Below are positions 1 through 64,000 of a stretch of DNA of 64,000 nucleotides, piece after piece. The notes beneath the pieces were generated by a model. That model saw only the letters and a list, made by a program, of their open reading frames with translations, made no database searches and was not told where the DNA came from. Position 1 is the first letter of the stretch. Each line of letters begins with the position of its first letter. The stretch is from Bartonella bovis 91-4 (GTDB lineage Bacteria; Pseudomonadota; Alphaproteobacteria; Rhizobiales; Rhizobiaceae), in NCBI RefSeq assembly GCF_000384965.1, contig NZ_CM001844.1:170046-234045 (forward strand). Reading direction: 5' to 3'. The position numbers and the translations under genes are program-made.

Positions 1-312
1 AATTTCCAAATGATATTTTCGTTCAATAACATTTTGCACATCAAGAAAGGGCGAAACAGTGCAGCTAATCATTTCGCAATCTTTTATTGTCATGGTGCCG
101 TCAGTGCGTTCAGCCATAATCTGGAGAGTTAAGCCGTTTAAACTAGACAATTTTACGCGAATTAAACGATAACTTAAAGGTTTGAGCAATGGTGAGATAA
201 GAGCAGCCACACGCCCTTCTATGCCATCTTCTTCAAACAGACGCGGCTCATCAATGTCATTCACGCTTTTAGTTTCGTTTATATCATTCAAGTTGTTCTT
301 ACCCACCAACAT
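1..312 (-). CDS. rimP: Ribosome maturation factor RimP, N-terminal part
   Basis: RimP helps assemble the 30S subunit in the cytoplasm. My translation of the minus strand gives 104 codons that stay open to the window edge, so the C-terminal part is missing. It contains RimP N-domain features: EGRVAAL near residue 33, then SYRLIRVKLS, then IMAERTDGTMTIKDCE, then FLDVQNVIERKYHLEI, the usual block before the conserved 'SSPGIDRPL' segment. In Rhizobiales rimP begins the rimP-nusA-infB operon, which would lie to the left. The start is uncertain. The ATG at 312 directly follows the T tract of an intrinsic terminator and has no ribosome binding site in between. An in-frame GTG or TTG a few codons inside is possible. 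Confidence 0.9.
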   Translation of the reverse strand, partial: MLVGKNNLNDINETKSVNDIDEPRLFEEDGIEGRVAALISPLLKPLSYRLIRVKLSSLNGLTLQIMAERTDGTMTIKDCEMISCTVSPFLDVQNVIERKYHLEI

Positions 313-342
313 TAAAAAAGAGCGGGTCTAAGAAACCCACTC
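313..342 (-). terminator. Intrinsic terminator or attenuator between trmB and rimP
   Basis: On the minus strand an 8-bp stem (GAGTGGGT pairing with ACCCGCTC, one G-U pair) encloses the loop TTCTTAG and is followed at once by TTTTTT. This is a textbook rho-independent terminator. It ends the long metK-trmB transcript, but its T tract runs straight into the ATG proposed for rimP. It could therefore also be a leader attenuator of the rimP-nusA operon. Positions 343-425 hold no gene. Confidence 0.8.
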
Positions 343-425
343 CTCATCATAAGATTAAGAATCCATTTCATTATATTCTTAAATGTAAAGTTTTTCAAGT
401 CGTCCATGGTAAAGTGCTTCATTAT

Positions 426-1127
426 CTATTTCTTAATAAAAGTAAGATAAGTAGGTACTCTTCCTTCGCGCAGAGCTTTTGCTTCATAGCGAGTGCTCTG
501 CCATGACGGATAAGGGGTTTTCCAATCTTGAGGATTTTCTGCTTGCCATTCAAAATTGCTATGATGTGTGCAGTGGTATAGGGTCCAATTGACATAAGTA
601 TCTATATCACTGGCAAAACGGAGTTTTTTGCCTACTTTAAGAACTCGAGCAAAACGGTTGAGATTTTTTACATTGATGAATCGTCGTTTCCAATGCTTTT
701 TTTTAGGCCATGGATCAGGATAAAAAAGGTCTATTCCATCAAGTGATGCTGTTGGTAACCAATCAAGAAGTTGTGTGGCATCATTATCATAAAGGCGAAG
801 ATGATTTTGATAATGTGTGTGTTTTTCAATATGGGTCAATATTTTTGCTATACCATTGATAAAGGGTTCTACACCGATAAAACCAGTTTGTGGAAAACGT
901 TCCATTTCATGAATTAAATTTTCGCCTCCACCAAAACCAATTTCAAGTCGGATTTCCTTTACTTGATTAGCAAATAAAGATGTTAACTCTAAAGGTGCGG
1001 GTTTATTTAAATCAATGTTAAAGATAGGCAAAAGCGTTTTTATACACTCAAGTTGATTATTTCGTAGCCGTTTTCCTTGTCGGCGACCAAAAAAAGATTC
1101 GCTCATACGTGTTTTATGTGCAATCAT
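426..1127 (-). CDS. trmB: tRNA (guanine-N7-)-methyltransferase TrmB
   Basis: This enzyme uses S-adenosylmethionine to make m7G46 in the variable loop of tRNAs. The 233-residue protein has the family's basic N-terminus ([10 protein letters not shown] near 13-22), the SAM-binding glycine motif [10 protein letters not shown] (61-70), and the signature [15 protein letters not shown] (about 135-149). It ends in a conserved TSYE-like substrate segment, here QSTRYEAKA. The ATG overlaps the metK stop by four bases (ATGA), so the two genes are translationally coupled and methyl donor synthesis and tRNA methylation are co-expressed. A second Met at residue 8 is an alternative start closer to the usual family start. 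Confidence 0.95.
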
Positions 1128-2392
1128 GGTACTTTAATCATTGATTTAAGCGTTGCAATCAGATCGGTTTTTTCCCACGAAAATGAACCGTCATCTTCTG
1201 GTTTGCGCCCAAAATGGCCATAGGCAGCTGTTTTTGCATAAATAGGTTTATTAAGACCAAGGTGTTTTCGGATGCCTGTTGGTGAAAGGTCCATTATTTT
1301 ACGGATTACGGTTTCAATAGTATTTTCGTCTATTTTTCCTGTTCCATGAAGGTTAAGGTAAATAGACAAGGGTTGTGCAACACCAATTGCATAAGAAAGT
1401 TGAATAGTGCACCGTTCGGCTAAATCAGCTGCAACAATATTCTTAGCTAAATAGCGTGCAGCATATGCTGCAGAACGATCAACTTTTGTCGTATCTTTAC
1501 CTGAAAATGCTCCTCCACCATGGGGTGCTGCACCGCCATAAGTATCAACAATGATTTTGCGTCCTGTGAGTCCTGCATCACTTTGAGGGCCACCAATAAC
1601 AAATTTGCCTGTTGGATTAATATACCAACTGCATTGATCGGAAATAGGAATATCACATAAAGCTTGGCGAATATAAGGCTCAACCACTGTTTGTACTTTA
1701 TTTGAATCCCAATTTTCATCTAAATGCTGTGTTGACAAAACAATTGATGTTACCTCTATAGGTTTTCCATTTTTATATCGTATTGTTATTTGGCTTTTAG
1801 CATCTGGCCCCAGTTTTCCAGCTTCTCCCTCCTTTTTATGGCGTGCTATGGCGAGGAGCTCTAAAATTTTATGCGCATAATAGATTGGTGCGGGCATAAG
1901 CTCTGGTGTTTCACGGCAAGCATATCCAAACATAATACCTTGATCACCTGCTCCTTCTTGGCCTTGACGGTCAGTTGCATTATCAACCGCTTGTGCAATA
2001 TCAGCTGATTGTTGACGCAAAAGAACATCAATTTTAACAGTTTTCCAATGAAAACCTTCTTGTTCATAGCCAATTGCACGAATAGCTCTACGCGTAACTT
2101 TACGAAAATGGGTAGGATTGATGATAGGAGAACCAGTTTTATCATAAATAAATTCTCCATTTTTATTTCTTTTTAAGAGTGTATCAGGAACACGTACCTC
2201 ACCAGCAATAACCACGCGATTTATGCTCACTAAAGTTTCACAAGCGATTCGCATTGACCATGGATCGGTTTCAGTGTTTTGAGCTTCTTTATAAATCATA
2301 TCAACGATTTCATCTGAAATGCGATCACAGATTTTGTCAGGATGCCCTTCGGATACTGATTCACTAGTGAAAAAATAATTTTGATGCGGCAT
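1124..2392 (-). CDS. metK: S-adenosylmethionine synthetase
   Basis: MetK makes S-adenosylmethionine from ATP and methionine in the cytosol. The 422-residue protein starts at [20 protein letters not shown]. The frame is open upstream for 14 more codons, but the chosen ATG is preceded by a strong GAGGGAG ribosome binding site, whereas the upstream ATG gives a Phe-rich stretch unlike the family. Visible motifs are GHPDK (16-20, ATP and metal binding), [11 protein letters not shown] (147-157, the family signature) and GGGAFSGKD (292-300, the second signature). It is longer than the E. coli enzyme, as is usual in alphaproteobacteria. It lies downstream of an XRE-type regulator and is coupled to trmB. 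I see no recognisable SAM riboswitch in the 130-base leader. Confidence 0.96.
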
Positions 2393-2524
2393 GAAAACTC
2401 CCTCAAAAAAGAAAACCGGCATTTTCTTAATCATTTATTTAAAATGCTTTATTTGCCAATCCTATGGCAAGTCGTCAATGCTGATTTATGAGGCGATATT
2501 AAAGGAAAAATGTAATTTTTATGC

Positions 2525-2935
2525 TTATAACTTGTTTGTTTGATCTTCTTCAGAAAGAGCTTTTGCTAAATCAATAATTTTTCGACGCACTTTAGCATCA
2601 AGTATATTAGTAAAAGCGCGCATTAATTGGATTCCTTCACTGCTAGAGCAAAAATCCATGAAGTTACTCTCGCTTTCAGCAAAACCTTCTATGGGTTGAG
2701 TAACACCTTTATCAAAAAAATAAGAAACAGGAACATCCATAATTTCTGCGATTGCTTGAAGGCGACTTGCACCAACACGGTTTGTACCTTTTTCATATTT
2801 TTGGATTTGCTGAAAAGTAATACCCAATTGCTCACCTAATTTTTCTTGGGTAAGACCTAACATATTACGACGTAAACGAATACGAGTGCCAACATAAACA
2901 TCTATTGGATCGGGCTTTTTTCTAGTTTTGGTCAT
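2525..2935 (-). CDS. XRE/Cro-CI family transcriptional regulator
   Basis: This is a 136-residue DNA-binding protein with an N-terminal helix-turn-helix domain of the Cro/CI type (about residues 15-72). The recognition region reads LGLTQEKLGEQLGITFQQIQ followed by KYEKGTNRVGASRL. The C-terminal half (VSYFFDKG, then a helical tail ending LSEEDQTNKL) matches the short SinR-like regulators found upstream of metK in Rhizobiales. Its DNA target is not visible. It lies between lnt and metK on the same strand, so it may regulate the operon or itself. The ATG at 2935 is the first in frame. Confidence 0.85.
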   Translation of the reverse strand: MTKTRKKPDPIDVYVGTRIRLRRNMLGLTQEKLGEQLGITFQQIQKYEKGTNRVGASRLQAIAEIMDVPVSYFFDKGVTQPIEGFAESESNFMDFCSSSEGIQLMRAFTNILDAKVRRKIIDLAKALSEEDQTNKL

Positions 2936-3083
2936 ACTGCAACTCTTTATTTTCAGCGCTTTGTTTCCAAATCAATATTAGATGCACGTAAGGTTAGTTT
3001 ATCATAAATTAGGATAATATGTAATACTTTTCCCCAACGTTACTGATACGCATAACATGATATTGTATATAAGCACTCAATCA

Positions 3084-4700
3084 TTAAGGTTGTCTTGTAA
3101 AGCCAAAACTAATACGGCACAATAGCATAAGCATGAATAAGATAAAAGTAGAGAATATTCTATATTCATTGTTCCATATTGGAATAATTGGTGACGGAAT
3201 CGGGGAATCAAGAAAGCCAATAACATTTTGTTCAAGAATATCAACGATTCGTCCATAAGGATCAATCACGGCTGATATTCCATTGTTTGCTGCTCGTATA
3301 AGGGGTATTCCCAGTTCGACTGCACGCAATCGTGCTTGCTGAAAATGTTGGTATGGGCCAGGCGTTATGCCAAACCATGCATCATTTGTAACATTAATAA
3401 TTGCTTGAGGTGGAGGACCTTTAAAAGTCATTTCATGCGGAAATATGGCTTCATAGCAAATGAGTGGAAGATAAGAAAATCCATTTGGCATCATAACAGT
3501 TTGGCGCACAGAAGCAGAGCTATATCCACCAATTTTATCAGCAATGGTATTTAATCCAATTTTATTCAATAAATTTGGATAAGGGAAATATTCACCAAAA
3601 GGGACCAGATGAAGTTTATCGGAAGCATTAAAAATATTGCCTTTGGCGTCAATGACTTCAATTGTATTAAAATATTGTGTTTGGGCATTGGAAAAATCAG
3701 TACTGGCTCGCACAGCACCAATAATGGCCCATTGTTGTGGCTTAAGAAATGAGGCGATGCGCATTATGATATCAGAGGTATCTGTGAGAATGTAAGGAAC
3801 AGATGTTTCGGGCCATACGATAAAGTCAGGCTTTAAAGCTTGATCAGTTTCTGACACTATACTTAAGTTTAAATGAGCTGTGAATATATCTTCAGGTGTA
3901 GCATTGTCCAATTTTTTGTTTTGTTGAATGGAAGGTTGAACAATACGTACCCAATAGCTACTTTTTTGATAATCAGCAATATTAGGTGCTGTATTTAGTC
4001 GATAAAATCCAAAGACGCTATGAGCTAATATAAGCAGAAAACAAAGAACAAGTGCAGGTTTCTTTTTTTCATTCGTGAATATAACTGTAGGTAAACTATA
4101 GGCTAAAACAGCAAGAATATTCATTCCGTAAAGCCCTACAATTATATCTGATTGCATGAGCATTGGGGTTGGCATAGCTGTATAACCAAGAGCATTCCAT
4201 GGAAATCCTGTAAACAAGATAGCGCGCAACCATTCTGCTAGTCCCAGTGCAAAAGCAAGGACAAAGAAACGTGTTATTCCTTTTGTCCATAACCAACCAA
4301 CAATAAAACCAGCAAAAACCCAATAAAGGGCAAGATAAGCGGGAAGGCCAAAAATAACAAATGGTATTCCCCAAGCATAAGAGATCGGATCTATCAATAA
4401 AGCATTGCTTGTCCACCAAAGGCTACAAACAAAATAACCAAAGCCAAAATTTCCGCAGGTTAGTGCACTTATCAAAAGGCGTTTTTTGAGATTTTGAGTA
4501 ACGTTGATTGCATCAAGTAAGATAACGAAGATAGGAAAAGTTAAAAAACTGACAGGTGTCAGATAAAAAGGTGGGAGGGCAAAGGATGTGAGTGCACCAC
4601 ATAAAAAAACACATACTTGTTGTTTCCAACCAGTGATAGAATGTAGGAAAGCTGTGATAAAAAGCACTGAACCATCATCCTTTTGAAGTAGCCTCTTCAT
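3084..4700 (-). CDS. lnt: Apolipoprotein N-acyltransferase
   Basis: Lnt adds the third acyl chain to the N-terminal cysteine of lipoproteins in the inner membrane. The 538-residue protein has a hydrophobic N-terminal half with six or more membrane segments (about 25-235) and a C-terminal nitrilase-like domain (about 250-510). The expected catalytic triad is present: Glu298 in WPETSVPY, Lys362 in SDKLHLVPFGEYFP, and Cys415 in LICYEAIFP. These correspond to E267, K335 and C387 of the E. coli enzyme. The start overlaps the 3' end of the upstream CorC-like gene by 26 bases, so they are probably co-translated. Three lipoprotein candidates carrying lipoboxes lie in or near this window, which fits the role. 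Confidence 0.95.
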   Translation of the reverse strand: MKRLLQKDDGSVLFITAFLHSITGWKQQVCVFLCGALTSFALPPFYLTPVSFLTFPIFVILLDAINVTQNLKKRLLISALTCGNFGFGYFVCSLWWTSNALLIDPISYAWGIPFVIFGLPAYLALYWVFAGFIVGWLWTKGITRFFVLAFALGLAEWLRAILFTGFPWNALGYTAMPTPMLMQSDIIVGLYGMNILAVLAYSLPTVIFTNEKKKPALVLCFLLILAHSVFGFYRLNTAPNIADYQKSSYWVRIVQPSIQQNKKLDNATPEDIFTAHLNLSIVSETDQALKPDFIVWPETSVPYILTDTSDIIMRIASFLKPQQWAIIGAVRASTDFSNAQTQYFNTIEVIDAKGNIFNASDKLHLVPFGEYFPYPNLLNKIGLNTIADKIGGYSSASVRQTVMMPNGFSYLPLICYEAIFPHEMTFKGPPPQAIINVTNDAWFGITPGPYQHFQQARLRAVELGIPLIRAANNGISAVIDPYGRIVDILEQNVIGFLDSPIPSPIIPIWNNEYRIFSTFILFMLMLLCRISFGFTRQP

Positions 4701-5703
4701 TCAAGTGCTCATTTTCTGAGATACGAATGATACGTAATCGCTTAATTCGGCGTTTATCAGCTTCTAAAATACGGAATCTGTAACCAGGTATAGCTTCAAT
4801 GATTTCACCTTTTGAAGGAATGCGATCAAGAATGGAAACGATCAAACCACCAATGGTATCGACTTCATCACCGTATTCTCCTACAATGAAGTCAGGACCG
4901 AGAGCTTTTTCTACGTCTTCTAGTTCAGTTCTTGCATCAACAAGCCATTTATTATCGGGTTCACGCACAATAACATTATTAATATTGTCGTGTTCATCTT
5001 CAATATCACCAACGATGAGCTCAACAATATCTTCCATAGAAACTAAACCGTCTGTGCCACCATATTCGTCAATAACTAAAGCCATTTGTGTTCGTGTGGC
5101 TTGCATACGTGTTAATAATTTACTAGCAAGCATGGAGCTGGGAACAAATAGAACTGTTCGAATAAGATCTAGTTTACCAATTGGGATATGTAACTCCTCT
5201 GTATGGCTTAACTGAAGTGGAACAGACTTCTGTCCATTTTTGGTGGAAGCTGAATTAGTAATAAATCGAGTTATATGACTAAGGATATCTCGAATATGGA
5301 TTATACCTCTTGGATCATCTAAGGTTTCAGCATAAACAGGCATACGAGAATAGCCAATTTTTTCGAAATATTCGAGAGCTTCCCCAAGAGGAGTATTTAT
5401 TTCTAATGCCTCGATTTCAGAACGTGGGATCATTACATCATCAATGCGTGTTTCACGCAAGCGTAAGATGTTGTGCAGCATAATACGCTCTTCAGGTGAG
5501 AAGAGCGTTGCATCATCTTCATTGTGGGCAGCAAGGGCATCAGTTAAATCATCACGAAGTGATGTGTAATTACGTCCACGTAAGAATGAAAACAAATGGC
5601 TCAGAAATGAATTTTTTTCTATATGATTTGTTCGTTGAGAGGAGGCTCCTTCAGTATGAGAAGATATTTGATTATTATTATGTGTATTAATTTTATCCAC
5701 CAT
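4675..5703 (-). CDS. CBS-domain CorC/TlyC family protein (putative hemolysin or magnesium/cobalt efflux)
   Basis: This 342-residue soluble protein has a pair of CBS domains (about 80-235) beginning RIDDVMIPRSEIEAL and including VIDEYGGTDGLVSMEDIVE. A C-terminal CorC_HlyC transporter-associated domain follows (about 250-330, including EYGDEVDTIGGLIVSILDRIPSKGE). Such proteins are annotated either as CorC, an accessory factor in Mg/Co efflux, or as TlyC-like hemolysins. The sequence has no membrane anchor, so direct membrane damage is not supported. In Rhizobiales it lies between ybeY and lnt, as here. A 100-base gap separates it from ybeY. Confidence 0.9.
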   Translation of the reverse strand: MVDKINTHNNNQISSHTEGASSQRTNHIEKNSFLSHLFSFLRGRNYTSLRDDLTDALAAHNEDDATLFSPEERIMLHNILRLRETRIDDVMIPRSEIEALEINTPLGEALEYFEKIGYSRMPVYAETLDDPRGIIHIRDILSHITRFITNSASTKNGQKSVPLQLSHTEELHIPIGKLDLIRTVLFVPSSMLASKLLTRMQATRTQMALVIDEYGGTDGLVSMEDIVELIVGDIEDEHDNINNVIVREPDNKWLVDARTELEDVEKALGPDFIVGEYGDEVDTIGGLIVSILDRIPSKGEIIEAIPGYRFRILEADKRRIKRLRIIRISENEHLNEEATSKG

Positions 5704-5803
5704 GGTTCTAAAATTTTCTAAGCCTTCTTTTTATAATATAATGCATAAGATGCTTTAAGTGTTATTATGTAATATCGGTTTCTAAAGTTTAATTTTTACC
5801 ATT

Positions 5804-6280
5804 TTAAAGCAACTCAGTATAGGGATTTTTTATGGAAAGCTTTTGAAGGATTTCTCTTTCTAGTTTTTCCATTTGATTAGCCTCATCATTTGTTTCATGG
5901 TTATAACCAAGAAGATGAAGAAGGCCATGAACAATCATATGCGTTAGGTGGTCTTGAAATGATTTCCCTTCTTCTTTTGCTTCTCGCGTAATAGTTTCTC
6001 TCGCAATGATGATATCACCGAACATAAGTTTAGGACTTTGTCCAACTTTAAGAGGAAAAGCAGGAAAGGATAAAACATTGGTGGGTTTGTTTTGAGAGCG
6101 CCATTGCGCATTGATTTGCGCTATATGATCGTCATTTGTAAAAAGCAAGCTGAGTTCACTTGTTACTTTGTTTAATGACAAATGATGCATTGTGGTGGTT
6201 AATGCTTTTGTGGTGATATTATAAAGTACGTCCTCATTACCCCATTCAGCGTCTTCAATGGTGATATCAATAGTAATCAT
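5804..6280 (-). CDS. ybeY: Endoribonuclease YbeY
   Basis: YbeY is a zinc-dependent endoribonuclease needed for 16S rRNA 3'-end maturation and 70S ribosome quality control. The 158-residue protein carries the metal-binding signature [11 protein letters not shown] (about residues 117-127) in the form HxxxHxxxxxH, preceded by the conserved [10 protein letters not shown] block. The start codon overlaps the phoH stop by four bases, which is the usual phoH-ybeY coupling. Confidence 0.95.
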
Positions 6281-7398
6281 GATGGATTTAATTCATTTTT
6301 TTCAAGATTATTAGAATGGTACTTTTTTGCTTGTTCACTAGAATCGCGATCATAAGCACGAACAATAGCAGCAACAAGAGGATGGCGTACAACATCTTTT
6401 TCGTCAAAACGAATGATCGCAACATTTTCTATATCTGAGAGAATACGGATTGCTTCTGTTAAACCTGACTTTTGTCCTGTGGGAAGATCAATTTGACTTA
6501 AATCACCCGTCACAACAACGCGTGTTCCTTCTCCAAGACGTGTGAGAAACATTTTCATTTGCATGGGTGTAGTATTTTGTGCTTCATCAAGGATTACAGC
6601 TGAATGGACAAATGTCCGTCCACGCATGAAAGCCAGAGGAGCAATTTCTATGACTCCAGAAGCTAAAATGCGCTCTATCTTTTCAGCAGACATCATATCA
6701 TAAAAGGCATCATAAAGCGGGCGTAAATAGGGATCGACCTTTTCTTTGAGGTCACCAGGAAGAAAACCAAGACGTTCTCCAGTCTCAACAGCAGGACGTG
6801 AGAGGATAATTCGTTCAATAATACCGCGTTCTAGGAGTGTTACAGCGTGAACAACAGCAAGATATGTTTTGCCAGTTCCTGCTGGACCTACACCAAAGAC
6901 AAGTTCAGAATGCTCCATTGCTCGCAGATAAGCCTCTTGCGTTGGGGTACGAGTATAGATTGTTTTTTTATGAGTACTCAATTGTATTGGTATATGCTTT
7001 GTTACAGATTGAATTGTTTTTGAAGATTTTTGCTTTTCATTTGGCAAATTTGCCATAGCGATCGCACTTTCTGTATCTGATAAAGTAAGCTCTTGACGTG
7101 TTTTTGCTAGTTTATAGAGCTGGCTTAATACGTATTGCGCATGTTTTATGGCAGCAGCACTTCCACAGATTGAAACTTTGTTACCGCGCGCATAAATATT
7201 AAGTCCGAGTTTTTGTTCAATATAAGAAAGATTTTCATCGAATTTTCCAAAAACCATTTTTGCATAGTTGTTATTTTCAAAAGTTAAAACAATATGATCA
7301 ATTTCTGATAAATTATTTTTTTCAAAGCTATTAATGTTTTTGGAAGAGGCATTTATTGCCTTTTTAGTGTGTTTTGGCTTTTCGGTTGATACCTTCAA
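6277..7398 (-). CDS. phoH: PhoH-like ATPase
   Basis: This is a PhoH-family cytoplasmic P-loop ATPase of 373 residues. An N-terminal KH-like segment precedes the ATPase domain. Visible motifs are Walker [13 protein letters not shown] (about 171-182), Walker B VILDEAQN, and the downstream [10 protein letters not shown] block. In E. coli the paralogue is phosphate-starvation induced. In alphaproteobacteria the miaB-phoH-ybeY order points instead to RNA and ribosome metabolism. It is 109 bases downstream of miaB on the same strand. Confidence 0.93.
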
Positions 7399-7507
7399 CC
7401 TATTCTCCTGTGTTATTTAAGTATGGTATATTTAAAATATAATTTTTTTCTTTAAAAGTGAAAGAGTTTTTTAAGTTAATACTTTAAACAAAACTTTAGA
7501 AATATTT

Positions 7508-8884
7508 TCATATATTCATTTTTTCTCCGACGAAACTGTTTGAACTCGCATTTTTAATATGAATCTCCATAATAGTGCCTGTAGAGACTTGTGCATCTAC
7601 GACAACAGGTAAAAGCCAGGGAGAGCGACCTATCATTTGCCCAAAATGGCGACCAGATTTTTCGATGAGGATATTGGTTGTTTGACCAATTTTGGAACGT
7701 AAGAATGCATGTTGCTGGTCAAGAAGGAGCGCTTGTAAACGTTGAAGACGAGAATTTTTTACAGTTTCATCGACATGGTTTTTCATTGCTGCGCCAGGTG
7801 TTCCAGGACGCGGTGAATATTTAAAAGAATAAGCTGAACTGTAACCCACTTGTTTAATAAGTTTAATGGTTTCTTCAAAGTCTTCATCAGTTTCACCTGG
7901 AAATCCTACAATAAAATCGCCTGAAAAAGCAATATCCGGCCGTGCGGTACGAATTTTTTCAATGAGCCGGAGATAATGAATACTTTTGTGCTGACGATTC
8001 ATTGCTTTTAAGATACGATCTGAACCAGATTGGACGGGAAGGTGCAGATAAGGCATAAGCATATCAAGATCTCGATGTGCAGCAATAAGGCTGTCATCCA
8101 TATCACGTGGATGGCTTGTTGTATAACGCAGACGCTTTAAACCACCAAGTTTGGCAAGATGATAGAGAAGGTCACCAAGGCGCCAAGTTTTGCCGTTAGC
8201 ACTTTGTCCGTGCCAGCCATTTACATTTTGTCCCAGAAGCGTAATTTCTTTGACTCCAGCTTCGATAAGTTGGATGGCTTCATAAGTAATCTGCTCAACA
8301 GGTCGTGATGTTTCAGCACCCCGTGTATAAGGAACAACACAAAAGGTGCAAAATTTGTCACACCCTTCCTGTATTGTTAGAAATGCGCTAACGCCTCGTT
8401 TTTGCACAGCATGTTTATTATGAGGTGGTAAATGAGTAAATTTATCTTCGACAGCGTAGTTCGTTTCAACAATTTTTTTTCCTTGTTTGACTTGTTTTAA
8501 TAACTCTGGCAAGCGATGATACATTTGCGGTCCAACGACAAGATCTACTGTTGGCGCACGACGCAAGATTTCATCTCCTTCGGCTTGTGCAACACAGCCA
8601 GTCACACCAATTATTAAAGGTTTGTCAGGTGTACGTTTTTGACGTATCATCCGCAGGCGACCAAGATCAGAATAAAGTTTTTCTGCTGCTTTTTCACGAA
8701 TATGGCAGGTGTTAACAAGAATAAGGTCGGCATCATTTGGTGTTTGTGTAGTCACATAACCTTCGGTACAAAGACTATCGTTCATTCGTTGGCTGTCATA
8801 AGTATTCATTTGACATCCATAGGTTTTGATAAAAACCTTTTGAGGGGAGATAGGAAGTGTATTCTTAAGATGCGACTGTTTCAT
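7508..8884 (-). CDS. miaB: tRNA-2-methylthio-N6-dimethylallyladenosine synthase MiaB
   Basis: MiaB is a radical-SAM methylthiotransferase that converts i6A37 to ms2i6A37 in tRNAs reading codons that start with U. The 458-residue protein has an N-terminal UPF0004 domain with the three cluster-binding cysteines (in [21 protein letters not shown] and [10 protein letters not shown]). The radical-SAM motif CDKFCTFC lies near residue 180, and a C-terminal TRAM domain spans about 390-450. Length is normal. It lies between the RimI-like gene and phoH in the conserved Rhizobiales order. Confidence 0.95.
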
Positions 8885-8915
8885 GATGCATTTCTAAACG
8901 CTTTTTGCACAAATC

Positions 8916-9407
8916 TCAATCTGTTTGCTTAAAAGTTTTTTGCATGATGATTGCATTTTTGCGGCCATTTGGTGATTGGTAGTAAGCAAGACGTTTGGCA
9001 ATCTTTTTGAATTCAAAATGCTGATAAAGAGCCAAGGCAGAAAGATTGGTTTCTTCAACTTCTAAAAATACCTTTGTGGCACGTGCATGTTGAAGATAAC
9101 AAAGTATACTATCAATAAGCAGACAACCAATTCCTTGTTTTCGGTAATGAGGTTGGACAGCAATTGTAATAATTTCTGCTTCATCAAGAATAAGACGGCA
9201 TAGACAAAATCCTAAAATTTGATCCGGTTGATTAATAAGACAAATTTTGTAACCGAAAATAGAATGATCTTTTAAAAAAGTATCAAATGTTTGTTCTTCC
9301 CAAGCTGGAATAAAACAATTTTGGTGAATTTGGTGAAGAAGAGCACTATCATCAGTTTGTAGTGATGTAATTTCAAAATGCTTTTTTGTTGATAAAAGTT
9401 CAGCCAT
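8916..9407 (-). CDS. rimI: RimI-like GNAT acetyltransferase
   Basis: This 163-residue GNAT-fold acetyltransferase resembles RimI, which acetylates the N-terminus of ribosomal protein S18. The acetyl-CoA binding motif appears as VQPHYRKQGIGCLLID (about 87-102), followed by FLEVEETNLSALALYQHFEF, the typical RimI segment. The frame is open upstream to 9476 inside tsaB. I chose the ATG at 9407 because it overlaps the tsaB stop (TAATG) and gives the usual family N-terminus. Coupling with tsaB is the standard arrangement. Confidence 0.88.
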   Translation of the reverse strand: MAELLSTKKHFEITSLQTDDSALLHQIHQNCFIPAWEEQTFDTFLKDHSIFGYKICLINQPDQILGFCLCRLILDEAEIITIAVQPHYRKQGIGCLLIDSILCYLQHARATKVFLEVEETNLSALALYQHFEFKKIAKRLAYYQSPNGRKNAIIMQKTFKQTD

Positions 9408-10090
9408 TATTTTTTTCGTGGTAAGACAAAACTGGCGTTTTGTTTTGCATTGGCATCGCGTAAATAAAGTGGGCAAGGTGCAGCTTGTGACTGTCTGTTT
9501 TCAGCTAGGTGAGCATAGGTTACAACATTAGCTGCTTCACATGGGATGAGATCTGATATGGTTACGGTGTTTATTTTATTGTTTTTGATGTGTGCAGCAA
9601 TAATATCGGCAGCTGGGCCAGTTAATACTATTTGTTGTGGTAAAGCTGAGATGATGTTTTCAAGTGTTTGTAAGCCAGGCGCACATAAAGCTGTAAGGTC
9701 TTTGTTAAAACTTTGATAATAGAATATTCCTCTACCAGCTTCAATAACAACAGTGATTTTTGATGTAGCATTTTTGTTGTGTGCTTGTTTTGCTAATGCT
9801 TCAAGTGCACTCACTCCAATGGCCGGTATTTCTAGTGCTAATGCTAAAGCTCTTGCAGTAGAGACACCTGCACGTACACCTGTAAACGATCCGGGTCCGA
9901 TATTAATGGCAATCCGATCAATTTGATCAAGTGTGATGCCGGTTCGGTCAATTATTTGTGCAATCTGTCCAATAAGTTTTTCAGCATGACCTTTGGAAAT
10001 ACGTTCGCTGACACGCGCAATAACAGCTTGATGACAAGTAAGTGCAACGGCGCAATAAATTGAAGCAGTGTCTATGGCAAGGATGAACAT
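9407..10090 (-). CDS. tsaB: tRNA threonylcarbamoyladenosine biosynthesis protein TsaB
   Basis: TsaB is the scaffold partner of TsaD in t6A37 tRNA modification. The 227-residue protein begins MFILAIDTASIYCAVAL, the ASKHA-fold phosphate-1 strand. It then shows INIGPGSFTGVRAGVSTARALA (about 62-83), the TsaB/YeaZ signature. The C-terminal half is weakly conserved, as is normal. It is the first gene of the minus-strand run leading to miaB, phoH and lnt, so the promoter should lie in the gap upstream (10091-10466). Confidence 0.93.
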   Translation of the reverse strand: MFILAIDTASIYCAVALTCHQAVIARVSERISKGHAEKLIGQIAQIIDRTGITLDQIDRIAINIGPGSFTGVRAGVSTARALALALEIPAIGVSALEALAKQAHNKNATSKITVVIEAGRGIFYYQSFNKDLTALCAPGLQTLENIISALPQQIVLTGPAADIIAAHIKNNKINTVTISDLIPCEAANVVTYAHLAENRQSQAAPCPLYLRDANAKQNASFVLPRKK

Positions 10091-10466
10091 GAACGCATTT
10101 TAATTGGATATAGCAACAGATAAAGAATTAAGTGTAGCTTTTAAAGTATTTTTATTTTGTATATTTTGCAACATTTGAAGACAATAGCAATACTAATAAA
10201 TATTATCTTTTAGAATATTTTATCAGACCAGATTAGTGTTTAATATGTTGTTTGATATAGCACGGAAAAAGTGCACACAAAGGTATTACTAAAAACATTA
10301 CAATTATAAAGAAATAACTGAAAGAGAGCCATAAAGGCCATGTATAGTGTCAGAAAAGAATGGACGATATAGAAAGTTCAAGGTTATTTAGATTTTATGC
10401 CACAGTATTTATAAGAAGGCAATTATTAGCTTGAAATATGCGGTATTTGTAAACACTGGTCAATTG
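10091..10466. other. Intergenic stretch, no gene seen
   Basis: This is 376 bases of AT-rich DNA between tsaB and the YeiH-like gene, both on the minus strand. All frames are broken within short distances. I see no tRNA, no strong terminator hairpin and no recognisable gene remnant. It should contain the promoter of the tsaB operon. Confidence 0.6.
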
Positions 10467-11495
10467 TTAAAATGTTATATGATTAAGATTAATGAATCTT
10501 ATCATAAGAAAGCTAAGAATACCGAGGATGAGTATAGAACAGGTTGAAGTAGAAATGACACTCCACCCTGCTTTTTTTAATGAACGGATATCAACATCCA
10601 ATCCTACTGCTGCCATTGAAATGATAGTGGATATTTTAGCAATAAAATTAATAGGGTTGAGAGCCATTGTAGGGATCAATGCAGCCGAGCGTGTAAGCAT
10701 CATTATAATGAAACCAATGATGAACCATGGAATGAAAGTATGTAGGCGTAGGTGTGTTTGTTCTGGTTGGCGATAGATGATTGACAAAATAAAAATAAGA
10801 GGACCTAGCATTAAAACCCGTATCAATTTTACAATTATTGCAATTTGAGCACTCACAGAAGATATAGGTGCTGTTGCTGCAAAAACCTGTGGTACGGCAT
10901 AGACAGTCATACCCGCAAGGACGCCATATTGATTAAATGATAAATTTAGGAGTGGCTGCAAAAAGGGCAAAGTAAAAACAATAATAACCCCTAAGAGAGC
11001 TGTAAAAGCAATAGATGCAGCTACATCTGTATTTTTAGCTTTGATAGTAGATGCAGTTGCTACAATAGCTGAGTTGCCGCAAATAGCGTTACCACATGCA
11101 ATGAGCATTGCTAAATGTGAAGAAAGTTTCAAAAGTCGTCCAATAACAAAACTGATAAGAATAGTTATGAATATGATAAATATAATGCTAGCAAGTAAAT
11201 TCCAACCGACTGAAAAAACAGTATGAATGCTAATGTTTGCACCTAGAAGTACAATAGCAATTTCAAGAAGTGTTTTTGAGCAAAAGGTTATACCTCTTTG
11301 CAGATATTCTGGAAGAATAAAACAACTACGAGTGATGGCCCCTAATAAAATCGCCAAAACAAGACTTTCAAACCACGTTTCTGTAAAAAGCTGTTTTTCT
11401 ATAATTTCTAAACCATATGCTAAAATCGATATAAATATGCATATTAAAATACCGGGACCAAAATTGATAAGAGGAGATAATTTTTTATTTAGCAT
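10467..11495 (-). CDS. YeiH/UPF0324 family membrane protein (putative sulfate exporter)
   Basis: This 342-residue integral membrane protein has about ten hydrophobic segments spread over its whole length. It carries the family blocks LLGAITRSCF (near 54-63), CGNAICGNSAIVATA (about 134-148), and AAVGLDVDIRSLKKAGW near the C-terminus. Pfam calls this family Cons_hypoth698. Some members are annotated as sulfate exporters, but the substrate is not established from sequence. The LysR-type regulator often found next to yeiH is absent here. The neighbours (tsaB and recR) give no functional hint. Confidence 0.85.
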   Translation of the reverse strand: MLNKKLSPLINFGPGILICIFISILAYGLEIIEKQLFTETWFESLVLAILLGAITRSCFILPEYLQRGITFCSKTLLEIAIVLLGANISIHTVFSVGWNLLASIIFIIFITILISFVIGRLLKLSSHLAMLIACGNAICGNSAIVATASTIKAKNTDVAASIAFTALLGVIIVFTLPFLQPLLNLSFNQYGVLAGMTVYAVPQVFAATAPISSVSAQIAIIVKLIRVLMLGPLIFILSIIYRQPEQTHLRLHTFIPWFIIGFIIMMLTRSAALIPTMALNPINFIAKISTIISMAAVGLDVDIRSLKKAGWSVISTSTCSILILGILSFLMIRFINLNHITF

Positions 11496-11556
11496 TTTGA
11501 TATTTTTTTAAAATACAACAACAAAAATGACCAGATAATGGAAAAGAGATTATATC

Positions 11557-12162
11557 TTAAAGATTGGTTCTTGCTCGTAAAGCTGCAGCTAAGGTTCCAT
11601 CATCGAGATAATCTAGTTCACCACCTACCGGTACTCCATGGGCGAGTCGGGTAATTTTAACTGAAAAATTAGAAAGTTGATCGGTGATATAATGTGCAGT
11701 TGTTTGCCCTTCAACAGTAGCATTCACAGCTAGAATAACTTCTGTGATTGAGCCATTGATAACACGGTTTATTAAAGAAGTGATATTGAGCTCATCTGGG
11801 CCAATTCCATCCAGAGGGGATAGTCGTCCACCTAATACATGATAACGCGCTGGTAAAATTCCAGCTCGTTCAAGAGCCCAGAGGTCAGAAATATCTTCGA
11901 CAACAATAATTGTTGTATTATCACGGCGAGAATCTGTACAAATCAAACAAGGATCAGCTGTATCTACATTGCCACAAACAGAACAAATGCTTACTTTGTT
12001 TACAGCCTCTTGTATTGCAGCTCCTAATGGCTCTAACAGTATTTCTTTTTTCTTGATAAGATGAAGGGCAGCACGGCGTGCTGAACGCGGTCCAAGACCC
12101 GGTATTCGTGCTAAAAGCTGAATGAGGCGCTCAATTTCAGGGCCTGCAATATGTTGAGACAT
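11557..12162 (-). CDS. recR: Recombination protein RecR
   Basis: RecR acts with RecO and RecF to load RecA at single-strand gaps. The 201-residue protein has an N-terminal helix-hairpin-helix ([19 protein letters not shown]), a four-cysteine zinc finger [16 protein letters not shown] (about 58-73), and a Toprim domain ([14 protein letters not shown] onwards). The motif THYITDQL and the C-terminal [21 protein letters not shown] block are typical. It is the last gene of the conserved dnaX-ybaB-recR set, with 36 bases to ybaB. Confidence 0.96.
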
Positions 12163-12198
12163 ACCATTATTCCAAAAGATTAAATTAAAGCCACTTTA

Positions 12199-12522
12199 TT
12201 AAAACGGGAGCTTAAAATCTGGTGGAATCGGTAAACCTGCTGTTATACTTTGTGTTTTTTCTGTTATAGCCATTTCAATTTTTGCTTTGGCTTCATTATG
12301 GGCTGCCATAATGAGATCTTCAAGTATTTCAATTTCTTCAGGATTAATTAATGAGGGATCAATTTTGATTGCTGATATAGTATTTTTACCATTTAAAGTG
12401 ATGCTGACGAGCCCGCCGCCGGCTGTACCTGTTATCTGCAAATTAGCCAAATCATCTTGTATTTGCTGCATTTTTTCTTGCATTTCTTTGGCTTTTTTCA
12501 TCATGCTCATCATATCACGCAT
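12199..12522 (-). CDS. YbaB/EbfC family nucleoid-associated protein
   Basis: This is a 107-residue small DNA-binding protein of the YbaB/EbfC family. It starts [25 protein letters not shown], the expected N-terminal amphipathic helix, followed by [16 protein letters not shown] (the central beta segment) and a C-terminal helix ending [12 protein letters not shown]. It lies 14 bases downstream of dnaX and 36 bases upstream of recR, the near-universal arrangement. The role is nucleoid binding or global regulation. Confidence 0.93.
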
Positions 12523-12536
12523 AGCAATTGGTTTCC

Positions 12537-14477
12537 TTATTCATCATTTGTATAATCATTATTTTCATTTTCGAAGATATGAGGAGTTAAATCAAGGTCA
12601 TTTTCTTGTTTATTTAGACGAATATCGACGATTTTTGCTCCTGGGAAATGATTGAGAATTGTCGCAATATCGGGATCTGTTTCTACATCAGAAAAAAGAG
12701 CCCTCTGGGCTGCTACACTTTCTTCTTGTAAAGTTGGTCGCCCCCCTTCAGTAACAAAGGTTATCGTCCAATGCTTTTTAGTCCATTGATATAACATTTT
12801 TTTGATATCACGAGCTAATGAACGAGGAGCATTTTCAGCAAGTCTTAATGTTATATGTCCTGGTTCAAAAGAAACAGGGTGAACAAATTCCTTGATAAGC
12901 AATTTGAAATGTATTTCGCGGTGTTGTTCAGCTAAATTAACGATATCATGTAGGGAATTTATATTTAGAGATTTTTGTTCTGTCGTTTCCGTTTCTGGTG
13001 GAGAAGAAGCGTATGGTAAATGGACAACATTGTTAGAAAATTCGGTAGTTTGAATATTATCAAGACTTTCTTTTATTTCAAAAGAATCTGTGCCTTCAGA
13101 AAGTTGAATCCTTAATGATTCTATTGATTGAACAGAAAGGTTGGATTGATTGGCTAAGGCTGTTTTTAAATTATGTTGGTTTTGCTGTAAGTTTGAAATT
13201 TGCGAAAAAGAATGAGTCTGTTCGCCATCGGTTTTTACGGTATGGTTTATATTGCTGGTTTCTTGATGCGGATTATTTTCGCTCGTTGTGAGAGATATCT
13301 TTTCTTGTGTAAGTTTTTTCAAGGCTTCATCAAGAGTTGGCAGGTCAGCAGTGTAGGTAAGACGAATTAATACCATTTCAGCAGCTTGAATAGGGTGTGC
13401 AGCTTTATTGACTTCCTGTAAGCCTTTGAACAGAATTTGCCAGTTTCGAGAAAGAACGGGAATAGAAAGTTTTTGTGAAAAGTCTAAACCTCGTAAACGT
13501 TCCTCTTCTGTTAGGAAAAGATCTCCAGCTATCTCCGGCGTCAAACGCAACCGTGTGACCAAATGGTTGAAGTCAGACAATTCTGTTAATATCATAAAAG
13601 GGTCAGCACCTGCGTCATATTGGCTACGTAATTCGCTCAATGCGTTGACAATATTTCCTTTCATAACAAATTCGAAGAGATCAATAATACGTGCTTGATC
13701 AACTAGTCCTAACATTGTGCGTACTGAAATAGTACTAACTTTACTATTGCTATAAGCAATAGCTTGGTCAAAAATAGACAAAGCATCACGTGCAGATCCT
13801 TCTGCAGCACGAACGATTAGAGATAAAGCTTGATCCTCTACTTCAATTTTTTCATACTGAGCAATTTTACGCAAGTGCTCTATTAAAACTGTTGATTCAA
13901 TACGCCGTAAGTCAAAACGCTGGCAACGTGAAAGGATTGTAATAGGAACTTTGCGAATTTCTGTTGTTGCAAAAATAAATTTTACATGTGGTGGTGGTTC
14001 TTCAAGTGTTTTTAATAGGCCATTAAATGCTTGAGTTGAAAGCATATGAATTTCATCAATAATGTAAATTTTATAGCGTGCAGAAACAGGGCGATAACGT
14101 ATTTGTTCAATAATTTCACGAATATCGTCAATGCCAGTGTGCGAAGCAGCATCCATTTCTATAACATCAATATGGCGGCCTTCAATAATTTGTGTACAGT
14201 GTTCACCAAGTGTGTTAAGGACGATAGTGGGTTGGTCAATATCTTTTGTTTTGTAGTTGAGAGCGCGCGCTAAAATGCGCGCTGTGGTGGTTTTTCCTAC
14301 TCCGCGAATTCCTGTTAACATCCACGCTTGTGCAATGCGTCCTGTTTCAAAAGCATTAGTAAGAGTGCGCACCATTGCTTCTTGACCAATGAGGTCTGAG
14401 AAATTTTGAGGCCGATATTTGCGAGCGAGAACACGATAAGTTGTTGCTGCAGGCAGATTTTCCATCAATGATTCCAA
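12537..14477 (-). CDS. dnaX: DNA polymerase III subunits gamma/tau
   Basis: DnaX is the clamp-loader ATPase of the replicative polymerase. The 646-residue protein has Walker [19 protein letters not shown] (about 57-74), Walker [12 protein letters not shown] and the sensor motif [13 protein letters not shown] long variable tau tail follows (about 390-530), then a C-terminal conserved domain with RPTLQEE. The zinc-binding module normally seen between Walker A and B has lost its cysteines. Only one Cys remains in [15 protein letters not shown], a state I recall for other alphaproteobacterial DnaX proteins. I see no clear slippage heptamer that would generate the short gamma form. It heads the dnaX-ybaB-recR operon. 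Confidence 0.95.
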
Positions 14478-14489
14478 TTTTTAAAGCTC

Positions 14490-14505
14490 TTGTAATATAT
14501 TACAA
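14490..14505. promoter_or_regulatory. Perfect 16-bp palindrome upstream of dnaX
   Basis: TTGTAATATATTACAA is its own reverse complement and lies 13 bases upstream of the dnaX start codon, near where the -10 region or the leader should be. It could be an operator for a dimeric regulator, or simply an AT-rich chance palindrome. No regulator can be assigned from the sequence. Confidence 0.35.
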
Positions 14506-14689
14506 TGATATGAAAACACAGATTAAAAATATACTCTACTATAAAAGGATTTTTTCTCAATCAATTTATTTTAAGAAAATAGGACCATTTATTTAAAACA
14601 CCAAAGATTTCTTTGTTTTTTAGATGCAAAGCACTTATTCTGTCATGAAGGTTTGTAAAATAGCAAAGGAGTGATTCCATTAAAAAAGT

Positions 14690-14786
14690 AGGAGGTCGGC
14701 ACGATGACCCGTACCAAAGCTCGTTAGGGCTGCTTCTTTCCAGACCTGACCCGGTTGGCGAGTAGTTCGTCCATCACCAACCTCCC
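14690..14786 (-). ncRNA. ffs: Signal recognition particle RNA (4.5S/SRP small type)
   Basis: On the minus strand the segment contains GGTCAGGTCTGGAAAGAAGC followed by AGCCCTAACGA. This is the universally conserved SRP domain IV with the asymmetric loop and the GGAA-type tetraloop region. The ends pair: GGAGGT on the plus strand at 14691-14696 is complementary to ACCTCC at 14780-14785, closing a hairpin of about 97 nt typical of the bacterial small SRP RNA. It partners with Ffh in co-translational targeting of membrane proteins. Location upstream of dnaX is the Rhizobiales norm. Confidence 0.93.
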
Positions 14787-15574
14787 AATTTTATATTGTC
14801 GATTTAAAACAGAAAATCAAGCTTTGAAACAAAAAACATAGAAAGAATAATTAAAAAGCTTCCTTTTAAATTTAATTTATTTTTAACATAAAAAATTTTC
14901 GAGTTTTTCTTTAACACTTTGTGATTTACGGTTTTTAAATAATTTTTTTTGTACTGCGGATTGCTGAATATGCAAGAAATTGACTTTTATAACGGAAAAA
15001 GCTTATGTTTTTGTTTGAAGTAGATAAAATGTTGACTTTGCATATAGGCAATTTCTGATCAAAGCTTTCTATTATTTTTCTGTTTGTTTGCAATATGGCT
15101 TATAATTCACGGGGTGGTTAGATCATAAAAGTAAATGCCGTTAATTAATGTAAAAATTGATTTTATTTCTGAAAAAGTTTGGTTGTCCAATGTGTAAAAT
15201 TTATGCAATATTCGAATTGCATTGGGTATTATAGAGGTGCAAAATTGTTCAAACTAGTTGCAGCTGTTTTTCAAATCCGGTTTTGAAAAAACACTTCCCC
15301 AAATAACTAAGTGAGTCTAACATATTTTGAGCTCTTATTAAAGCTCAAGCGTAATTTTTATAGTGTAGTCTATATTAATGTTCCTTTTACTTGTGATATG
15401 TTTAAAAACTACACTGCTTCCATAAAAAGAAGTTTATACTTAAAGGTTGAGCGTTTTTAGAATAATATCTTATATGCGGCAATGTGTGAAAATGATAAAC
15501 CTGTAGCTATTGTTGGTGATAATTTTACAGTATTACACAAGAGTATTAATATGGTTTGCAAAGAGTTAATTTCT
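14787..15574. other. Intergenic stretch with one near-open frame
   Basis: This is 788 bases of AT-rich DNA between ffs and kdsB. In many Rhizobiales pheA lies near kdsB, but I recognise no pheA sequence here. One plus-strand frame (GTG at 15311 to TAA at 15583) is open except for a single TAG at 15458-15460. It encodes about 90 codons, including VVYINVPFTCDMFK and NDKPVAIVGDNFTVLHK. I do not recognise it; it may be a gene remnant or chance. Confidence 0.4.
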
Positions 15575-16309
15575 TCAAACTAAAATTTTGCGCACTTTAT
15601 CAAGATCATATGGCGTGTCGACACTTAAGGGAATTGTATCAATTATTTCTACATCGATACGCATATTATTTTCTAATGCACGTAATTGTTCAAGCTTTTC
15701 ACGTTGTTCGAGTGTGGATGGTGCAAGAGTTACAAATTGTTCAAGCGCTTCACGTCGGTAAGCATATAATCCAATATGATGATAAAGAGGACCGTTTCCA
15801 TAAGGTGCAGTTGCACGGGTGAAATAAAGAGCACGCAGACGATTTTGGGAAATCGGTGTGCCAATAATTTTGACTACATTGGGATTTGTTTTTTCATCTT
15901 CTTCAACAAGTTTAGCGCCTAAGGTTGCAATATCAGTTAAGTCATTTTCTAAAGGCTGTAAGGCACTAATAATTTCCTGAGCGGTTATTGTTGGTAAATC
16001 AGCTTGTACATTCACAATGATATTGTATTTCCGCTCAGGATCAATGATGTTTAAAGCTTCATAGATGCGATCAGATCCTGATTGATGGTCGGTATGTGTT
16101 ATGATGCATTCGTGTCCATAAGCTGTAACAGTTTGAGCGATGGCATTGTGATCCGTTGCAACAATGATACGTCCTAATGCAGCTTTTTTCGCCTGTTCAG
16201 CTACATGAATAATCATAGGTTTTCCAGCGATTTCAGCAAGAGGTTTTCCTGGAAGACGAGATGAACCCATCCGAGCGGGAATAAGAATGAGTGGTTCAAA
16301 AGTCATCAC
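15575..16309 (-). CDS. kdsB: 3-deoxy-manno-octulosonate cytidylyltransferase
   Basis: KdsB activates KDO with CTP to give CMP-KDO for LPS inner-core synthesis, feeding WaaA (encoded at 48.3 kb). The 244-residue protein starts with the nucleotidyltransferase signature [21 protein letters not shown] (about 7-27). It also has [17 protein letters not shown] (the metal and CMP site, in place of the commoner VNVQGDxP), and the conserved [12 protein letters not shown] segment. It is divergent from the cytochrome c gene, with about 100 bases of promoter region between them. Confidence 0.95.
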
Positions 16310-16408
16310 TAGAGTTCCAAATGTTGTATATTTGATATATTTATAATGGCATATTATAAAGAAAAATCTTAAACTGAAAATAATGAAAATATGAACGTTT
16401 GAATTTTA

Positions 16409-16966
16409 ATGAAACGATCTAGATTTGCTTATTTTATTTGTTCTTCTCTGTTTTTACTAATTATTACAGGGGGGATTTTTATTTTTAATGATGCAATTTA
16501 TAATTATTTTGCATCGGTTCAACATTCTTATACTGCAGATAATGATTTTAAAGAAAAGCAGGATCTATCTCACAATTATCTATCGTTAAATGAGCGTCTT
16601 CAACAAGGTAATATTGAAAATGGACGTAAAATTTTTCGTCAATGTGCTCTGTGTCACACTTCTGGGCGTGATAATTCTAATCGTGTTCTTGGTCCAACAC
16701 TTTGGGAAATAGTAAATCGCCCCTTTGCGAGTGCAAAAGGTTTTACTTATTCAAGAGTATTACGTGAAAATTCTAATGAAAAATGGGATTTTTCCACTTT
16801 AGATCGCTATCTTCAATCACCTCGTAAAATATTTCCAGGGACAACTATGTCGTTTCGTGGGATTAAAAATGATCAAGATCGTGCTGATCTTTTACTCTAT
16901 TTACGCAGTCTATCTGATCACCCCGTTGCTTTACCACGAGACAATGAAGATGCTAAACAAAATTAG
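16409..16966 (+). CDS. Membrane-anchored cytochrome c family protein (CycM-like)
   Basis: This 185-residue class I c-type cytochrome has an N-terminal signal anchor (hydrophobic about 9-28) that would tether the haem domain on the periplasmic face. The single haem-binding motif CALCH lies near residues 78-82 in IFRQCALCHTSG. The distal axial methionine is in PGTTMSFRGI, and the C-terminal helix is DLLLYLRSLS. A divergent position next to kdsB matches cycM/cyc loci in Rhizobiales, where the protein delivers electrons to the aa3-type oxidase. That role is inferred from the family and location. Confidence 0.88.
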   Translation: MKRSRFAYFICSSLFLLIITGGIFIFNDAIYNYFASVQHSYTADNDFKEKQDLSHNYLSLNERLQQGNIENGRKIFRQCALCHTSGRDNSNRVLGPTLWEIVNRPFASAKGFTYSRVLRENSNEKWDFSTLDRYLQSPRKIFPGTTMSFRGIKNDQDRADLLLYLRSLSDHPVALPRDNEDAKQN

Positions 16967-17104
16967 TTTGTGCCAGAAGTTTCAACTTTACAAGCATGTG
17001 TAGTTAGTTTTATTTGTGATTTGGATTTTATCAATTTATCAGAAGAGTTGTGATCAATGTATTGTTTAAATTGATGTGATGTGACTTGATCAAAAGGTAA
17101 AAAA

Positions 17105-18229
17105 ATGGTGGCCTATATTTTGTGGCGTCTCTTGTTAATTATACCGACACTGATTGGTATTTTAACGGTGACATTTGTCATTGTACAATTTACGCCTGGT
17201 GGACCTATTGAAAATATTATTGCTCAATTACAAGGAATGGGTGGTGATGCTGTAGGACGGGTGGCTGGTGGTAGTAGTGATCTTGGTCTTTCTTCTGATA
17301 GTGTTTTTAACGATGCGCATGCTGGCTTATCTTCTCATGGGAGTTCTAAATACCGTGGAGCACAAGGGTTGGATCCAGAATTTATAGCCAAACTTGAACG
17401 GCAATTTGGTTTTGATAAGCCACCTTTGGAACGTTACTTGACGATGCTTGGTAATTATGTGCGTTTTGATTTTGGGGAGTCTTATATACAAGGGCGTTCA
17501 GTTATTGAGTTGATTAAGGATGCTCTACCTGTTTCTCTTTCTTTTGGTTTTTGGAATTTGCTAATTTCTTATGCTATTTCCATACCATTAGGAATCCGTA
17601 AAGCTCTTAAAGAAGGGTCTGCTTTTGATGTATGGACAAGCGCTATTATTGTTATTGGCTATGCAATTCCTAATTTTCTCTTTGGAATTTTTTTAATGGT
17701 TTTTTTTGCTGGAGGGTCTTTTTTTGACTGGTTTCCATTAGGTCATTTGACTTCTGATAATTTTGATAAATTATCCTTTGGAGGCAAGATATTAGATTAT
17801 CTGTACCATTTGATTTTGCCATTGACAGCGATGGTCATTTCTTCTTTTGCTACAACAACCTTGTTGACGAAAAATTGTTTTCTGGAAGAAATTCGCCAGC
17901 AATACGTCATTACAGCTCGTGCGAAGGGTTTAAGTGAACACTCGATTCTTTATGGTCATATTTTTCGCAATGCGATATTGATTGTAATTGCTAGTTTTCC
18001 TGTAGCTTTTATGGGGTCATTTTTTAGCGGATCTTTATTGATTGAAATGCTATATTCATTAAATGGCATGGGGCTTTTAAGTTATACGTCTATTGTCAAT
18101 CGTGATTACGCTGTTGTATTTGCCTGTCTTTATATTTTTTCGCTAATTGGTCTTGTTGTGAGTCTCATTTCTGATATCGTTTATATGTTCGTTGATCCAC
18201 GTATTGATTTTGGTAAAAAAGATTTATGA
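17105..18229 (+). CDS. yejB: Peptide ABC transporter permease YejB
   Basis: This is the inner-membrane permease of the YejABEF oligopeptide importer. The 374-residue protein begins LWRLLLIIPTLIGILTVTFVIVQF (first membrane span). It contains the YejB-type FTPGGPIENII segment, a periplasmic Gly/Ser-rich stretch, and a BPD-transport inner-membrane domain (about 130-365). The ABC-coupling motif reads EEIRQQYVITARAKGLSEHSILYGHIFRNA. The four-base ATGA overlap with yejE shows coupling. The usual substrate-binding gene yejA is not next to it; the 138 bases upstream of the start hold no gene. Confidence 0.93.
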   Translation: MVAYILWRLLLIIPTLIGILTVTFVIVQFTPGGPIENIIAQLQGMGGDAVGRVAGGSSDLGLSSDSVFNDAHAGLSSHGSSKYRGAQGLDPEFIAKLERQFGFDKPPLERYLTMLGNYVRFDFGESYIQGRSVIELIKDALPVSLSFGFWNLLISYAISIPLGIRKALKEGSAFDVWTSAIIVIGYAIPNFLFGIFLMVFFAGGSFFDWFPLGHLTSDNFDKLSFGGKILDYLYHLILPLTAMVISSFATTTLLTKNCFLEEIRQQYVITARAKGLSEHSILYGHIFRNAILIVIASFPVAFMGSFFSGSLLIEMLYSLNGMGLLSYTSIVNRDYAVVFACLYIFSLIGLVVSLISDIVYMFVDPRIDFGKKDL

Positions 18230-19371
18230 TAAAAAAGATAAAATATAATCATTTGTGTGATTCAGAATTGGAACAACGATCTTTTTTTTCTCCATTGAAT
18301 GTGCGTCGTTGGCGTAATTTTAAACAAAATCGTCGTGGTTGGTGGTCATTGTGGCTCTTTTTATTTTTATGTTTTTGTTCTTTTTCGGCCGAATTTATTG
18401 CAAATGATCGTCCTATTGTTGCTTCTTATAAAGGAGAGTTACTTTTTCCTATTTTTTTTGATTATTCCGATGAAAAGTTTGGTGGGAATTTAGCTATAGC
18501 AGACTTTCGAGATTCTTTAATTCAAAGTGAAATTGCAAAACATGGTTGGGCGGTGTGGCCGCTAGTTCGTTATTCCTATAATACAGTAGTGGGTAATAAA
18601 ACTGTAGCATTATCACCTCCTTTTTGGCTTCAAAGCAAAGAAGAGCGTTGTATCAATTATACACAAGGAAGCGCTGATCTTGAATGTACGATAAGTCGAT
18701 GGAATTGGCTTGGGACAGATGATCTGACACGTGATGTTTTTGCACGGGTTTTATATGGTTTTCGATTATCGATAATTTTTAGCATTCTTTTGACAGTTAT
18801 TTCGACTATTATTGGTATTATAGCAGGTGCAGTTCAGGGATATTTCGGTGGTTGGGTTGATTTGATTTTTCAACGTTTGATTGAAATATGGTCTTCCATA
18901 CCATCGCTTTATTTAATTATTATTATGGCTGCTGTTTTGGCACAGGGTTTTTGGGTGTTATTAGGGGTTATGCTTCTTTTCCAGTGGGTAGCATTGGTTG
19001 GTGTGGTGCGTGCAGAATTTTTACGTGCGCGCAATTTTACTTATATTACTGCTGCACGCGCTTTAGGGGTACCTAATCGCATTATTATAATGCGTCATTT
19101 GCTGCCAAATGCTATGGTTGCTTCCTTAACTTATATGCCATTTTTATTAACATCAGGTATTTCTTTACTAACATCACTTGACTATTTAGGGTTTGGTCTT
19201 CCGCCTGGTTATCCTTCTTTAGGTGAAGTAATGCGGCAGGCTACTTCCAATTTAAACGCTCCTTGGATTGGCATTACAGGTTTTGTTGTTATTGCTGCTT
19301 TGTTGTCTCTTTTGGCATTTATTGGTGAGGCAGTACGAGACGCTTTTGATCCACGAAAGACACTACAATGA
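18226..19371 (+). CDS. yejE: Peptide ABC transporter permease YejE
   Basis: This is the second permease of the Yej peptide importer, 381 residues long. It has an N-terminal cytoplasmic segment NVRRWRNFKQNRRGWWSLWLF leading into the first span. A YejE-specific periplasmic region follows, with GTDDLTRDVFARVLYGFRLSI. Five further spans and the coupling loop (EFLRARNFTYITAARALGVPNRIIIMRHLLPNA) complete it. It overlaps both yejB and yejF by four bases (ATGA), so the three subunits are made together. Confidence 0.93.
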   Translation: MIKKIKYNHLCDSELEQRSFFSPLNVRRWRNFKQNRRGWWSLWLFLFLCFCSFSAEFIANDRPIVASYKGELLFPIFFDYSDEKFGGNLAIADFRDSLIQSEIAKHGWAVWPLVRYSYNTVVGNKTVALSPPFWLQSKEERCINYTQGSADLECTISRWNWLGTDDLTRDVFARVLYGFRLSIIFSILLTVISTIIGIIAGAVQGYFGGWVDLIFQRLIEIWSSIPSLYLIIIMAAVLAQGFWVLLGVMLLFQWVALVGVVRAEFLRARNFTYITAARALGVPNRIIIMRHLLPNAMVASLTYMPFLLTSGISLLTSLDYLGFGLPPGYPSLGEVMRQATSNLNAPWIGITGFVVIAALLSLLAFIGEAVRDAFDPRKTLQ

Positions 19372-20978
19372 CAAAGATGCTTTCGGTACGTAATTTGTCT
19401 GTTGCATTTTGCCAAGCGGAAGAGAAGAAATACGTTGTTGACCAAATTTCTTTTGATATCGGAAAGGGAGAGATAGTTGCTTTGGTAGGGGAGTCTGGTT
19501 CTGGGAAATCGGTAACAGCACTTTCTATTTTGCAACTTTTACCTTTTGTGAAAACACTTTATCAATCAGGCGAAATTCTTTTTAATAATCAAGATCTAAT
19601 GAAGCAAAAAGAAGAAGATTTGCGTAAAGTTCGTGGCAAAGATATTGCTATGATTTTTCAGGAACCAATGATCTCTCTTAATCCTTTGCACACTGTGGAG
19701 CACCAAATAGGTGAAGTTCTTAGAATACATTCAAATATATCTGGTGAATTATTACGCACACGTATTGTTGATTTGCTGACTCAAATGGGAATCTCTGAGC
19801 CAGAAAAACGTTTAGGCTCCTTCCCACATCAATTATCGGGTGGTCAACGGCAACGCGTGATGATTGCAATGGCACTTGCAAATAACCCACAATTATTGAT
19901 TGCCGATGAACCAACAACTGCACTTGATGTGACAGTTCAAGCACAAATTCTCACACTGTTAGTACAGCTTAAAAAAAGCTGCAATATGTCAATGCTTTTA
20001 ATTACCCATGATTTGGCTATTGTGCGTCGCGTTGCAGAGCGTGTTTACGTTATGAAAGAGGGAAAAATTGTTGAAAGTGGTAACACGAACGAAATTTTTA
20101 ACAATCCCCAACATTCCTATACAAAGAAATTATTAGCGGCAGAGTTTCAAGGTTATCCTCTACTGGCTAATGATAATGCGCCTGTTTTGATGCAAGGTCA
20201 GAAAATACGTGTTTGGTTTCCAATTAAAAAAGGTTTATTACGGCGAACAGTTGGTTATGTAAAAGCTGTTCAAGATGTTGATATTACAGTTCGTGCCGGT
20301 CAAACACTTGGTGTAGTTGGTGAATCAGGTTCAGGAAAAACAACATTGGGCCTTGCACTAACACGAATGATTTCTTCTAAAGGTCAGATTTACTTTGATG
20401 ATGTTGATATTAGCAATTTTACTTTCAATCAGATGCGTTCTTTGCGCCACCATATTCAAATTGTTTTTCAAGATCCTTTTGGTTCGCTTTCACCACGTAT
20501 GTCTGTGAGTGAGATTATCACTGAAGGATTATCAATTCACGAACCGTATCTTTCTGATTCTGAACGCAATGATCGTGTGCTTGAAGCTTTACATGAGGTT
20601 GATCTTGATCCTGCTGTGCGTCATTGTTACCCTCATGAATTTTCCGGTGGACAAAGACAGCGGATTTCTTTCGCACGCGCAATTATTCTTAGGCCTCGTT
20701 TTATTATGCTTGATGAACCAACATCTGCTCTTGATATGAGTACGCAAGCACAGATTGTTGATCTTTTGCGCCGTTTACAACAAAAATATCATTTAGGTTA
20801 TTTATTCATTAGTCATGATTTGAAAGTTGTTAAAGCGCTTGCTCATGAAGTACTCGTAATGCATAAAGGAAAAGTAGTTGAATATGATTCAGCTGATCGT
20901 ATTTTTTCGTGTCCCCAAGATTCTTATACGCAAACCTTAATGGCCGCAGCATTCGCATTAGAATCTGGTCGTTTATAA
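19368..20978 (+). CDS. yejF: Peptide ABC transporter ATP-binding protein YejF
   Basis: This 536-residue protein carries two fused ATPase domains that power the YejBE permease. Domain 1 (about 5-255) has Walker A GESGSGKSVTA, signature LSGGQRQRV and Walker B LLIADEPTTALD. Domain 2 (about 285-530) has GESGSGKTTLG, FSGGQRQRISFAR and FIMLDEPTSALD. Related systems import peptides and microcin C and, in Brucella, protect against antimicrobial peptides. Its last 55 bases overlap the convergent MoeB/ThiF-like gene. Confidence 0.94.
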   Translation: MTKMLSVRNLSVAFCQAEEKKYVVDQISFDIGKGEIVALVGESGSGKSVTALSILQLLPFVKTLYQSGEILFNNQDLMKQKEEDLRKVRGKDIAMIFQEPMISLNPLHTVEHQIGEVLRIHSNISGELLRTRIVDLLTQMGISEPEKRLGSFPHQLSGGQRQRVMIAMALANNPQLLIADEPTTALDVTVQAQILTLLVQLKKSCNMSMLLITHDLAIVRRVAERVYVMKEGKIVESGNTNEIFNNPQHSYTKKLLAAEFQGYPLLANDNAPVLMQGQKIRVWFPIKKGLLRRTVGYVKAVQDVDITVRAGQTLGVVGESGSGKTTLGLALTRMISSKGQIYFDDVDISNFTFNQMRSLRHHIQIVFQDPFGSLSPRMSVSEIITEGLSIHEPYLSDSERNDRVLEALHEVDLDPAVRHCYPHEFSGGQRQRISFARAIILRPRFIMLDEPTSALDMSTQAQIVDLLRRLQQKYHLGYLFISHDLKVVKALAHEVLVMHKGKVVEYDSADRIFSCPQDSYTQTLMAAAFALESGRL

Positions 20979-21712
20979 ACAATCACATCAAATTGCGCTG
21001 ACAATCCATTATAGAGAAGGATTTTTCCAACTAAAGGTTCACCGATATTTGTGATTAGTTTGATAGCTTCCATTGCTTGTAATGTACCGATAACTCCAGG
21101 CAAAGCACTAATAATTCCTACTTCAGAACATGTAGGTATGACGTCAGTTGCAGGTGGATTAGGAAACAAATCGCGATAGTGGGGATTATTATTTTTATAA
21201 GGCATTAATACTGTCAGTGAGCCATTAAATCGGTTTATAGCGCCACTTATTAAAGGTTTAGCACATTGAGCAGCGTGGTCAGAAAGTAGATAACGTGTTG
21301 CAAAATTATCGCTCCCATCGATAATAACATGATAAGCGTTGAGAAGTTTATCCACATTACTTTCATCTAAACGTAGGCTATGTTTTTCAACTATAACATG
21401 AGGGTTTATAGCTTTTATAGTGGCTTCAGCACTAACAGTTTTGTATTGATTAATTGTATTTGTGTTATGAATAACTTGGCGTTGTAAATTAGAAAGTGAA
21501 ACAATATCATTATCAACAATTCCAAGTGTTCCAACACCTGCTGCAGCAAGATAAGTAAGAACAGGAGAACCAAGACCGCCTGCACCTATAACAAGAACAC
21601 GGGCCATTTTAAGCTTTTGCTGTCCCGCACCGCCAATTTCGGGTAAAACAATATGACGTGCATAACGCTCAATTTCTTCTTTGCTTAATTTTTTGTCACC
21701 TTCTTGTGTCAT
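20924..21712 (-). CDS. MoeB/ThiF family adenylyltransferase (HesA/MoeB/ThiF)
   Basis: This E1-like enzyme adenylates the C-terminus of a ubiquitin-like sulfur carrier (MoaD or ThiS). From the chosen ATG it has 262 residues. The frame is open 17 codons further to 21763, but that ATG lacks a ribosome binding site and MTQEGDKKLSKEEIERYARHI is a typical family start. Visible features are the nucleotide-binding GAGGLGSPVLTYLAAAGVGTLGIVDND (about 45-71), the SNLQRQ arginine-finger region and DGSDNFATRYL. The usual zinc-binding CxxC pairs are not obvious. No rhodanese domain follows. MoeB and ThiF cannot be separated here. The 3' end overlaps yejF by 55 bases. Confidence 0.85.
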   Translation of the reverse strand: MTQEGDKKLSKEEIERYARHIVLPEIGGAGQQKLKMARVLVIGAGGLGSPVLTYLAAAGVGTLGIVDNDIVSLSNLQRQVIHNTNTINQYKTVSAEATIKAINPHVIVEKHSLRLDESNVDKLLNAYHVIIDGSDNFATRYLLSDHAAQCAKPLISGAINRFNGSLTVLMPYKNNNPHYRDLFPNPPATDVIPTCSEVGIISALPGVIGTLQAMEAIKLITNIGEPLVGKILLYNGLSAQFDVIVYKRPDSNANAAAIKVCV

Positions 21713-21799
21713 AGATTTTCTCTTGTCATAGTTTTTTATTGATTTAATAAATTTATGGCTCATTAACCAGTCTGTTTTTAGTGATAGGAGGTTTTATTT

Positions 21800-22738
21800 A
21801 TGAAAATTGCTATTCAGATGGATCATATTTCAACGCTTCAGATTCAAGGAGATACTACATTTGCACTTGCTTTAGCAGCGCAAGAACGTGGACATTCTCT
21901 TTTTCATTATACTCCGGATTGTTTGTCTATGCGTGGGGATTGCGTGATTGCACGATTAGAGCCATTGATTGTACGTGATGAAGAGGAGAGTCATTATAGA
22001 CTGGGAGAATTTGTGTACACGCCGTTGATGGATATGGATGTAGTTCTTTTACGTCAAGATCCACCTTTTGATATGCATTATATCACCACAACTTATTTAT
22101 TAGAGCGCATTCATCCTAAAACGCTTGTTGTAAATGATCCAACATGGGTACGTAATAGTCCAGAGAAGATTTTTGTTACTGAATTTTCTGATTTGATGCC
22201 AGAAACATTAATTACAAAAGATATTGAAGAGATAAAAGCATTTAGGAATAAGGTTGGTGACATTATTATTAAACCACTCTATGGCAGTGGGGGTGCGGGT
22301 GTTTTTCATTTGAAACAAGATGATCGCAATCTAACATCACTTGTGGAAATGTTTGAACACAGTTATCGTGAACCTTTTATTGTTCAGCGTTATTTGGATG
22401 TTGTTCGAAAAGGGGATAAGCGGGTTATTTTGCTTGATGGTACACCTGTGGGGGCGATTAATCGGATTCCAGCAGAAATGGATGTTCGTTCCAATATGCA
22501 TGTTGGAGGTCGAGCAGAAAGTATTGATTTAACTGAACGTGATTATGAGATTTGTGCGCGCATTGGTTCTACTTTGCAAAAACGAGGTTTTCTTCTTGTG
22601 GGAATTGATATAATTGGGGACTATATAACAGAAATCAATGTTACATCTCCCACTGGAATTCGGGAAATTAAACGCTTTGGCGGTGCGGATATCGCCTCTC
22701 TTTTTTGGGATATTATTGAACGTAAGCGTTCAAATTAA
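21800..22738 (+). CDS. gshB: Glutathione synthetase
   Basis: GshB joins gamma-glutamylcysteine and glycine to make glutathione in the cytosol, the second step of the pathway. The 312-residue protein has the prokaryotic N-domain ([11 protein letters not shown] start, then [22 protein letters not shown]) and an ATP-grasp domain. Visible ATP-grasp blocks are [16 protein letters not shown] (about 154-169), [21 protein letters not shown], and the metal-binding [13 protein letters not shown]. It is preceded by a good AGGAGG site (21787-21792). A weak hairpin (GCAG...CTGC) lies just after the stop, before pstS. Confidence 0.95.
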
Positions 22739-22815
22739 TTTATCTAAGCAGATTACTCAATTATTTTGTGAGTCTGCAAATGTAAACTAGAATTCAAACT
22801 TTAGGGAGTGTATGG

Positions 22816-23862
22816 ATGAATAAATTGTTATCAGTTGGAGTGGGGCTGATGTTTGTTACTGCGTTGCTGATTGATATTGGCAATGCTCGTGATCAAATTA
22901 AAATTGCGGGTTCATCGACAGTTTTACCTTATGAAAAGATCGTTTCTGAAGTATTTGGAGAAATTTACCCTAATTTTAAAATTCCTGTTATCGAATCTGG
23001 TGGTTCAGGTGCTGGTATTAAAGAGTTTTGCCGTGGTATTGGAAATAAGACGATTGATATCGTTAATACTTCGCGGCCAATGAAATCAAGTGAATTGCAA
23101 TCTTGTTTTGATGCTGGTGTAAAGGATGTTGAGGAAATGCGCATTGGGTATGATGGCATTGTTTTTGCAACAAATATCAATGGACCTGACTGGGAATTAC
23201 ACTCCGTAGATGTATATAGGGCACTAGCTGCTCAAGTTGTGATTGATGGGAGATTACAGTTAAATAAAGTTACGAAGTGGAATACAATCAATAGTGCTCT
23301 TCCTGATTGGGAAATTACAGTTTATATTCCTGGTGAAAAACATGGAACACGTGAAGTTTTTGAGGAAAAATTATTAGTCGCAGGCTGTAAGGCTAGTGGA
23401 GCAGTTGAGGCAATGGAAGCTTTGGGAATGAATGAGAAGGAGATTAATGCTGCTTGTATTGCTGTACGTAAGGATGGGAGGGCCATTGATATTGATGGCG
23501 ATTATTCTGAAACATTTGCTCATCTTATGTCTAATAAAACAGGTATTGGTGTTTTGAGTTTGTCGTTTTATGAAAATAATGCTGACAAACTTAAGGTTGC
23601 ATACGTTAATGGTGTTGCTCCAAATAGTGAAACAGTTTCTAGTGGCGAATATTCACTTTCGCGTCCACTTTTCTTCTATGTTAAAAAAGCACATTTCGGT
23701 ATTGTTCCAGGCTTATGGGAATATGTTGATTTTTTTCTTTCCGATCAAATGATTGGTCCAGATGGCCCATTAACCGATTATGGTTTGGTTGCTGCTTCTG
23801 AAGAAGAACGGCAAGTACAGCGTGCTTCTTTTTATGCTGGTACAGTGATGACTTTAAAATAA
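22816..23862 (+). CDS. pstS: Periplasmic phosphate-binding protein PstS
   Basis: This is the substrate-binding subunit of the high-affinity phosphate ABC importer. The 348-residue precursor has a signal peptide (hydrophobic about 5-22, likely cleavage after NA or NAR). The mature start IKIAGSSTVLPYEK carries the phosphate-binding GSST-type motif. SGGSGAGIKEFCRGIGNKTIDIVNTSR and GEKHGTREVFEEKL are also family blocks. It is the first gene of the pstSCAB-phoU operon; no clear Pho box could be identified upstream. Confidence 0.92.
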   Translation: MNKLLSVGVGLMFVTALLIDIGNARDQIKIAGSSTVLPYEKIVSEVFGEIYPNFKIPVIESGGSGAGIKEFCRGIGNKTIDIVNTSRPMKSSELQSCFDAGVKDVEEMRIGYDGIVFATNINGPDWELHSVDVYRALAAQVVIDGRLQLNKVTKWNTINSALPDWEITVYIPGEKHGTREVFEEKLLVAGCKASGAVEAMEALGMNEKEINAACIAVRKDGRAIDIDGDYSETFAHLMSNKTGIGVLSLSFYENNADKLKVAYVNGVAPNSETVSSGEYSLSRPLFFYVKKAHFGIVPGLWEYVDFFLSDQMIGPDGPLTDYGLVAASEEERQVQRASFYAGTVMTLK

Positions 23863-23924
23863 TTTTCTAAAATGATGATATAGGATTCTTCAGTGCTGCT
23901 TTTTTGTAAAAATTGAAAGACAAT

Positions 23925-25385
23925 ATGCTCGTTTCTTTTGTTATTTTTCTGCTATTGGTTTTTGGTTGTATTGGCTTTTGCATTTCTTATATGCGAGCTC
24001 GTTTTCTTGAATTTATGGGATTCAAGATGCACTCTCGTGCTTATTATTATGGTTGGTGGACGTTGTTAATGACTGTTGTCCCAGCTTTTATTTTTTTAGT
24101 TTTTTGGAATGTTGGGAGTACAGTTTATTTGGAATATAATGCTTCGCAGGCAGTTAAGATATCTGTAGTGCGTGCGATAGAAATAGAAAATTATGACCTT
24201 ATTTTAGAAATAATTCGTGATTTGGTTAAAATTATTCATCATTTTGAGGGGGATTTGATGACAATTTCTTACGCGAATGTACAGGAGCAATTGTCGAAAA
24301 AAGGATTTGTTTTGCCTATGGAGGTACCAGATTATGTGTTTAAGATAACACAATCGTGGTATTTTTCTTCTAAAAAACTGCAATTTATTGGTTATAGTTT
24401 ATGTTTTATAATTACGCTTTGTGGTTTTGTTTTTGGGATTATACATGTTTCTCCACAACAGCGTGCACGCAATAAGGTTGAGCGTTTCATTATTATTGGG
24501 CTAGTTTGTGCATCTGCGATTACAGTTGTAACAACGATTGGCATTGTAATATCTATGTTATTCCAGACGCTGAGTTTTTTTCAATCCGTGCCATTTTTAA
24601 ACTTTTTTGGGGGAACAGTTTGGGATCCTCGTTTTTCAGGCAGTGGTTCGGGGGGTGAGATAGGGCAATTTGGTTTTATACCACTATTGGCTGGCACACT
24701 TTATATTGCGTTTGTGGCAATGCTTTTTGCTGTTCCTATTGGGTTGTTTGCTGCTCTTTATATGGCCGAATATGCTTCGAGCCGATTGCGATCAATTGTA
24801 AAACCATTATTGGAGGTTCTTGCTGGTATTCCCACTATTGTTTATGGTTTTTTTGCTTTAATGGTTGTTGGGCCTTTTTTGCGCGATCTTTCTATTTCTC
24901 TTTCTGGTGGAGCCGGTTTTATTATGGCTCATAGCGTTTTGACGGCTGGTTTAGTGATGGGAATTATGTTGATTCCTTTTGTTTCATCCTTGTCAGATGA
25001 TATTATTACTGCTGTTCCTCGTTCTTTGCGCGAAGGTTCTTACGGTTTGGGAGCAACACAATCTGAGACCATTAAAAAAGTCATTGTACCAGCTGCACTT
25101 CCTGGGATTGTGGGAGCACTTGTATTAACAGCATCTCGGGCAATAGGGGAAACAATGATTGTTGTGTTGGCAGCAGGCGTCGCAACCAATTTGACTCTTA
25201 ATCCATTTGAGGCAATGACTACGATGACAGTTAAAATTGTTAATCAATTAACAGGTGACTTTGAGTTTAACTCACCACAAACTCTTGTAGCTTTTGCTTT
25301 AGGCATGACACTTTTTATTTTGACTCTTTTGATGAATATTTTTGCTCTTTATATAGTGCGTAAATATCGGGAGCAATATGAATGA
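23925..25385 (+). CDS. pstC: Phosphate ABC transporter permease PstC
   Basis: PstC is one of the two inner-membrane subunits of the phosphate importer. From the ATG at 23925 it has 486 residues; a TTG four codons upstream (23913) is an alternative start. It belongs to the long alphaproteobacterial form, with an extra N-terminal membrane region (about 1-200) before the BPD-transport domain (about 245-480). The conserved GGTVWDPRFSGSG, LLEVLAGIPTIVYGFFAL and SLREGSYGLGATQSETIKKVIVPAALPGI segments are visible. The stop overlaps the pstA start by four bases. Confidence 0.92.
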   Translation: MLVSFVIFLLLVFGCIGFCISYMRARFLEFMGFKMHSRAYYYGWWTLLMTVVPAFIFLVFWNVGSTVYLEYNASQAVKISVVRAIEIENYDLILEIIRDLVKIIHHFEGDLMTISYANVQEQLSKKGFVLPMEVPDYVFKITQSWYFSSKKLQFIGYSLCFIITLCGFVFGIIHVSPQQRARNKVERFIIIGLVCASAITVVTTIGIVISMLFQTLSFFQSVPFLNFFGGTVWDPRFSGSGSGGEIGQFGFIPLLAGTLYIAFVAMLFAVPIGLFAALYMAEYASSRLRSIVKPLLEVLAGIPTIVYGFFALMVVGPFLRDLSISLSGGAGFIMAHSVLTAGLVMGIMLIPFVSSLSDDIITAVPRSLREGSYGLGATQSETIKKVIVPAALPGIVGALVLTASRAIGETMIVVLAAGVATNLTLNPFEAMTTMTVKIVNQLTGDFEFNSPQTLVAFALGMTLFILTLLMNIFALYIVRKYREQYE

Positions 25386-26674
25386 ATAGAGATTTTGTCT
25401 CGTATCGTCGTAATATTGGTCTGAGGCGTCGCTATTGGTCTGAACGCTGTTTTCGTGCTTGCGGCCTTGTTGCTATTTTTATTAGTTTATTTTTTTTAGT
25501 TATTCTTTTATGGTCTATTGTCAGTCAAGGTTATACAGCTTTTTTTCATAGTGAAATGACATTATCAATTTATTTGGATGAAAAAGTGATTGATCCGAGT
25601 GGTCAACGTGAAACCAATCCAAAGGTATTAATAACCGCAAATTATCCACTTCTTGTACGTAATGCTTTGGCTACAAAACTTGAAGTAGATTACAATGATC
25701 GGGCATCTATGCGTGATATTAATCGTATGTTTTCGAGTAATGTTCGCGTGCAGTTACGTGATATGGTAGTAAAAAATCCAAACTTGATTGGTACAACGCA
25801 AAAAATTAAAATTTTAGCAGCAGCAGATGTTGATTTAGTTTGTAAAGGACAGATTAATTTGCAAGTAGCAGAGGAAAAGCGCAAAATTTCTGATCGACAG
25901 GTAGAATGGATTAGACGCTTAACTGATGACAATACGCTTTATAAAGCGTTCAATCATGGTTTTTTTACATTTGGTGCTTCAAGTCGTCCGGAAACTTCAG
26001 GGTTAGGCGTTGCAATAATTGGCTCTTTTTATATGATGTTTATTGTTTTAGCTGTTGCGTTGCCTATAGGGGTAGCAACGGCCCTTTATCTTGAAGAATA
26101 TGCATGCAAAAATACGTTTACAGATTTTATAGAGATTAATATTAATAACCTTGCTGCTATTCCTTCTATTATTTTTGGTCTTTTAGGGCTTTCTGTTTTT
26201 ATTAATTTTTTAGGAATGCCACGTTCTGCGTCTTTTGTTGGTGGGCTTGTTTTAACTCTTATGACATTACCAACAATTATTATAGCCACACGCTCTGCTT
26301 TGCGAGCTGTTCCGCTGTCTATTCGTACAGCAGCTTTAGGGTTAGGTGCATCAAAGACGCAAATGGTTTTTCATCATGTTGTTCCTTTAGCAGTGCCCGG
26401 TATTTTGACTGGCACGATTATTGGTTTAGCGCAAGCGCTGGGTGAGACTGCTCCTTTACTTTTGATTGGAATGGTTGCTTTTGTTGCAGATATTCCCACT
26501 ACACCAATGGATCCAGCAACTGCTTTGCCTGTGCAAATTTTTATGTGGGCGGGTGAAGCAGAACGTGCTTTTGTTGAAAAAACGTCGGGTGCTATTATTG
26601 TATTGATGGTTTTTCTTGCTGTCATGAATATTTCAGCTGTTCTTTTGCGTCGACGATTTGAACGACGTTTATAA
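25382..26674 (+). CDS. pstA: Phosphate ABC transporter permease PstA
   Basis: This is the second permease subunit of the phosphate importer, 430 residues. It carries the alphaproteobacterial extended N-terminus, including a DUF3333-like periplasmic domain between the first span (about 28-50) and the permease core (about 205-425). Core signatures are INNLAAIPSIIFGLLGLSVF, ALRAVPLSIRTAALGLGASK (the ABC coupling loop) and ALGETAPLLLIGM. It starts inside the pstC stop (ATGA), so the two are coupled. Confidence 0.92.
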   Translation: MNRDFVSYRRNIGLRRRYWSERCFRACGLVAIFISLFFLVILLWSIVSQGYTAFFHSEMTLSIYLDEKVIDPSGQRETNPKVLITANYPLLVRNALATKLEVDYNDRASMRDINRMFSSNVRVQLRDMVVKNPNLIGTTQKIKILAAADVDLVCKGQINLQVAEEKRKISDRQVEWIRRLTDDNTLYKAFNHGFFTFGASSRPETSGLGVAIIGSFYMMFIVLAVALPIGVATALYLEEYACKNTFTDFIEININNLAAIPSIIFGLLGLSVFINFLGMPRSASFVGGLVLTLMTLPTIIIATRSALRAVPLSIRTAALGLGASKTQMVFHHVVPLAVPGILTGTIIGLAQALGETAPLLLIGMVAFVADIPTTPMDPATALPVQIFMWAGEAERAFVEKTSGAIIVLMVFLAVMNISAVLLRRRFERRL

Positions 26675-26686
26675 CTTCAGTAAAGT

Positions 26687-27475
26687 ATGCGCATCCAAGA
26701 TAAGGTTAGGTTTACAATGAAGGTCAAAATGCGTGGTCAAGATGTTAAGGTTTTTTATGGAGATAAGGAAGCACTCCATGGCATTACTCTTGATATCCCT
26801 GAGCATCAAGTTACAGCGTTAATTGGTCCTTCAGGTTGCGGAAAGTCAACTTTTTTACGTTGTTTTAATCGTATGAATGATACGATTGAAGGTGCTAAAG
26901 TAACAGGTTTAATTACCTTAGATGAGGAAGACATTTATGATTCGCGGATTGATGTTGTAGAATTACGAGCACGTGTGGGGATGGTTTTCCAAAAGCCTAA
27001 TCCTTTTCCAAAATCTATTTTTGATAATGTTGCTTATGGGCCACGTATTCACGGTTTAGTAAAATCACGTACTGAATTGCATGATATAGTTGAAAAAAGT
27101 TTGATGCAAGCAGGATTATTCGACGAAGTTAAAGATCGTCTTCATGGACCGGGAACAAGTTTGTCGGGAGGGCAGCAACAACGTTTGTGTATTGCACGTG
27201 CTATTGCTGTGAATCCTGAAGTTATCTTGATGGATGAACCATGTTCGGCTCTTGATCCGATTGCGACTGCACGTATTGAAGAACTGATCGATTCGTTACG
27301 ACAAGATTACACAATCGTTATTGTAACACATTCAATGCAGCAAGCTGCACGTGTTTCTCAATACACGGCTATGTTTCATTTGGGGCATTTGGTGGAAGTT
27401 GATGAAACTGAAGTGATATTTACTTCACCAAAGGAACAACGTACGCAAGATTATATTACGGGGCGTTTTGGATAA
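26687..27475 (+). CDS. pstB: Phosphate ABC transporter ATP-binding protein PstB
   Basis: This ATPase energises the PstCA channel. The 262-residue protein has Walker [20 protein letters not shown] (about 45-63), Q-loop [21 protein letters not shown] (the PstB-specific form), signature [15 protein letters not shown], Walker [14 protein letters not shown] and H-loop [12 protein letters not shown]. The first ATG is used; [10 protein letters not shown] ten codons later, with a better AAGG/TTAGG upstream, is an equally good start. Confidence 0.94.
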
Positions 27476-27496
27476 GTCAATTTAGGAGTATAAAAT

Positions 27497-28219
27497 ATGT
27501 CTACGAGCCATACTGTCCGTTCTTATGATGCAGAGTTAAAGTATTTGGCAGAAAAGATTGTGGAAATGGGTGGTTACGCAGAAAGAATGATTGAGCGCTC
27601 TATAGCATCTATTGTTCATAATGATTTTCAACTTGCTACTACAGTTATTGCTGATGATTTATTTTTGGATGAAGCAGAGCGCGACATTGATGAAAAAGCG
27701 ATTACTATTATTTGTAAACGCCAACCGGTGGCTGTTGATTTGCGTGAAATTGTTGGTGCTATTCGCATTTCTTCTGATCTTGAGCGAATTGGGGATATGG
27801 CAAAAAACATTGCTAAACGTGCAGCTGCTATTTCAGAAATACGCCAACCTGAGATTTTTTATTGTAAGCTTGAAACGATTACAATTTTAGCACTCAATCA
27901 GTTAAAGGAAGTGCTGGACGCTTATACCAAACGCTTGTTAGATCGTATTGATGTGGTACGCGAGCGTGATAATGAAATTGATGCTTTGTATACTTCTCTT
28001 TTTCGTGAGCTTTTAAATTATATGACGGAGGATATACATAATGTTGCAGTTTGTACGCATTTGCTTTTTTGTGTAAAGAGTATTGAACGAATTGGTGATC
28101 ATGTCACCAATATTGCTGAAACATTACATTATATTATGACGGGTCAGCATATGTCTTTTGATCGTCCCCGTGATGATCTTACCTATACAGTTGGAGTAGG
28201 CGATAAGAAAGCAGATTAA
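27497..28219 (+). CDS. phoU: Phosphate transport system regulator PhoU
   Basis: PhoU links the Pst transporter to the PhoR/PhoB two-component system and represses the regulon when phosphate is plentiful. The 240-residue helical protein shows two PhoU repeats, each with an E/DxxxD metal motif region (ISSDLERIGDMAKNIAKRA near 94-112 and KSIERIGDHVTNIAETLHYI near 194-213). It ends the pst operon. phoB and phoR are not next to it, in contrast to many Rhizobiales, where phoR-pstSCAB-phoU-phoB is one cluster. Confidence 0.94.
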   Translation: MSTSHTVRSYDAELKYLAEKIVEMGGYAERMIERSIASIVHNDFQLATTVIADDLFLDEAERDIDEKAITIICKRQPVAVDLREIVGAIRISSDLERIGDMAKNIAKRAAAISEIRQPEIFYCKLETITILALNQLKEVLDAYTKRLLDRIDVVRERDNEIDALYTSLFRELLNYMTEDIHNVAVCTHLLFCVKSIERIGDHVTNIAETLHYIMTGQHMSFDRPRDDLTYTVGVGDKKAD

Positions 28220-28496
28220 AGTTTTGAATTGTGTTTGAAAAATATGATGTTTTATGGATGATCTAGCTTTAAATATGCAGATCGAGTAGGTACGTTGAAT
28301 GGTAAAAAATGGAAAGTTTGATTGATTTGCATAATTAAAAGAATGAGACGTGCTTTAAATTAAGATTTTCTTATTGTTTTTTCGTGTAAATGTTTTTTAG
28401 TGCCTATTATGTGTTAAGTGTTTACTGACAAGTAAATAATTAACGGTATGGTGTTATTTAACTTGCATATTTAAATTTTGAATGTTTTGAAAATAT

Positions 28497-29354
28497 ATGA
28501 ATCTACTGTATAAAATAAAAAAAAATCGATGGATTATACGTATTGTCCTTTCTATAATACCGCTAGTTACTGTGGGTTGCACATCAAATCATTTAAAAGG
28601 TAAAAAGGTACCTAATAGTCAGGTAACTAAAGTGGCGGTACCTTCATTGACGGAACGTCAGTGTCTTATGCGTGCGATGTATTTTGAATCAAATCGTTCG
28701 AGTCGTGAAGGAATGATTGCGGTTGGAACTGTCGTTATGAATCGTGTCAATTCAAGTGCTTATCCGAAGACGATTTGTGGAGTCGTTGGTCAGCCTAAAC
28801 AATTTGCCCCTGGTGTGTTAACGCGCCCTATGACGGAGCGAGCATCTGTTGCTCGTGTTAAAGAGGCTGCAGATGCTGTTTTACGCGGTGAACGTGATAA
28901 GAAAAGTAAAAACGCTATGTTTTTTCATACTGCAGGGTTATCTTTTCCCTATAAGAATATGCACTATGTTCGTGTTGCCGGAGGCAACGCTTTTTATGAG
29001 AAGCGGGCACGAGATGGATCGCTTCAGGTTCCTGTTAATGATCGTCTTTATGATGTTGCTTTTGCTTTTGCCCAAGATCGAGGTGATGTATCAAATTTCA
29101 TAGATATGGGCTTAAAAAACAGAGGAACAAAGGCAGAAGAGATACAAATAGCATCTACTTCAATAGAAGTTGCGCAAGCGAATCCTATATCTTTTGTTGT
29201 TACACAACCTAACACAATCCCTATTCCTACACCTGCACCTAATCGTATTGCTAAGATACAAGAAACTATACCAGTTATAGCGTATACCACGCTGTCATTG
29301 GATAAGTTAAATACAGTTGTTGCAATGTTAGAAAAACAACACAAAGCCCGGTAA
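28497..29354 (+). CDS. SleB-like cell-wall hydrolase, lipoprotein
   Basis: This is a probable peptidoglycan hydrolase of the SleB/Hydrolase_2 family, 285 residues. A lipoprotein signal (hydrophobic about 12-26, lipobox VTVGC with Cys28) suggests anchoring by lipidation, possibly in the outer membrane. The catalytic domain (about 53-185) contains TERQCLMRAMYFESNRSSREGMIAVGTVVMNRV with the conserved Glu, then YPKTICGVVGQPKQFAPG and the AMFFHTAG block. The C-terminal third is Pro/Thr-rich, low in conservation and probably a linker. Its role in cell division or envelope remodelling is inferred. Confidence 0.85.
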   Translation: MNLLYKIKKNRWIIRIVLSIIPLVTVGCTSNHLKGKKVPNSQVTKVAVPSLTERQCLMRAMYFESNRSSREGMIAVGTVVMNRVNSSAYPKTICGVVGQPKQFAPGVLTRPMTERASVARVKEAADAVLRGERDKKSKNAMFFHTAGLSFPYKNMHYVRVAGGNAFYEKRARDGSLQVPVNDRLYDVAFAFAQDRGDVSNFIDMGLKNRGTKAEEIQIASTSIEVAQANPISFVVTQPNTIPIPTPAPNRIAKIQETIPVIAYTTLSLDKLNTVVAMLEKQHKAR

Positions 29355-30124
29355 TTTTGTGTGGAATGTTTTATCTCATATTGCACAAGTTACGGTAGGA
29401 GTAGGGCTTAAGCTACAAGAAAGACAAGGTTTTATTCTAACTGTTTCAATTATGGTTTGATAGCGTTTTACTGCTTTGCGTTTTACAGAGTCTAGGTATT
29501 GATTTAACTGCTCATTTAGAAGATGGGTTAAAAGGAACGAAGAAAGTTTCTATCACGCAAAATAGCGTTATAATCGTTCATATTTTGGCTGAAGAAGTGT
29601 AAAATTCTCCTCATATTTTATAAGGCTAGAAATTTTATACATTCAATAAGACTGTTTTTCTATCAAAAGAGTATTGATTAGTAATGTTAAGTACGCTTTG
29701 AAGAGAGATATATTGTTATTGTTGACGCACATGCTTTAATAAGTCAAAAAATTATTCAAAATAATAAGAAGATTAGTTGATTGGACGAGATTGCTTTTGT
29801 TTCACGCGTTTTGTTTATTTTTAAGAGAGGTTTGCTTTTTATAATATCTTATTGATGAAAATACTGCATGTTACGTTCTTTAGAGCAATGTTTTCTCAAA
29901 TGTTTTTTAAGTAGAGCATTGTTTATAGTGAAAGAAATTGCAATGCGTGTTGACTATAAGAATATGCTTCTTATTGATTGAATAATCGGGAAGGGGTAAG
30001 CAACATAGATAGTTTTACTCAAATTGGTATGGCAGTTCCTAGTATTTTGTTAAGAGGAATTGAATTAATATGGTGAATTTTAAGAGTATTTTATTTAAAG
30101 ATGCGTCATATATTAGGAAGATGA
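29355..30124. other. Intergenic stretch with possible gene remnant
   Basis: This is 770 bases between the SleB-like gene and mutM. Plus-strand frames directly after the SleB stop encode a short run (NFVWNVLSHIAQVTVGVGLK then LQERQGFILTV). After a +1 shift near 29440 they continue to a TAA at 29600-29602 (SLGIDLTAHLEDGLKGTKK then VSITQNSVIIVHILAEEV). This has the look of a frameshifted short gene, but I do not recognise the product. The rest (29603-30124) is AT-rich with no gene seen. Confidence 0.35.
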
Positions 30125-31000
30125 ATGCCTGAACTTCCGGAGGTAGAAACAGTTCGTCGTGGGCTTGAACCGGTTTTGACTGGTGCAAAGATTATATCTG
30201 TGACGCTTAATCGTAAAAATTTGCGATTTCCTTTTCCAGAAGAGTTTTCTAAACAACTTGTGGGCAAAAAGATTGTACAACTTAATCGGCGTGCAAAATA
30301 TTTATTGTTTCATCTTTCGCAAAATGAAACAATTTTGAGTCATATGGGAATGTCAGGAACGTGGCGCATAGAAAATGAGCTTTTAAGAAAAGAGCATGCT
30401 TCTATGGGCAAGTTAGTTGCGCATGATCATTTTATAATGGACGTTAGGGTAAAAGATGGTAACGTTTACCGTATCATTTATAATGATACTCGTCGTTTTG
30501 GTTTTATGCTTTTAGCCGACACAATAAAGCTTGATGAACACCCGCTTTTAAAGAAATTAGGGGTTGAGCCTATGGGGGATACGCTTTCTGGTTCTTATTT
30601 ACAAAAGGCTTTTATCAATAAAAAAACATCTCTTAAAACGGCTTTGCTTGATCAGTCTATTATCGCAGGACTTGGTAATATTTATGTTTGTGAAGCGCTT
30701 TGGCGTAGCCGTTTATCTCCGCAGCGTAGTGCGTTTACATTGGCACTAAAGAGTACGAGTGCATACAAATTTGCAAATCGTTTAGCACAAAATATATGTG
30801 ATGTGATTTCTGAAGCGATAATTGCTGGAGGGTCTTCTTTACGTGATTATGTGCATACAGATGGCTCACTTGGTTATTTTCAATACAATTTTTCAGTTTA
30901 TGGACGGGAAGGAAAGGAATGTTTACAATGTGGAGTGCCTATTGTACGCATTTCGCAAGCTGGACGTTCAAGTTTTTACTGCCCAAAGTGTCAAAAATGA
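30125..31000 (+). CDS. mutM: Formamidopyrimidine-DNA glycosylase
   Basis: MutM removes 8-oxoguanine and other oxidised purines from DNA and cleaves the abasic site. The 291-residue protein starts MPELPEVETVRRGLEPVL, which supplies the catalytic N-terminal proline and Glu after Met removal. It contains a helix-two-turn-helix core (AGLGNIYVCEALWRSRLSP, about 182-200). The C-terminal zinc finger is formed by CLQC (about 268-271) and CPKC (about 286-289). The GGSSLRDYVHTDGSLGYFQ segment is typical. The ATG at 30125 is fixed by the required MPE N-terminus; an ATG at 30121 is out of frame. Confidence 0.96.
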   Translation: MPELPEVETVRRGLEPVLTGAKIISVTLNRKNLRFPFPEEFSKQLVGKKIVQLNRRAKYLLFHLSQNETILSHMGMSGTWRIENELLRKEHASMGKLVAHDHFIMDVRVKDGNVYRIIYNDTRRFGFMLLADTIKLDEHPLLKKLGVEPMGDTLSGSYLQKAFINKKTSLKTALLDQSIIAGLGNIYVCEALWRSRLSPQRSAFTLALKSTSAYKFANRLAQNICDVISEAIIAGGSSLRDYVHTDGSLGYFQYNFSVYGREGKECLQCGVPIVRISQAGRSSFYCPKCQK

Positions 31001-31071
31001 ATAAACATCTTGCAAAATCTTACAACAAGCTTAAAGTTATGAGTAGCTTTCATTAGAATGGAGAGATTTTT

Positions 31072-32487
31072 ATGCTTGATAAAGTGCTTACACATCTTGA
31101 TGAAAATGTAGATAAGAGCGTTGAACGTCTTTTTTCTCTTTTACGTTTTCATTCAATTTCTACAGATTCAGCTTATAAGGATGCGTGCCGTCAAGCAGCT
31201 GATTGGTTGGTGGAAGATTTAAAAACTATAGGTTTTGAAGCTTCACGGCGTGATACACCTGGCCATCCGATGGTTGTTGGACATCACCCAGGACCTTCAG
31301 ATGACTGTTTACATGTCCTGTTTTATGGGCATTATGATGTTCAACCAGTTGATCCCTTAAATTTATGGAACAATGATCCATTTGACCCTTATTTAAAAGA
31401 GCAGAATGGAGAAAAGGTTATTTGTGCTCGTGGTGCTTCAGATGATAAAGGCCAGCTTATGACTTTTGTTGAAGCATGTCGTGCATTTAAAAAAGAAACA
31501 GGTCAACTTCCTGTTAAGGTAACTGTTTTATTTGAGGGTGAGGAAGAAAGTGGCTCTCCTTCACTTATTCCTTTTTTAAAAGCAAATGCTGATGAGCTTA
31601 AGGCTCATTGTACGTTAGTTTGCGACACACCAATGTGGGATGCAAATACTCCCTCAGTTTGTATTGGTCTTCGAGGAATGTTAGGGGAAGAAGTCATTGT
31701 CACTGGAGCTAATCGTGATTTGCATTCTGGTGGTTTTGGAGGGGTTGCAGCCAATCCTCTTCGTATTTTAGCTAAAATTTTGGCTGGGCTTCATGATGAA
31801 AATAATAGGGTGACAATTCCTGGATTTTATGATGGTGTAGAAGAAACGCCTCCACAAGTTTTACAATCATGGAATGAACTTAATAGTAGTGTACAAGCAA
31901 TGCTACGTCCTTTTGGTCTTTCTGTTCCTGCCGGCGAAAAGGGGCGTAGTATTTTAGAACAAATATGGGCTCGTCCTACAGCGGAAATAAACGGTATTAG
32001 TGGGGGCTATGCAGGAGAAGGGTTTAAAACGGTTATTCCTTCTCAAGCCAGTGCAAAAGTTTCTTTTCGTTTGGTTCATAAACAAGATCCTGAAAAAATA
32101 CGTCAAGCTTTTCGTGATTATGTACGCAGCCTTATTCCGGCAGATTGTACAGTTACATTTAAAGATCATAGTGCTGCTCCAGCTATTCAGTTATCTCCTG
32201 ATTCACCTTTTGTTGAAGCAGCAAAGGATGCTTTAACTCAAGAATGGGAGAAGTCTGCTTTATTAATTGCTATGGGTGGTTCAATTCCAATTGTTGAAAG
32301 CTTTCGATCAATTCTTGGTATGGAAAGCATTTTGGTTGGATTTGCATTAGCTGATGATGGGGCTCATTCACCTAATGAAAAATATAATTTAAAGTCGTTT
32401 CATAAAGGACAGCGGTCTTGGGCGCGTATTCTTGAAATTTTCGCAAATAGGAGGATAAATGACAGAAATTCGTGTTCATCAAGGTGA
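31072..32487 (+). CDS. M20 family metallopeptidase (dipeptidase-like)
   Basis: This is a zinc-dependent M20/M25/M40 peptidase of 471 residues, probably a cytosolic dipeptidase or related amidohydrolase. Metal-site motifs are FYGHYDVQPVDP (about 84-95, metal His and catalytic Asp), ARGASDDKGQL (about 122-132, bridging Asp) and FEGEEESGSPSL (about 156-167, catalytic and metal Glu). A dimerisation domain (about 200-370) follows. The C-terminal metal His sits in DGAHSPNEKYN. Its last 29 bases overlap the RNase D gene, suggesting co-expression. The exact substrate cannot be told from sequence. Confidence 0.9.
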   Translation: MLDKVLTHLDENVDKSVERLFSLLRFHSISTDSAYKDACRQAADWLVEDLKTIGFEASRRDTPGHPMVVGHHPGPSDDCLHVLFYGHYDVQPVDPLNLWNNDPFDPYLKEQNGEKVICARGASDDKGQLMTFVEACRAFKKETGQLPVKVTVLFEGEEESGSPSLIPFLKANADELKAHCTLVCDTPMWDANTPSVCIGLRGMLGEEVIVTGANRDLHSGGFGGVAANPLRILAKILAGLHDENNRVTIPGFYDGVEETPPQVLQSWNELNSSVQAMLRPFGLSVPAGEKGRSILEQIWARPTAEINGISGGYAGEGFKTVIPSQASAKVSFRLVHKQDPEKIRQAFRDYVRSLIPADCTVTFKDHSAAPAIQLSPDSPFVEAAKDALTQEWEKSALLIAMGGSIPIVESFRSILGMESILVGFALADDGAHSPNEKYNLKSFHKGQRSWARILEIFANRRINDRNSCSSR

Positions 32488-33079
32488 TTTGCCAAATTTA
32501 GACAACTATCACGTTGATGCTATTGCGGTTGATACTGAGACTTTAGGATTACAACCGTATCGTGATCGCTTGTGTGTTGTTCAGCTTTCTGCTGGGGATG
32601 GTACGGCTGATATTATACAGATTGCTAAAGGGCAAAATAGTGCTCCTAATTTGGTTAAGTTGCTTGAAGATAAGGCAATTACCAAAATATTTCATTTTGG
32701 GCGTTTTGATCTTGCTATTTTAGCGCATACTTTTGGAGTTATGCCGGATGTCATCTTTTGTACAAAGATTGCATCAAAACTTACGCGTACTTATACTGAT
32801 CGGCATGGTTTGAAGGAGATTTGTAGCGAGCTGTTAAACATTAATATTTCTAAACAACAACAATCCTCAGATTGGGCAACAGAAACTTTATCGCGTGCAC
32901 AAATTGAATACGCGGCATCTGATGTTTTGTATCTACATCGTTTGAAAAGTGTGTTTGAAACACGTTTAAAGCGCGAAGAGCGAGAAAATGTTGCAAAGGC
33001 ATGTTTTCAATTTTTACCGGTGAGAGCAAAGCTCGATCTTTTAGGATGGCCAGAGATTGATATTTTTGCACATAGCTGA
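32459..33079 (+). CDS. Short ribonuclease D (3'-5' exonuclease)
   Basis: This 206-residue DEDD-type 3'-5' exonuclease is RNase D-like. Exo I is AVDTETLGLQPYRDRLCVVQ (about 23-42), Exo II includes KIFHFGRFDLAIL (about 76-88), and Exo III includes YAASDVLYLHRL (about 151-162). It lacks the C-terminal HRDC domains of full-length RNase D, so it corresponds to the short alphaproteobacterial form. The ATG lies inside the end of the upstream peptidase gene, preceded by AGGAGG (32450-32455). It is followed by an intrinsic terminator. Confidence 0.88.
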   Translation: MTEIRVHQGDLPNLDNYHVDAIAVDTETLGLQPYRDRLCVVQLSAGDGTADIIQIAKGQNSAPNLVKLLEDKAITKIFHFGRFDLAILAHTFGVMPDVIFCTKIASKLTRTYTDRHGLKEICSELLNINISKQQQSSDWATETLSRAQIEYAASDVLYLHRLKSVFETRLKREERENVAKACFQFLPVRAKLDLLGWPEIDIFAHS

Positions 33080-33133
33080 GTTTAAAAATTTATTTTTAAT
33101 CTAAGAAAAGAAGTTTTGTTAATGTAATAAAAT

Positions 33134-33166
33134 AAAATGCCTGTATTTCATGGGCATTTTTTGTTT
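33134..33166 (+). terminator. Intrinsic terminator after the RNase D gene
   Basis: AAAATGCC pairs with GGCATTTT around a loop of about eleven bases and runs into TTTTTTGTTT. It is a good rho-independent terminator 55 bases after the RNase D stop and should end the peptidase-RNase D transcript. Confidence 0.75.
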
Positions 33167-33886
33167 ACTTATTTTTGCATGTATTGCTGATAAAAAATTT
33201 TATAGAGCGATTTTTTATAATCAATTTATTTGATTTGAATATTATATCGATAAATATGTACCTTTTTTATTATAGTTTCTTCCGTTAGTTTCATAAGATC
33301 AAAAGATACAAAACAAGTTTATAGGGTATAACAGTAGATAGGAAGTGGGGGCTATTAATATCTGTTGAAGGTTAGATATAAATATTTCCGAAAGTTATTT
33401 TGAGTACTATGGCTATAGTGGTACTTTTTCTAGAGAAGTGTATTCGTAACGTTTGTGTGCAGCTTTATTTATTTCTAATCACGCATTGGCCCTAATATTG
33501 CGAGGACGTAGTTATACGCTTGTTTCAAAGTATTGTTTTATTTGAGATGCAGCAAAGGCACCATAAATCCTATTATGGGTAATGAATAGGTATAAGGACG
33601 TTGCTTGGTTATATTTTCTTTGGTGCTAGTGGTGAATATCCAGTAACTGACAAAATTATCGTCTCGTACAAAAGATTAATATTTGAATTGCAAGAAAAAA
33701 ATTTACAAAGTCAATGCTTTTTATTTTGTTATCGTATGCACAATCCTCATTACAGGGGTGATTACGTCGTTAAAAGACTTTATTTTTGATTGGGGCTTTC
33801 ACTTTTTTCTCATCATTCTATGGATATTTGAAATAATGTGATTATATATAAAATACGTTTTGGATATTTTATATGGAGATCAAGCT
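33167..33886. other. Intergenic stretch, no gene seen
   Basis: This is 720 bases of AT-rich DNA before the small secreted protein. A 62-codon frame at 33601-33789 has no ribosome binding site and no recognisable domain, so I do not call it. The last 40 bases (from 33850) resemble the leader of the porin gene at 35002 (TAAAATAC and TGGAGATCAA shared), so they probably hold a related promoter. Confidence 0.55.
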
Positions 33887-34219
33887 ATGAAAATAAAACA
33901 TTTCGGAATTATAGTACTTTTCATTTTGGGTTCAAATTCTTCAGTTCAGGGAGCTAATCTTATGGTTGTGAAAGGATTGGCGCTGAATGTTGCTACCACT
34001 TTTGTTTCTACAGATTTGCATTTCGATGAGTGGAATAGCGATTCTATAAATAATACTATTTTAAATATTTCTTGTACTGATCAAAACAAGTGGACAACGA
34101 ATTATGGAAAGAAATATGCAGCTTCTTTAACTCAAAACAATAAAGGCAGACCAAGTTTGAAATCAAATAAAAAACCACGGCGACCACGGTGGTCTAGAAT
34201 ACACCCACTTAGTTTTTAA
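33887..34219 (+). CDS. Small secreted protein of unknown function
   Basis: I do not recognise this 110-residue protein. It begins MKIKHFGIIVLFILGSNSSVQG, a convincing signal peptide with probable cleavage after VQG. A short polar central part (FVSTDLHFDEWNSDSINN) follows, then a Lys/Arg/Pro-rich tail ending KPRRPRWSRIHPLSF. The ATG at 33887 is chosen over one nine codons upstream because it has a GGAG site eight bases before it. The leader and position match the Hbp-type porin gene that follows. The mature protein has no porin motif and is far too short for a barrel. It could be a recombined or truncated surface-protein gene. Confidence 0.5.
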   Translation: MKIKHFGIIVLFILGSNSSVQGANLMVVKGLALNVATTFVSTDLHFDEWNSDSINNTILNISCTDQNKWTTNYGKKYAASLTQNNKGRPSLKSNKKPRRPRWSRIHPLSF

Positions 34220-35001
34220 TCAATAATTCAGCGGCTTTTGTGACATTTAAAAGAATCATGAAAGGGGGATAAGTGTGTTTGTGTTTTTTATATGTTGGCT
34301 TGTATTGTGTATATATTAATTATACGAGACTTTCGGGTATTAGTTTAATTTAGTCAATCAGTAGAGATAGATGATCGGTTTATTTCTGGCTATTAATGAT
34401 GTTGTGCGAGGCGCGCTATTTATTTGCGTTTCTACTGGATGATAATGGTGGTGATTCTTAACAATTGTTATTTGTATAAAGTTAGATTTGGTTTTGATAA
34501 ACACTTGAACAGAAATTTAATTACGGTTTATTTTGCAGTTATTGACTATTTTAACTTATAAATTTCAGTTATTGGGGCGTTAACAAGAGTTATCTTTTTT
34601 AATAATGTACTATTTAAAAGCTGGTATTTATTACCTTTGCCTATTTAACGGGGAAGTTCAGTATTGTAGTGTACAGGTTAATGGAATGTTGGGAAAAGAA
34701 ATTTATTAGATAATATAAGGATGTACATAACAGTACAATTTCGTAGAGTATTTCCAATATGTAAAATTTGTTATGTATTTAATAGGATACTGAATTTGTT
34801 ATTATACTATCTTTTTAGATTAAGCTGCTATTGGCAAATTTCTGATTCTATTTTGTTAATGTAAACAAATAGATAACGTATTATATTTATTTCTATGATA
34901 CATGTCTTCTTGTTAATAAAGAGCAGAAAATTATTTTTCTATAGATAATTGAAACAAAATATTGTAAAATACACTTTGAATCATATTGTGGAGATCAATC
35001 T
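34220..35001. other. Intergenic stretch, no gene seen
   Basis: This is 782 bases of very AT-rich DNA between the small secreted protein and the first Hbp-type porin. All frames are short; no tRNA or phage remnant was recognised. The end (about 34950-35001) holds the porin leader, with TAAAATAC at 34965-34972 and a TGGAGATCAA ribosome-binding segment directly before the ATG. Confidence 0.55.
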
Positions 35002-35820
35002 ATGATAAGATGCCTTATTATTATATGTGCTCTTACTGTGGCTTCAATTTCTATTGTGCGTGCGTCAGGTTATATGGTTATTCAAGAGCCAATACCAGTT
35101 TTTTTTCCTTCTACTTTTTCTTGGGAAGGTTTGTATTTGGGGGGGCAAATTGGTGGGGGGGTGGGCAGACTTTCTGTAAATCCTCGTATTATTTCTGGTA
35201 AAAGTACTGTTAGTAAAAAATCTCAAACAGTTTCTAGTGATAAGTATAATCTTGCAGGTTTTATTGGGGGTTTTTATATAGGTTCCAACCTTAGGCTCGA
35301 CAATGGCCTTATCTTAAGTGTTGATACAGACATTGTTTTGTCTAATCAAAAGAATGTACAATTTGGTAAGCGGATGACTGTTAGTGATCAATCAGCCCTT
35401 GTACATAATGCGCTCGTTAGTCGTTTTGGGCACAAAAAATCTGGTTCGATTAAAGTGGGTAATGAGGTAACTTATAATACCACTCGTAAAGAAAAATGGG
35501 CTGGTGCTACACGGATTCGTATTGGTTTTGCTACTGGTCACATTATGCCTTATATTGCCGGTGGCATTGCTTATACGAATCTTCAAATTATTCCTTGGTT
35601 TTTAGTCAATTCAGCTAATCCTTTAAATTTAATGGCAGAAAAAAAGACGCTAATTGGTTACACTCTTGGTGCGGGGGTTAATTTTGCAATAAGTGATAAT
35701 GTTATTCTTCGTGGAGAATATCGTTATTCAGATTTTGGTAAAAAGAAATTTATGGAGGTTCCGGTAAACGTTAGTTATAGCACTCATGACTTGCGTGTAG
35801 GTGTGGCATATAAATTGTAA
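35002..35820 (+). CDS. Hemin-binding protein-like outer-membrane porin (Omp25/31 family)
   Basis: This is a 272-residue outer-membrane beta-barrel of the Omp25/Omp31 family. In Bartonella these are the Hbp hemin-binding proteins. It has a signal peptide (about 1-22, ending VRAS), then FSWEGLYLGGQIGGGVGRL (the conserved first strand). Next come FIGGFYIGSNLRLDNGLILSVDTDIVLS, WAGATRIRIGFATGHIMPYIAGGIAYT and the C-terminal EYRYSDFGKKKF. It ends VGVAYKL, where the usual last residue for barrel assembly is Phe. Three paralogues lie in this window. Hemin binding is inferred from family membership. A GGAG site precedes the ATG. Confidence 0.85.
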   Translation: MIRCLIIICALTVASISIVRASGYMVIQEPIPVFFPSTFSWEGLYLGGQIGGGVGRLSVNPRIISGKSTVSKKSQTVSSDKYNLAGFIGGFYIGSNLRLDNGLILSVDTDIVLSNQKNVQFGKRMTVSDQSALVHNALVSRFGHKKSGSIKVGNEVTYNTTRKEKWAGATRIRIGFATGHIMPYIAGGIAYTNLQIIPWFLVNSANPLNLMAEKKTLIGYTLGAGVNFAISDNVILRGEYRYSDFGKKKFMEVPVNVSYSTHDLRVGVAYKL

Positions 35821-35966
35821 TCTTTTGTTAAGATTAATTGATGAAGAATTCTATTTTTAATGGGACTCTCAACGTTTAATTGGGAGGTGTGTCTTTTTTA
35901 CTACAGATATTTAGCGAAAGTAGTTTATATAAGCTCCATATTCACACATTAGCTATGGAGTAAATT

Positions 35967-36839
35967 ATGAATATGAAATGTGTAGTAACAGCGTCTATTT
36001 TCGCTTTAGTTTCAGCTTCTGCAGCTCAAGCAGCAGATATGCCAATTCAGGAAAGACCAACAACAGTATTGCCACAAGTTGTTGTTGCCCCAGCTTTTTC
36101 TTGGACAGGTTTTTACCTTGGTGGACAAATCGGTGGCTTTTCAAGTAAGAGCAACTCGAAAGGAACTTATGAAAAAGCACCAAATGAGCTTCTTGAAAAC
36201 AATAAAGCGTTTCCTAAGTTTTCAGGTTTTGTAGGGGGCCTTTACGCAGGTTCTAACGTTGATTTCGACAATGGCTTTGTTTTGGGTGTTGACACAGACA
36301 TCGTTTGGTCTGGAGAAAAAGCTAAAGCATCAAAAACGTATACTTTGGCTCAGGACGGCACTGATGATAAAAAAAGATTGGTAGCGCGGGCAGATGGTGA
36401 AGATGGTGGTACTGGTGGTGAAGGTGGTACTGGTGGTGAAGGTGATAAGCCAAACACTCCACCAGTTCCTTCTGATGTAACTAGAAATGTGACTTTTAAC
36501 AGTAAATGGTCTGGTGCTACACGGGTTCGTCTTGGTTTTGCTTTTGATCGTATTATGCCTTATGTTGCTGGTGGTATTGCTTATTCGCAGATTAAAGCTT
36601 CAGTTGCACAAAGAGAAGGAGGAAGCGTAGTAGAAAAACCTCTTGAAGACTGGTCAAATTCAAAAACATTTGTTGGATACACTCTTGGTGCCGGTGTTGA
36701 CTTTGCAATGACTGAAAGCGTTATGTTACGTGCAGAGTACCGTTACTCAGACTTTGGTAAAAAGTCATTTGTCAATGACAACATTGAAGTTGATTTTAAG
36801 ACCAATGATTTCCGCGTTGGTGTAGCATACAAATTCTAA
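35967..36839 (+). CDS. Hemin-binding protein-like outer-membrane porin with Gly-rich loop
   Basis: This 290-residue member of the Omp25/31 (Hbp) family lies 146 bases after its paralogue. Its signal peptide ends SAAQA-AD. The mature start leads into FSWTGFYLGGQIGGFSS, then FVGGLYAGSNVDFDNGFVLGVDTDIVWS, WSGATRVRLGFAFDRIMPYVAGGIAYS, AEYRYSDFGKKSF and a terminal VGVAYKF. Between two strands it carries a Gly-rich insert with a tandem GGTGGE repeat, probably a surface loop. Codon use is less AT-skewed than in its neighbours, which suggests strong expression. An intrinsic terminator follows. Confidence 0.88.
   Translation: MNMKCVVTASIFALVSASAAQAADMPIQERPTTVLPQVVVAPAFSWTGFYLGGQIGGFSSKSNSKGTYEKAPNELLENNKAFPKFSGFVGGLYAGSNVDFDNGFVLGVDTDIVWSGEKAKASKTYTLAQDGTDDKKRLVARADGEDGGTGGEGGTGGEGDKPNTPPVPSDVTRNVTFNSKWSGATRVRLGFAFDRIMPYVAGGIAYSQIKASVAQREGGSVVEKPLEDWSNSKTFVGYTLGAGVDFAMTESVMLRAEYRYSDFGKKSFVNDNIEVDFKTNDFRVGVAYKF
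36405..36440 (+). repeat. Two 18-bp tandem repeats in a porin loop
   Basis: GGTGGTACTGGTGGTGAA occurs twice in perfect tandem (36405-36422 and 36423-36440). It encodes GGTGGE twice inside the predicted surface loop of the Hbp-type porin, preceded by GEDG. Changes in copy number would keep the reading frame and alter loop length. Confidence 0.9.
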
Positions 36840-36863
36840 TTTGTTGTAAGATTTAAGTTTTTT

Positions 36864-36897
36864 AAAGGCTCTGTTTTTGGCAGGGCCTTTATTTTTT
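36864..36897 (+). terminator. Intrinsic terminator after Hbp-type porin
   Basis: AAAGGCTCTG pairs with CAGGGCCTTT (one G-U pair) around TTTTTGG, followed by ATTTTTT. It is a strong rho-independent terminator 25 bases after the porin stop. Confidence 0.85.
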
Positions 36898-37092
36898 GAT
36901 AAATTTATTTTGGGGTTTATTTTTTTGCTAGTTTTGTGATAAAGCCCTGACGCGTGATGATATTTTCTTCTTAATCGTTGCTTCATACGAATTATTGATT
37001 CGGCCTTCCGCATAAATTAAACAACCATGGTTGCAGGGTTTAGGGGAATTATGCAAAAATAAAATCATAAAAGTGGACAGGAACATTTCACA

Positions 37093-40029
37093 ATGACTGT
37101 GAAAAATGAAACAATAGATTACTCAAAGACTCTTTATTTACCAAAAACAAATTTTCCTATGCGTGCAGGGCTGCCGCAAAAAGAGCAGGAATTAATGGCT
37201 CGGTGGGAAAAGATAGGCCTTTATACCCGTTTGCGTCAACAAGCAAAAGATCGTCCACTTTATGTTATCCATGATGGCCCACCTTATGCAAATGGTAATA
37301 TTCATATTGGGCATGCTTTAAACAAAGTTTTAAAGGATGTTATTGTGCGTTCATTTCAAATGCGTGGTTTCAATGCAAATTATGTTCCTGGGTGGGACTG
37401 TCATGGGCTTCCAATCGAATGGAAAATTGAAGAAAAGTACCGTGCACAGGGGAGAAATAAAGATGATGTCCCCCTTAACGAATTTCGTCAAGAATGTCGT
37501 GAATTTGCACAATGTTGGGTTACTGTTCAGAGTGAAGAATTTAAACGTCTTGGTATTGTTGGGGATTTTGAAAATCCTTACACAACAATGGCTTTTGATG
37601 CAGAAGCATGTATTGCGGGTGAATTGATAAAATTTGCCATGTCAGATCAACTTTATTGTGGCTCAAAGCCTGTGATGTGGTCTGTAGTAGAGCGCACGGC
37701 TTTAGCTGAAGCAGAGATTGAATATCATGATCATGAGTCTGAAGTTATTTGGGTTAAATATCCTATTTTAAATTCTTCTGCTCATGATTTACGCGATGCT
37801 TTTGTGGTAATTTGGACAACAACACCATGGACAATTCCTGGAAGCCGCGCAGTTAGTTACGCTTCGAAGATTTCTTATAGTGTTTATGAGGTTGAAAGTA
37901 CAGAAAATGCTTTTGGTCCTCAAGCTGGTGAAAAACTTCTGTTTGCTGATGCTTTGGCTGATAGTTGTGCAGAAAAAGCAAAACTTGTTCTTAAACGTTT
38001 GCGCTCTGTTTTGAATGATGAACTTAAATCTCTTGTTCTTTCTCATCCATTGAAAGGTTTAGCTGGGGGATATCTCTATAAAATCCCGATGCTTGATGGC
38101 TCCCATGTAACAGATAGTTCTGGTACAGGTTTTGTCCATACAGCACCTAGCCATGGGCGTGAAGATTTTGAGATTTGGAATAGTTATAAGCTTGTATTGG
38201 AGCAGGCTGGTATCGATACGACTATTCCCTTTCCTGTTGATGATGCTGGTTTTTATACAAAAGATGCACCTGGTTTTGGACCAGAGCGTGAAGAGGGGGC
38301 TGCGCGCGTTATTGATGATAATGGTAAAATGGGTAATGCAAATAAAGAGGTTATTGGTGCTTTAATTCAAGCAGATCGATTATTTGCACGTGGTCGTTTA
38401 AAGCACTCATATCCTCATAGTTGGCGTTCCAAAAAACCAGTAATTTTTCGGAATACACCGCAGTGGTTTATCTCAATGGATAAAGACCTTGGTGATGGTT
38501 CAACTTTACGCAGCCGAGCTTTAGAAGCTGTTTCGATAACGCGTTTTGTTCCGTCTTCTGGTCAAAATCGTTTAGCTTCTATGATAGCAGATCGTCCTGA
38601 TTGGGTACTTTCTCGTCAACGAGCTTGGGGGGTCCCGATTTGTATTTTTGCTAATGAAGATGGCGTTGTTCTTAAAGATGAACAAGTCAATGAGCGTATT
38701 TTGCAGGCTTTTAAAGCAGAAGGAGCGGATGCATGGTTTGCACAAGGGGCACGTGAACGTTTTTTGGGTGAACGTGCACATGAATCTTGGCACCAGATAC
38801 GTGATATTTTAGATGTTTGGTTTGATTCTGGATCGACCCATAGTTTTGTATTAGAAGGTCGTGCTGATTTGAAATGGCCTGCTGATGTTTATTTTGAAGG
38901 GTCTGATCAGCATCGTGGTTGGTTTCAGTCTTCTCTTTTGGAAAGTTGTGGGACACGTGCTTGTTCACCTTATAAAACGGTGATTACACATGGCTTTACT
39001 TTGGATGAAAATGGCAAAAAAATGTCTAAATCTTTGAGGAATACGGTTGTTCCGCAAGATGTCATTAAAACGTCTGGTGCTGATATCTTTCGTCTTTGGG
39101 TGATGACGACTGATTATTGGGAAGATCAGCGTTTAGGCAAAAAGATTCTTCAGACAAATGTGGATTTGTATCGTAAATTGCGTAATGCAATTCGTTGGAT
39201 GCTTGGAACTTTAACGCATGATACAGGGGAAGAAGTGCCTTATTGTGCTATGCCGGATCTTGAAAAGTTCATACTGCATCGGCTTTATGAACTCGATCAA
39301 TTGATTAATCAATGCTACGATGCGTTTGATTTTAAAAAAATTATGCGTGCATTGTTAGATTTTTCGATCATTGAGCTATCTGCATTTTATTTTGATATCC
39401 GCAAAGATTCTCTTTACTGTGATGCGCCTTCATCAAAAAAACGTAAAGCTTCTTTACAGGTTGTCCGTGAGATTTTTAAACGGATGGTAACATGGCTTGC
39501 TCCGATGTTGCCTTTTACAATGGAAGAGGCTTGGTTGGAGCGTTATCCAGAAAGTTGTTCAGTGCATTTAGAGCAATTTCATTCTGCTCCAGAAGAATGG
39601 AAGAACGAAACATTAGCTGAGCGTTGGAAAAAAGTTAGGCAAGTTCGGAAAGTTGTTACGGGTGCTTTAGAGCTTGAACGAGCAGAAAAGCGCATTGGAT
39701 CATCTTTAGAGGCAGCACCTGTTGTCTTTATTTCTGATCCAGTTTTATTGGAAGCGTTAAACAATGTAGATATGGCGGAAATTTGTATCACCAGTGCTCT
39801 AAAAATTATTCAGGATGTACCACCTTCGAATGCTTTTATTTTAAATGATGTTGAAGGTGTTGGTGTGTGTTCAAATAAGGCTTTAGGTAAAAAATGTGCT
39901 AGATCATGGCGTTATACACAAGATGTTGGAAGTGATCCAACTTATCCTGATGTTTCTGCTCGTGATGCGGCTGCTTTGCGGGAATTGCAGGAACTTGACG
40001 AAAATTGCAAAGGCTCTAAGTTAGAATAA
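37093..40029 (+). CDS. ileS: Isoleucyl-tRNA synthetase
   Basis: IleRS charges tRNA-Ile with isoleucine and edits valine. The 978-residue class I synthetase has the HIGH motif in DGPPYANGNIHIGHALNK (about 61-78). A large CP1 editing domain follows (about 210-430, with VVIWTTTPWTIPGSRAV and GTGFVHTAPSHGREDFE), then the KMSKS motif in ENGKKMSKSLRNTV (about 638-651). An anticodon-binding domain (about 740 onwards) ends the protein. The C-terminal four-Cys zinc finger of the E. coli enzyme is not present in this sequence. It is on its own transcript after the porin island. Confidence 0.96.
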   Translation: MTVKNETIDYSKTLYLPKTNFPMRAGLPQKEQELMARWEKIGLYTRLRQQAKDRPLYVIHDGPPYANGNIHIGHALNKVLKDVIVRSFQMRGFNANYVPGWDCHGLPIEWKIEEKYRAQGRNKDDVPLNEFRQECREFAQCWVTVQSEEFKRLGIVGDFENPYTTMAFDAEACIAGELIKFAMSDQLYCGSKPVMWSVVERTALAEAEIEYHDHESEVIWVKYPILNSSAHDLRDAFVVIWTTTPWTIPGSRAVSYASKISYSVYEVESTENAFGPQAGEKLLFADALADSCAEKAKLVLKRLRSVLNDELKSLVLSHPLKGLAGGYLYKIPMLDGSHVTDSSGTGFVHTAPSHGREDFEIWNSYKLVLEQAGIDTTIPFPVDDAGFYTKDAPGFGPEREEGAARVIDDNGKMGNANKEVIGALIQADRLFARGRLKHSYPHSWRSKKPVIFRNTPQWFISMDKDLGDGSTLRSRALEAVSITRFVPSSGQNRLASMIADRPDWVLSRQRAWGVPICIFANEDGVVLKDEQVNERILQAFKAEGADAWFAQGARERFLGERAHESWHQIRDILDVWFDSGSTHSFVLEGRADLKWPADVYFEGSDQHRGWFQSSLLESCGTRACSPYKTVITHGFTLDENGKKMSKSLRNTVVPQDVIKTSGADIFRLWVMTTDYWEDQRLGKKILQTNVDLYRKLRNAIRWMLGTLTHDTGEEVPYCAMPDLEKFILHRLYELDQLINQCYDAFDFKKIMRALLDFSIIELSAFYFDIRKDSLYCDAPSSKKRKASLQVVREIFKRMVTWLAPMLPFTMEEAWLERYPESCSVHLEQFHSAPEEWKNETLAERWKKVRQVRKVVTGALELERAEKRIGSSLEAAPVVFISDPVLLEALNNVDMAEICITSALKIIQDVPPSNAFILNDVEGVGVCSNKALGKKCARSWRYTQDVGSDPTYPDVSARDAAALRELQELDENCKGSKLE

Positions 40030-40213
40030 TTGAAGTAAGCTGTATTCAACGGTTTTTATCATGTGAATTCTGTCATTGCTGAGGAGGGGCTTTTATGTTA
40101 AGTGCAAAATACATTATTCTGTTCACAGATAGGCAAGTTTGTATATAATAGCCAGTCCCCTAGTTAACCAGAGTGGATATAAGTGAATCGTATGTTTGAA
40201 AAATGGGTAAGCA

Positions 40214-40711
40214 GTGAAAAAGCGTGAAGTCAACATAGTGTTAATGAGCACCCTCAGTGCGTGTATTTTGATAGGGTGTCGTGTGCCTGCTCCCACTTAT
40301 GGGACAGATAAAGCAGTTTCATTGCAGTTTGTTGATGATATTGTGAAACTTGTTCCATCTAGTTCAACAGATAATAATCAGCCTGTTATGAAACGGCGTC
40401 CGCAGCTTGTATATCCAGAGCCAAATGCACGTGCAGTTTTACCTCTACCTCAAGCAGATAATACAGAAGACTCTCCACAGTTGAATGTGAAACAACAGCG
40501 TAAGAGGTTTTTGTTCCACCGACAAGCAACAGGTGAGGAGTATGTGAATTATCAGCGAGATCTTAGTGAGCCGCCTTTAGTTTATCGTCAACCAGCAAAG
40601 ACTGCACCTGTTGGTCAAAAGGGGCAAGATGAATCAGTGAAAGAGCGTAAAAGAAAACGCGCTGCAAGAAAAGCAGGATCTGGTGAAAAGAAAAGCTTGT
40701 GGCCTTTTTAA
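40214..40711 (+). CDS. Small hypothetical lipoprotein
   Basis: This is a 165-residue protein with a lipoprotein signal: MKKREVNIVLMSTLSACILIGC, with lipobox ILIGC and Cys22. The mature part has no recognised domain. It is Pro/Gln-rich (RRPQLVYPEPNARAVLPLP) and ends in a very basic tail (KERKRKRAARKAGSGEKKSLWPF). The start is GTG with a weak ribosome binding site. It lies between ileS and the convergent tadA gene. The basic C-terminus may contact peptidoglycan or LPS, but that is speculation. Confidence 0.65.
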   Translation: MKKREVNIVLMSTLSACILIGCRVPAPTYGTDKAVSLQFVDDIVKLVPSSSTDNNQPVMKRRPQLVYPEPNARAVLPLPQADNTEDSPQLNVKQQRKRFLFHRQATGEEYVNYQRDLSEPPLVYRQPAKTAPVGQKGQDESVKERKRKRAARKAGSGEKKSLWPF

Positions 40712-40723
40712 GGGGAGGTATGT

Positions 40724-41209
40724 TTAAAGAGTATGTGTTTGAGGCGAAGATAAAATGTGTTTTTGATTTCGCTTTTGAGCAAAGAATTCTTTAAGCAAGT
40801 GGTTTGCTTCTTTTTCTTTGAAACCAGAATAAACCTCAGGTATGTGATGACAAGTTGGCTGTTGGTAAAAGCGTGGACCGTATTCAATAGCGCCGCCTTT
40901 TGGGTCGCTTGTTGCATAATAGAGACGCCGTATACGTGCAAATGAAATGGCTGCAGCGCACATAGCACAAGGTTCGAGTGTTACATAGAGATCGCAATCA
41001 GGAATTCTTTCATTTTGGAGCATTTCACAAGCCATACGAATAGCGCGTATTTCTGCATGTCCTGTAGGGTCACATGCAGTTTTTATGCAGTTTCCGGCAC
41101 GTGCAATAATTGTTTTGCCACGCATGATAACAGCACCTACGGGAATTTCATCTTGCTTTGCTGCCAATTGTGCTTCTAAAAGGGCTATTTCCATAGGAGT
41201 AAGAGTCAT
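40724..41209 (-). CDS. tadA: tRNA-specific adenosine deaminase TadA
   Basis: TadA deaminates A34 to inosine in tRNA-Arg(ACG). The 161-residue cytidine-deaminase fold protein has HAEIRAI (His51, catalytic Glu53) and LEPCAMCAAAI (Cys81 and Cys84), which bind the zinc. The frame is open to 41278, but MTLTPMEIALLEAQLAAKQDEIPVGAV is the normal family start, and the ATG at 41209 has a GAAAGAAA purine stretch before it. It is divergent from the rluB-like gene. Confidence 0.93.
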   Translation of the reverse strand: MTLTPMEIALLEAQLAAKQDEIPVGAVIMRGKTIIARAGNCIKTACDPTGHAEIRAIRMACEMLQNERIPDCDLYVTLEPCAMCAAAISFARIRRLYYATSDPKGGAIEYGPRFYQQPTCHHIPEVYSGFKEKEANHLLKEFFAQKRNQKHILSSPQTHTL

Positions 41210-41386
41210 ATTTTTCTTTCTATGTAGAGAATAGATAATCAAATGATTATAGAAGTTTGCTGTGAAGTAATTGAACATCTTATACTTAAATTTGTGATAA
41301 AAGAAATTTTACCATTTCTTTAAAAGTGTCTACAGTTTTAATTTGAAAGTAAACAAGTGCATATTGTTGCTGTTAAAGGATAGAAA

Positions 41387-42850
41387 ATGATGAACAATAC
41401 TACTACTCTCTCTTTTCAGAATAAACGATATGATGCACGTGATAAATTTTCTAAACGATCTGGGGGCGAGAAAAATAAAAAGAAAATGGATGAAAATAAT
41501 GAGAGTGAGCGGATTGCTAAAAGATTAGCGCGTGCTGGTGTAGCATCGCGTCGTGATGCAGAAATGATGATTATCGCAGGGCGTGTTGTTGTGAATGGGG
41601 CAGTTATAACTACACCTGTTTTTAATGTTACGCGTTCTGATGTTATTATAGTTGATGGCAAATTTTTGCCTCCTGTGGAACGAACACGGTTATGGCTTTA
41701 CCACAAACCAGCAGGATTTGTTACAACCAACCGTGATCCTGAGGGAAGACCAACAGTGTTTGATAATTTGCCGAAAGAAATGCCCCGTGTTTTATATGTA
41801 GGTCGGCTTGATATTAATACAGAAGGGCTTTTATTATTGACTAATGATGGTGGTTTAGCGCGTATATTAGAGCTCCCTATAACGGGATGGGTGCGAAAAT
41901 ATCGTGTACGTGCCCATGGAAAAATTAAACAGAGTAAGCTTGATAGCCTTAAAAATGGTATTGCGATTAAGGGGATTTTTTATGGTTCGATTGAAGCATC
42001 AATTGAGCGTGAGCAGGGGTCGAATATATGGCTTTCTGTAGCTTTGCGTGAAGGAAAAAATCGTGAAATTAAGAATGTTTTAGGAGCTTTAGGGCTCTCA
42101 GTTAATCGCTTGATTCGTATATCTTATGGTCCATTTCAACTCGCTGACTTAGAAAAAGGAGCGGTTCGTGAATTAAGAGGTCGGGTATTGCGGGATCAAT
42201 TAGGTGAGCGTTTGATTGCGCAAGCTAATGCAGATTTTGATTCTCCTATTCTTAAACCATTTTCAAATTCTGTGGTTTCTGTAAAAAAACAGAACAGTAA
42301 AAAGTTTTTTTTAACAAGTGATGGTGGGATTGTGTCTCGTGTAAATGGTGGTACACGGCACGAAAAGCAAAGCAGCTTTTCTGAAGGTGAAGGTCGTCGG
42401 GCACGATTGAATACGAAATCTGATGAACAATCTATGGGTAAAGCAAAAAAATTACCGCTACGTTCACGTCATTCTAATGTTTGGATGGCTCCTGGCGCAC
42501 GCCCACAGGTTGAGCGTAAGAAATTTTGCTATAATGAAAGCAGTTATCATAATCGTGCAAGTGATTATGTTGATAAAAGATTTTCAGGTAAAGAGAAATT
42601 ATTGGAAGGCCAATTACGAAAAGAGAAATCCGTTAATTTTAATAAAAAACATAGCAAAATACCTTATGATGCAACACGGGTTTCTAGCAAGGAAGATCAG
42701 CTTTTTAAAAAGAAGGGGAAAGTTATCAAGGGCGATTATGATAAGCGTTTTTCAGATGGCAAGCGAAAAGGTAAGTTTTGTAGTAGTAATGTAAGCAAAT
42801 TTAAACCTGTGAGAAATAGAATAAAAACATCTAAGTTGTCTGGAGGCTGA
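41387..42850 (+). CDS. RsuA/RluB-family pseudouridine synthase with long basic tail
   Basis: This 487-residue pseudouridine synthase probably modifies 23S rRNA (RluB type). After a short polar leader, an S4 RNA-binding domain (about 40-85, [21 protein letters not shown]) precedes the catalytic domain (about 95-250). The catalytic Asp lies in [17 protein letters not shown], and [11 protein letters not shown] is the RsuA/RluB block. About 230 residues of Lys/Arg/Ser-rich low-complexity sequence follow, which is longer than the E. coli enzyme's tail and probably binds RNA non-specifically. The stop is one base before the rsmD start. Confidence 0.9.
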
Positions 42851-42851
42851 T

Positions 42852-43409
42852 GTGAGGGTTATTGGTGGTAAATTTGCTGGGCGTATTTTATCATCTCCTC
42901 TTGGTCAATCCATTCGCCCGACAAGTGATCGTACGCGCGAAAGTCTTTTTAATATTCTTGTTAGCCGAGAAGAACAATTTTGGGAAAATAAGCGCGTTCT
43001 TGACCTTTTTGCTGGTACTGGTGCTTTAGGTATTGAGGCACTTTCACGTGGTGCAAAAGCTGCTATTTTTGTTGAAAACTCAGTTGAAGGGCGTGGTTTA
43101 ATTCAGAAAAATATTGAATCTTTTGGATTGCAAACAATTGGGCGGATTTTGCGTCGTGATGCTACTAAACTTGGTAATATTGGAACAATGCTTCCATTTG
43201 ATATTATCTTTGCAGACCCACCTTATGGTTATTGCCTGGGTGAAAAAGCTTTTATAAAAGTTCTTGAAGGTGGGTGGGCAAAAGCTGGAGCACTTTTTGT
43301 GCTCGAAGAAACAAAGGGGGCCGTTATTAATTTACCCGATACATTGTGTTTAGATGATGAACGCTTTTATGGTGAAACAGTCATACGTATGTATAAGCTT
43401 CAATCATAA
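42852..43409 (+). CDS. rsmD: 16S rRNA (guanine966-N2)-methyltransferase RsmD
   Basis: RsmD methylates G966 of 16S rRNA in the assembled small subunit, using SAM. The 185-residue protein begins with a GTG as VRVIGGKFAGRIL, the usual N-terminus. It then has RPTSDRTRESLFNIL, the SAM-binding VLDLFAGTGALGIEALSRGA (about 48-67), and the catalytic DPPY motif (IIFADPPYGY, about 117-126). The GTG is forced, because the overlapping ATG is followed at once by a stop. Confidence 0.94.
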   Translation: MRVIGGKFAGRILSSPLGQSIRPTSDRTRESLFNILVSREEQFWENKRVLDLFAGTGALGIEALSRGAKAAIFVENSVEGRGLIQKNIESFGLQTIGRILRRDATKLGNIGTMLPFDIIFADPPYGYCLGEKAFIKVLEGGWAKAGALFVLEETKGAVINLPDTLCLDDERFYGETVIRMYKLQS

Positions 43410-44093
43410 TCTTTAATTTGAGAAAAGTCATTTTTCATGATGATTGGTTATATTCACCTTTAAATTTATTTATCTGAGTATTTTAAAAAACAATCATAAT
43501 TTTTATGAGTTTACTTCTGAATTATATTTTTAGTGGGCTAAACTTAATATTGTGGTAATTATTAGTAAATGTATGAATATTGCCTTACTTTATAAAGTAC
43601 GTTTTCTTTAATAGTTTATAAAGACGTAGATATGATGAATAATTACTGCTAAAATAAATGTGCTTTCGGTCTCCCAAAAAGTACGCTATTTTCAATGATA
43701 TACCATGGCAACAATCTTACCTAAGTGCATAGTGGTTGTTGGCCATATTGAAGTAAAAAATAATTGATAGGTATAAGGTAGAGCAAGTGAAATCAGATAA
43801 TAAGAGATAAGTTGGTTTTATGTGATACCAAAATATAAAGGCACTTTCTGAAATTATGGCAAAGTTTTATTAATAAGATTGGGGGTTACTGATTAGTTAT
43901 ATACAGATGCACTAAGATATAATTCAATATTGTTATATTTGATCAAGTCAGATCAAGTACTGAGAATTTTAAAATAAAGAACTAACGTTAGTAGTGTTAG
44001 AGAATTAAAAATTGATCAATATGGATAGCAAAACATAGGGGGTATTGCTTTATATTTTTCTTAGAACTCGAAGAGTGAAAGAGGCAAAATAAA
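43410..44093. other. Intergenic stretch, no gene seen
   Basis: This is 684 bases of AT-rich DNA between rsmD and the patatin-like gene. All frames are short. The only structure noticed is a short direct repeat GATCAAGT at about 43941-43958, two copies two bases apart. No tRNA or phage remnant was recognised. Confidence 0.55.
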
Positions 44094-44927
44094 ATGAAAA
44101 TTGGTTTAGCGTTTGGTAGTGGGGGAGCGCGTGGTTTTGGTCATCTTCCGGTTATTGGAGCGCTTGAGGATTTGGGTTTAAAGCCAAGTGTTATTGCTGG
44201 ATCTTCTATTGGTTCGATTGTGGGTGCTGGTTTAGCTGCTGGAATGACACAAGCTAATTGGGAAGATTATTGCCTTTCAACTTTTTCTCATTCAAATAAT
44301 GCTCTGCGTCGTTTATGGTCTTTAATGCCTCTTTCATGGAAAGAGCTATGGGAATGCGGTTTGCGTTTTTTTCAATTTAATTTGGAGTCTATTTTAGAGA
44401 GTTTTTTACCATACAATTTTCCACGAGATTTTTGTGCTTTAAAAATTCCTTTTTGTGCTGTGGCTACAGATTTAAAAACAGCAGAAATGGTTGTTATTCA
44501 AGAAGGAGATTTGCGTTCAGCTTTAGCTGCTTCCTCTGCTATTCCTGGTTTATTTAAGCCAGTTTTGCGCAATCATATTTTATTGGTTGATGGGGCGGTT
44601 TGTAATCCGGTACCTTTTGATTGCTTTATTGAACCAGTTGATCTTTCAATTGGTGTCGATGTTATCGGACCACCAATAGTTGATTATAAAAATAAGCATA
44701 TTTCAGTTGCGGAAAGCCTTATTGCTGCAAGTGTTATAGGACAACAGGCACTTGTTAGAGCGCGTTTGCGGTTTTCAAATTTGGATCTTTTATTGCGGCC
44801 TCCTATTGATGGAATTCATATTTTAGATTTTCTTGAAGCCAAAGAGATTTTACAACGTTTAGCGCCTTTTCGTGAAAAAGCTAAGAGAGAAATTTCTCAA
44901 TTAATTGAAAGTTCAATGGTGCATTAA
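44094..44927 (+). CDS. Patatin-like phospholipase (RssA/NTE type)
   Basis: This is a 277-residue patatin-fold serine esterase. It has the oxyanion motif GSGGARGFGHLPVIGAL (about 8-24) and the nucleophile elbow GSSIG (Ser39 in AGSSIGSIVGAG). The catalytic Asp lies in the motif DGAVCNPVPF (about 165-174). It lacks a signal peptide and membrane span, so it is probably cytosolic or peripheral. Bacterial members include the ExoU-like toxins but also housekeeping lipases such as RssA; nothing here indicates secretion. It is monocistronic, about 100 bases upstream of pmbA. Confidence 0.88.
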   Translation: MKIGLAFGSGGARGFGHLPVIGALEDLGLKPSVIAGSSIGSIVGAGLAAGMTQANWEDYCLSTFSHSNNALRRLWSLMPLSWKELWECGLRFFQFNLESILESFLPYNFPRDFCALKIPFCAVATDLKTAEMVVIQEGDLRSALAASSAIPGLFKPVLRNHILLVDGAVCNPVPFDCFIEPVDLSIGVDVIGPPIVDYKNKHISVAESLIAASVIGQQALVRARLRFSNLDLLLRPPIDGIHILDFLEAKEILQRLAPFREKAKREISQLIESSMVH

Positions 44928-45025
44928 TAGTGCATAATTTGGCTATGAGTATATAAAATGATGTTTTGTATGATTTTGTTTAATGCTTTATCATTGTAAA
45001 TAGTAAATATTTTAAGGAGCTTATA

Positions 45026-46357
45026 ATGACTGTCGAAGAACAAATTGATAAAGCTGTTTCATTGATTGAAATGGCGAAGCGTTTTGGGGCAGATGCTGCT
45101 GATGCTGTTATTGTTCATTCGCATTCTGTTCGTGTATCGGTTCATCTGGGGAAAGTTGAATCGACAGAAGCCTCCGAAAGTGATGATTTTACATTAAGGG
45201 TTTTTGTTGGGAAAAAATTAGCAAGTGTTTCTGCTAATTTGGCAGCATATCCGGAAGAATTAGCAGAACGTGCTGTTGCAATGGCTAAAGCTTCACCTGA
45301 TAATTTGTTTGAAGGTCTTGTAGATAAAGGATATTTAGTCACTCATCCTAAGGATCTTGATCTTTTTGATGATTTTGTTCCGCAAAGTCATTTTTTAACA
45401 GAAGATGCTTTGAAAATGGAAGCAGCAGCTCTTGATGTTAAAGGGGTCAACAATTCCAGTGGTGCTACAACAGCTTACGGCAATAGTGGGCTTGTTCTTA
45501 TAACCAGCAATGGTTTTTGTGAGGGGTATCGTTCTAGCTATTTTTCACGTTCTTGTAGTGCGCTTGCTGGTGAAGGTACAGCAATGGAACGAGATTATGA
45601 TTACACAACTTCTTTACATTTTTCTGATTTGGAAGACGCAGAAGTTATTGGCAAAAATGCAGGATCAAGAGCAGTTCGGCGTTTAGGAGCAATTCGTGCA
45701 GCTACGGGGGTTATTGATGTTATTTTTGATCCACGTGTAGCTCGCGAAATTGCTGGGCATATTGCATGTATGGTTAATGGAGCATCAGTTGCTCGTAAAA
45801 CAAGCCTTCTACAAAATTTACAAGGGACAAGGGTGATGAAGCCTGATGTCAATGTAACAGATCAACCTTTAAGATTGCGCGGAAATGCTTCTCGTCCTTT
45901 TGATGGTGAAGGGGTAGAAGGGCAAACATTGAATATTATTGAAAATGGTGTTTTAAAAACTTGGCTTCTTTCATCATCAGCAGCTCGTGAATTGGGGCTT
46001 AAAACTAATGGGCACGGTGTACGTTCCGGATCGTTTATTCAACCAGCGAGTACTAATTTTGCTATTGAACCGGGTTCAGTGTCGTCTCATGATATGATAA
46101 AAGCTTTACGGAATGGTTTTTATGTTACAGAATTATTTGGACATGGGGTTGATTTTGTTACTGGTCAATATAGTCGTGGCGCTTCCGGTTTTTGGGTTGA
46201 AAATGGTGAAATTGTTTATCCAGTGAGTGAAGTAACTCTGGGCTCTGATTTACTTCATATGTTAGCTCATTTAACACCGGCTACTGATATTGATAGACGT
46301 TATGCAACAGCTTCTCCAACATTGTTAATTGAAGGAATGACACTTGCAGGAAAATAA
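45026..46357 (+). CDS. pmbA: Metalloprotease-complex subunit TldE/PmbA
   Basis: This is the non-catalytic TldE/PmbA partner of the TldD/TldE zinc protease, which matures microcins and degrades small peptides. The 443-residue protein has the N-terminal domain features VRVSVHLGKVESTEASESDDFTLRVF (about 35-60) and the C-terminal barrel (GVDFVTGQYSRGASGFWVENGEIVYPVSEVT). It lacks the HExxH-type motif expected of TldD. It has a good AAGGAG site upstream. Its last 14 bases overlap the phosphatase gene. Confidence 0.92.
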   Translation: MTVEEQIDKAVSLIEMAKRFGADAADAVIVHSHSVRVSVHLGKVESTEASESDDFTLRVFVGKKLASVSANLAAYPEELAERAVAMAKASPDNLFEGLVDKGYLVTHPKDLDLFDDFVPQSHFLTEDALKMEAAALDVKGVNNSSGATTAYGNSGLVLITSNGFCEGYRSSYFSRSCSALAGEGTAMERDYDYTTSLHFSDLEDAEVIGKNAGSRAVRRLGAIRAATGVIDVIFDPRVAREIAGHIACMVNGASVARKTSLLQNLQGTRVMKPDVNVTDQPLRLRGNASRPFDGEGVEGQTLNIIENGVLKTWLLSSSAARELGLKTNGHGVRSGSFIQPASTNFAIEPGSVSSHDMIKALRNGFYVTELFGHGVDFVTGQYSRGASGFWVENGEIVYPVSEVTLGSDLLHMLAHLTPATDIDRRYATASPTLLIEGMTLAGK

Positions 46358-47150
46358 CGCGAATTATCATTCTGATCTTAATCTTTTGCTTGATGTTTGT
46401 CGAGAAGCGGGAAGCTTAGCGATGAAATATTTTGGATATGAGCAAGAAATTTGGATTAAAGATGGCAATTCACCAGTCAGTGAGGCGGATTTTGCAGTTG
46501 ATCATTTTTTGAAAAAACGACTTCTTGAGGCGCGACCAACTTATGGTTGGATTTCAGAAGAAATGGAAAATAATGAAAAACAACAGGTTTATGAACGTTA
46601 TTTTATGGTTGATCCCATTGATGGAACGCGTGGTTTTCTTTCTGGCAGTGTTGATTGGTGTATTTCGGTTGCCATTATTGAAAATGGGCGTCCTGTTGTA
46701 AGTGTTTTGCAGTGTCCAGCTAAAGGTGATGTTTATGCTGCTGTCGCTGGTCAGGGGGCGACGTTAAATGGCGTAAAACTACCTCGCTTAATGTCATCTC
46801 ACGTTGATCGGAAATATAGAGCTTCTCTTGATCAATCAGTTGCTCAAAAGTTACCGTGCGATTTTTTAAATCAGGTTAGTTTTTTTCGTTATATTCCTTC
46901 TCTTGCCTATCGTATTGTCCTTGTTGCTCAAGGCGAGATTGATTTTGTGTTGGTTCGGCCAAATTGTTATGGCTGGGATATTGCTGCTGCTGATCTTATT
47001 TTGCAGGAGTGTGGTGGATGTTTTAAATCACTTGATGCACCGTTTATTTTTTATAGAATTGAGCCTTGTCAATATGGCTTTTTAATTGCCGGTGAAAATA
47101 ATTGCTGCCAAAATATGATAGATGTTGTTCGTCAAGCAAAGTTAGTTTAA
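46344..47150 (+). CDS. Inositol-monophosphatase/CysQ family phosphatase
   Basis: This 268-residue lithium-sensitive phosphatase is either a 3'(2'),5'-bisphosphate nucleotidase (CysQ) or an inositol/histidinol-phosphatase-like enzyme. Metal-binding motifs are DGNSPVSEADFAVD (about 33-46), WISEEMEN, VDPIDGTRGFLSG (about 93-105) and WDIAAADLILQECGG (about 212-226). The start is a TTG inside the pmbA end, with GAAGGA upstream. No ATG gives the full N-terminal helix (LNLLLDVCREAGSLAMKYFG), so TTG is chosen. It is coupled to pmbA and the small DUF4170 gene follows. Confidence 0.85.
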   Translation: MQENNANYHSDLNLLLDVCREAGSLAMKYFGYEQEIWIKDGNSPVSEADFAVDHFLKKRLLEARPTYGWISEEMENNEKQQVYERYFMVDPIDGTRGFLSGSVDWCISVAIIENGRPVVSVLQCPAKGDVYAAVAGQGATLNGVKLPRLMSSHVDRKYRASLDQSVAQKLPCDFLNQVSFFRYIPSLAYRIVLVAQGEIDFVLVRPNCYGWDIAAADLILQECGGCFKSLDAPFIFYRIEPCQYGFLIAGENNCCQNMIDVVRQAKLV

Positions 47151-47193
47151 TCAAATGAACATAAGACTAAAATTTAATGATACGGAGGCAGTA

Positions 47194-47436
47194 ATGAATA
47201 AAACCAATGAGAAGAAGCAATTATTGCACCTTGTATTTGGTGGGGAATTAAAAAATCTTGATGATAATCAATTTAAAAATATTAATGATTTTGATATAGT
47301 AGGCATTTTTCCAGATTACCAATCAGCTTACGCAGCGTGGCGGGCAAAGGCGCAAAGTAGCGTAGATAATGCATTGCAACGTTATTATATTGTGCATTTG
47401 CATCGACTTCTTGATCCAGAAATAAGTGATACATAA
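47194..47436 (+). CDS. DUF4170 family small protein
   Basis: This is an 80-residue conserved hypothetical protein of the alphaproteobacterial DUF4170 family. It includes LHLVFGGELKNLDDNQFKN and VGIFPDYQSAYAAWRAKAQ, followed by YYIVHLHRLLDPE. The ATG at 47194 is preceded by a perfect GGAGG site; the frame is open 13 codons upstream to 47155, but that ATG lacks one. It lies between the phosphatase and the lipid A genes. The function is unknown. Confidence 0.85.
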   Translation: MNKTNEKKQLLHLVFGGELKNLDDNQFKNINDFDIVGIFPDYQSAYAAWRAKAQSSVDNALQRYYIVHLHRLLDPEISDT

Positions 47437-47512
47437 AAATTATAAGTATTCAAATATTATCTTCTGGCTACAATAGAGCAGTCAGATTAAATTGACTGGA
47501 TTTGGCATCAAG

Positions 47513-48268
47513 ATGAATGAAACAATTCAAAAGAAAAAGGATAATCTTTTAAAGCGATTTTGGCGAAAAAATCGTCATTCATTGATGAAAACGTGGTTTG
47601 TACAAGTTTTTGTTGTATGGTTATTGGTGAATTATTTACGTTTTGTTTATTGGACAAATCCGCGGTTAAAAAATTCAGATGATCTTATAAAAACGTATAA
47701 TGCTTATAATCCATTTATTATCACATTTTGGCATGGGCGCCATATTATGGCGCCTTTTCTGCGTTCTCGAGATGAAGTGGTTATGGCTATGTTTTCTCGT
47801 TCTGCAGATGCAGAAATAAATGCACAATTGGCAAAAAAACTGGGGCTTGAAATTGTACGTGGTTCAGGGGGAAGAGACCAAACACATCACGTAAATAAAA
47901 GGGGGGCACAAGCGTTTTTAACGCTAAAAAACGCTCTTAAATCTGGAAAAACGGCAGCTATGATTGCGGATATCTCGCATAAAAAAGCACGTGAAGCTGG
48001 AAGAGGAATTATTTTATTAGCCAAATTATCTGGTCGTCCTATTATTCCTTGTGTATACGCTTTTTCAAAAGAGAAAATTCTTGAAAAAACGTGGGATAAA
48101 ACTGCAATTCCACTGCCCTTTGGGCGTTCAATTGTTCTTGTTGGGGAGGCATTTTTTGTTTCCAAAGATGCAAGTGATATTTTGCTAGAAGAAAAACGCA
48201 TGCAATTAACAGATATAATGAATCGCTTGACAGATGAAGCTTATAATCGTCTTGCAATAGGTGAATAA
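47513..48268 (+). CDS. DUF374-type lysophospholipid acyltransferase-like protein
   Basis: This 251-residue (from ATG 47513) membrane-associated protein belongs to the LPLAT superfamily, DUF374 branch. An N-terminal membrane segment is VWLLVNYLRFVYW (about 34-46). The acceptor-site region FWHGRHIMAPFL and the block VRGSGGRDQTHHVNKRGAQ follow, then SGKTAAMIADISHKKAREAGRGIILLAKLSGRPIIP. In Rhizobiales this gene stands directly before waaA, so it probably acts on lipid A or phospholipids; its exact acyl transfer is not established. A TTG seven codons upstream is an alternative start. Confidence 0.85.
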   Translation: MNETIQKKKDNLLKRFWRKNRHSLMKTWFVQVFVVWLLVNYLRFVYWTNPRLKNSDDLIKTYNAYNPFIITFWHGRHIMAPFLRSRDEVVMAMFSRSADAEINAQLAKKLGLEIVRGSGGRDQTHHVNKRGAQAFLTLKNALKSGKTAAMIADISHKKAREAGRGIILLAKLSGRPIIPCVYAFSKEKILEKTWDKTAIPLPFGRSIVLVGEAFFVSKDASDILLEEKRMQLTDIMNRLTDEAYNRLAIGE

Positions 48269-48280
48269 GGTTTATTGAAG

Positions 48281-49603
48281 ATGATAGAATTAAAAGCACG
48301 GTTAACTCTTTCAATTTATCGGGCAGTTGGTTTTTGCTCACGTCCTATAGTACCCTTTTATTTATTTTGTCGTACTATGTGTGGAAAAGAAGAGCGGGGC
48401 CGTCAGAAAGAACGTTTGGGTAAAAGTCATCAAGTGCGTCCTCAAAGTCCATTGATTTGGTTTCATGCGGCCAGTATTGGAGAAACACTTTCTCTTTTCC
48501 CACTTATTAATTATATTTTATCTTTAAAAATTAATGTATTGTTGACAACAAGTACTGTGACATCTTCTACTCTTGTGAAAAGTCATTTTGGTAGTCGGTT
48601 AATTCATCAATATGCCCCACTGGATTTAGAACCGGCTATACGTCGTTTTATAGGCAATTGGAAACCTGATTTAGTATTGATTTGTGAATCAGAAATCTGG
48701 CCTTTACGTATAAAAACACTTGCCAAAATGCGCATTCCACAAATCCTAATTAATGCGCGTATGTCTGAACATTCTTTTAAAGCGTGGCAGAAATGGTTAC
48801 CCTTTGCTCAGCACATTTTTAAACATATTGATATGGTTATTTGTCAAAGTGACAAGGATGTAGCTTATTACCGCGCACTTGGGGTAAAGTCTGTTGCACT
48901 TTCTGGTAATCTTAAAACTGATGTTGTTCCGATTATAAATCAATCGTTGCTTACACGTTATTGTAATGCTATTGGAAATCGTCCAGTTTGGGCTGCTATT
49001 TCAACCCATGAAGGGGAAGAGAAGATAGTTTTTGAGGTTCATAAAGTTCTTAAAAATTATTGGCCAGATTTATTAACAATTGTTGTTCCACGTCATCCTG
49101 AGCGTTCAGAAGATATTATCAAGGCATGTAGTGATAAAGGCTTACGTTTTATTCGTAGAAGCAGCCATGCTGTTCCAGATGCAAATACAGATATTTTGTT
49201 GGGAGATACAATTGGAGAAGTGGGGCTTTTTCTTCGTTTATCGAAAGTTGCTTTCATTGGTAAATCGTTATGTGGTTACGGTGGTCATAATCCATTGGAA
49301 TTGGCTTTGCTTGGTGTAGCTATTTTGACAGGGCCTCATGTCGCAAATTTCCGAGATATATTTGAACATTTTTTATCTCATGATGCAGCTTGTGTAGTTG
49401 AAGATACTGCGCAACTTGCACTTCAAGTACAGAAGCTTTTAACAGATGAAACATTTCGGCAAGAAATGGTTAATAAAGCTTATGAAATAGCAACAAATAT
49501 GGCAGGTGCACTTGAGCGCACATTAAAGATTCTTGATCCATTTTTGCAGCCACTTGTAATACAGACAAGTTTAAGCCAGTGTCGGGGTGGGTATGCTTAT
49601 TAA
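48281..49603 (+). CDS. waaA: 3-deoxy-D-manno-octulosonic acid transferase
   Basis: WaaA transfers KDO from CMP-KDO to lipid IVA on the inner membrane, the step that uses the KdsB product. The 440-residue protein is a GT-B glycosyltransferase with an N-terminal hydrophobic anchor. Visible segments are [17 protein letters not shown] (about 63-79), [34 protein letters not shown], the DP-binding [17 protein letters not shown] and a final [20 protein letters not shown]. It overlaps lpxK by 11 bases. The ATG at 48281 is preferred over a TTG two codons upstream. Confidence 0.94.
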
Positions 49604-50612
49604 AGCTCCCCATTTTTGGTGGAAAAATAAAAGTATTTTACGTTTTTTATTTACACCAGTTGCTAGAGTTTATGGCTATTTTTCACGTCATCGTATGAAA
49701 AGACGGCCTTCTGTTATTGATTTGCCAGTTTTGTGTATTGGTAATTTTACATTAGGTGGAGCAGGCAAAACGCCTGTTGTGATTGCTTTTGCTAAAGTAG
49801 CCAAAGAGCTTGGTTTTATTCCTGGTATTGTATCACGTGGTTATGGAGGAAGGGCTAAAGGTGTACGTCTCATTAATGAAAAATATGACAATGCACATGA
49901 TGTTGGGGATGAACCGCTTTTACTTGCACGTTATGCTTTGGTTGCAGTGTCACCTGATCGTTACGCAGCGGCACAACGCCTTAAAGAAGAAGGCTGTGAC
50001 CTTATTTTAATGGATGATGGGTTTCAAAGTCGTCGCCTTTATATGGATTATGCATTACTTGTAGTAGATGCAATGCGCGGTTTTGGAAATGGGGCTGTTT
50101 TCCCAGCAGGGCCCTTGCGTGCACCATTAGAAACTCAATTTTCTTTGATGGATAGTGTTTTAATCATTGGTCACGCTGCTTCTCATAATGATGTGGCTTT
50201 TTTGGTAGCAGGTTCTGGAAAATCTTTGTATTATGCTCGTCTTAAACCCGTAGTTGCTGATGAGGTTACTGGAAAATCTTTTTTGGCGTTTGCAGGTATT
50301 GGCAATCCAGATAAATTTTTCGAATCCATTAAGGAAATGTCTGGTTATGTTATGCAAACGCATTCTTATCCAGATCACTATTTTTTTACCAGCACGGATC
50401 TAAAGAATCTTGTGCAAAAGGCCAAAATTCATAATTTGTGGCTAGCTACAACTGCTAAAGATTATATTCGTATACAAGCGAATGGCTTGCAAAAGGAGTT
50501 AAAAAATCTTATCGTATTTGATGTTGAAGTCGATTTTATTCAAACAGACTTTTGCCATATGTTGCTTGAAGAGGTGATGGCCCGTTTTAGAAAACGCAAG
50601 CATTCTTTTTAA
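49593..50612 (+). CDS. lpxK: Tetraacyldisaccharide 4'-kinase LpxK
   Basis: LpxK phosphorylates the 4' position of the lipid A disaccharide at the inner membrane. From the ATG at 49593 the protein has 339 residues. It begins [10 protein letters not shown], like other Rhizobiales LpxK, and has the P-loop [19 protein letters not shown] (about 49-67). Next are [17 protein letters not shown], the catalytic DDGFQSRRL region, and [13 protein letters not shown] in the C-terminal domain. A GTG two codons upstream is another possible start. A GGGGTGGGT stretch serves as the ribosome binding site. Confidence 0.95.
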
Positions 50613-50640
50613 TCTATATTTAAAGGCACCAGTTTCTGCT

Positions 50641-50883
50641 TTACAGGTTTTCATTCGCTATTTTTAATAATTGGCGAAGATGTGGGTTGCATTCAAGTTC
50701 ACGACGATAAGACAATTCACAACTAGCATATGCTTCTTGACGATGATGATTCCAGTATTTTAGGTCATCTATGGGAATTTTTTGTCCGCTTACAGCACAA
50801 AGAGTATAAGTTCCATATTTTACAATTTTGTATCCATTACTAGAATATTGAATAGTTGCTTCACATTCATTATTAGAAAACAT
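50641..50883 (-). CDS. DUF2093 family small protein
   Basis: This is an 80-residue conserved alphaproteobacterial protein of the DUF2093 family. It includes ATIQYSSNGYKIVKYGTYTLCAVSG, KIPIDDLKYWNHHRQEAYAS and a C-terminal basic tail. In Rhizobiales the gene stands convergent to lpxK and near mutL, as here (28 bases from lpxK). Function unknown. Confidence 0.85.
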   Translation of the reverse strand: MFSNNECEATIQYSSNGYKIVKYGTYTLCAVSGQKIPIDDLKYWNHHRQEAYASCELSYRRELECNPHLRQLLKIANENL

Positions 50884-50990
50884 TCTTTATAGACCTTTTA
50901 TTCTTAATAAGGCATGTAAAGTGCCATAAGATGCTTTATAAAGTCGAGAGTAAATTAAAATATTTTTTTAGTTAGAATAATGAACGAGAT

Positions 50991-52844
50991 TTATTTTCTT
51001 CCAAAAAGACGTTCTATATCAGCTAATTTAAGCTCAATATAAGTAGGGCGGCCATGATTGCATGTGCTTGAATTAGGCGTTGCTTCCATTTGTCGTAAAA
51101 GAGCATTCATCTCTTTAGGATGCAAAACACGTCCTGAACGTATTGAGCTATGACAGGCCATGGTTGCTGCAACATGATTGAGCATTGCTTTTAAATTATC
51201 TGTGGTATCATACTCAGCTGCTTCATCAACAAGATCTTTGATAAGAGCATGTGCATTGATTTCCCCTAACATGGTAGGTGTTTCACGCACTACAATTGCT
51301 CCTGATCCAAATGCTTCAATTCCTAAGCCAAACTTCTGCAAAACATCTTTATGCACTAAAAGACACGCTGCATCTTCTTCAGAAAGTTCTACAATTTCAG
51401 GAATAAGTAATAGTTGTGAAGGCAATGGTTTGGAGTAAAGTGCATTTTTAAGGGCTTCATAAACCAATCTTTCATGAGCAGCATGCTGGTCTACAATAAT
51501 CAAACTATTTTTGGTTTGAGCGACAATATAGTTTTTATGAATTTGTGTTTTTGCGGCTCCTAATGGATAGTGTAATTCTTCTGATGTGGGGGGATGAGTT
51601 ATAGCACCTATGTCACTACTGGGTGTGTTTACATACTCTATCATTGGGGTTATATTTTCTCTAAAACTAGAAGAGTCAGGAATATCTACTGGTTTATGAT
51701 CTGCTGGTAGAGTTCTTGGTGTAGTTTCTGGTGTAACATGATGTGGTTGCGGGCTATAAGAAAAAGGCTGATGAGGGCTCCTAAAAGTTTTGAATGATTG
51801 TCTTTGAAATGCAGCTAGCATTGCTTTAGAACCTGTTGAAGTGGGGCGAATACCAGTTTGACGTAATGCTTCATGAATGGCTCCAATAATTAATCCGCGA
51901 ATTAAGCCAGGATCACGGAATCTTACATCAGCTTTTGCTGGGTGCACATTGACATCTACATCAGCAGTTGGCAAATCAATAAAAAGAATGGATACAGCAT
52001 GGCGATTTCGAGCGATGACATCGGCGTAGGCTCCCCGAATTGCTCCCCATAAAAATTTATCACGCACTGGACGCCCATTAACATAGACAAATTGATGAAG
52101 GCTATTACCACGATTGAAGGATGGCAAACAGGCAAAACCAGTTAAACGAGTTCCTTCACGCTCAGCATTGAGTGTAATGCTATTGGAGCCAAATTCTTTT
52201 CCCATAATCTGTGTAATACGCTCTAATTGCCCTTGGGTATTATTTTCAACTGCAGGTAATTCTATGAAAGTTCGATCTTTACCAGAAAGAGAAAAGCGGA
52301 TATGTGGGAATGCAATAGCAATTCGTTTAATCATATCTGTAATAGCACTCATTTCAGCACTATCAGTTTTCATGAATTTTAATCGCGCTGGTGTCACAAA
52401 GAATAAGTCACGAACTTCAACAGTAGTTCCAGAATTAGCTGCAGCGGGTTTTGGTCCTTCAATTTTTCCTGCTGTAACGGTAATTTCAGCAGCACTATCA
52501 GCATCTTGTGTTCGTGAAATGAGTTTAAGTTTAGCAACAGAACCAATAGAGGGTAAAGCTTCCCCTCTAAAACCAAGAAAACAAATATTATGTACATCAT
52601 CGACAAGTTTAGATGTACAATGACGAGAAATCGCTAAAGTTAATTGATCTTGAGGGATACCACAGCCATTATCACTTACTTTTATAAGGTTTTTTCCACC
52701 GTTTGCTGTAACAATTTCGATACGAGTTGCTCCTGCATCAATAGCATTTTCAACAAGTTCTTTGACAACATTAGCTGGCCGTTCAATAACTTCACCGGCG
52801 GCAATTTGGTTAATAATAGTTTCACTGAGATGACGTATAATCAT
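50991..52844 (-). CDS. mutL: DNA mismatch repair protein MutL
   Basis: MutL couples mismatch recognition by MutS to downstream excision. The 617-residue protein has the GHKL ATPase domain: [29 protein letters not shown] (about 12-40), DNGCGIP (about 58-64), [13 protein letters not shown] (about 93-105). A central linker (about 335-430) and a C-terminal dimerisation domain follow, containing [14 protein letters not shown] (about 451-464) and ending in GRPTYIEL. The endonuclease motif DQHAxxEx(4)E appears here as [12 protein letters not shown]. Confidence 0.96.
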
Positions 52845-53177
52845 AGTTTAATTTAACAAGATTCGTTTTTGCTGTATAGAAAGAGTACAAAATATTTACT
52901 CACTATCTAAGACTGAGATAGACTGAAAATATTTCTAAGAATGATTTTGTTGACTTCCCATGGAGAGAATAGCACATAATTGGAATGTTCAAGATTTTGA
53001 TTCTTAGATCATACTTTACCAAAGACTGTTCTATCTTTATAATTTTAAATTATATTAATTGTGATTATAAACTCGTTGAATACATCGGTAAAAAATGAGT
53101 TTATTACCCTTAAACAAAGCTGATGATAACTAATGATCTAGGTCAAAAAGAGGCAAAAAAAATGAAAGGCAGGATAT
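52845..53177. other. Intergenic stretch, no gene seen
   Basis: This is 333 bases of divergent promoter region between mutL and the dCTP deaminase gene. Nothing beyond AT-rich sequence was recognised. Confidence 0.6.
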
Positions 53178-54266
53178 ATGGTGTGCACGAGCGGTATTCT
53201 CGCAGATAGTGATATACGAGCTTTAATTGATAGTAACGTTCTTAAAACTATTTGTTCATTTGATACCGATCAAATACAGCCTGCAAGTATTGATTTACGT
53301 TTGGGAAAAAAAGCATATCGTATACGTGCTTCCTTTATGCCAGGGCCGGATACAAAAGTTTTTGATAAGCTTGAACGATTAAAATTGCATGAATTTGATT
53401 TACAAGATGGGGCAGTTTTAGAAACAGGTTGTGTTTATATTGTTCCCCTTTTGGAAAGTTTGGATTTGCCAAATATTTTTTCTGCGGTTGCTAATCCTAA
53501 AAGCTCTACAGGACGGTTAGATGTTTTTACACGTGTGATTACAGATAATGCTCAAGAATTTGATAAAATTTATACAAGTTATCATGGTCCACTTTATCTT
53601 GAAATTAGCCCACGTACATTTCCGATTTTAGTACGTACAGGTTCGCGTTTATCACAGCTTCGGTTTCGTAAGGGACAAAGTTATTTAAATGGAATTGAGT
53701 TGCATGCTTTGCATAAAAATGAAACCCTTATATCGGATGATTTTCCCAATATTAGCGACGATGGCATTGGGCTTTCTGTTAATTTGAAAGGAAATGAAGA
53801 CGGGCTTGTAGGTTATCGTGGTAAACATCATACGAGTGTTATTGATATTGATCAATGTGCTGTTGCTAATGTTTTAGATTTTTGGGAACCTATTTATGAT
53901 TGTGGTAAAATGGAATTGGTTCTTGACCCTGATGAGTTTTATATTTTAGTTTCACAAGAATCTATCCATGTTCCACCGCTTTATGCTGCTGAAATGACAC
54001 CGTTTAATCCCTTAGTTGGTGAGTTTAGAGTACACTATGCAGGTTTTTTTGATCCAGGATTTGGGCATACACAGGCAGGTGGAAAAGGAGCTAGGGCAGT
54101 TTTAGAAGTACGTAGCCATGAGGTTCCATTTATCTTAGAGCATGGTCAAATGATCGGTCGTTTGGTGTATGAGCGTATGCTAAATCGGCCGTCATTTCTT
54201 TATGGGTATGATATCGGTTCACATTATCAAGCACAAGGATTAAGACTGTCTAAGCATTTTAAATGA
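53178..54266 (+). CDS. dcd: Long-form 2'-deoxycytidine 5'-triphosphate deaminase
   Basis: This enzyme deaminates dCTP to dUTP for thymidylate synthesis. The 362-residue protein is the double-length alphaproteobacterial form (Pfam DCD), unlike the E. coli enzyme of about 190 residues. Two related halves are visible. The N-half has DQIQPASIDLRLGKKAYRI (about 34-52), VANPKSSTGRLDVFTRVITD (about 109-128) and SPRTFPILVRTGSRLSQLRF. The C-half has GYRGKHHTSVIDIDQC, then PFNPLVGEFRVHYAGFFDPGFG and KGARAVLEVRSHEVPFILEHGQ. It looks like a tandem duplication with fused active sites. Confidence 0.9.
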   Translation: MVCTSGILADSDIRALIDSNVLKTICSFDTDQIQPASIDLRLGKKAYRIRASFMPGPDTKVFDKLERLKLHEFDLQDGAVLETGCVYIVPLLESLDLPNIFSAVANPKSSTGRLDVFTRVITDNAQEFDKIYTSYHGPLYLEISPRTFPILVRTGSRLSQLRFRKGQSYLNGIELHALHKNETLISDDFPNISDDGIGLSVNLKGNEDGLVGYRGKHHTSVIDIDQCAVANVLDFWEPIYDCGKMELVLDPDEFYILVSQESIHVPPLYAAEMTPFNPLVGEFRVHYAGFFDPGFGHTQAGGKGARAVLEVRSHEVPFILEHGQMIGRLVYERMLNRPSFLYGYDIGSHYQAQGLRLSKHFK

Positions 54267-54377
54267 ATTTAGAAATATAGATTTTGGTGAAATATATAAA
54301 AAGTTCATTTTTTAAGGAAACAGCTTTGGCATTTCACATATAGAAAGAGGGTATTCGTACATAAAAAAGGTATTGCT

Positions 54378-55511
54378 GTGATTATTTCTTCGACTTTTGA
54401 TTATCGCAAAGCGGCAAAGCGTCGGCTTCCTCCTTTTTTATTTCACTATATTGATGGTGGTGCTTATGCTGAGGAAACAATGCATCGTAATTGCAGAGAT
54501 CTTCATGCACTTACATTGCGTCAACGGATTCTTAAGCAAGTTGGAGAGGTTGATCTTTCAACGCAGATTTTTGATCAAATACTAAATATGCCGATTGTGC
54601 TTGCGCCTGTTGGGTTAACTGGCATGTATGCACGTCGTGGTGAGGTGAAAGCTGCACGCGCGGCTGTTGCAAAAGGTATTCCTTTTACTTTATCTTCTGT
54701 TTCAGTTTGCTCTATTGCAGAAGTACAGGCAGCAGTTGGAAATGCATTTTGGTTTCAACTTTATGTTCTCAAAGATCGTGGGTTTATGCGTGATGTGTTA
54801 GAGCGATCTTGGGCAGCTGGTGTACGCACATTAGTTTTTACGGTTGATATGCCGGTTCCTGGTGCACGTTATCGTGATGCTCATTCGGGGATGTCTGGGC
54901 CTTATGCTGGGTTACGCCGTGTGTTACAAGCTGTTGTTCATCCTCATTGGGCTTGGAATGTTGGTGTTATGGGGCGTCCGCATGATCTTGGAAATGTTTC
55001 CACTTATCTTCACAAGAAAATTAAATTAGAAGACTATATTGGCTGGCTCGATGAAAATTTTGATTCATCGATTGCTTGGTGTGATTTAGAATGGATTCGG
55101 GATTTTTGGAAAGGAAAAATAATTCTGAAAGGTATCCTTGATCCACAGGATGCGCGTGAAGCAGTGCAATTTGGTGCTGATGGTATTGTTGTTTCTAATC
55201 ATGGTGGGCGTCAACTTGATGGAGTGTTGTCAACTGTGCGGGCGTTGCCAGCAATTGCAGAGGCTGTAAGAGGTGATTTGACTATTTTAGCTGACTCTGG
55301 CGTTCGCTCTGGCCTTGATGTTGTACGCATGGTGGCACAAGGGGCAGATGCCGTTATGATTGGCCGTGCTTTTGCTTATGCGCTTGCCGCGACAGGTGAG
55401 AAAGGGGTTGCTCATCTTCTTGATCTTTTTGCTAAAGAAATGCGAGTGGCTATGACATTGATTGGTGCTCGTACAATAAAAGAAATTACACGTGAAAATT
55501 TAGTCAATTAA
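54378..55511 (+). CDS. lldD: FMN-dependent L-lactate dehydrogenase
   Basis: LldD oxidises L-lactate to pyruvate and passes electrons to the respiratory chain. The 377-residue protein has the FMN/alpha-hydroxy-acid oxidase fold. [22 protein letters not shown] (about 75-96) forms the FMN pocket. [12 protein letters not shown], the catalytic [10 protein letters not shown] (about 270-279) with the active-site His, and [25 protein letters not shown] follow. The start is GTG. Lactate use is plausible for a host-associated bacterium. It is monocistronic. Confidence 0.93.
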
Positions 55512-56307
55512 CTATAAGAGTTGATTAACACAAAAGCGTGTTATGTTCATGTTCTTGGAAAGAAGGTTAATTAAAAACAAGAAAATATAATTTTTAGAAC
55601 AAAGTGTAATTTTATATCTTTGTTTTTAACATCTGAAAAAGTGCTAATGCTTTTTTGTATTAATATTTTAAATATATCGTTCTTATACGTGAGTGGCAAA
55701 TTAGTTCATGATTTTTAGGCCGGAAATCAAAGTGTATTTTTTCTATATAGAAGAAGTGTGAGTAAATTCCTCAGGTCTTATTATATTTAATATTAAGAGA
55801 ATTTTTCCTAGTAGCGATTGCAAATCACTATTAAATGATATTCAGTTTTTTGTGCGTTGAGTGATTGTGTCACTATAGCCCTGAAAGGGCGCTAAGTAAA
55901 ATTCATCATTTTTTCTTTTTGAATAAGATAATTGGCAACATATTGAACAAGATACATAAATCACAAACAATTTACATTACGACCTGTAAAAGGTAAAGGT
56001 AACATTTAACAATGTAAAGCCTTCTCTCTACGCAGATTACACAAATTTACGCAAGAGCATAAATCCACATACAGATAAGTTGAGTGTGAAATTTATTTAT
56101 CACACTGAATTGATATCACAGATAAGTTTTAGGCAAGTATAAAGTGTTAAGGTGCTTAGTACTTTTCTTTGATTTGTGAAAGAAACTTGTTGTTTTAGTT
56201 TCTGTGAAATTTCATTTCTACTTATACTTGTATTATTTTTATTACAGTTCTTTTGAAGATTAGTGGGAGACTATTTGTTAGAGTTATCGTAGCTAAAGAG
56301 GAGGTTT
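55512..56307. other. Intergenic stretch, no gene seen
   Basis: This is 796 bases between lldD and the third Hbp-type porin. A short hairpin (GCCCT loop AGGGC at 55878-55890) with a T-rich tract downstream may be a weak terminator. The rest is AT-rich, with a stretch of AATCACAAACAATTTAC-like sequence at 55960-55980. It should contain the porin promoter. No gene remnant was recognised. Confidence 0.5.
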
Positions 56308-56313
56308 ATGTAT

Positions 56314-57177
56314 ATGAAATATCTAATGACAGTGTCTGTTTTTGTTTTGCTCGCACCTTCTGTGGTACAAGCAGAAAATAGTACAATTCCTCAAGAATCA
56401 ATGTCTGTTGTGCCATCAGTTATTGTTGTTCCTGCTTTTTCTTGGACAGGTTTTTATTTTGGTGGTCAGTTTGGTGTTTTTTCGAGCAAGACTGATCTAA
56501 GTTCAAATTATTTAGAGAATGGTAATATTGAAAAATGGGCTTTGATTAGAAAAGATTTTATGCCTAAACTTTCGGGGGTTGTTGGAGGTTTTTATGCAGG
56601 TTTTAATGTTGATCTCAGCAACGGTTTTATTTTAGGTGTTGATACGGATATAGTTTTGTCTGGTAAAAAGGACATAAAGACTATTAATATAGACAATTAT
56701 GGTGCAAATGAAGAGTTAAAAAATGAAAGTATAATAAAAGATTGTGAAGGGATGGTTGCTACTTTTGGTTGTAGTATTGTTAAGGATTATAATGAGAATG
56801 CTGTTTCAGGAATTAAATTTGCGACTTATAATCATACTTTAAAACAGAAATGGGTTGGTGCTACGCGGGTACGTATTGGTTTTGGTGGTCGTGTTATGCC
56901 TTATATCGCTGGTGGTATTTCTTATACACAGCTTCAAGGTGTCTTATTGAGGTTGAGCGAAGAACAAGGTCAAATAGTGAATGACACGGTGAGAGAAACA
57001 AGGACAATGATTGGTTATATTTTGGGTGCTGGTGTTGACTTTGCAATGATTGATAATATTATTTTGCGCACAGAATACCGTTATTCAGATTTTGGTAAAA
57101 AGAAATTTGCAAAAGGTGGAGTTGAACGTAATTACGAAGCTAATAATTTTCGCGTTGGTGTAGCTTATAAATTCTAA
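56314..57177 (+). CDS. Hemin-binding protein-like outer-membrane porin
   Basis: This third Omp25/31 (Hbp) family member has 287 residues from MKYLMTVSV. The ATG at 56314 is chosen because it lies nine bases after AGGAGG and gives the family N-terminus; an ATG six bases upstream is also in frame. Features are a signal peptide ending VVQA, FSWTGFYFGGQFGVFSS, VVGGFYAGFNVDLSNGFILGVDTDIVLS and WVGATRVRIGFGGRVMPYIAGGISYT. It ends EYRYSDFGKKKF ... VGVAYKF. The central variable loops (about 120-175) differ from both other paralogues and carry three cysteines. An intrinsic terminator follows; phage remnants begin after it. Confidence 0.87.
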   Translation: MKYLMTVSVFVLLAPSVVQAENSTIPQESMSVVPSVIVVPAFSWTGFYFGGQFGVFSSKTDLSSNYLENGNIEKWALIRKDFMPKLSGVVGGFYAGFNVDLSNGFILGVDTDIVLSGKKDIKTINIDNYGANEELKNESIIKDCEGMVATFGCSIVKDYNENAVSGIKFATYNHTLKQKWVGATRVRIGFGGRVMPYIAGGISYTQLQGVLLRLSEEQGQIVNDTVRETRTMIGYILGAGVDFAMIDNIILRTEYRYSDFGKKKFAKGGVERNYEANNFRVGVAYKF

Positions 57178-57198
57178 TGTTTATAAGATCAGATTATG

Positions 57199-57227
57199 AA
57201 AAAACTCCATAAAATAGAGTTTTTTTA
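57199..57227 (+). terminator. Intrinsic terminator after Hbp-type porin
   Basis: AAAAAACTC pairs with GAGTTTTTT around CATAAAATA, running into T-rich sequence. It lies about 20 bases after the porin stop. Confidence 0.75.
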
Positions 57228-57293
57228 ATCAGTTTGCACTAAAATATCGTTTTTCTAAGCGGAAAAAGGTTAACTTATTTAGTTAATTGAGTT

Positions 57294-58140
57294 TTGGCAA
57301 GTTTGTGTGTTTATAATGGTAGTCCTATTAATTTCGAGCTTATCGTCAATAGTGAAGGAAAAACGACATCAATTACACTCAATACAGTTTCTCCCATCAC
57401 AGAATATAAGAATGATATTTTTATACGTTTTAGGGCAAGCGACACAAATGTTGGTGCGACAACAATAACCGTCAATAGCTTAAATGGGAGGCCTGTTTAT
57501 AAAATGAGTGATGCGGGTATTATACTCCTTAGAAGATGGTGAACTACAAAAGGGTTGTTTATGAGCTTATCTATATAACAACACCTTAACAAGGAAGTTT
57601 GATAGTTGGTATTTATTAAGCCCAACTCTTAAAACACCTGCCAAGATAAAAATTTTTTCACCTGGGTTTATTGCAACATTTGCTATGCAAACACTATCAA
57701 GCGGTTAGCTTATATGTGATGGTGCAAGCTATGAGCGAAAAAATATCTTCGGTTATTCAAGGCAATAGGTGAACATTGGGGGACAAACAGCGATACCACT
57801 TTTAAAGTGCCCGATTTTAGGGGGATGTTTTTACGCGGTTTTGATGATGGGCGCGGTATAGATCAAGGTAGAAAATTTGCCTAAAAGCAACAAGATAGCT
57901 TTAAAGCACATACACATACATGCACCGTTCAATCAGCAGGGGCACATATGTATGGGCATAAACGTTTAGTATACACGTCGGCGCGTACGGTTGGTTCCAG
58001 GACCCCCAATTTATATTAACGAAAAAACATGGAATGCTGTCTCGGCAGAGGTACATACACATAATGCCACGATTTCTTCAACAGGCGGATTAGAAATACG
58101 CCTTGTTAATACAACGGTTGTTTACGCTATAAAATTCTAA
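57294..58140 (+). pseudogene. Broken phage tail-collar / tail-fibre protein
   Basis: Read across frames, this segment encodes a phage tail fibre with a tail-collar domain. The first open part (57294-57542, TTG start) includes VNSEGKTTSITLNTVSPITE, then NVGATTITVNSLNGRPVYK. Further on one finds DGELQKGCL, FDSWYLLSPTLKTPAK, FSPGFIATFAMQTLSSG and LICDGASYER. The collar core is DTTFKVPDFRGMFLRGFDDGRGIDQGRKFA, followed by QQDSFKAHTHTCTVQSAGAH. The last part in another frame ends LEIRLVNTTVVYAIKF. At least three in-frame stops and several frame changes interrupt it. Residual similarity is still clear, so the decay looks fairly recent. It is a remnant of a prophage or gene-transfer-agent tail locus. 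Confidence 0.8.
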
Positions 58141-58163
58141 GGTTTTTTTAAGGTGCTTAATAA

Positions 58164-58460
58164 AATCCATCGGCGATTGATGAGATTGCCGATGCGGGGC
58201 AAATTCATGTCCTTTTTTATGCAAGTCATAGATTAGTCCATGCGTCATTAAATAAGATCATTGATAAGGCCAAATACAATATTCGGTATGATCTTTTAAG
58301 CGCTTTTACAACTAAAGAAGAGACAGATTAACGTATTGAAGCTTTACGAAAAGCCATTAATGAGTTGTGTTTGCAACTTTACCGACCTATTTGTGATGAA
58401 TTTTGTGCGAAGGAGTTTTGTAAGAGTTGTGTAAGTAATGCAGCATACGAGGAATTATAA
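58164..58460 (+). pseudogene. Broken phage-associated ORF downstream of tail fibre
   Basis: One plus-strand frame is open for about 98 codons, apart from a stop at 58329-58331. It encodes SAIDEIADAGQIHVLFYASH, then HASLNKIIDKAKYNIRYDLL and ELCLQLYRPICDEFCAKEFC. The 5' end lacks a start codon. Its position directly after the tail-fibre remnant suggests a tail-associated phage gene; I do not recognise the family. Confidence 0.55.
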
Positions 58461-59393
58461 GTTAAGAGTCTTGGCTCAAAATAGTGTTTTTCTGTTTCAT
58501 CAAAGGCAGTTTCTTATGTAAAGCGAATGATATCTAGAGGTTGTGAGAATGATTTAGCAATAGCGGATCCAGCTCACACACTTTTGCTTTTTAATGTTAA
58601 AATAAAGCACAGTTTATTTGTAATATGGGATTTTCTGTTAAGAGTACTATAAGATATAAACATATTGTAAGATATTATAAGATGCCTTTTTTAAAGAAAT
58701 TGCATGTTGTGTAAAGTAATTTATACCATTTGCAGTATTGGTTAAGTTTATGCTTTTAGTTATTGCTTGATGGAGAGCATAGTATTGTAGCTAGTATTTT
58801 TTGGGTATACCAATAATAAAGAAGTGGCAAATAGTGTTAAAGTAGTTTTAATTGCAATAGACGTTGTTAAAGAGTGCGTTATGCTTATTGCTAAGTTTGT
58901 ATGGTACCAATTTATCAACGAAATTTATAGTTTATATTTATAGAAGAAGCATCAAAGAAGCTCAAACACATCAAGGCTTAGTATAACGTATTATGGTTTG
59001 ATAACCTAAAAAAATGCATTTACTGTGATCGCACAATCCATGGAATTTACAAGAAATTTCAGTAGATATTATATCACCACTTGGAGGTGTTTGTTTTTTA
59101 TATATTTTAGATTTTGTATATTTTAGCGTATTTATTAGTTTTAGAGATTTTTTTTTGTTTATGGGTTTAGGTCATGGTTTAATGTCTAGGCGCTTTGTTT
59201 GATGTTTTGATTTTATGTGTGTTTTGTTTGTTGTTTGAAGATGTGTGTTTTAGCTTTGTGGGTGTTGAGAGTGTTTTATATTAGGGTATGGTGTTTTTAG
59301 GTAAGGGTTAGAGTTGGGAGGATTTTATGGGGTTTAAGCCATTTTAGTATGGTTTAGTTTTAGTTTTCTTTTTTTTAGAATAGTTTAGTCTCT
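58461..59393. other. Intergenic stretch upstream of the autotransporter, no gene seen
   Basis: This is 933 bases. The first part is AT-rich with no recognised gene. From about 59090 the plus strand becomes T/G-rich with repeated TTTAG, TTTTAG and TTTTG words and few C residues, leading into the G-rich autotransporter gene. It presumably holds the autotransporter promoter. Confidence 0.5.
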
Positions 59394-59412
59394 TTTAACC
59401 TGACAGGTTAAA
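59394..59412. promoter_or_regulatory. Perfect 19-base inverted repeat at the autotransporter ribosome binding site
   Basis: TTTAACCTG and CAGGTTAAA flank a single A at 59403. The right arm touches the GGGG ribosome binding site at 59413-59416, which lies three bases before the ATG at 59420. It is placed to act either as an operator or, in RNA, as a hairpin that controls access to the start. Confidence 0.6.
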
Positions 59413-59419
59413 GGGGAAC

Positions 59420-62400
59420 ATGTGGGTTATGGTTATGCGTTGTGTTTTTAAGCATCATGTTTATTTATGTGTTGTCTCAACCGCTCTTATGGCTGGGCTT
59501 TCCCTTATAACGTCTCATACTTCAAAGGCGTATGCTCAAGCACATAATTGTGGGAGTGGTGGTGGTGTTGGTACTGTTAAAAATGATAATAAGCCGATTG
59601 TGTGTGATAGTAGCAGTGGGACAAAGACGCTGAATAGTAGTGGTGGTGGTGAGATAAAGATAAATATGGATAAGGACCCTGGTAAGTCTGCTGTGACGGT
59701 AACGGGGTCGGGGACGAATATTACGATAATAAAGAAGATAACGGTTACGGGGTCGGGGGGGAAGGGGAGTGATCAAAAGCCGGTGATTAAGGTGCTTAAT
59801 AAAGGACAGCTGACGTTGGATGAGGATGTTGATGTTAAGGGGGTGACGGGGGGGATGCAGAAGGTGATAGCGGTTGAGGGTCAAGGGTCTTCTGTTACGT
59901 TGAAGGGGAAGTTGACGGGGTTTGAGAGGGTACAGGTGAAGAATGGGGGGATGGTTGTTTTTGAGAAGGGGGTGAAGGGGATTGAGGGGATGAAGGTGAA
60001 AATTAATGATGGGGGGATGGTAAATATGATGGGGGATGTGGCTTTTAATAGTGTTGGTGGAGCGGGGATACAAATTACGGGGGATGGGGCGGGGAAGGCT
60101 ACTGTGATGGGAGTGGGGAGGACGATGACTGTTAATGGAAGTGGGAGTGGGATACAGATGGAGGGGTCGGGAAATGCTGATGTGATGAGGTTGAAGATTA
60201 AGGGGAGTGGGGGGACGGGGGTGAGTATGCAGGGGACGGGGGTGATGGAGTTGACTAAGGTAGAGGTGTCGGGGTTCAAAAAGGGGGTGGATATGACAGC
60301 GGGGAAGTTGGTGATGATGGGGGAACGGTGACGTTTGAGAGTGAGAGGGGGAATTGGGGGGTGAGGGTGGGGAGTGGGGTGGAGAGTGCTAGTTTGACGG
60401 ATGTAAGGATTATGGGGACGAGTGGAAATAGGGAGGGTAAGGGGGTGATTATGGGTGGGACGAAGATGACGATGACTAATGTGGATATTTCAAAGGTTAA
60501 GGTGGGGGTAGAGGTGCAGGCTGGGACGTTGAATATGATGGGGGGGACGGTTACGTTTGAGGGTGGGAACGGGAATTGGGGGGTGAAGGTTGAGAATGGG
60601 GCGACGGCTAATTTGATGGGTGTGGCGATTATGGGGACGAGTGGGGGTAAGGGGGTGTGGATGGAGGGGACGGGTGGGACGATGACGATGAATATGGTGA
60701 ATATTTCAGAGGTGCAGACGGGGATACAGGTGACAAGTGGGAATCTGACGGTAAGTGGGGGGGAGATGACAGGGGTGCAGACGGGGATAACTATGTCAGG
60801 AAGTGGGACGTTGATGGTGAACAATAATGCGAAGATTACGTTTAAGGGAGATCACGGGGTGAAGGTGGGTGAATCGGTGAAGAGTGCTAGTTTGATGGGT
60901 GTGACGATTATGGGGACGAGTGGGGGGAAGGGGGTGTTGATGAATGGGAGGGAGATGACGATAAGTGGGGGGTCAATTTCAAATGTAGCAATGGGGGTGG
61001 AGGCGACAGCGGGGAATTTGACGATAAAGGGGCACTCGACGATTACGTTTACGAGTGGGGCCGGGAATTATGGGGTGAGGGTGGGGAGTGGGGCGAGTGC
61101 TGATTTGACGGATGTGACGATTAAGGGGGGTGGGGCGACGGGTAAGGGGGTGTGGATGGAGGGGAAGATGTTGAAGATGACCAATGGGGAGATTTCAAAT
61201 GTTGATAAGGGGGTGTATGTGGGGGGTGCGGTGACAAATGCTAGTTTGACAAATGTGAATATTTCAGGGGTTAAGGTGGGGGTGGAAGCAACTAATGGGA
61301 CGTTGACGGTGAATGAGGGGACGAGGATTACGTTTACGGGAAGTGGGCAGGGGGTGAAGGTTGAGAGTGGGGTGACAAGTGCTAGTTTGACGGATGTAAG
61401 GATTGTGGGGGGTGGGAGTGGAAAGGGAACGGGGGTGATAAAGGAGGGTGAGGGGGGGATGACTTTGACTAGTGTGGGGATTTCAAATGTTGCAATGGGG
61501 GTGGAGGCAACGGCGGGGAGGTTGGAGATAAAGGGGGGATCGATTGAGTTTACGAATAGTGGGATGGAGAATTATGGGGTGAAGGTGGGGAGTGCGGTGA
61601 CAAGTGCTACTTTGACGAGTGTGACGATTGAGGGGGGTGGGAGTGGACATGGGAACGGGGGTGGTTATGGGGGGGACGGGGGAGATGACGATGGAGAGGG
61701 TGACGATTTCAAATGTAGCAATGGGGGTAGAGGCAACAGCGGGGACGTTGGTGATAAAGGATGGGACGAGGATTGAGTTTACGAATAGTGGGATGGAGAA
61801 TTATGGGGTGAAGGTGAAGAATGGGGTGACAAGTGCTACTTTGACAAATGTGGCGATTAAGGGAATGAATGGAAATGGGACGGGGGTATATGTGGAGGGT
61901 GGCACGGGGACGTTGATGATGGATAATGTGACGATTAAGGATGTTAGTGAGGGGGTATGGGTGAAAGGGGGTGGGACGTTGACGATGACCAAGGGGGAGA
62001 TTGGGTTTATGGGAGAGGAAGGGGGGTATGGGGTGATGGTGGGGAAATTGGTGGAGAGTGCTACTTTGACGAGTGTGACGATTAGGGGGACAGATGGACA
62101 GGGGATGGGGGTGGTTATGGGGGGGAAGATGTTGGAGATGGAGAGGGGATCGATTTCAAATGTTGAGTTGGGGGTATATGCGATGGGGGCGAAAGCGGTG
62201 ACGTTGGATGGGGTGGATATTTCAGAGGTCGCAATGGGGGTATTGATGAAAGGGACGGGGACGTTGACGGTGAAGAATGGGGAGATTACGTTTAAGGGTG
62301 GAGAGAAGAATTATGGGATAGGGGTGTGGGGAACAGCGACGGCTAATATTACGGGAACGAGGGTTACAGGAGAGGGGAGTGGAAAGGGGAAGGTGGGGGT

Positions 62401-64000
62401 GATAAAGGAGGGGCGGGGAGATGACGATGACCAATGTGAATATTTCAAATGTTAAAATGGGGGTGTGGATGAAGAATGGGAATCTGACGGTGAATGGGGG
62501 GACGATTTCAGAAGTGCAGACGGGGATAACTATGACGGGAGGTGGGAGGTTGATGGTGAATGAGGGGACGAGGATTACGTTTACGAGTGGGGGGACAAGG
62601 AATTATGGGATAGGGGTGGGGGGTGAGGTGACGGCTAATATTACGGGGGCGGAGATTACAGGGAGTGGGAGTGGAAAGGGGACGGGGGTGTATGCAACGG
62701 GGGCGAAAGCGGTGACGATGGAGGAGGTGCGGATTTCAAATGTTAGTGAGGGGGTGGAGGCGAAGGGGGGGATACTAGCGATGAAAGGAGGGTCAATTGG
62801 GTTTATGGGAGAGTATGGTATCAGTCTTAACCAGGGTGGTGGCGTTTTAAAAGATGTCAGAATGATTTATACGGGTAGCAGTCCTACAGCTGACTTCATT
62901 AAGGTTGTGGATGGGACAGTTATCGCTGAGGGTATCAAAATCGATGGAAATGGTTATGGGCAGGGGATGAGTGTAACACAAAAAGGCCATGTCGTGTTGA
63001 TTAAGCCAAATTATATCAATGTTGATAAAGGCATGACTGTTTCAGAAGGTATTGTCCGTATGTTTGGAGGGGAAATTGGGTTTACAGGAGATTATGGGGT
63101 TTATCTCAAGAAAGGTGGGGCTGCTTTAATAGCGGTCACTATCAAGGGAAATAGAACAGGAAAAACAGGTATCAAGCTTAATGAGGGAAGGATCGATCTC
63201 TACAAGACAAATATAAGAGATGTTCATAAGGGGATGACGATTACAGAAGGTATTGTTCGTATGGAGGGAGGATCGATGGAGTTTAAAGGAGATTACGGGG
63301 TTTATCTCACAAAGAGCATTGCTGCTTTAAAGAATGTTAGAATTACGGGACCTAGTAATAAGGGTACGGGGGTGTATGTGCAGAGTGGGGTGGGAGCGGT
63401 GATGATGAAGGAGGTGCGGATTTCAGAGGTTGAGAAGGGGGTAGAGGTGATAAGTGGGAATCTGATGATGCACAAGGGGTCGGTGGCTTTTAATGGAGGT
63501 CACGGTGTCAGTCTCATAGGGGGAAATGCTGCTTTAAAGGATGTTAACATTACAGGTCAAGATCATGAGACAGAGGTGGCGGTAAAGGCGCTCATGGGAA
63601 CAGTGGCGATAAAAGGGGGGGAGATGTCAAATGTTGGGACGGGGGTAGAGGCGACTAATGGAGGTGCGGTGTGGTTGGTTGATACAAGTTTAAGGGATGT
63701 CTATAAGGGGGTGAGTGTCGAAGATGGGGTTGTTCATATGGAGGGAGGAGAGATTGGGTTTATGGGAGAGCGTGGTGTCAGTCTCACAAGGGGGCAGGCT
63801 TTGTTAGATGATGTCAGTATTACAGGACCTGGTGATGAAGGTACGGGGTGTATGCAACGGGGACGGGAGCGGTGATGATGAAGGAGGTGGATATTTCAAA
63901 GGTTGATAAGGGGGTAGAGGTGATAAGTGGGAAGCTGATAATGCACAAGGGGATCGGTGGCTTTTAATGGAGGTTACGGTGTCAGTCTTATAGGAGGAGA
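59420..64000 (+). pseudogene. Giant autotransporter passenger gene, frameshifted, 3' end outside window
   Basis: The ATG follows a GGGG site. The precursor begins with an extended signal peptide of the Bartonella autotransporter type (MRCVFKHHVYLCVVSTALMA, then GLSLITSHTSKAYA-QA). The passenger is a right-handed beta-helix made of short repeats such as MTMTNVNISNVKMGV, ITFKGDHGVKVG and VTISNVAMGVEATAG. The frame breaks at about 60319-60323, 61648-61654, 62408-62420, 63845-63848 and 63953, each a single-base change relative to sibling repeats and mostly at short G runs. Correcting these five gives an open frame to the window end. The coding strand is extremely G-rich, except at 62.8-63.36 kb. 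No beta-barrel domain is in the window, so it must lie further right if present. Confidence 0.8.
60976..61816 (+). repeat. Dispersed repeat units in the autotransporter passenger
   Basis: A 39-base unit encoding ISNVAMGVEATAG occurs at 60976-61014, 61480-61518 and 61706-61744, with only a few differences. A 45-base unit encoding IEFTNSGMENYGVKV occurs at 61543-61587 and 61772-61816. They alternate with similar GVTSATLT units. The spacing matches beta-helix coils, not CRISPR. Confidence 0.85.

What the first reader, a model, noticed from the sequence alone, without database searches (positions are those of the whole stretch)
59420..64000. Giant autotransporter interrupted by at least five single-base frameshifts, mostly at short G runs
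Sibling repeats show the intended reading frame at each break. At 60319-60323 the run has one G fewer than the sibling at 60538. At 61648-61654 there is one extra base. At 62408-62420 a G-rich stretch is altered. At 63845-63848 there is one G fewer than the sibling at 63361. At 63953 there is an inserted A. Correcting these five leaves no other stop over about 4.6 kb. True decay would usually add nonsense codons, so the pattern suggests recent loss, slippage-driven phase variation, or homopolymer calling errors. Other genes in the window are intact, but none is this rich in G runs.
Basis: partly seen in the sequence, partly recalled or inferred. Interest (0 to 1): 0.75.

Follow-up and report, generated by a model that had tools for sequence, protein, structure and literature searches.

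The report
Broken spare-part copies of surface autotransporter
The broken gene is one of many spare copies that lack the membrane anchor, and a cattle-infecting bacterium seems to use such copies to keep changing the outer part of its one anchored surface protein, which could help it stay hidden from the immune system.

Summary
The frame breaks are real in the deposited sequence: codon-model labelling finds five frame changes between 59420 and 64000 with no in-frame stop. But the gene is not shown to be an autotransporter: no barrel was found nearby, and the window ends at a 100-N scaffold gap. It is one of 17 pbhR-family copies in a 1.62-Mb Bartonella bovis genome. In each of the three genomes that carry the family (3 of 61), one copy has a barrel, at a conserved place; no barrel was found with the other 36. 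The barrel copy's passenger is a patchwork of its own genome's barrel-less copies: exact tracts of 100 nt or more cover 56-89% of it. That similarity stops before stalk and barrel. Breaks rise steeply with G-run length, some recur in several copies, and they are rarer in barrel copies. Best reading: donor copies feed one autotransporter locus by segmental gene conversion, while G-run slippage breaks frames mainly in donors. Switching is not shown, and sequencing error at single sites is not excluded.

The parts
59080..59419 (+). 5' flank shared with the other family copies of this genome (the match to the barrel copy begins 339 nt upstream of the start)
   Evidence: 98.3% identical to the flank and start of the barrel copy; a 481-nt query over flank and start found at all 17 starts, 95-100%
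59420..60331 (+). First open piece, 303 aa: signal peptide and start of the beta-helix passenger
   Evidence: ORF; 80% identical to the N-terminus of the barrel copy at 1222878-1223798; predicted beta structure of the homologous P0002
59730..59836 (+). 107-nt tract identical to the passenger of the barrel copy
   Evidence: exact-match scan, genome 229775
59969..60225 (+). 257-nt tract identical to the passenger of the barrel copy
   Evidence: exact-match scan, genome 230014
60316..60331 (+). First frame change; a matching break is called in three array copies at 1.24-1.28 Mb
60328..61776 (+). Second open piece (482 aa ORF; family frame as far as about 61633)
61628..61660 (+). Second frame change
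61628..62455 (+). Third open piece (275 aa ORF), right-handed beta-helix
   Evidence: PF13229, E 5.8e-16, 59 bits against a cut-off of 25.9; frame
62405..62425 (+). Third frame change
62421..63875 (+). Fourth open piece (484 aa ORF; family frame as far as about 63844)
63840..63850 (+). Fourth frame change
63845..63943 (+). Fifth in-frame stretch
63940..63956 (+). Fifth frame change
   Evidence: not compared with a sibling because of the gap
63944..64000 (+). Last stretch; the next base is the start of a 100-N scaffold gap

Best explanation
The window gene is a barrel-less, donor-like copy of the pbhR family. The ruminant Bartonella lineage keeps one full autotransporter (signal peptide, beta-helix passenger, autochaperone stalk, barrel) at a conserved chromosomal place, plus 8 to 16 copies of signal and passenger alone, most of them in clusters elsewhere. 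Segments of these copies are recombined into the passenger of the barrel copy, so its exposed part changes while stalk and barrel stay (the mosaic is shown; its timing and use are inferred). Short G runs, dense because glycine is mostly GGG, slip and break frames; breaks collect in copies that need not be exported themselves. A break carried into the barrel copy, or arising there, would turn it off until the next exchange (inferred).
For: One barrel per genome lies in a family copy (open frames 2273, 2476 and 1277 aa at 1215542 in G000, 1171529 in G060, 1274552 in G024); the other 5 barrels of each genome have no N-terminal family match beside them. The G000 barrel copy has PF03797 and PF18883. 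In all three genomes 300-nt windows of its passenger match switching own donors at 80-100%; past a fixed point the barrel-less cluster copies no longer match and the other genomes' barrel copies match at 71-83%. Own copies end at nearly one point: G000 4 of 6 at 6165 and 2 at 6123; G060 6 of 10 at 4640, 3 at 4638, 1 at 4589; G024 two at 6035, one at 6066. Exact tracts of 100 nt or more cover 3433 of 6165, 3354 of 4640 and 5388 of 6078 nt. Deposited proteins: L24 against L19 is 95-100% over the last 750 columns, 54% in the next 150, then 75-88%; m02 against 91-4 is 95-96% in the last 300, 69-79% in the next 450, 31-47% beyond. First 170 residues: 58-100% to the own barrel copy, one diverged G024 copy 41%; barrel copies of different genomes 41-55% over 219-226 aligned residues. 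pN/pS 0.41-0.66 in barrel-less copies; breaks rarer in barrel copies, 4 of 87 against 10.1-11.2 expected, p 0.0096-0.0215.
Against: No serial isolates, reads or transcripts were available: switching is not seen. 35 of 36 barrel-less copies keep about 250-445 nt of upstream flank, so 'silent' is not shown. Barrel-less copies also share tracts with each other, so exchange may be general rather than aimed at one locus. In one strain pair, m07a against R1, identity stays at 80-99% over all eight blocks with no drop. In five of eight barrel copies the barrel ORF lacks the signal peptide, so the barrel copy is often off, misassembled or cut short by annotation. The G000 array holds twelve 100-N gaps, so an unseen barrel copy there is possible.
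Confidence: 0.7

Rival explanations
1. Plain concerted evolution: the family homogenises by unequal crossing-over and gene conversion without any switching role, and the barrel-less copies are decaying pseudogenes.
For: Barrel-less copies share long tracts with each other too. Many are short or broken. Copy number differs widely: 17, 13 and 9.
Against: Barrel-less copies show pN/pS 0.41-0.66, and the G060 and G024 copies hold no inner stop. The boundary just before the stalk, with one barrel copy at one conserved place, recurs in three genomes.
Confidence: 0.2
2. Most frame breaks are homopolymer or repeat-assembly errors; the copies are intact in the living strain.
For: 91-4 comes from a study using 454 reads, in which this region precluded genome closure, and it has many 100-N gaps. 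Break rate climbs with G-run length, as calling errors would. Gene-based frame correction was applied to it and would help conserved genes more than these. 78 runs of 6 or more in 20 intact window ORFs are too few to exclude such an error rate, and those ORFs were chosen as intact.
Against: 24 of 84 breaks fall in 10 groups spanning two or more copies. Half of the compared breaks (31 of 62) are not in G runs of 4 or more. G024 and G060 stretches without N show breaks too. Breaks are rarer in barrel copies. Barrel proteins of L19 and L24, from Illumina-polished assemblies, also lack the signal peptide.
Confidence: 0.2
3. The barrel-less copies are functional in their own right, as periplasmic or otherwise exported beta-helix proteins that vary in phase through G runs.
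For: All 17 G000 starts keep signal peptide and 5' flank. Several barrel-less frames are open over 1100-2000 aa. Purifying selection.
Against: No barrel or other export domain was found in the four window pieces searched in Pfam and NCBIfam. Open frames are depleted of runs of 6 or more G against synonymous shuffles, the opposite of a contingency tract, although this partly follows from choosing open frames.
Confidence: 0.12

Closest known systems
pbhR gene family (Guy et al. 2013, PLoS Genet, PMC3610622; section 14 and passages seen)
   Same: Same family and strain (91-4), parallel beta-helix repeats, massive tandem duplication at two sites, ruminant (A-group) lineage
   Different: [quoted passage not shown] here one copy per genome is joined to a barrel, and the others match its passenger piecewise
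[quoted passage not shown]
   Same: Barrel copy lies beside the same 445-aa gene as autotransporters of some other Bartonella; variable passenger on a more constant barrel; reviews call CFA hypervariable, one says the mechanism is unclear (PMC10936683, PMC10288214, passages)
   Different: Orthology to cfa rests on synteny looked at in three genomes and on annotation, not a tree; the other 58 of 61 genomes searched had no match to the family's N-terminal piece at E 0.001
Silent-archive antigenic variation (Borrelia vlsE, Anaplasma msp2/p44, Neisseria pilE/pilS; features from abstracts in search listings and recall)
   Same: One expression locus, many partial copies, mosaic of donor segments, constant end outside the exchanged part
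   Different: Carrier is a classical autotransporter; copies keep start and upstream flank; frame breaks at G runs; switching not observed
Mononucleotide-repeat contingency loci in Bartonella (badE and others, PMC11466379; abstract and section 11 seen)
   Same: Length change in mononucleotide runs breaks frames of a surface protein
   Different: Runs here are mostly 4-8 G, many per gene, and long ones are depleted; their survey used runs of 9 or more

Membership tests
Type Va (classical) autotransporter | C-terminal PF03797 beta-barrel | tested here: not met
   Window copy: no PF03797 hit within 226-246 kb; its 3' end is hidden by a gap. The copy at 1215467-1223798 meets it.
Type Va (classical) autotransporter | Signal peptide and beta-helical passenger | tested here: met
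   PF13229 59 bits in the third piece; the first piece is below cut-off and pieces 2 and 4 have no hit. Homologous P0002 is predicted nearly all beta after an N-terminal helix, mean pLDDT 83. PDB hits include Ag43, pertactin and TibA but none at E 0.001 or better. No signal-peptide predictor was run.
pbhR family | Multi-copy beta-helix genes at two sites of ruminant-lineage genomes | tested here: met
   17, 13 and 9 copies in G000, G060 and G024; 3 of 61 genus genomes; both cluster sites have the same neighbours. G024 has one further diverged copy at a third site.
pbhR family | Autotransporter domain lost (as hypothesised in the 2013 paper) | tested here: not met
   One copy per genome carries the barrel; the window copy fits the statement
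Silent-archive antigenic variation | Single full locus plus several partial copies | tested here: met
   gaps in G000 leave a small doubt
Silent-archive antigenic variation | Expression locus is a mosaic of donor segments within fixed bounds | tested here: met
Silent-archive antigenic variation | Donors lack expression signals | tested here: inconclusive
   35 of 36 barrel-less copies keep about 250-445 nt of 5' flank at 95.8-99.5% identity; no expression data
Silent-archive antigenic variation | Switching during infection, dependent on recombination | not testable with these tools
   needs serial isolates
Mononucleotide contingency locus | Long runs maintained above chance in the coding frame | tested here: not met
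   Runs of 6, 7 and 8 or more depleted against 300 synonymous shuffles in 11 open stretches, z -4.4, -6.8, -6.7; runs of 4 and 5 or more enriched, z 9.1 and 4.5. Open stretches were chosen, which favours depletion.
cfa (CFA) orthologue | Orthology to B. henselae or B. taylorii cfa | tested here: inconclusive
   Stalk and barrel match autotransporters in 48 of 61 genomes; in G009, G050 and G051, the three looked at, a match lies 1.4-5 kb from the conserved 445-aa gene. Primary CFA papers not held.

The most novel reading that the evidence does not exclude
Ruminant Bartonella carry a silent-archive antigenic variation system built on a classical autotransporter: 8-16 barrel-less passenger copies feed one barrel locus by segmental gene conversion, and G-run slippage in donors adds on/off variation. 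This would give a mechanism for hypervariability of a protective antigen class (CFA-like) whose cause is called unclear.
Probability: 0.55. Interest if true: 0.85.

Novelty: new variant of a known kind. Interest (0 to 1): 0.72.

Why it matters
A review (PMC10936683, passages) says the mechanism of variation of the Bartonella protective antigen CFA is unclear and suggests gene transfer between strains. If the arrays are donors for a CFA-like autotransporter, variation can arise inside one cell, and vaccines or serology aimed at the passenger could fail predictably while stalk and barrel stay more constant. It also turns pbhR, described in 2013 as an autotransporter variant that lost its barrel, into the possible archive of a working locus, and makes the idea testable with long reads from serial isolates. 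The frame breaks themselves are the lesser part: they mark copies that need not be exported.

Tried and rejected
Rejected: that the window gene is shown to be an autotransporter (no barrel found). Rejected: that breaks in the window are unique damage (17 copies, breaks family-wide). Rejected: G runs as selected contingency tracts (depleted at 6 or more in open stretches; those stretches were chosen as open). Weak: a homopolymer control from 20 intact window ORFs (78 runs of 6 or more and no break, but ORFs were chosen as intact and conserved genes had been frame-checked). Weak: stop codons just after donor ends; some frame has a stop within 21 nt in all 19 own hits, which is common in AT-rich DNA. 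Weak: structure search, 0 PDB hits at E 0.001 or better. Weak: the nonsense expectation of about 62 comes from aligned stop-free parts, whereas stops were counted over whole copies. Led nowhere: the genome-contig scan with the window piece (0 relatives). Partial proteins of other B. bovis deposits looked in frame by eye, except P0007, whose last residues look like a shifted frame. Dropped before counts: breaks at N; then 3 of 87 breaks with N within 90 nt (84 used) and 22 of 84 without a clean single-indel sibling (62 used). The copy at 1276850 was mislabelled non-coding (1 nt counted) and entered as 5952 open nt. All 8 inner stops of G000 lie within about 270 nt of an N gap (my comparison). 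Of the 12 groups of matching breaks, two (4 breaks) lie within a single copy and are not counted as shared; 'matching' means aligned without net frame change and called within 45 nt, and classes within a group can differ.
Full report
What was checked. The window lies at 170046-234045 of a one-scaffold genome of 1,624,667 bases. Protein names and the 2013 genome paper fit Bartonella bovis 91-4. A codon model trained on 11 open family stretches labels 59420-64000 in six stretches with five frame changes and no in-frame stop; off-frames of the training set hold about 92 stops per 1000 codons. A second labelling that ran across the gap counts one stop 10 bases before it. The frame breaks are therefore real in the deposited sequence. 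The window ends exactly where a 100-N gap begins. No autotransporter barrel was found between 226 and 246 kb, so the title 'giant autotransporter' is not supported for this copy.

The family. The N-terminal region matches 17 starts in this genome: 2 at the window site, 1 at 1.22 Mb and 14 in an array at 1.24-1.30 Mb. Of 61 genus genomes three match this piece: G000, G024 and G060. G060 is Bartonella sp. WD12.1. G024 is probably B. schoenbuchensis R1: its barrel ORF begins like the R1 protein P0043, and the contig lengths differ by 100 bases. Guy et al. 2013 (PMC3610622; [quoted passage not shown] Their assemblies used 454 and Sanger reads, with Illumina reads for homopolymer correction; which data each strain had is in a supplement I could not read.

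One barrel copy per genome. PF03797 finds six barrels in each of the three genomes. In each, one belongs to a family copy, between the same 445-aa gene and a gene of 263-267 aa: 1215467-1223798 in G000 (two ORFs, one break), 1171451-1178851 in G060 (one open frame, 2466 aa) and about 1274.5-1283.4 kb in G024 (three breaks). The G000 end has the barrel and an autochaperone domain. With the other 16, 12 and 8 copies no barrel was found; gaps in G000 leave a small doubt.

Mosaic passenger. Cut into 300-nt windows, the passenger of each barrel copy matches own barrel-less copies at 80-100%, with the best donor changing along the gene. From a fixed point on, the cluster copies no longer match, and barrel copies of the other genomes match at 71-83%. 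Own matches beyond that point, at 67-79%, are by position the neighbouring autotransporter (rows 1241515 in G000 and 1242458 in G060) or, in G024, the diverged barrel-less copy at 963204. Own copies end at nearly the same point. Exact tracts of 100 nt or more cover 3433 of 6165 nt (G000), 3354 of 4640 (G060) and 5388 of 6078 (G024), the longest being 449, 440 and 828 nt. The window copy itself shares 107- and 257-nt identical tracts with the barrel copy a megabase away. At protein level the N-termini of barrel copies are 41-55% identical between genomes, while the first 170 residues of barrel-less copies are 58-100% identical to their own barrel copy, the exception being the diverged G024 copy, 41%. 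Barrel domains are 67-81% identical and the flanking proteins compared 90-92%.

Other strains. One search gave seven deposited barrel-copy proteins at 67-81% identity to the query; with 91-4 that makes eight strains. m02, WD16.2 and WD12.1 (2176, 3448 and 2464 aa) begin with the signal peptide; 91-4, m07a, R1, L19 and L24 do not. Contig lengths equal to the published N50 tie two of the proteins to L19 and L24, assembled from Illumina and Nanopore reads (PMC11320913, section 3 and passages). L19 against L24 is 95-100% identical over the last 750 columns, 54% in the next block and 75-88% after it; m02 against 91-4 is 95-96% over the last 300 columns, 69-79% over the next 450 and 31-47% beyond. 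Among 28 pairs the step is clearest in close pairs; in distant pairs the stalk itself is down to 50-60%, and one close pair, m07a and R1, shows no step (80-99% over all eight blocks).

The breaks. One search counts 44 breaks in 17 G000 copies, 15 in 13 G060 copies and 28 in 9 G024 copies, not counting breaks at N. Inner stops number 8, 0 and 0; all eight lie within about 270 nt of an N gap. Of 84 breaks with no N within 90 nt, 62 could be compared with a sibling differing by one frame-changing indel: 31 in G runs of 4 or more, 5 at one or two G, 19 at other bases or runs, 7 mixed. Per run, the rate rises from 1.9 per 1000 at G4 to 214 per 1000 at G8 (3 of 14 runs; 0 of 3 at G9 or more). Twenty-eight of 84 breaks fall in 12 groups of matching breaks, of which 10 groups with 24 breaks span two or more copies. 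Barrel copies hold 4 of 87 breaks where 11.2 are expected by length (one-sided p 0.0096) or 10.1 by long G runs (p 0.0215). pN/pS is 0.41, 0.62 and 0.66 in barrel-less copies and, on few differences, 0.60, 0.38 and 0.92 in barrel copies; about 62 nonsense changes would be expected in the aligned barrel-less part if neutral (26.3, 23.2 and 13.0), a rough yardstick because that part had been cut to stop-free stretches. Frames are thus kept against nonsense but break by short indels, which suggests that breaks are young or frequent.

Reading. The simplest account is a donor archive feeding one autotransporter locus. The architecture, mosaic and constant end are shown; exchange during infection, its direction and its use against antibody are inferred. 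[quoted passage not shown] The barrel copy may be its counterpart: stalk and barrel match autotransporters in 48 of 61 genomes, and in G009, G050 and G051, the three I looked at, a match lies 1.4-5 kb from the conserved 445-aa gene. Two B. quintana autotransporters are annotated as CFA-like (PMC3595295 passages). The primary CFA papers were not held, so this is a lead. From memory and unverified, an early cfa paper may have noted repeated cfa-like segments.

Prior print. 'pbhR' with Bartonella gave 4 papers, of which by title only the 2013 paper concerns this family. Searches for Bartonella autotransporters with antigenic variation or gene conversion, for autotransporters with silent cassettes or segmental conversion and for B. 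bovis or B. schoenbuchensis with autotransporter listed none that by title or abstract start describes this link. Some lists showed only the best of more papers, and only open-licence papers are held.

Noticed in passing
L016-L017, genome 1215467-1216300 and 1233632-1234488: The neighbouring 864-aa autotransporter shares 96% nucleotide identity over 857 nt of its barrel end with the family's barrel copy, suggesting exchange between barrels as well.
   Followed up: partly
L020:4081-4824 (genome 1291081); G060:C2:73391-74116; G024:C1:239925-240665: A creatininase-family gene lies among copies of the window-type cluster in G060 and G024 but in the 1.29-Mb array in G000, pointing to exchange between the two clusters.
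   Followed up: partly
L015:13416-14573 and 16999-18186 (genome 239461-244231); G024:C1 967 kb and 1342 kb: A phage-type integrase and an N-acetylmuramidase with peptidoglycan-binding domain sit just past the window cluster; the muramidase recurs beside family copies twice in G024.
   Followed up: partly
G024:C1:956720-963213 (L072): A diverged family copy (41% to its own barrel copy) keeps stalk similarity (residues 1-532 of the 832-aa stalk and barrel query) but no barrel, as if a former full copy lost it.
   Followed up: no
window 35002-35820, 35967-36839, 56308-57177: Three outer-membrane beta-barrel genes that look related by eye, one directly before the family cluster; a similar one lies near the 1.22-Mb barrel copy at 1226777. 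Only the one at 56308 was scanned in Pfam.
   Followed up: no
window 59420-64000 and family copies: Extreme G over C on the coding strand (skew up to 0.72, GGG 59% of glycine codons); such runs could form G-quadruplexes, as a paper title suggests for vls switching; not tested.
   Followed up: no
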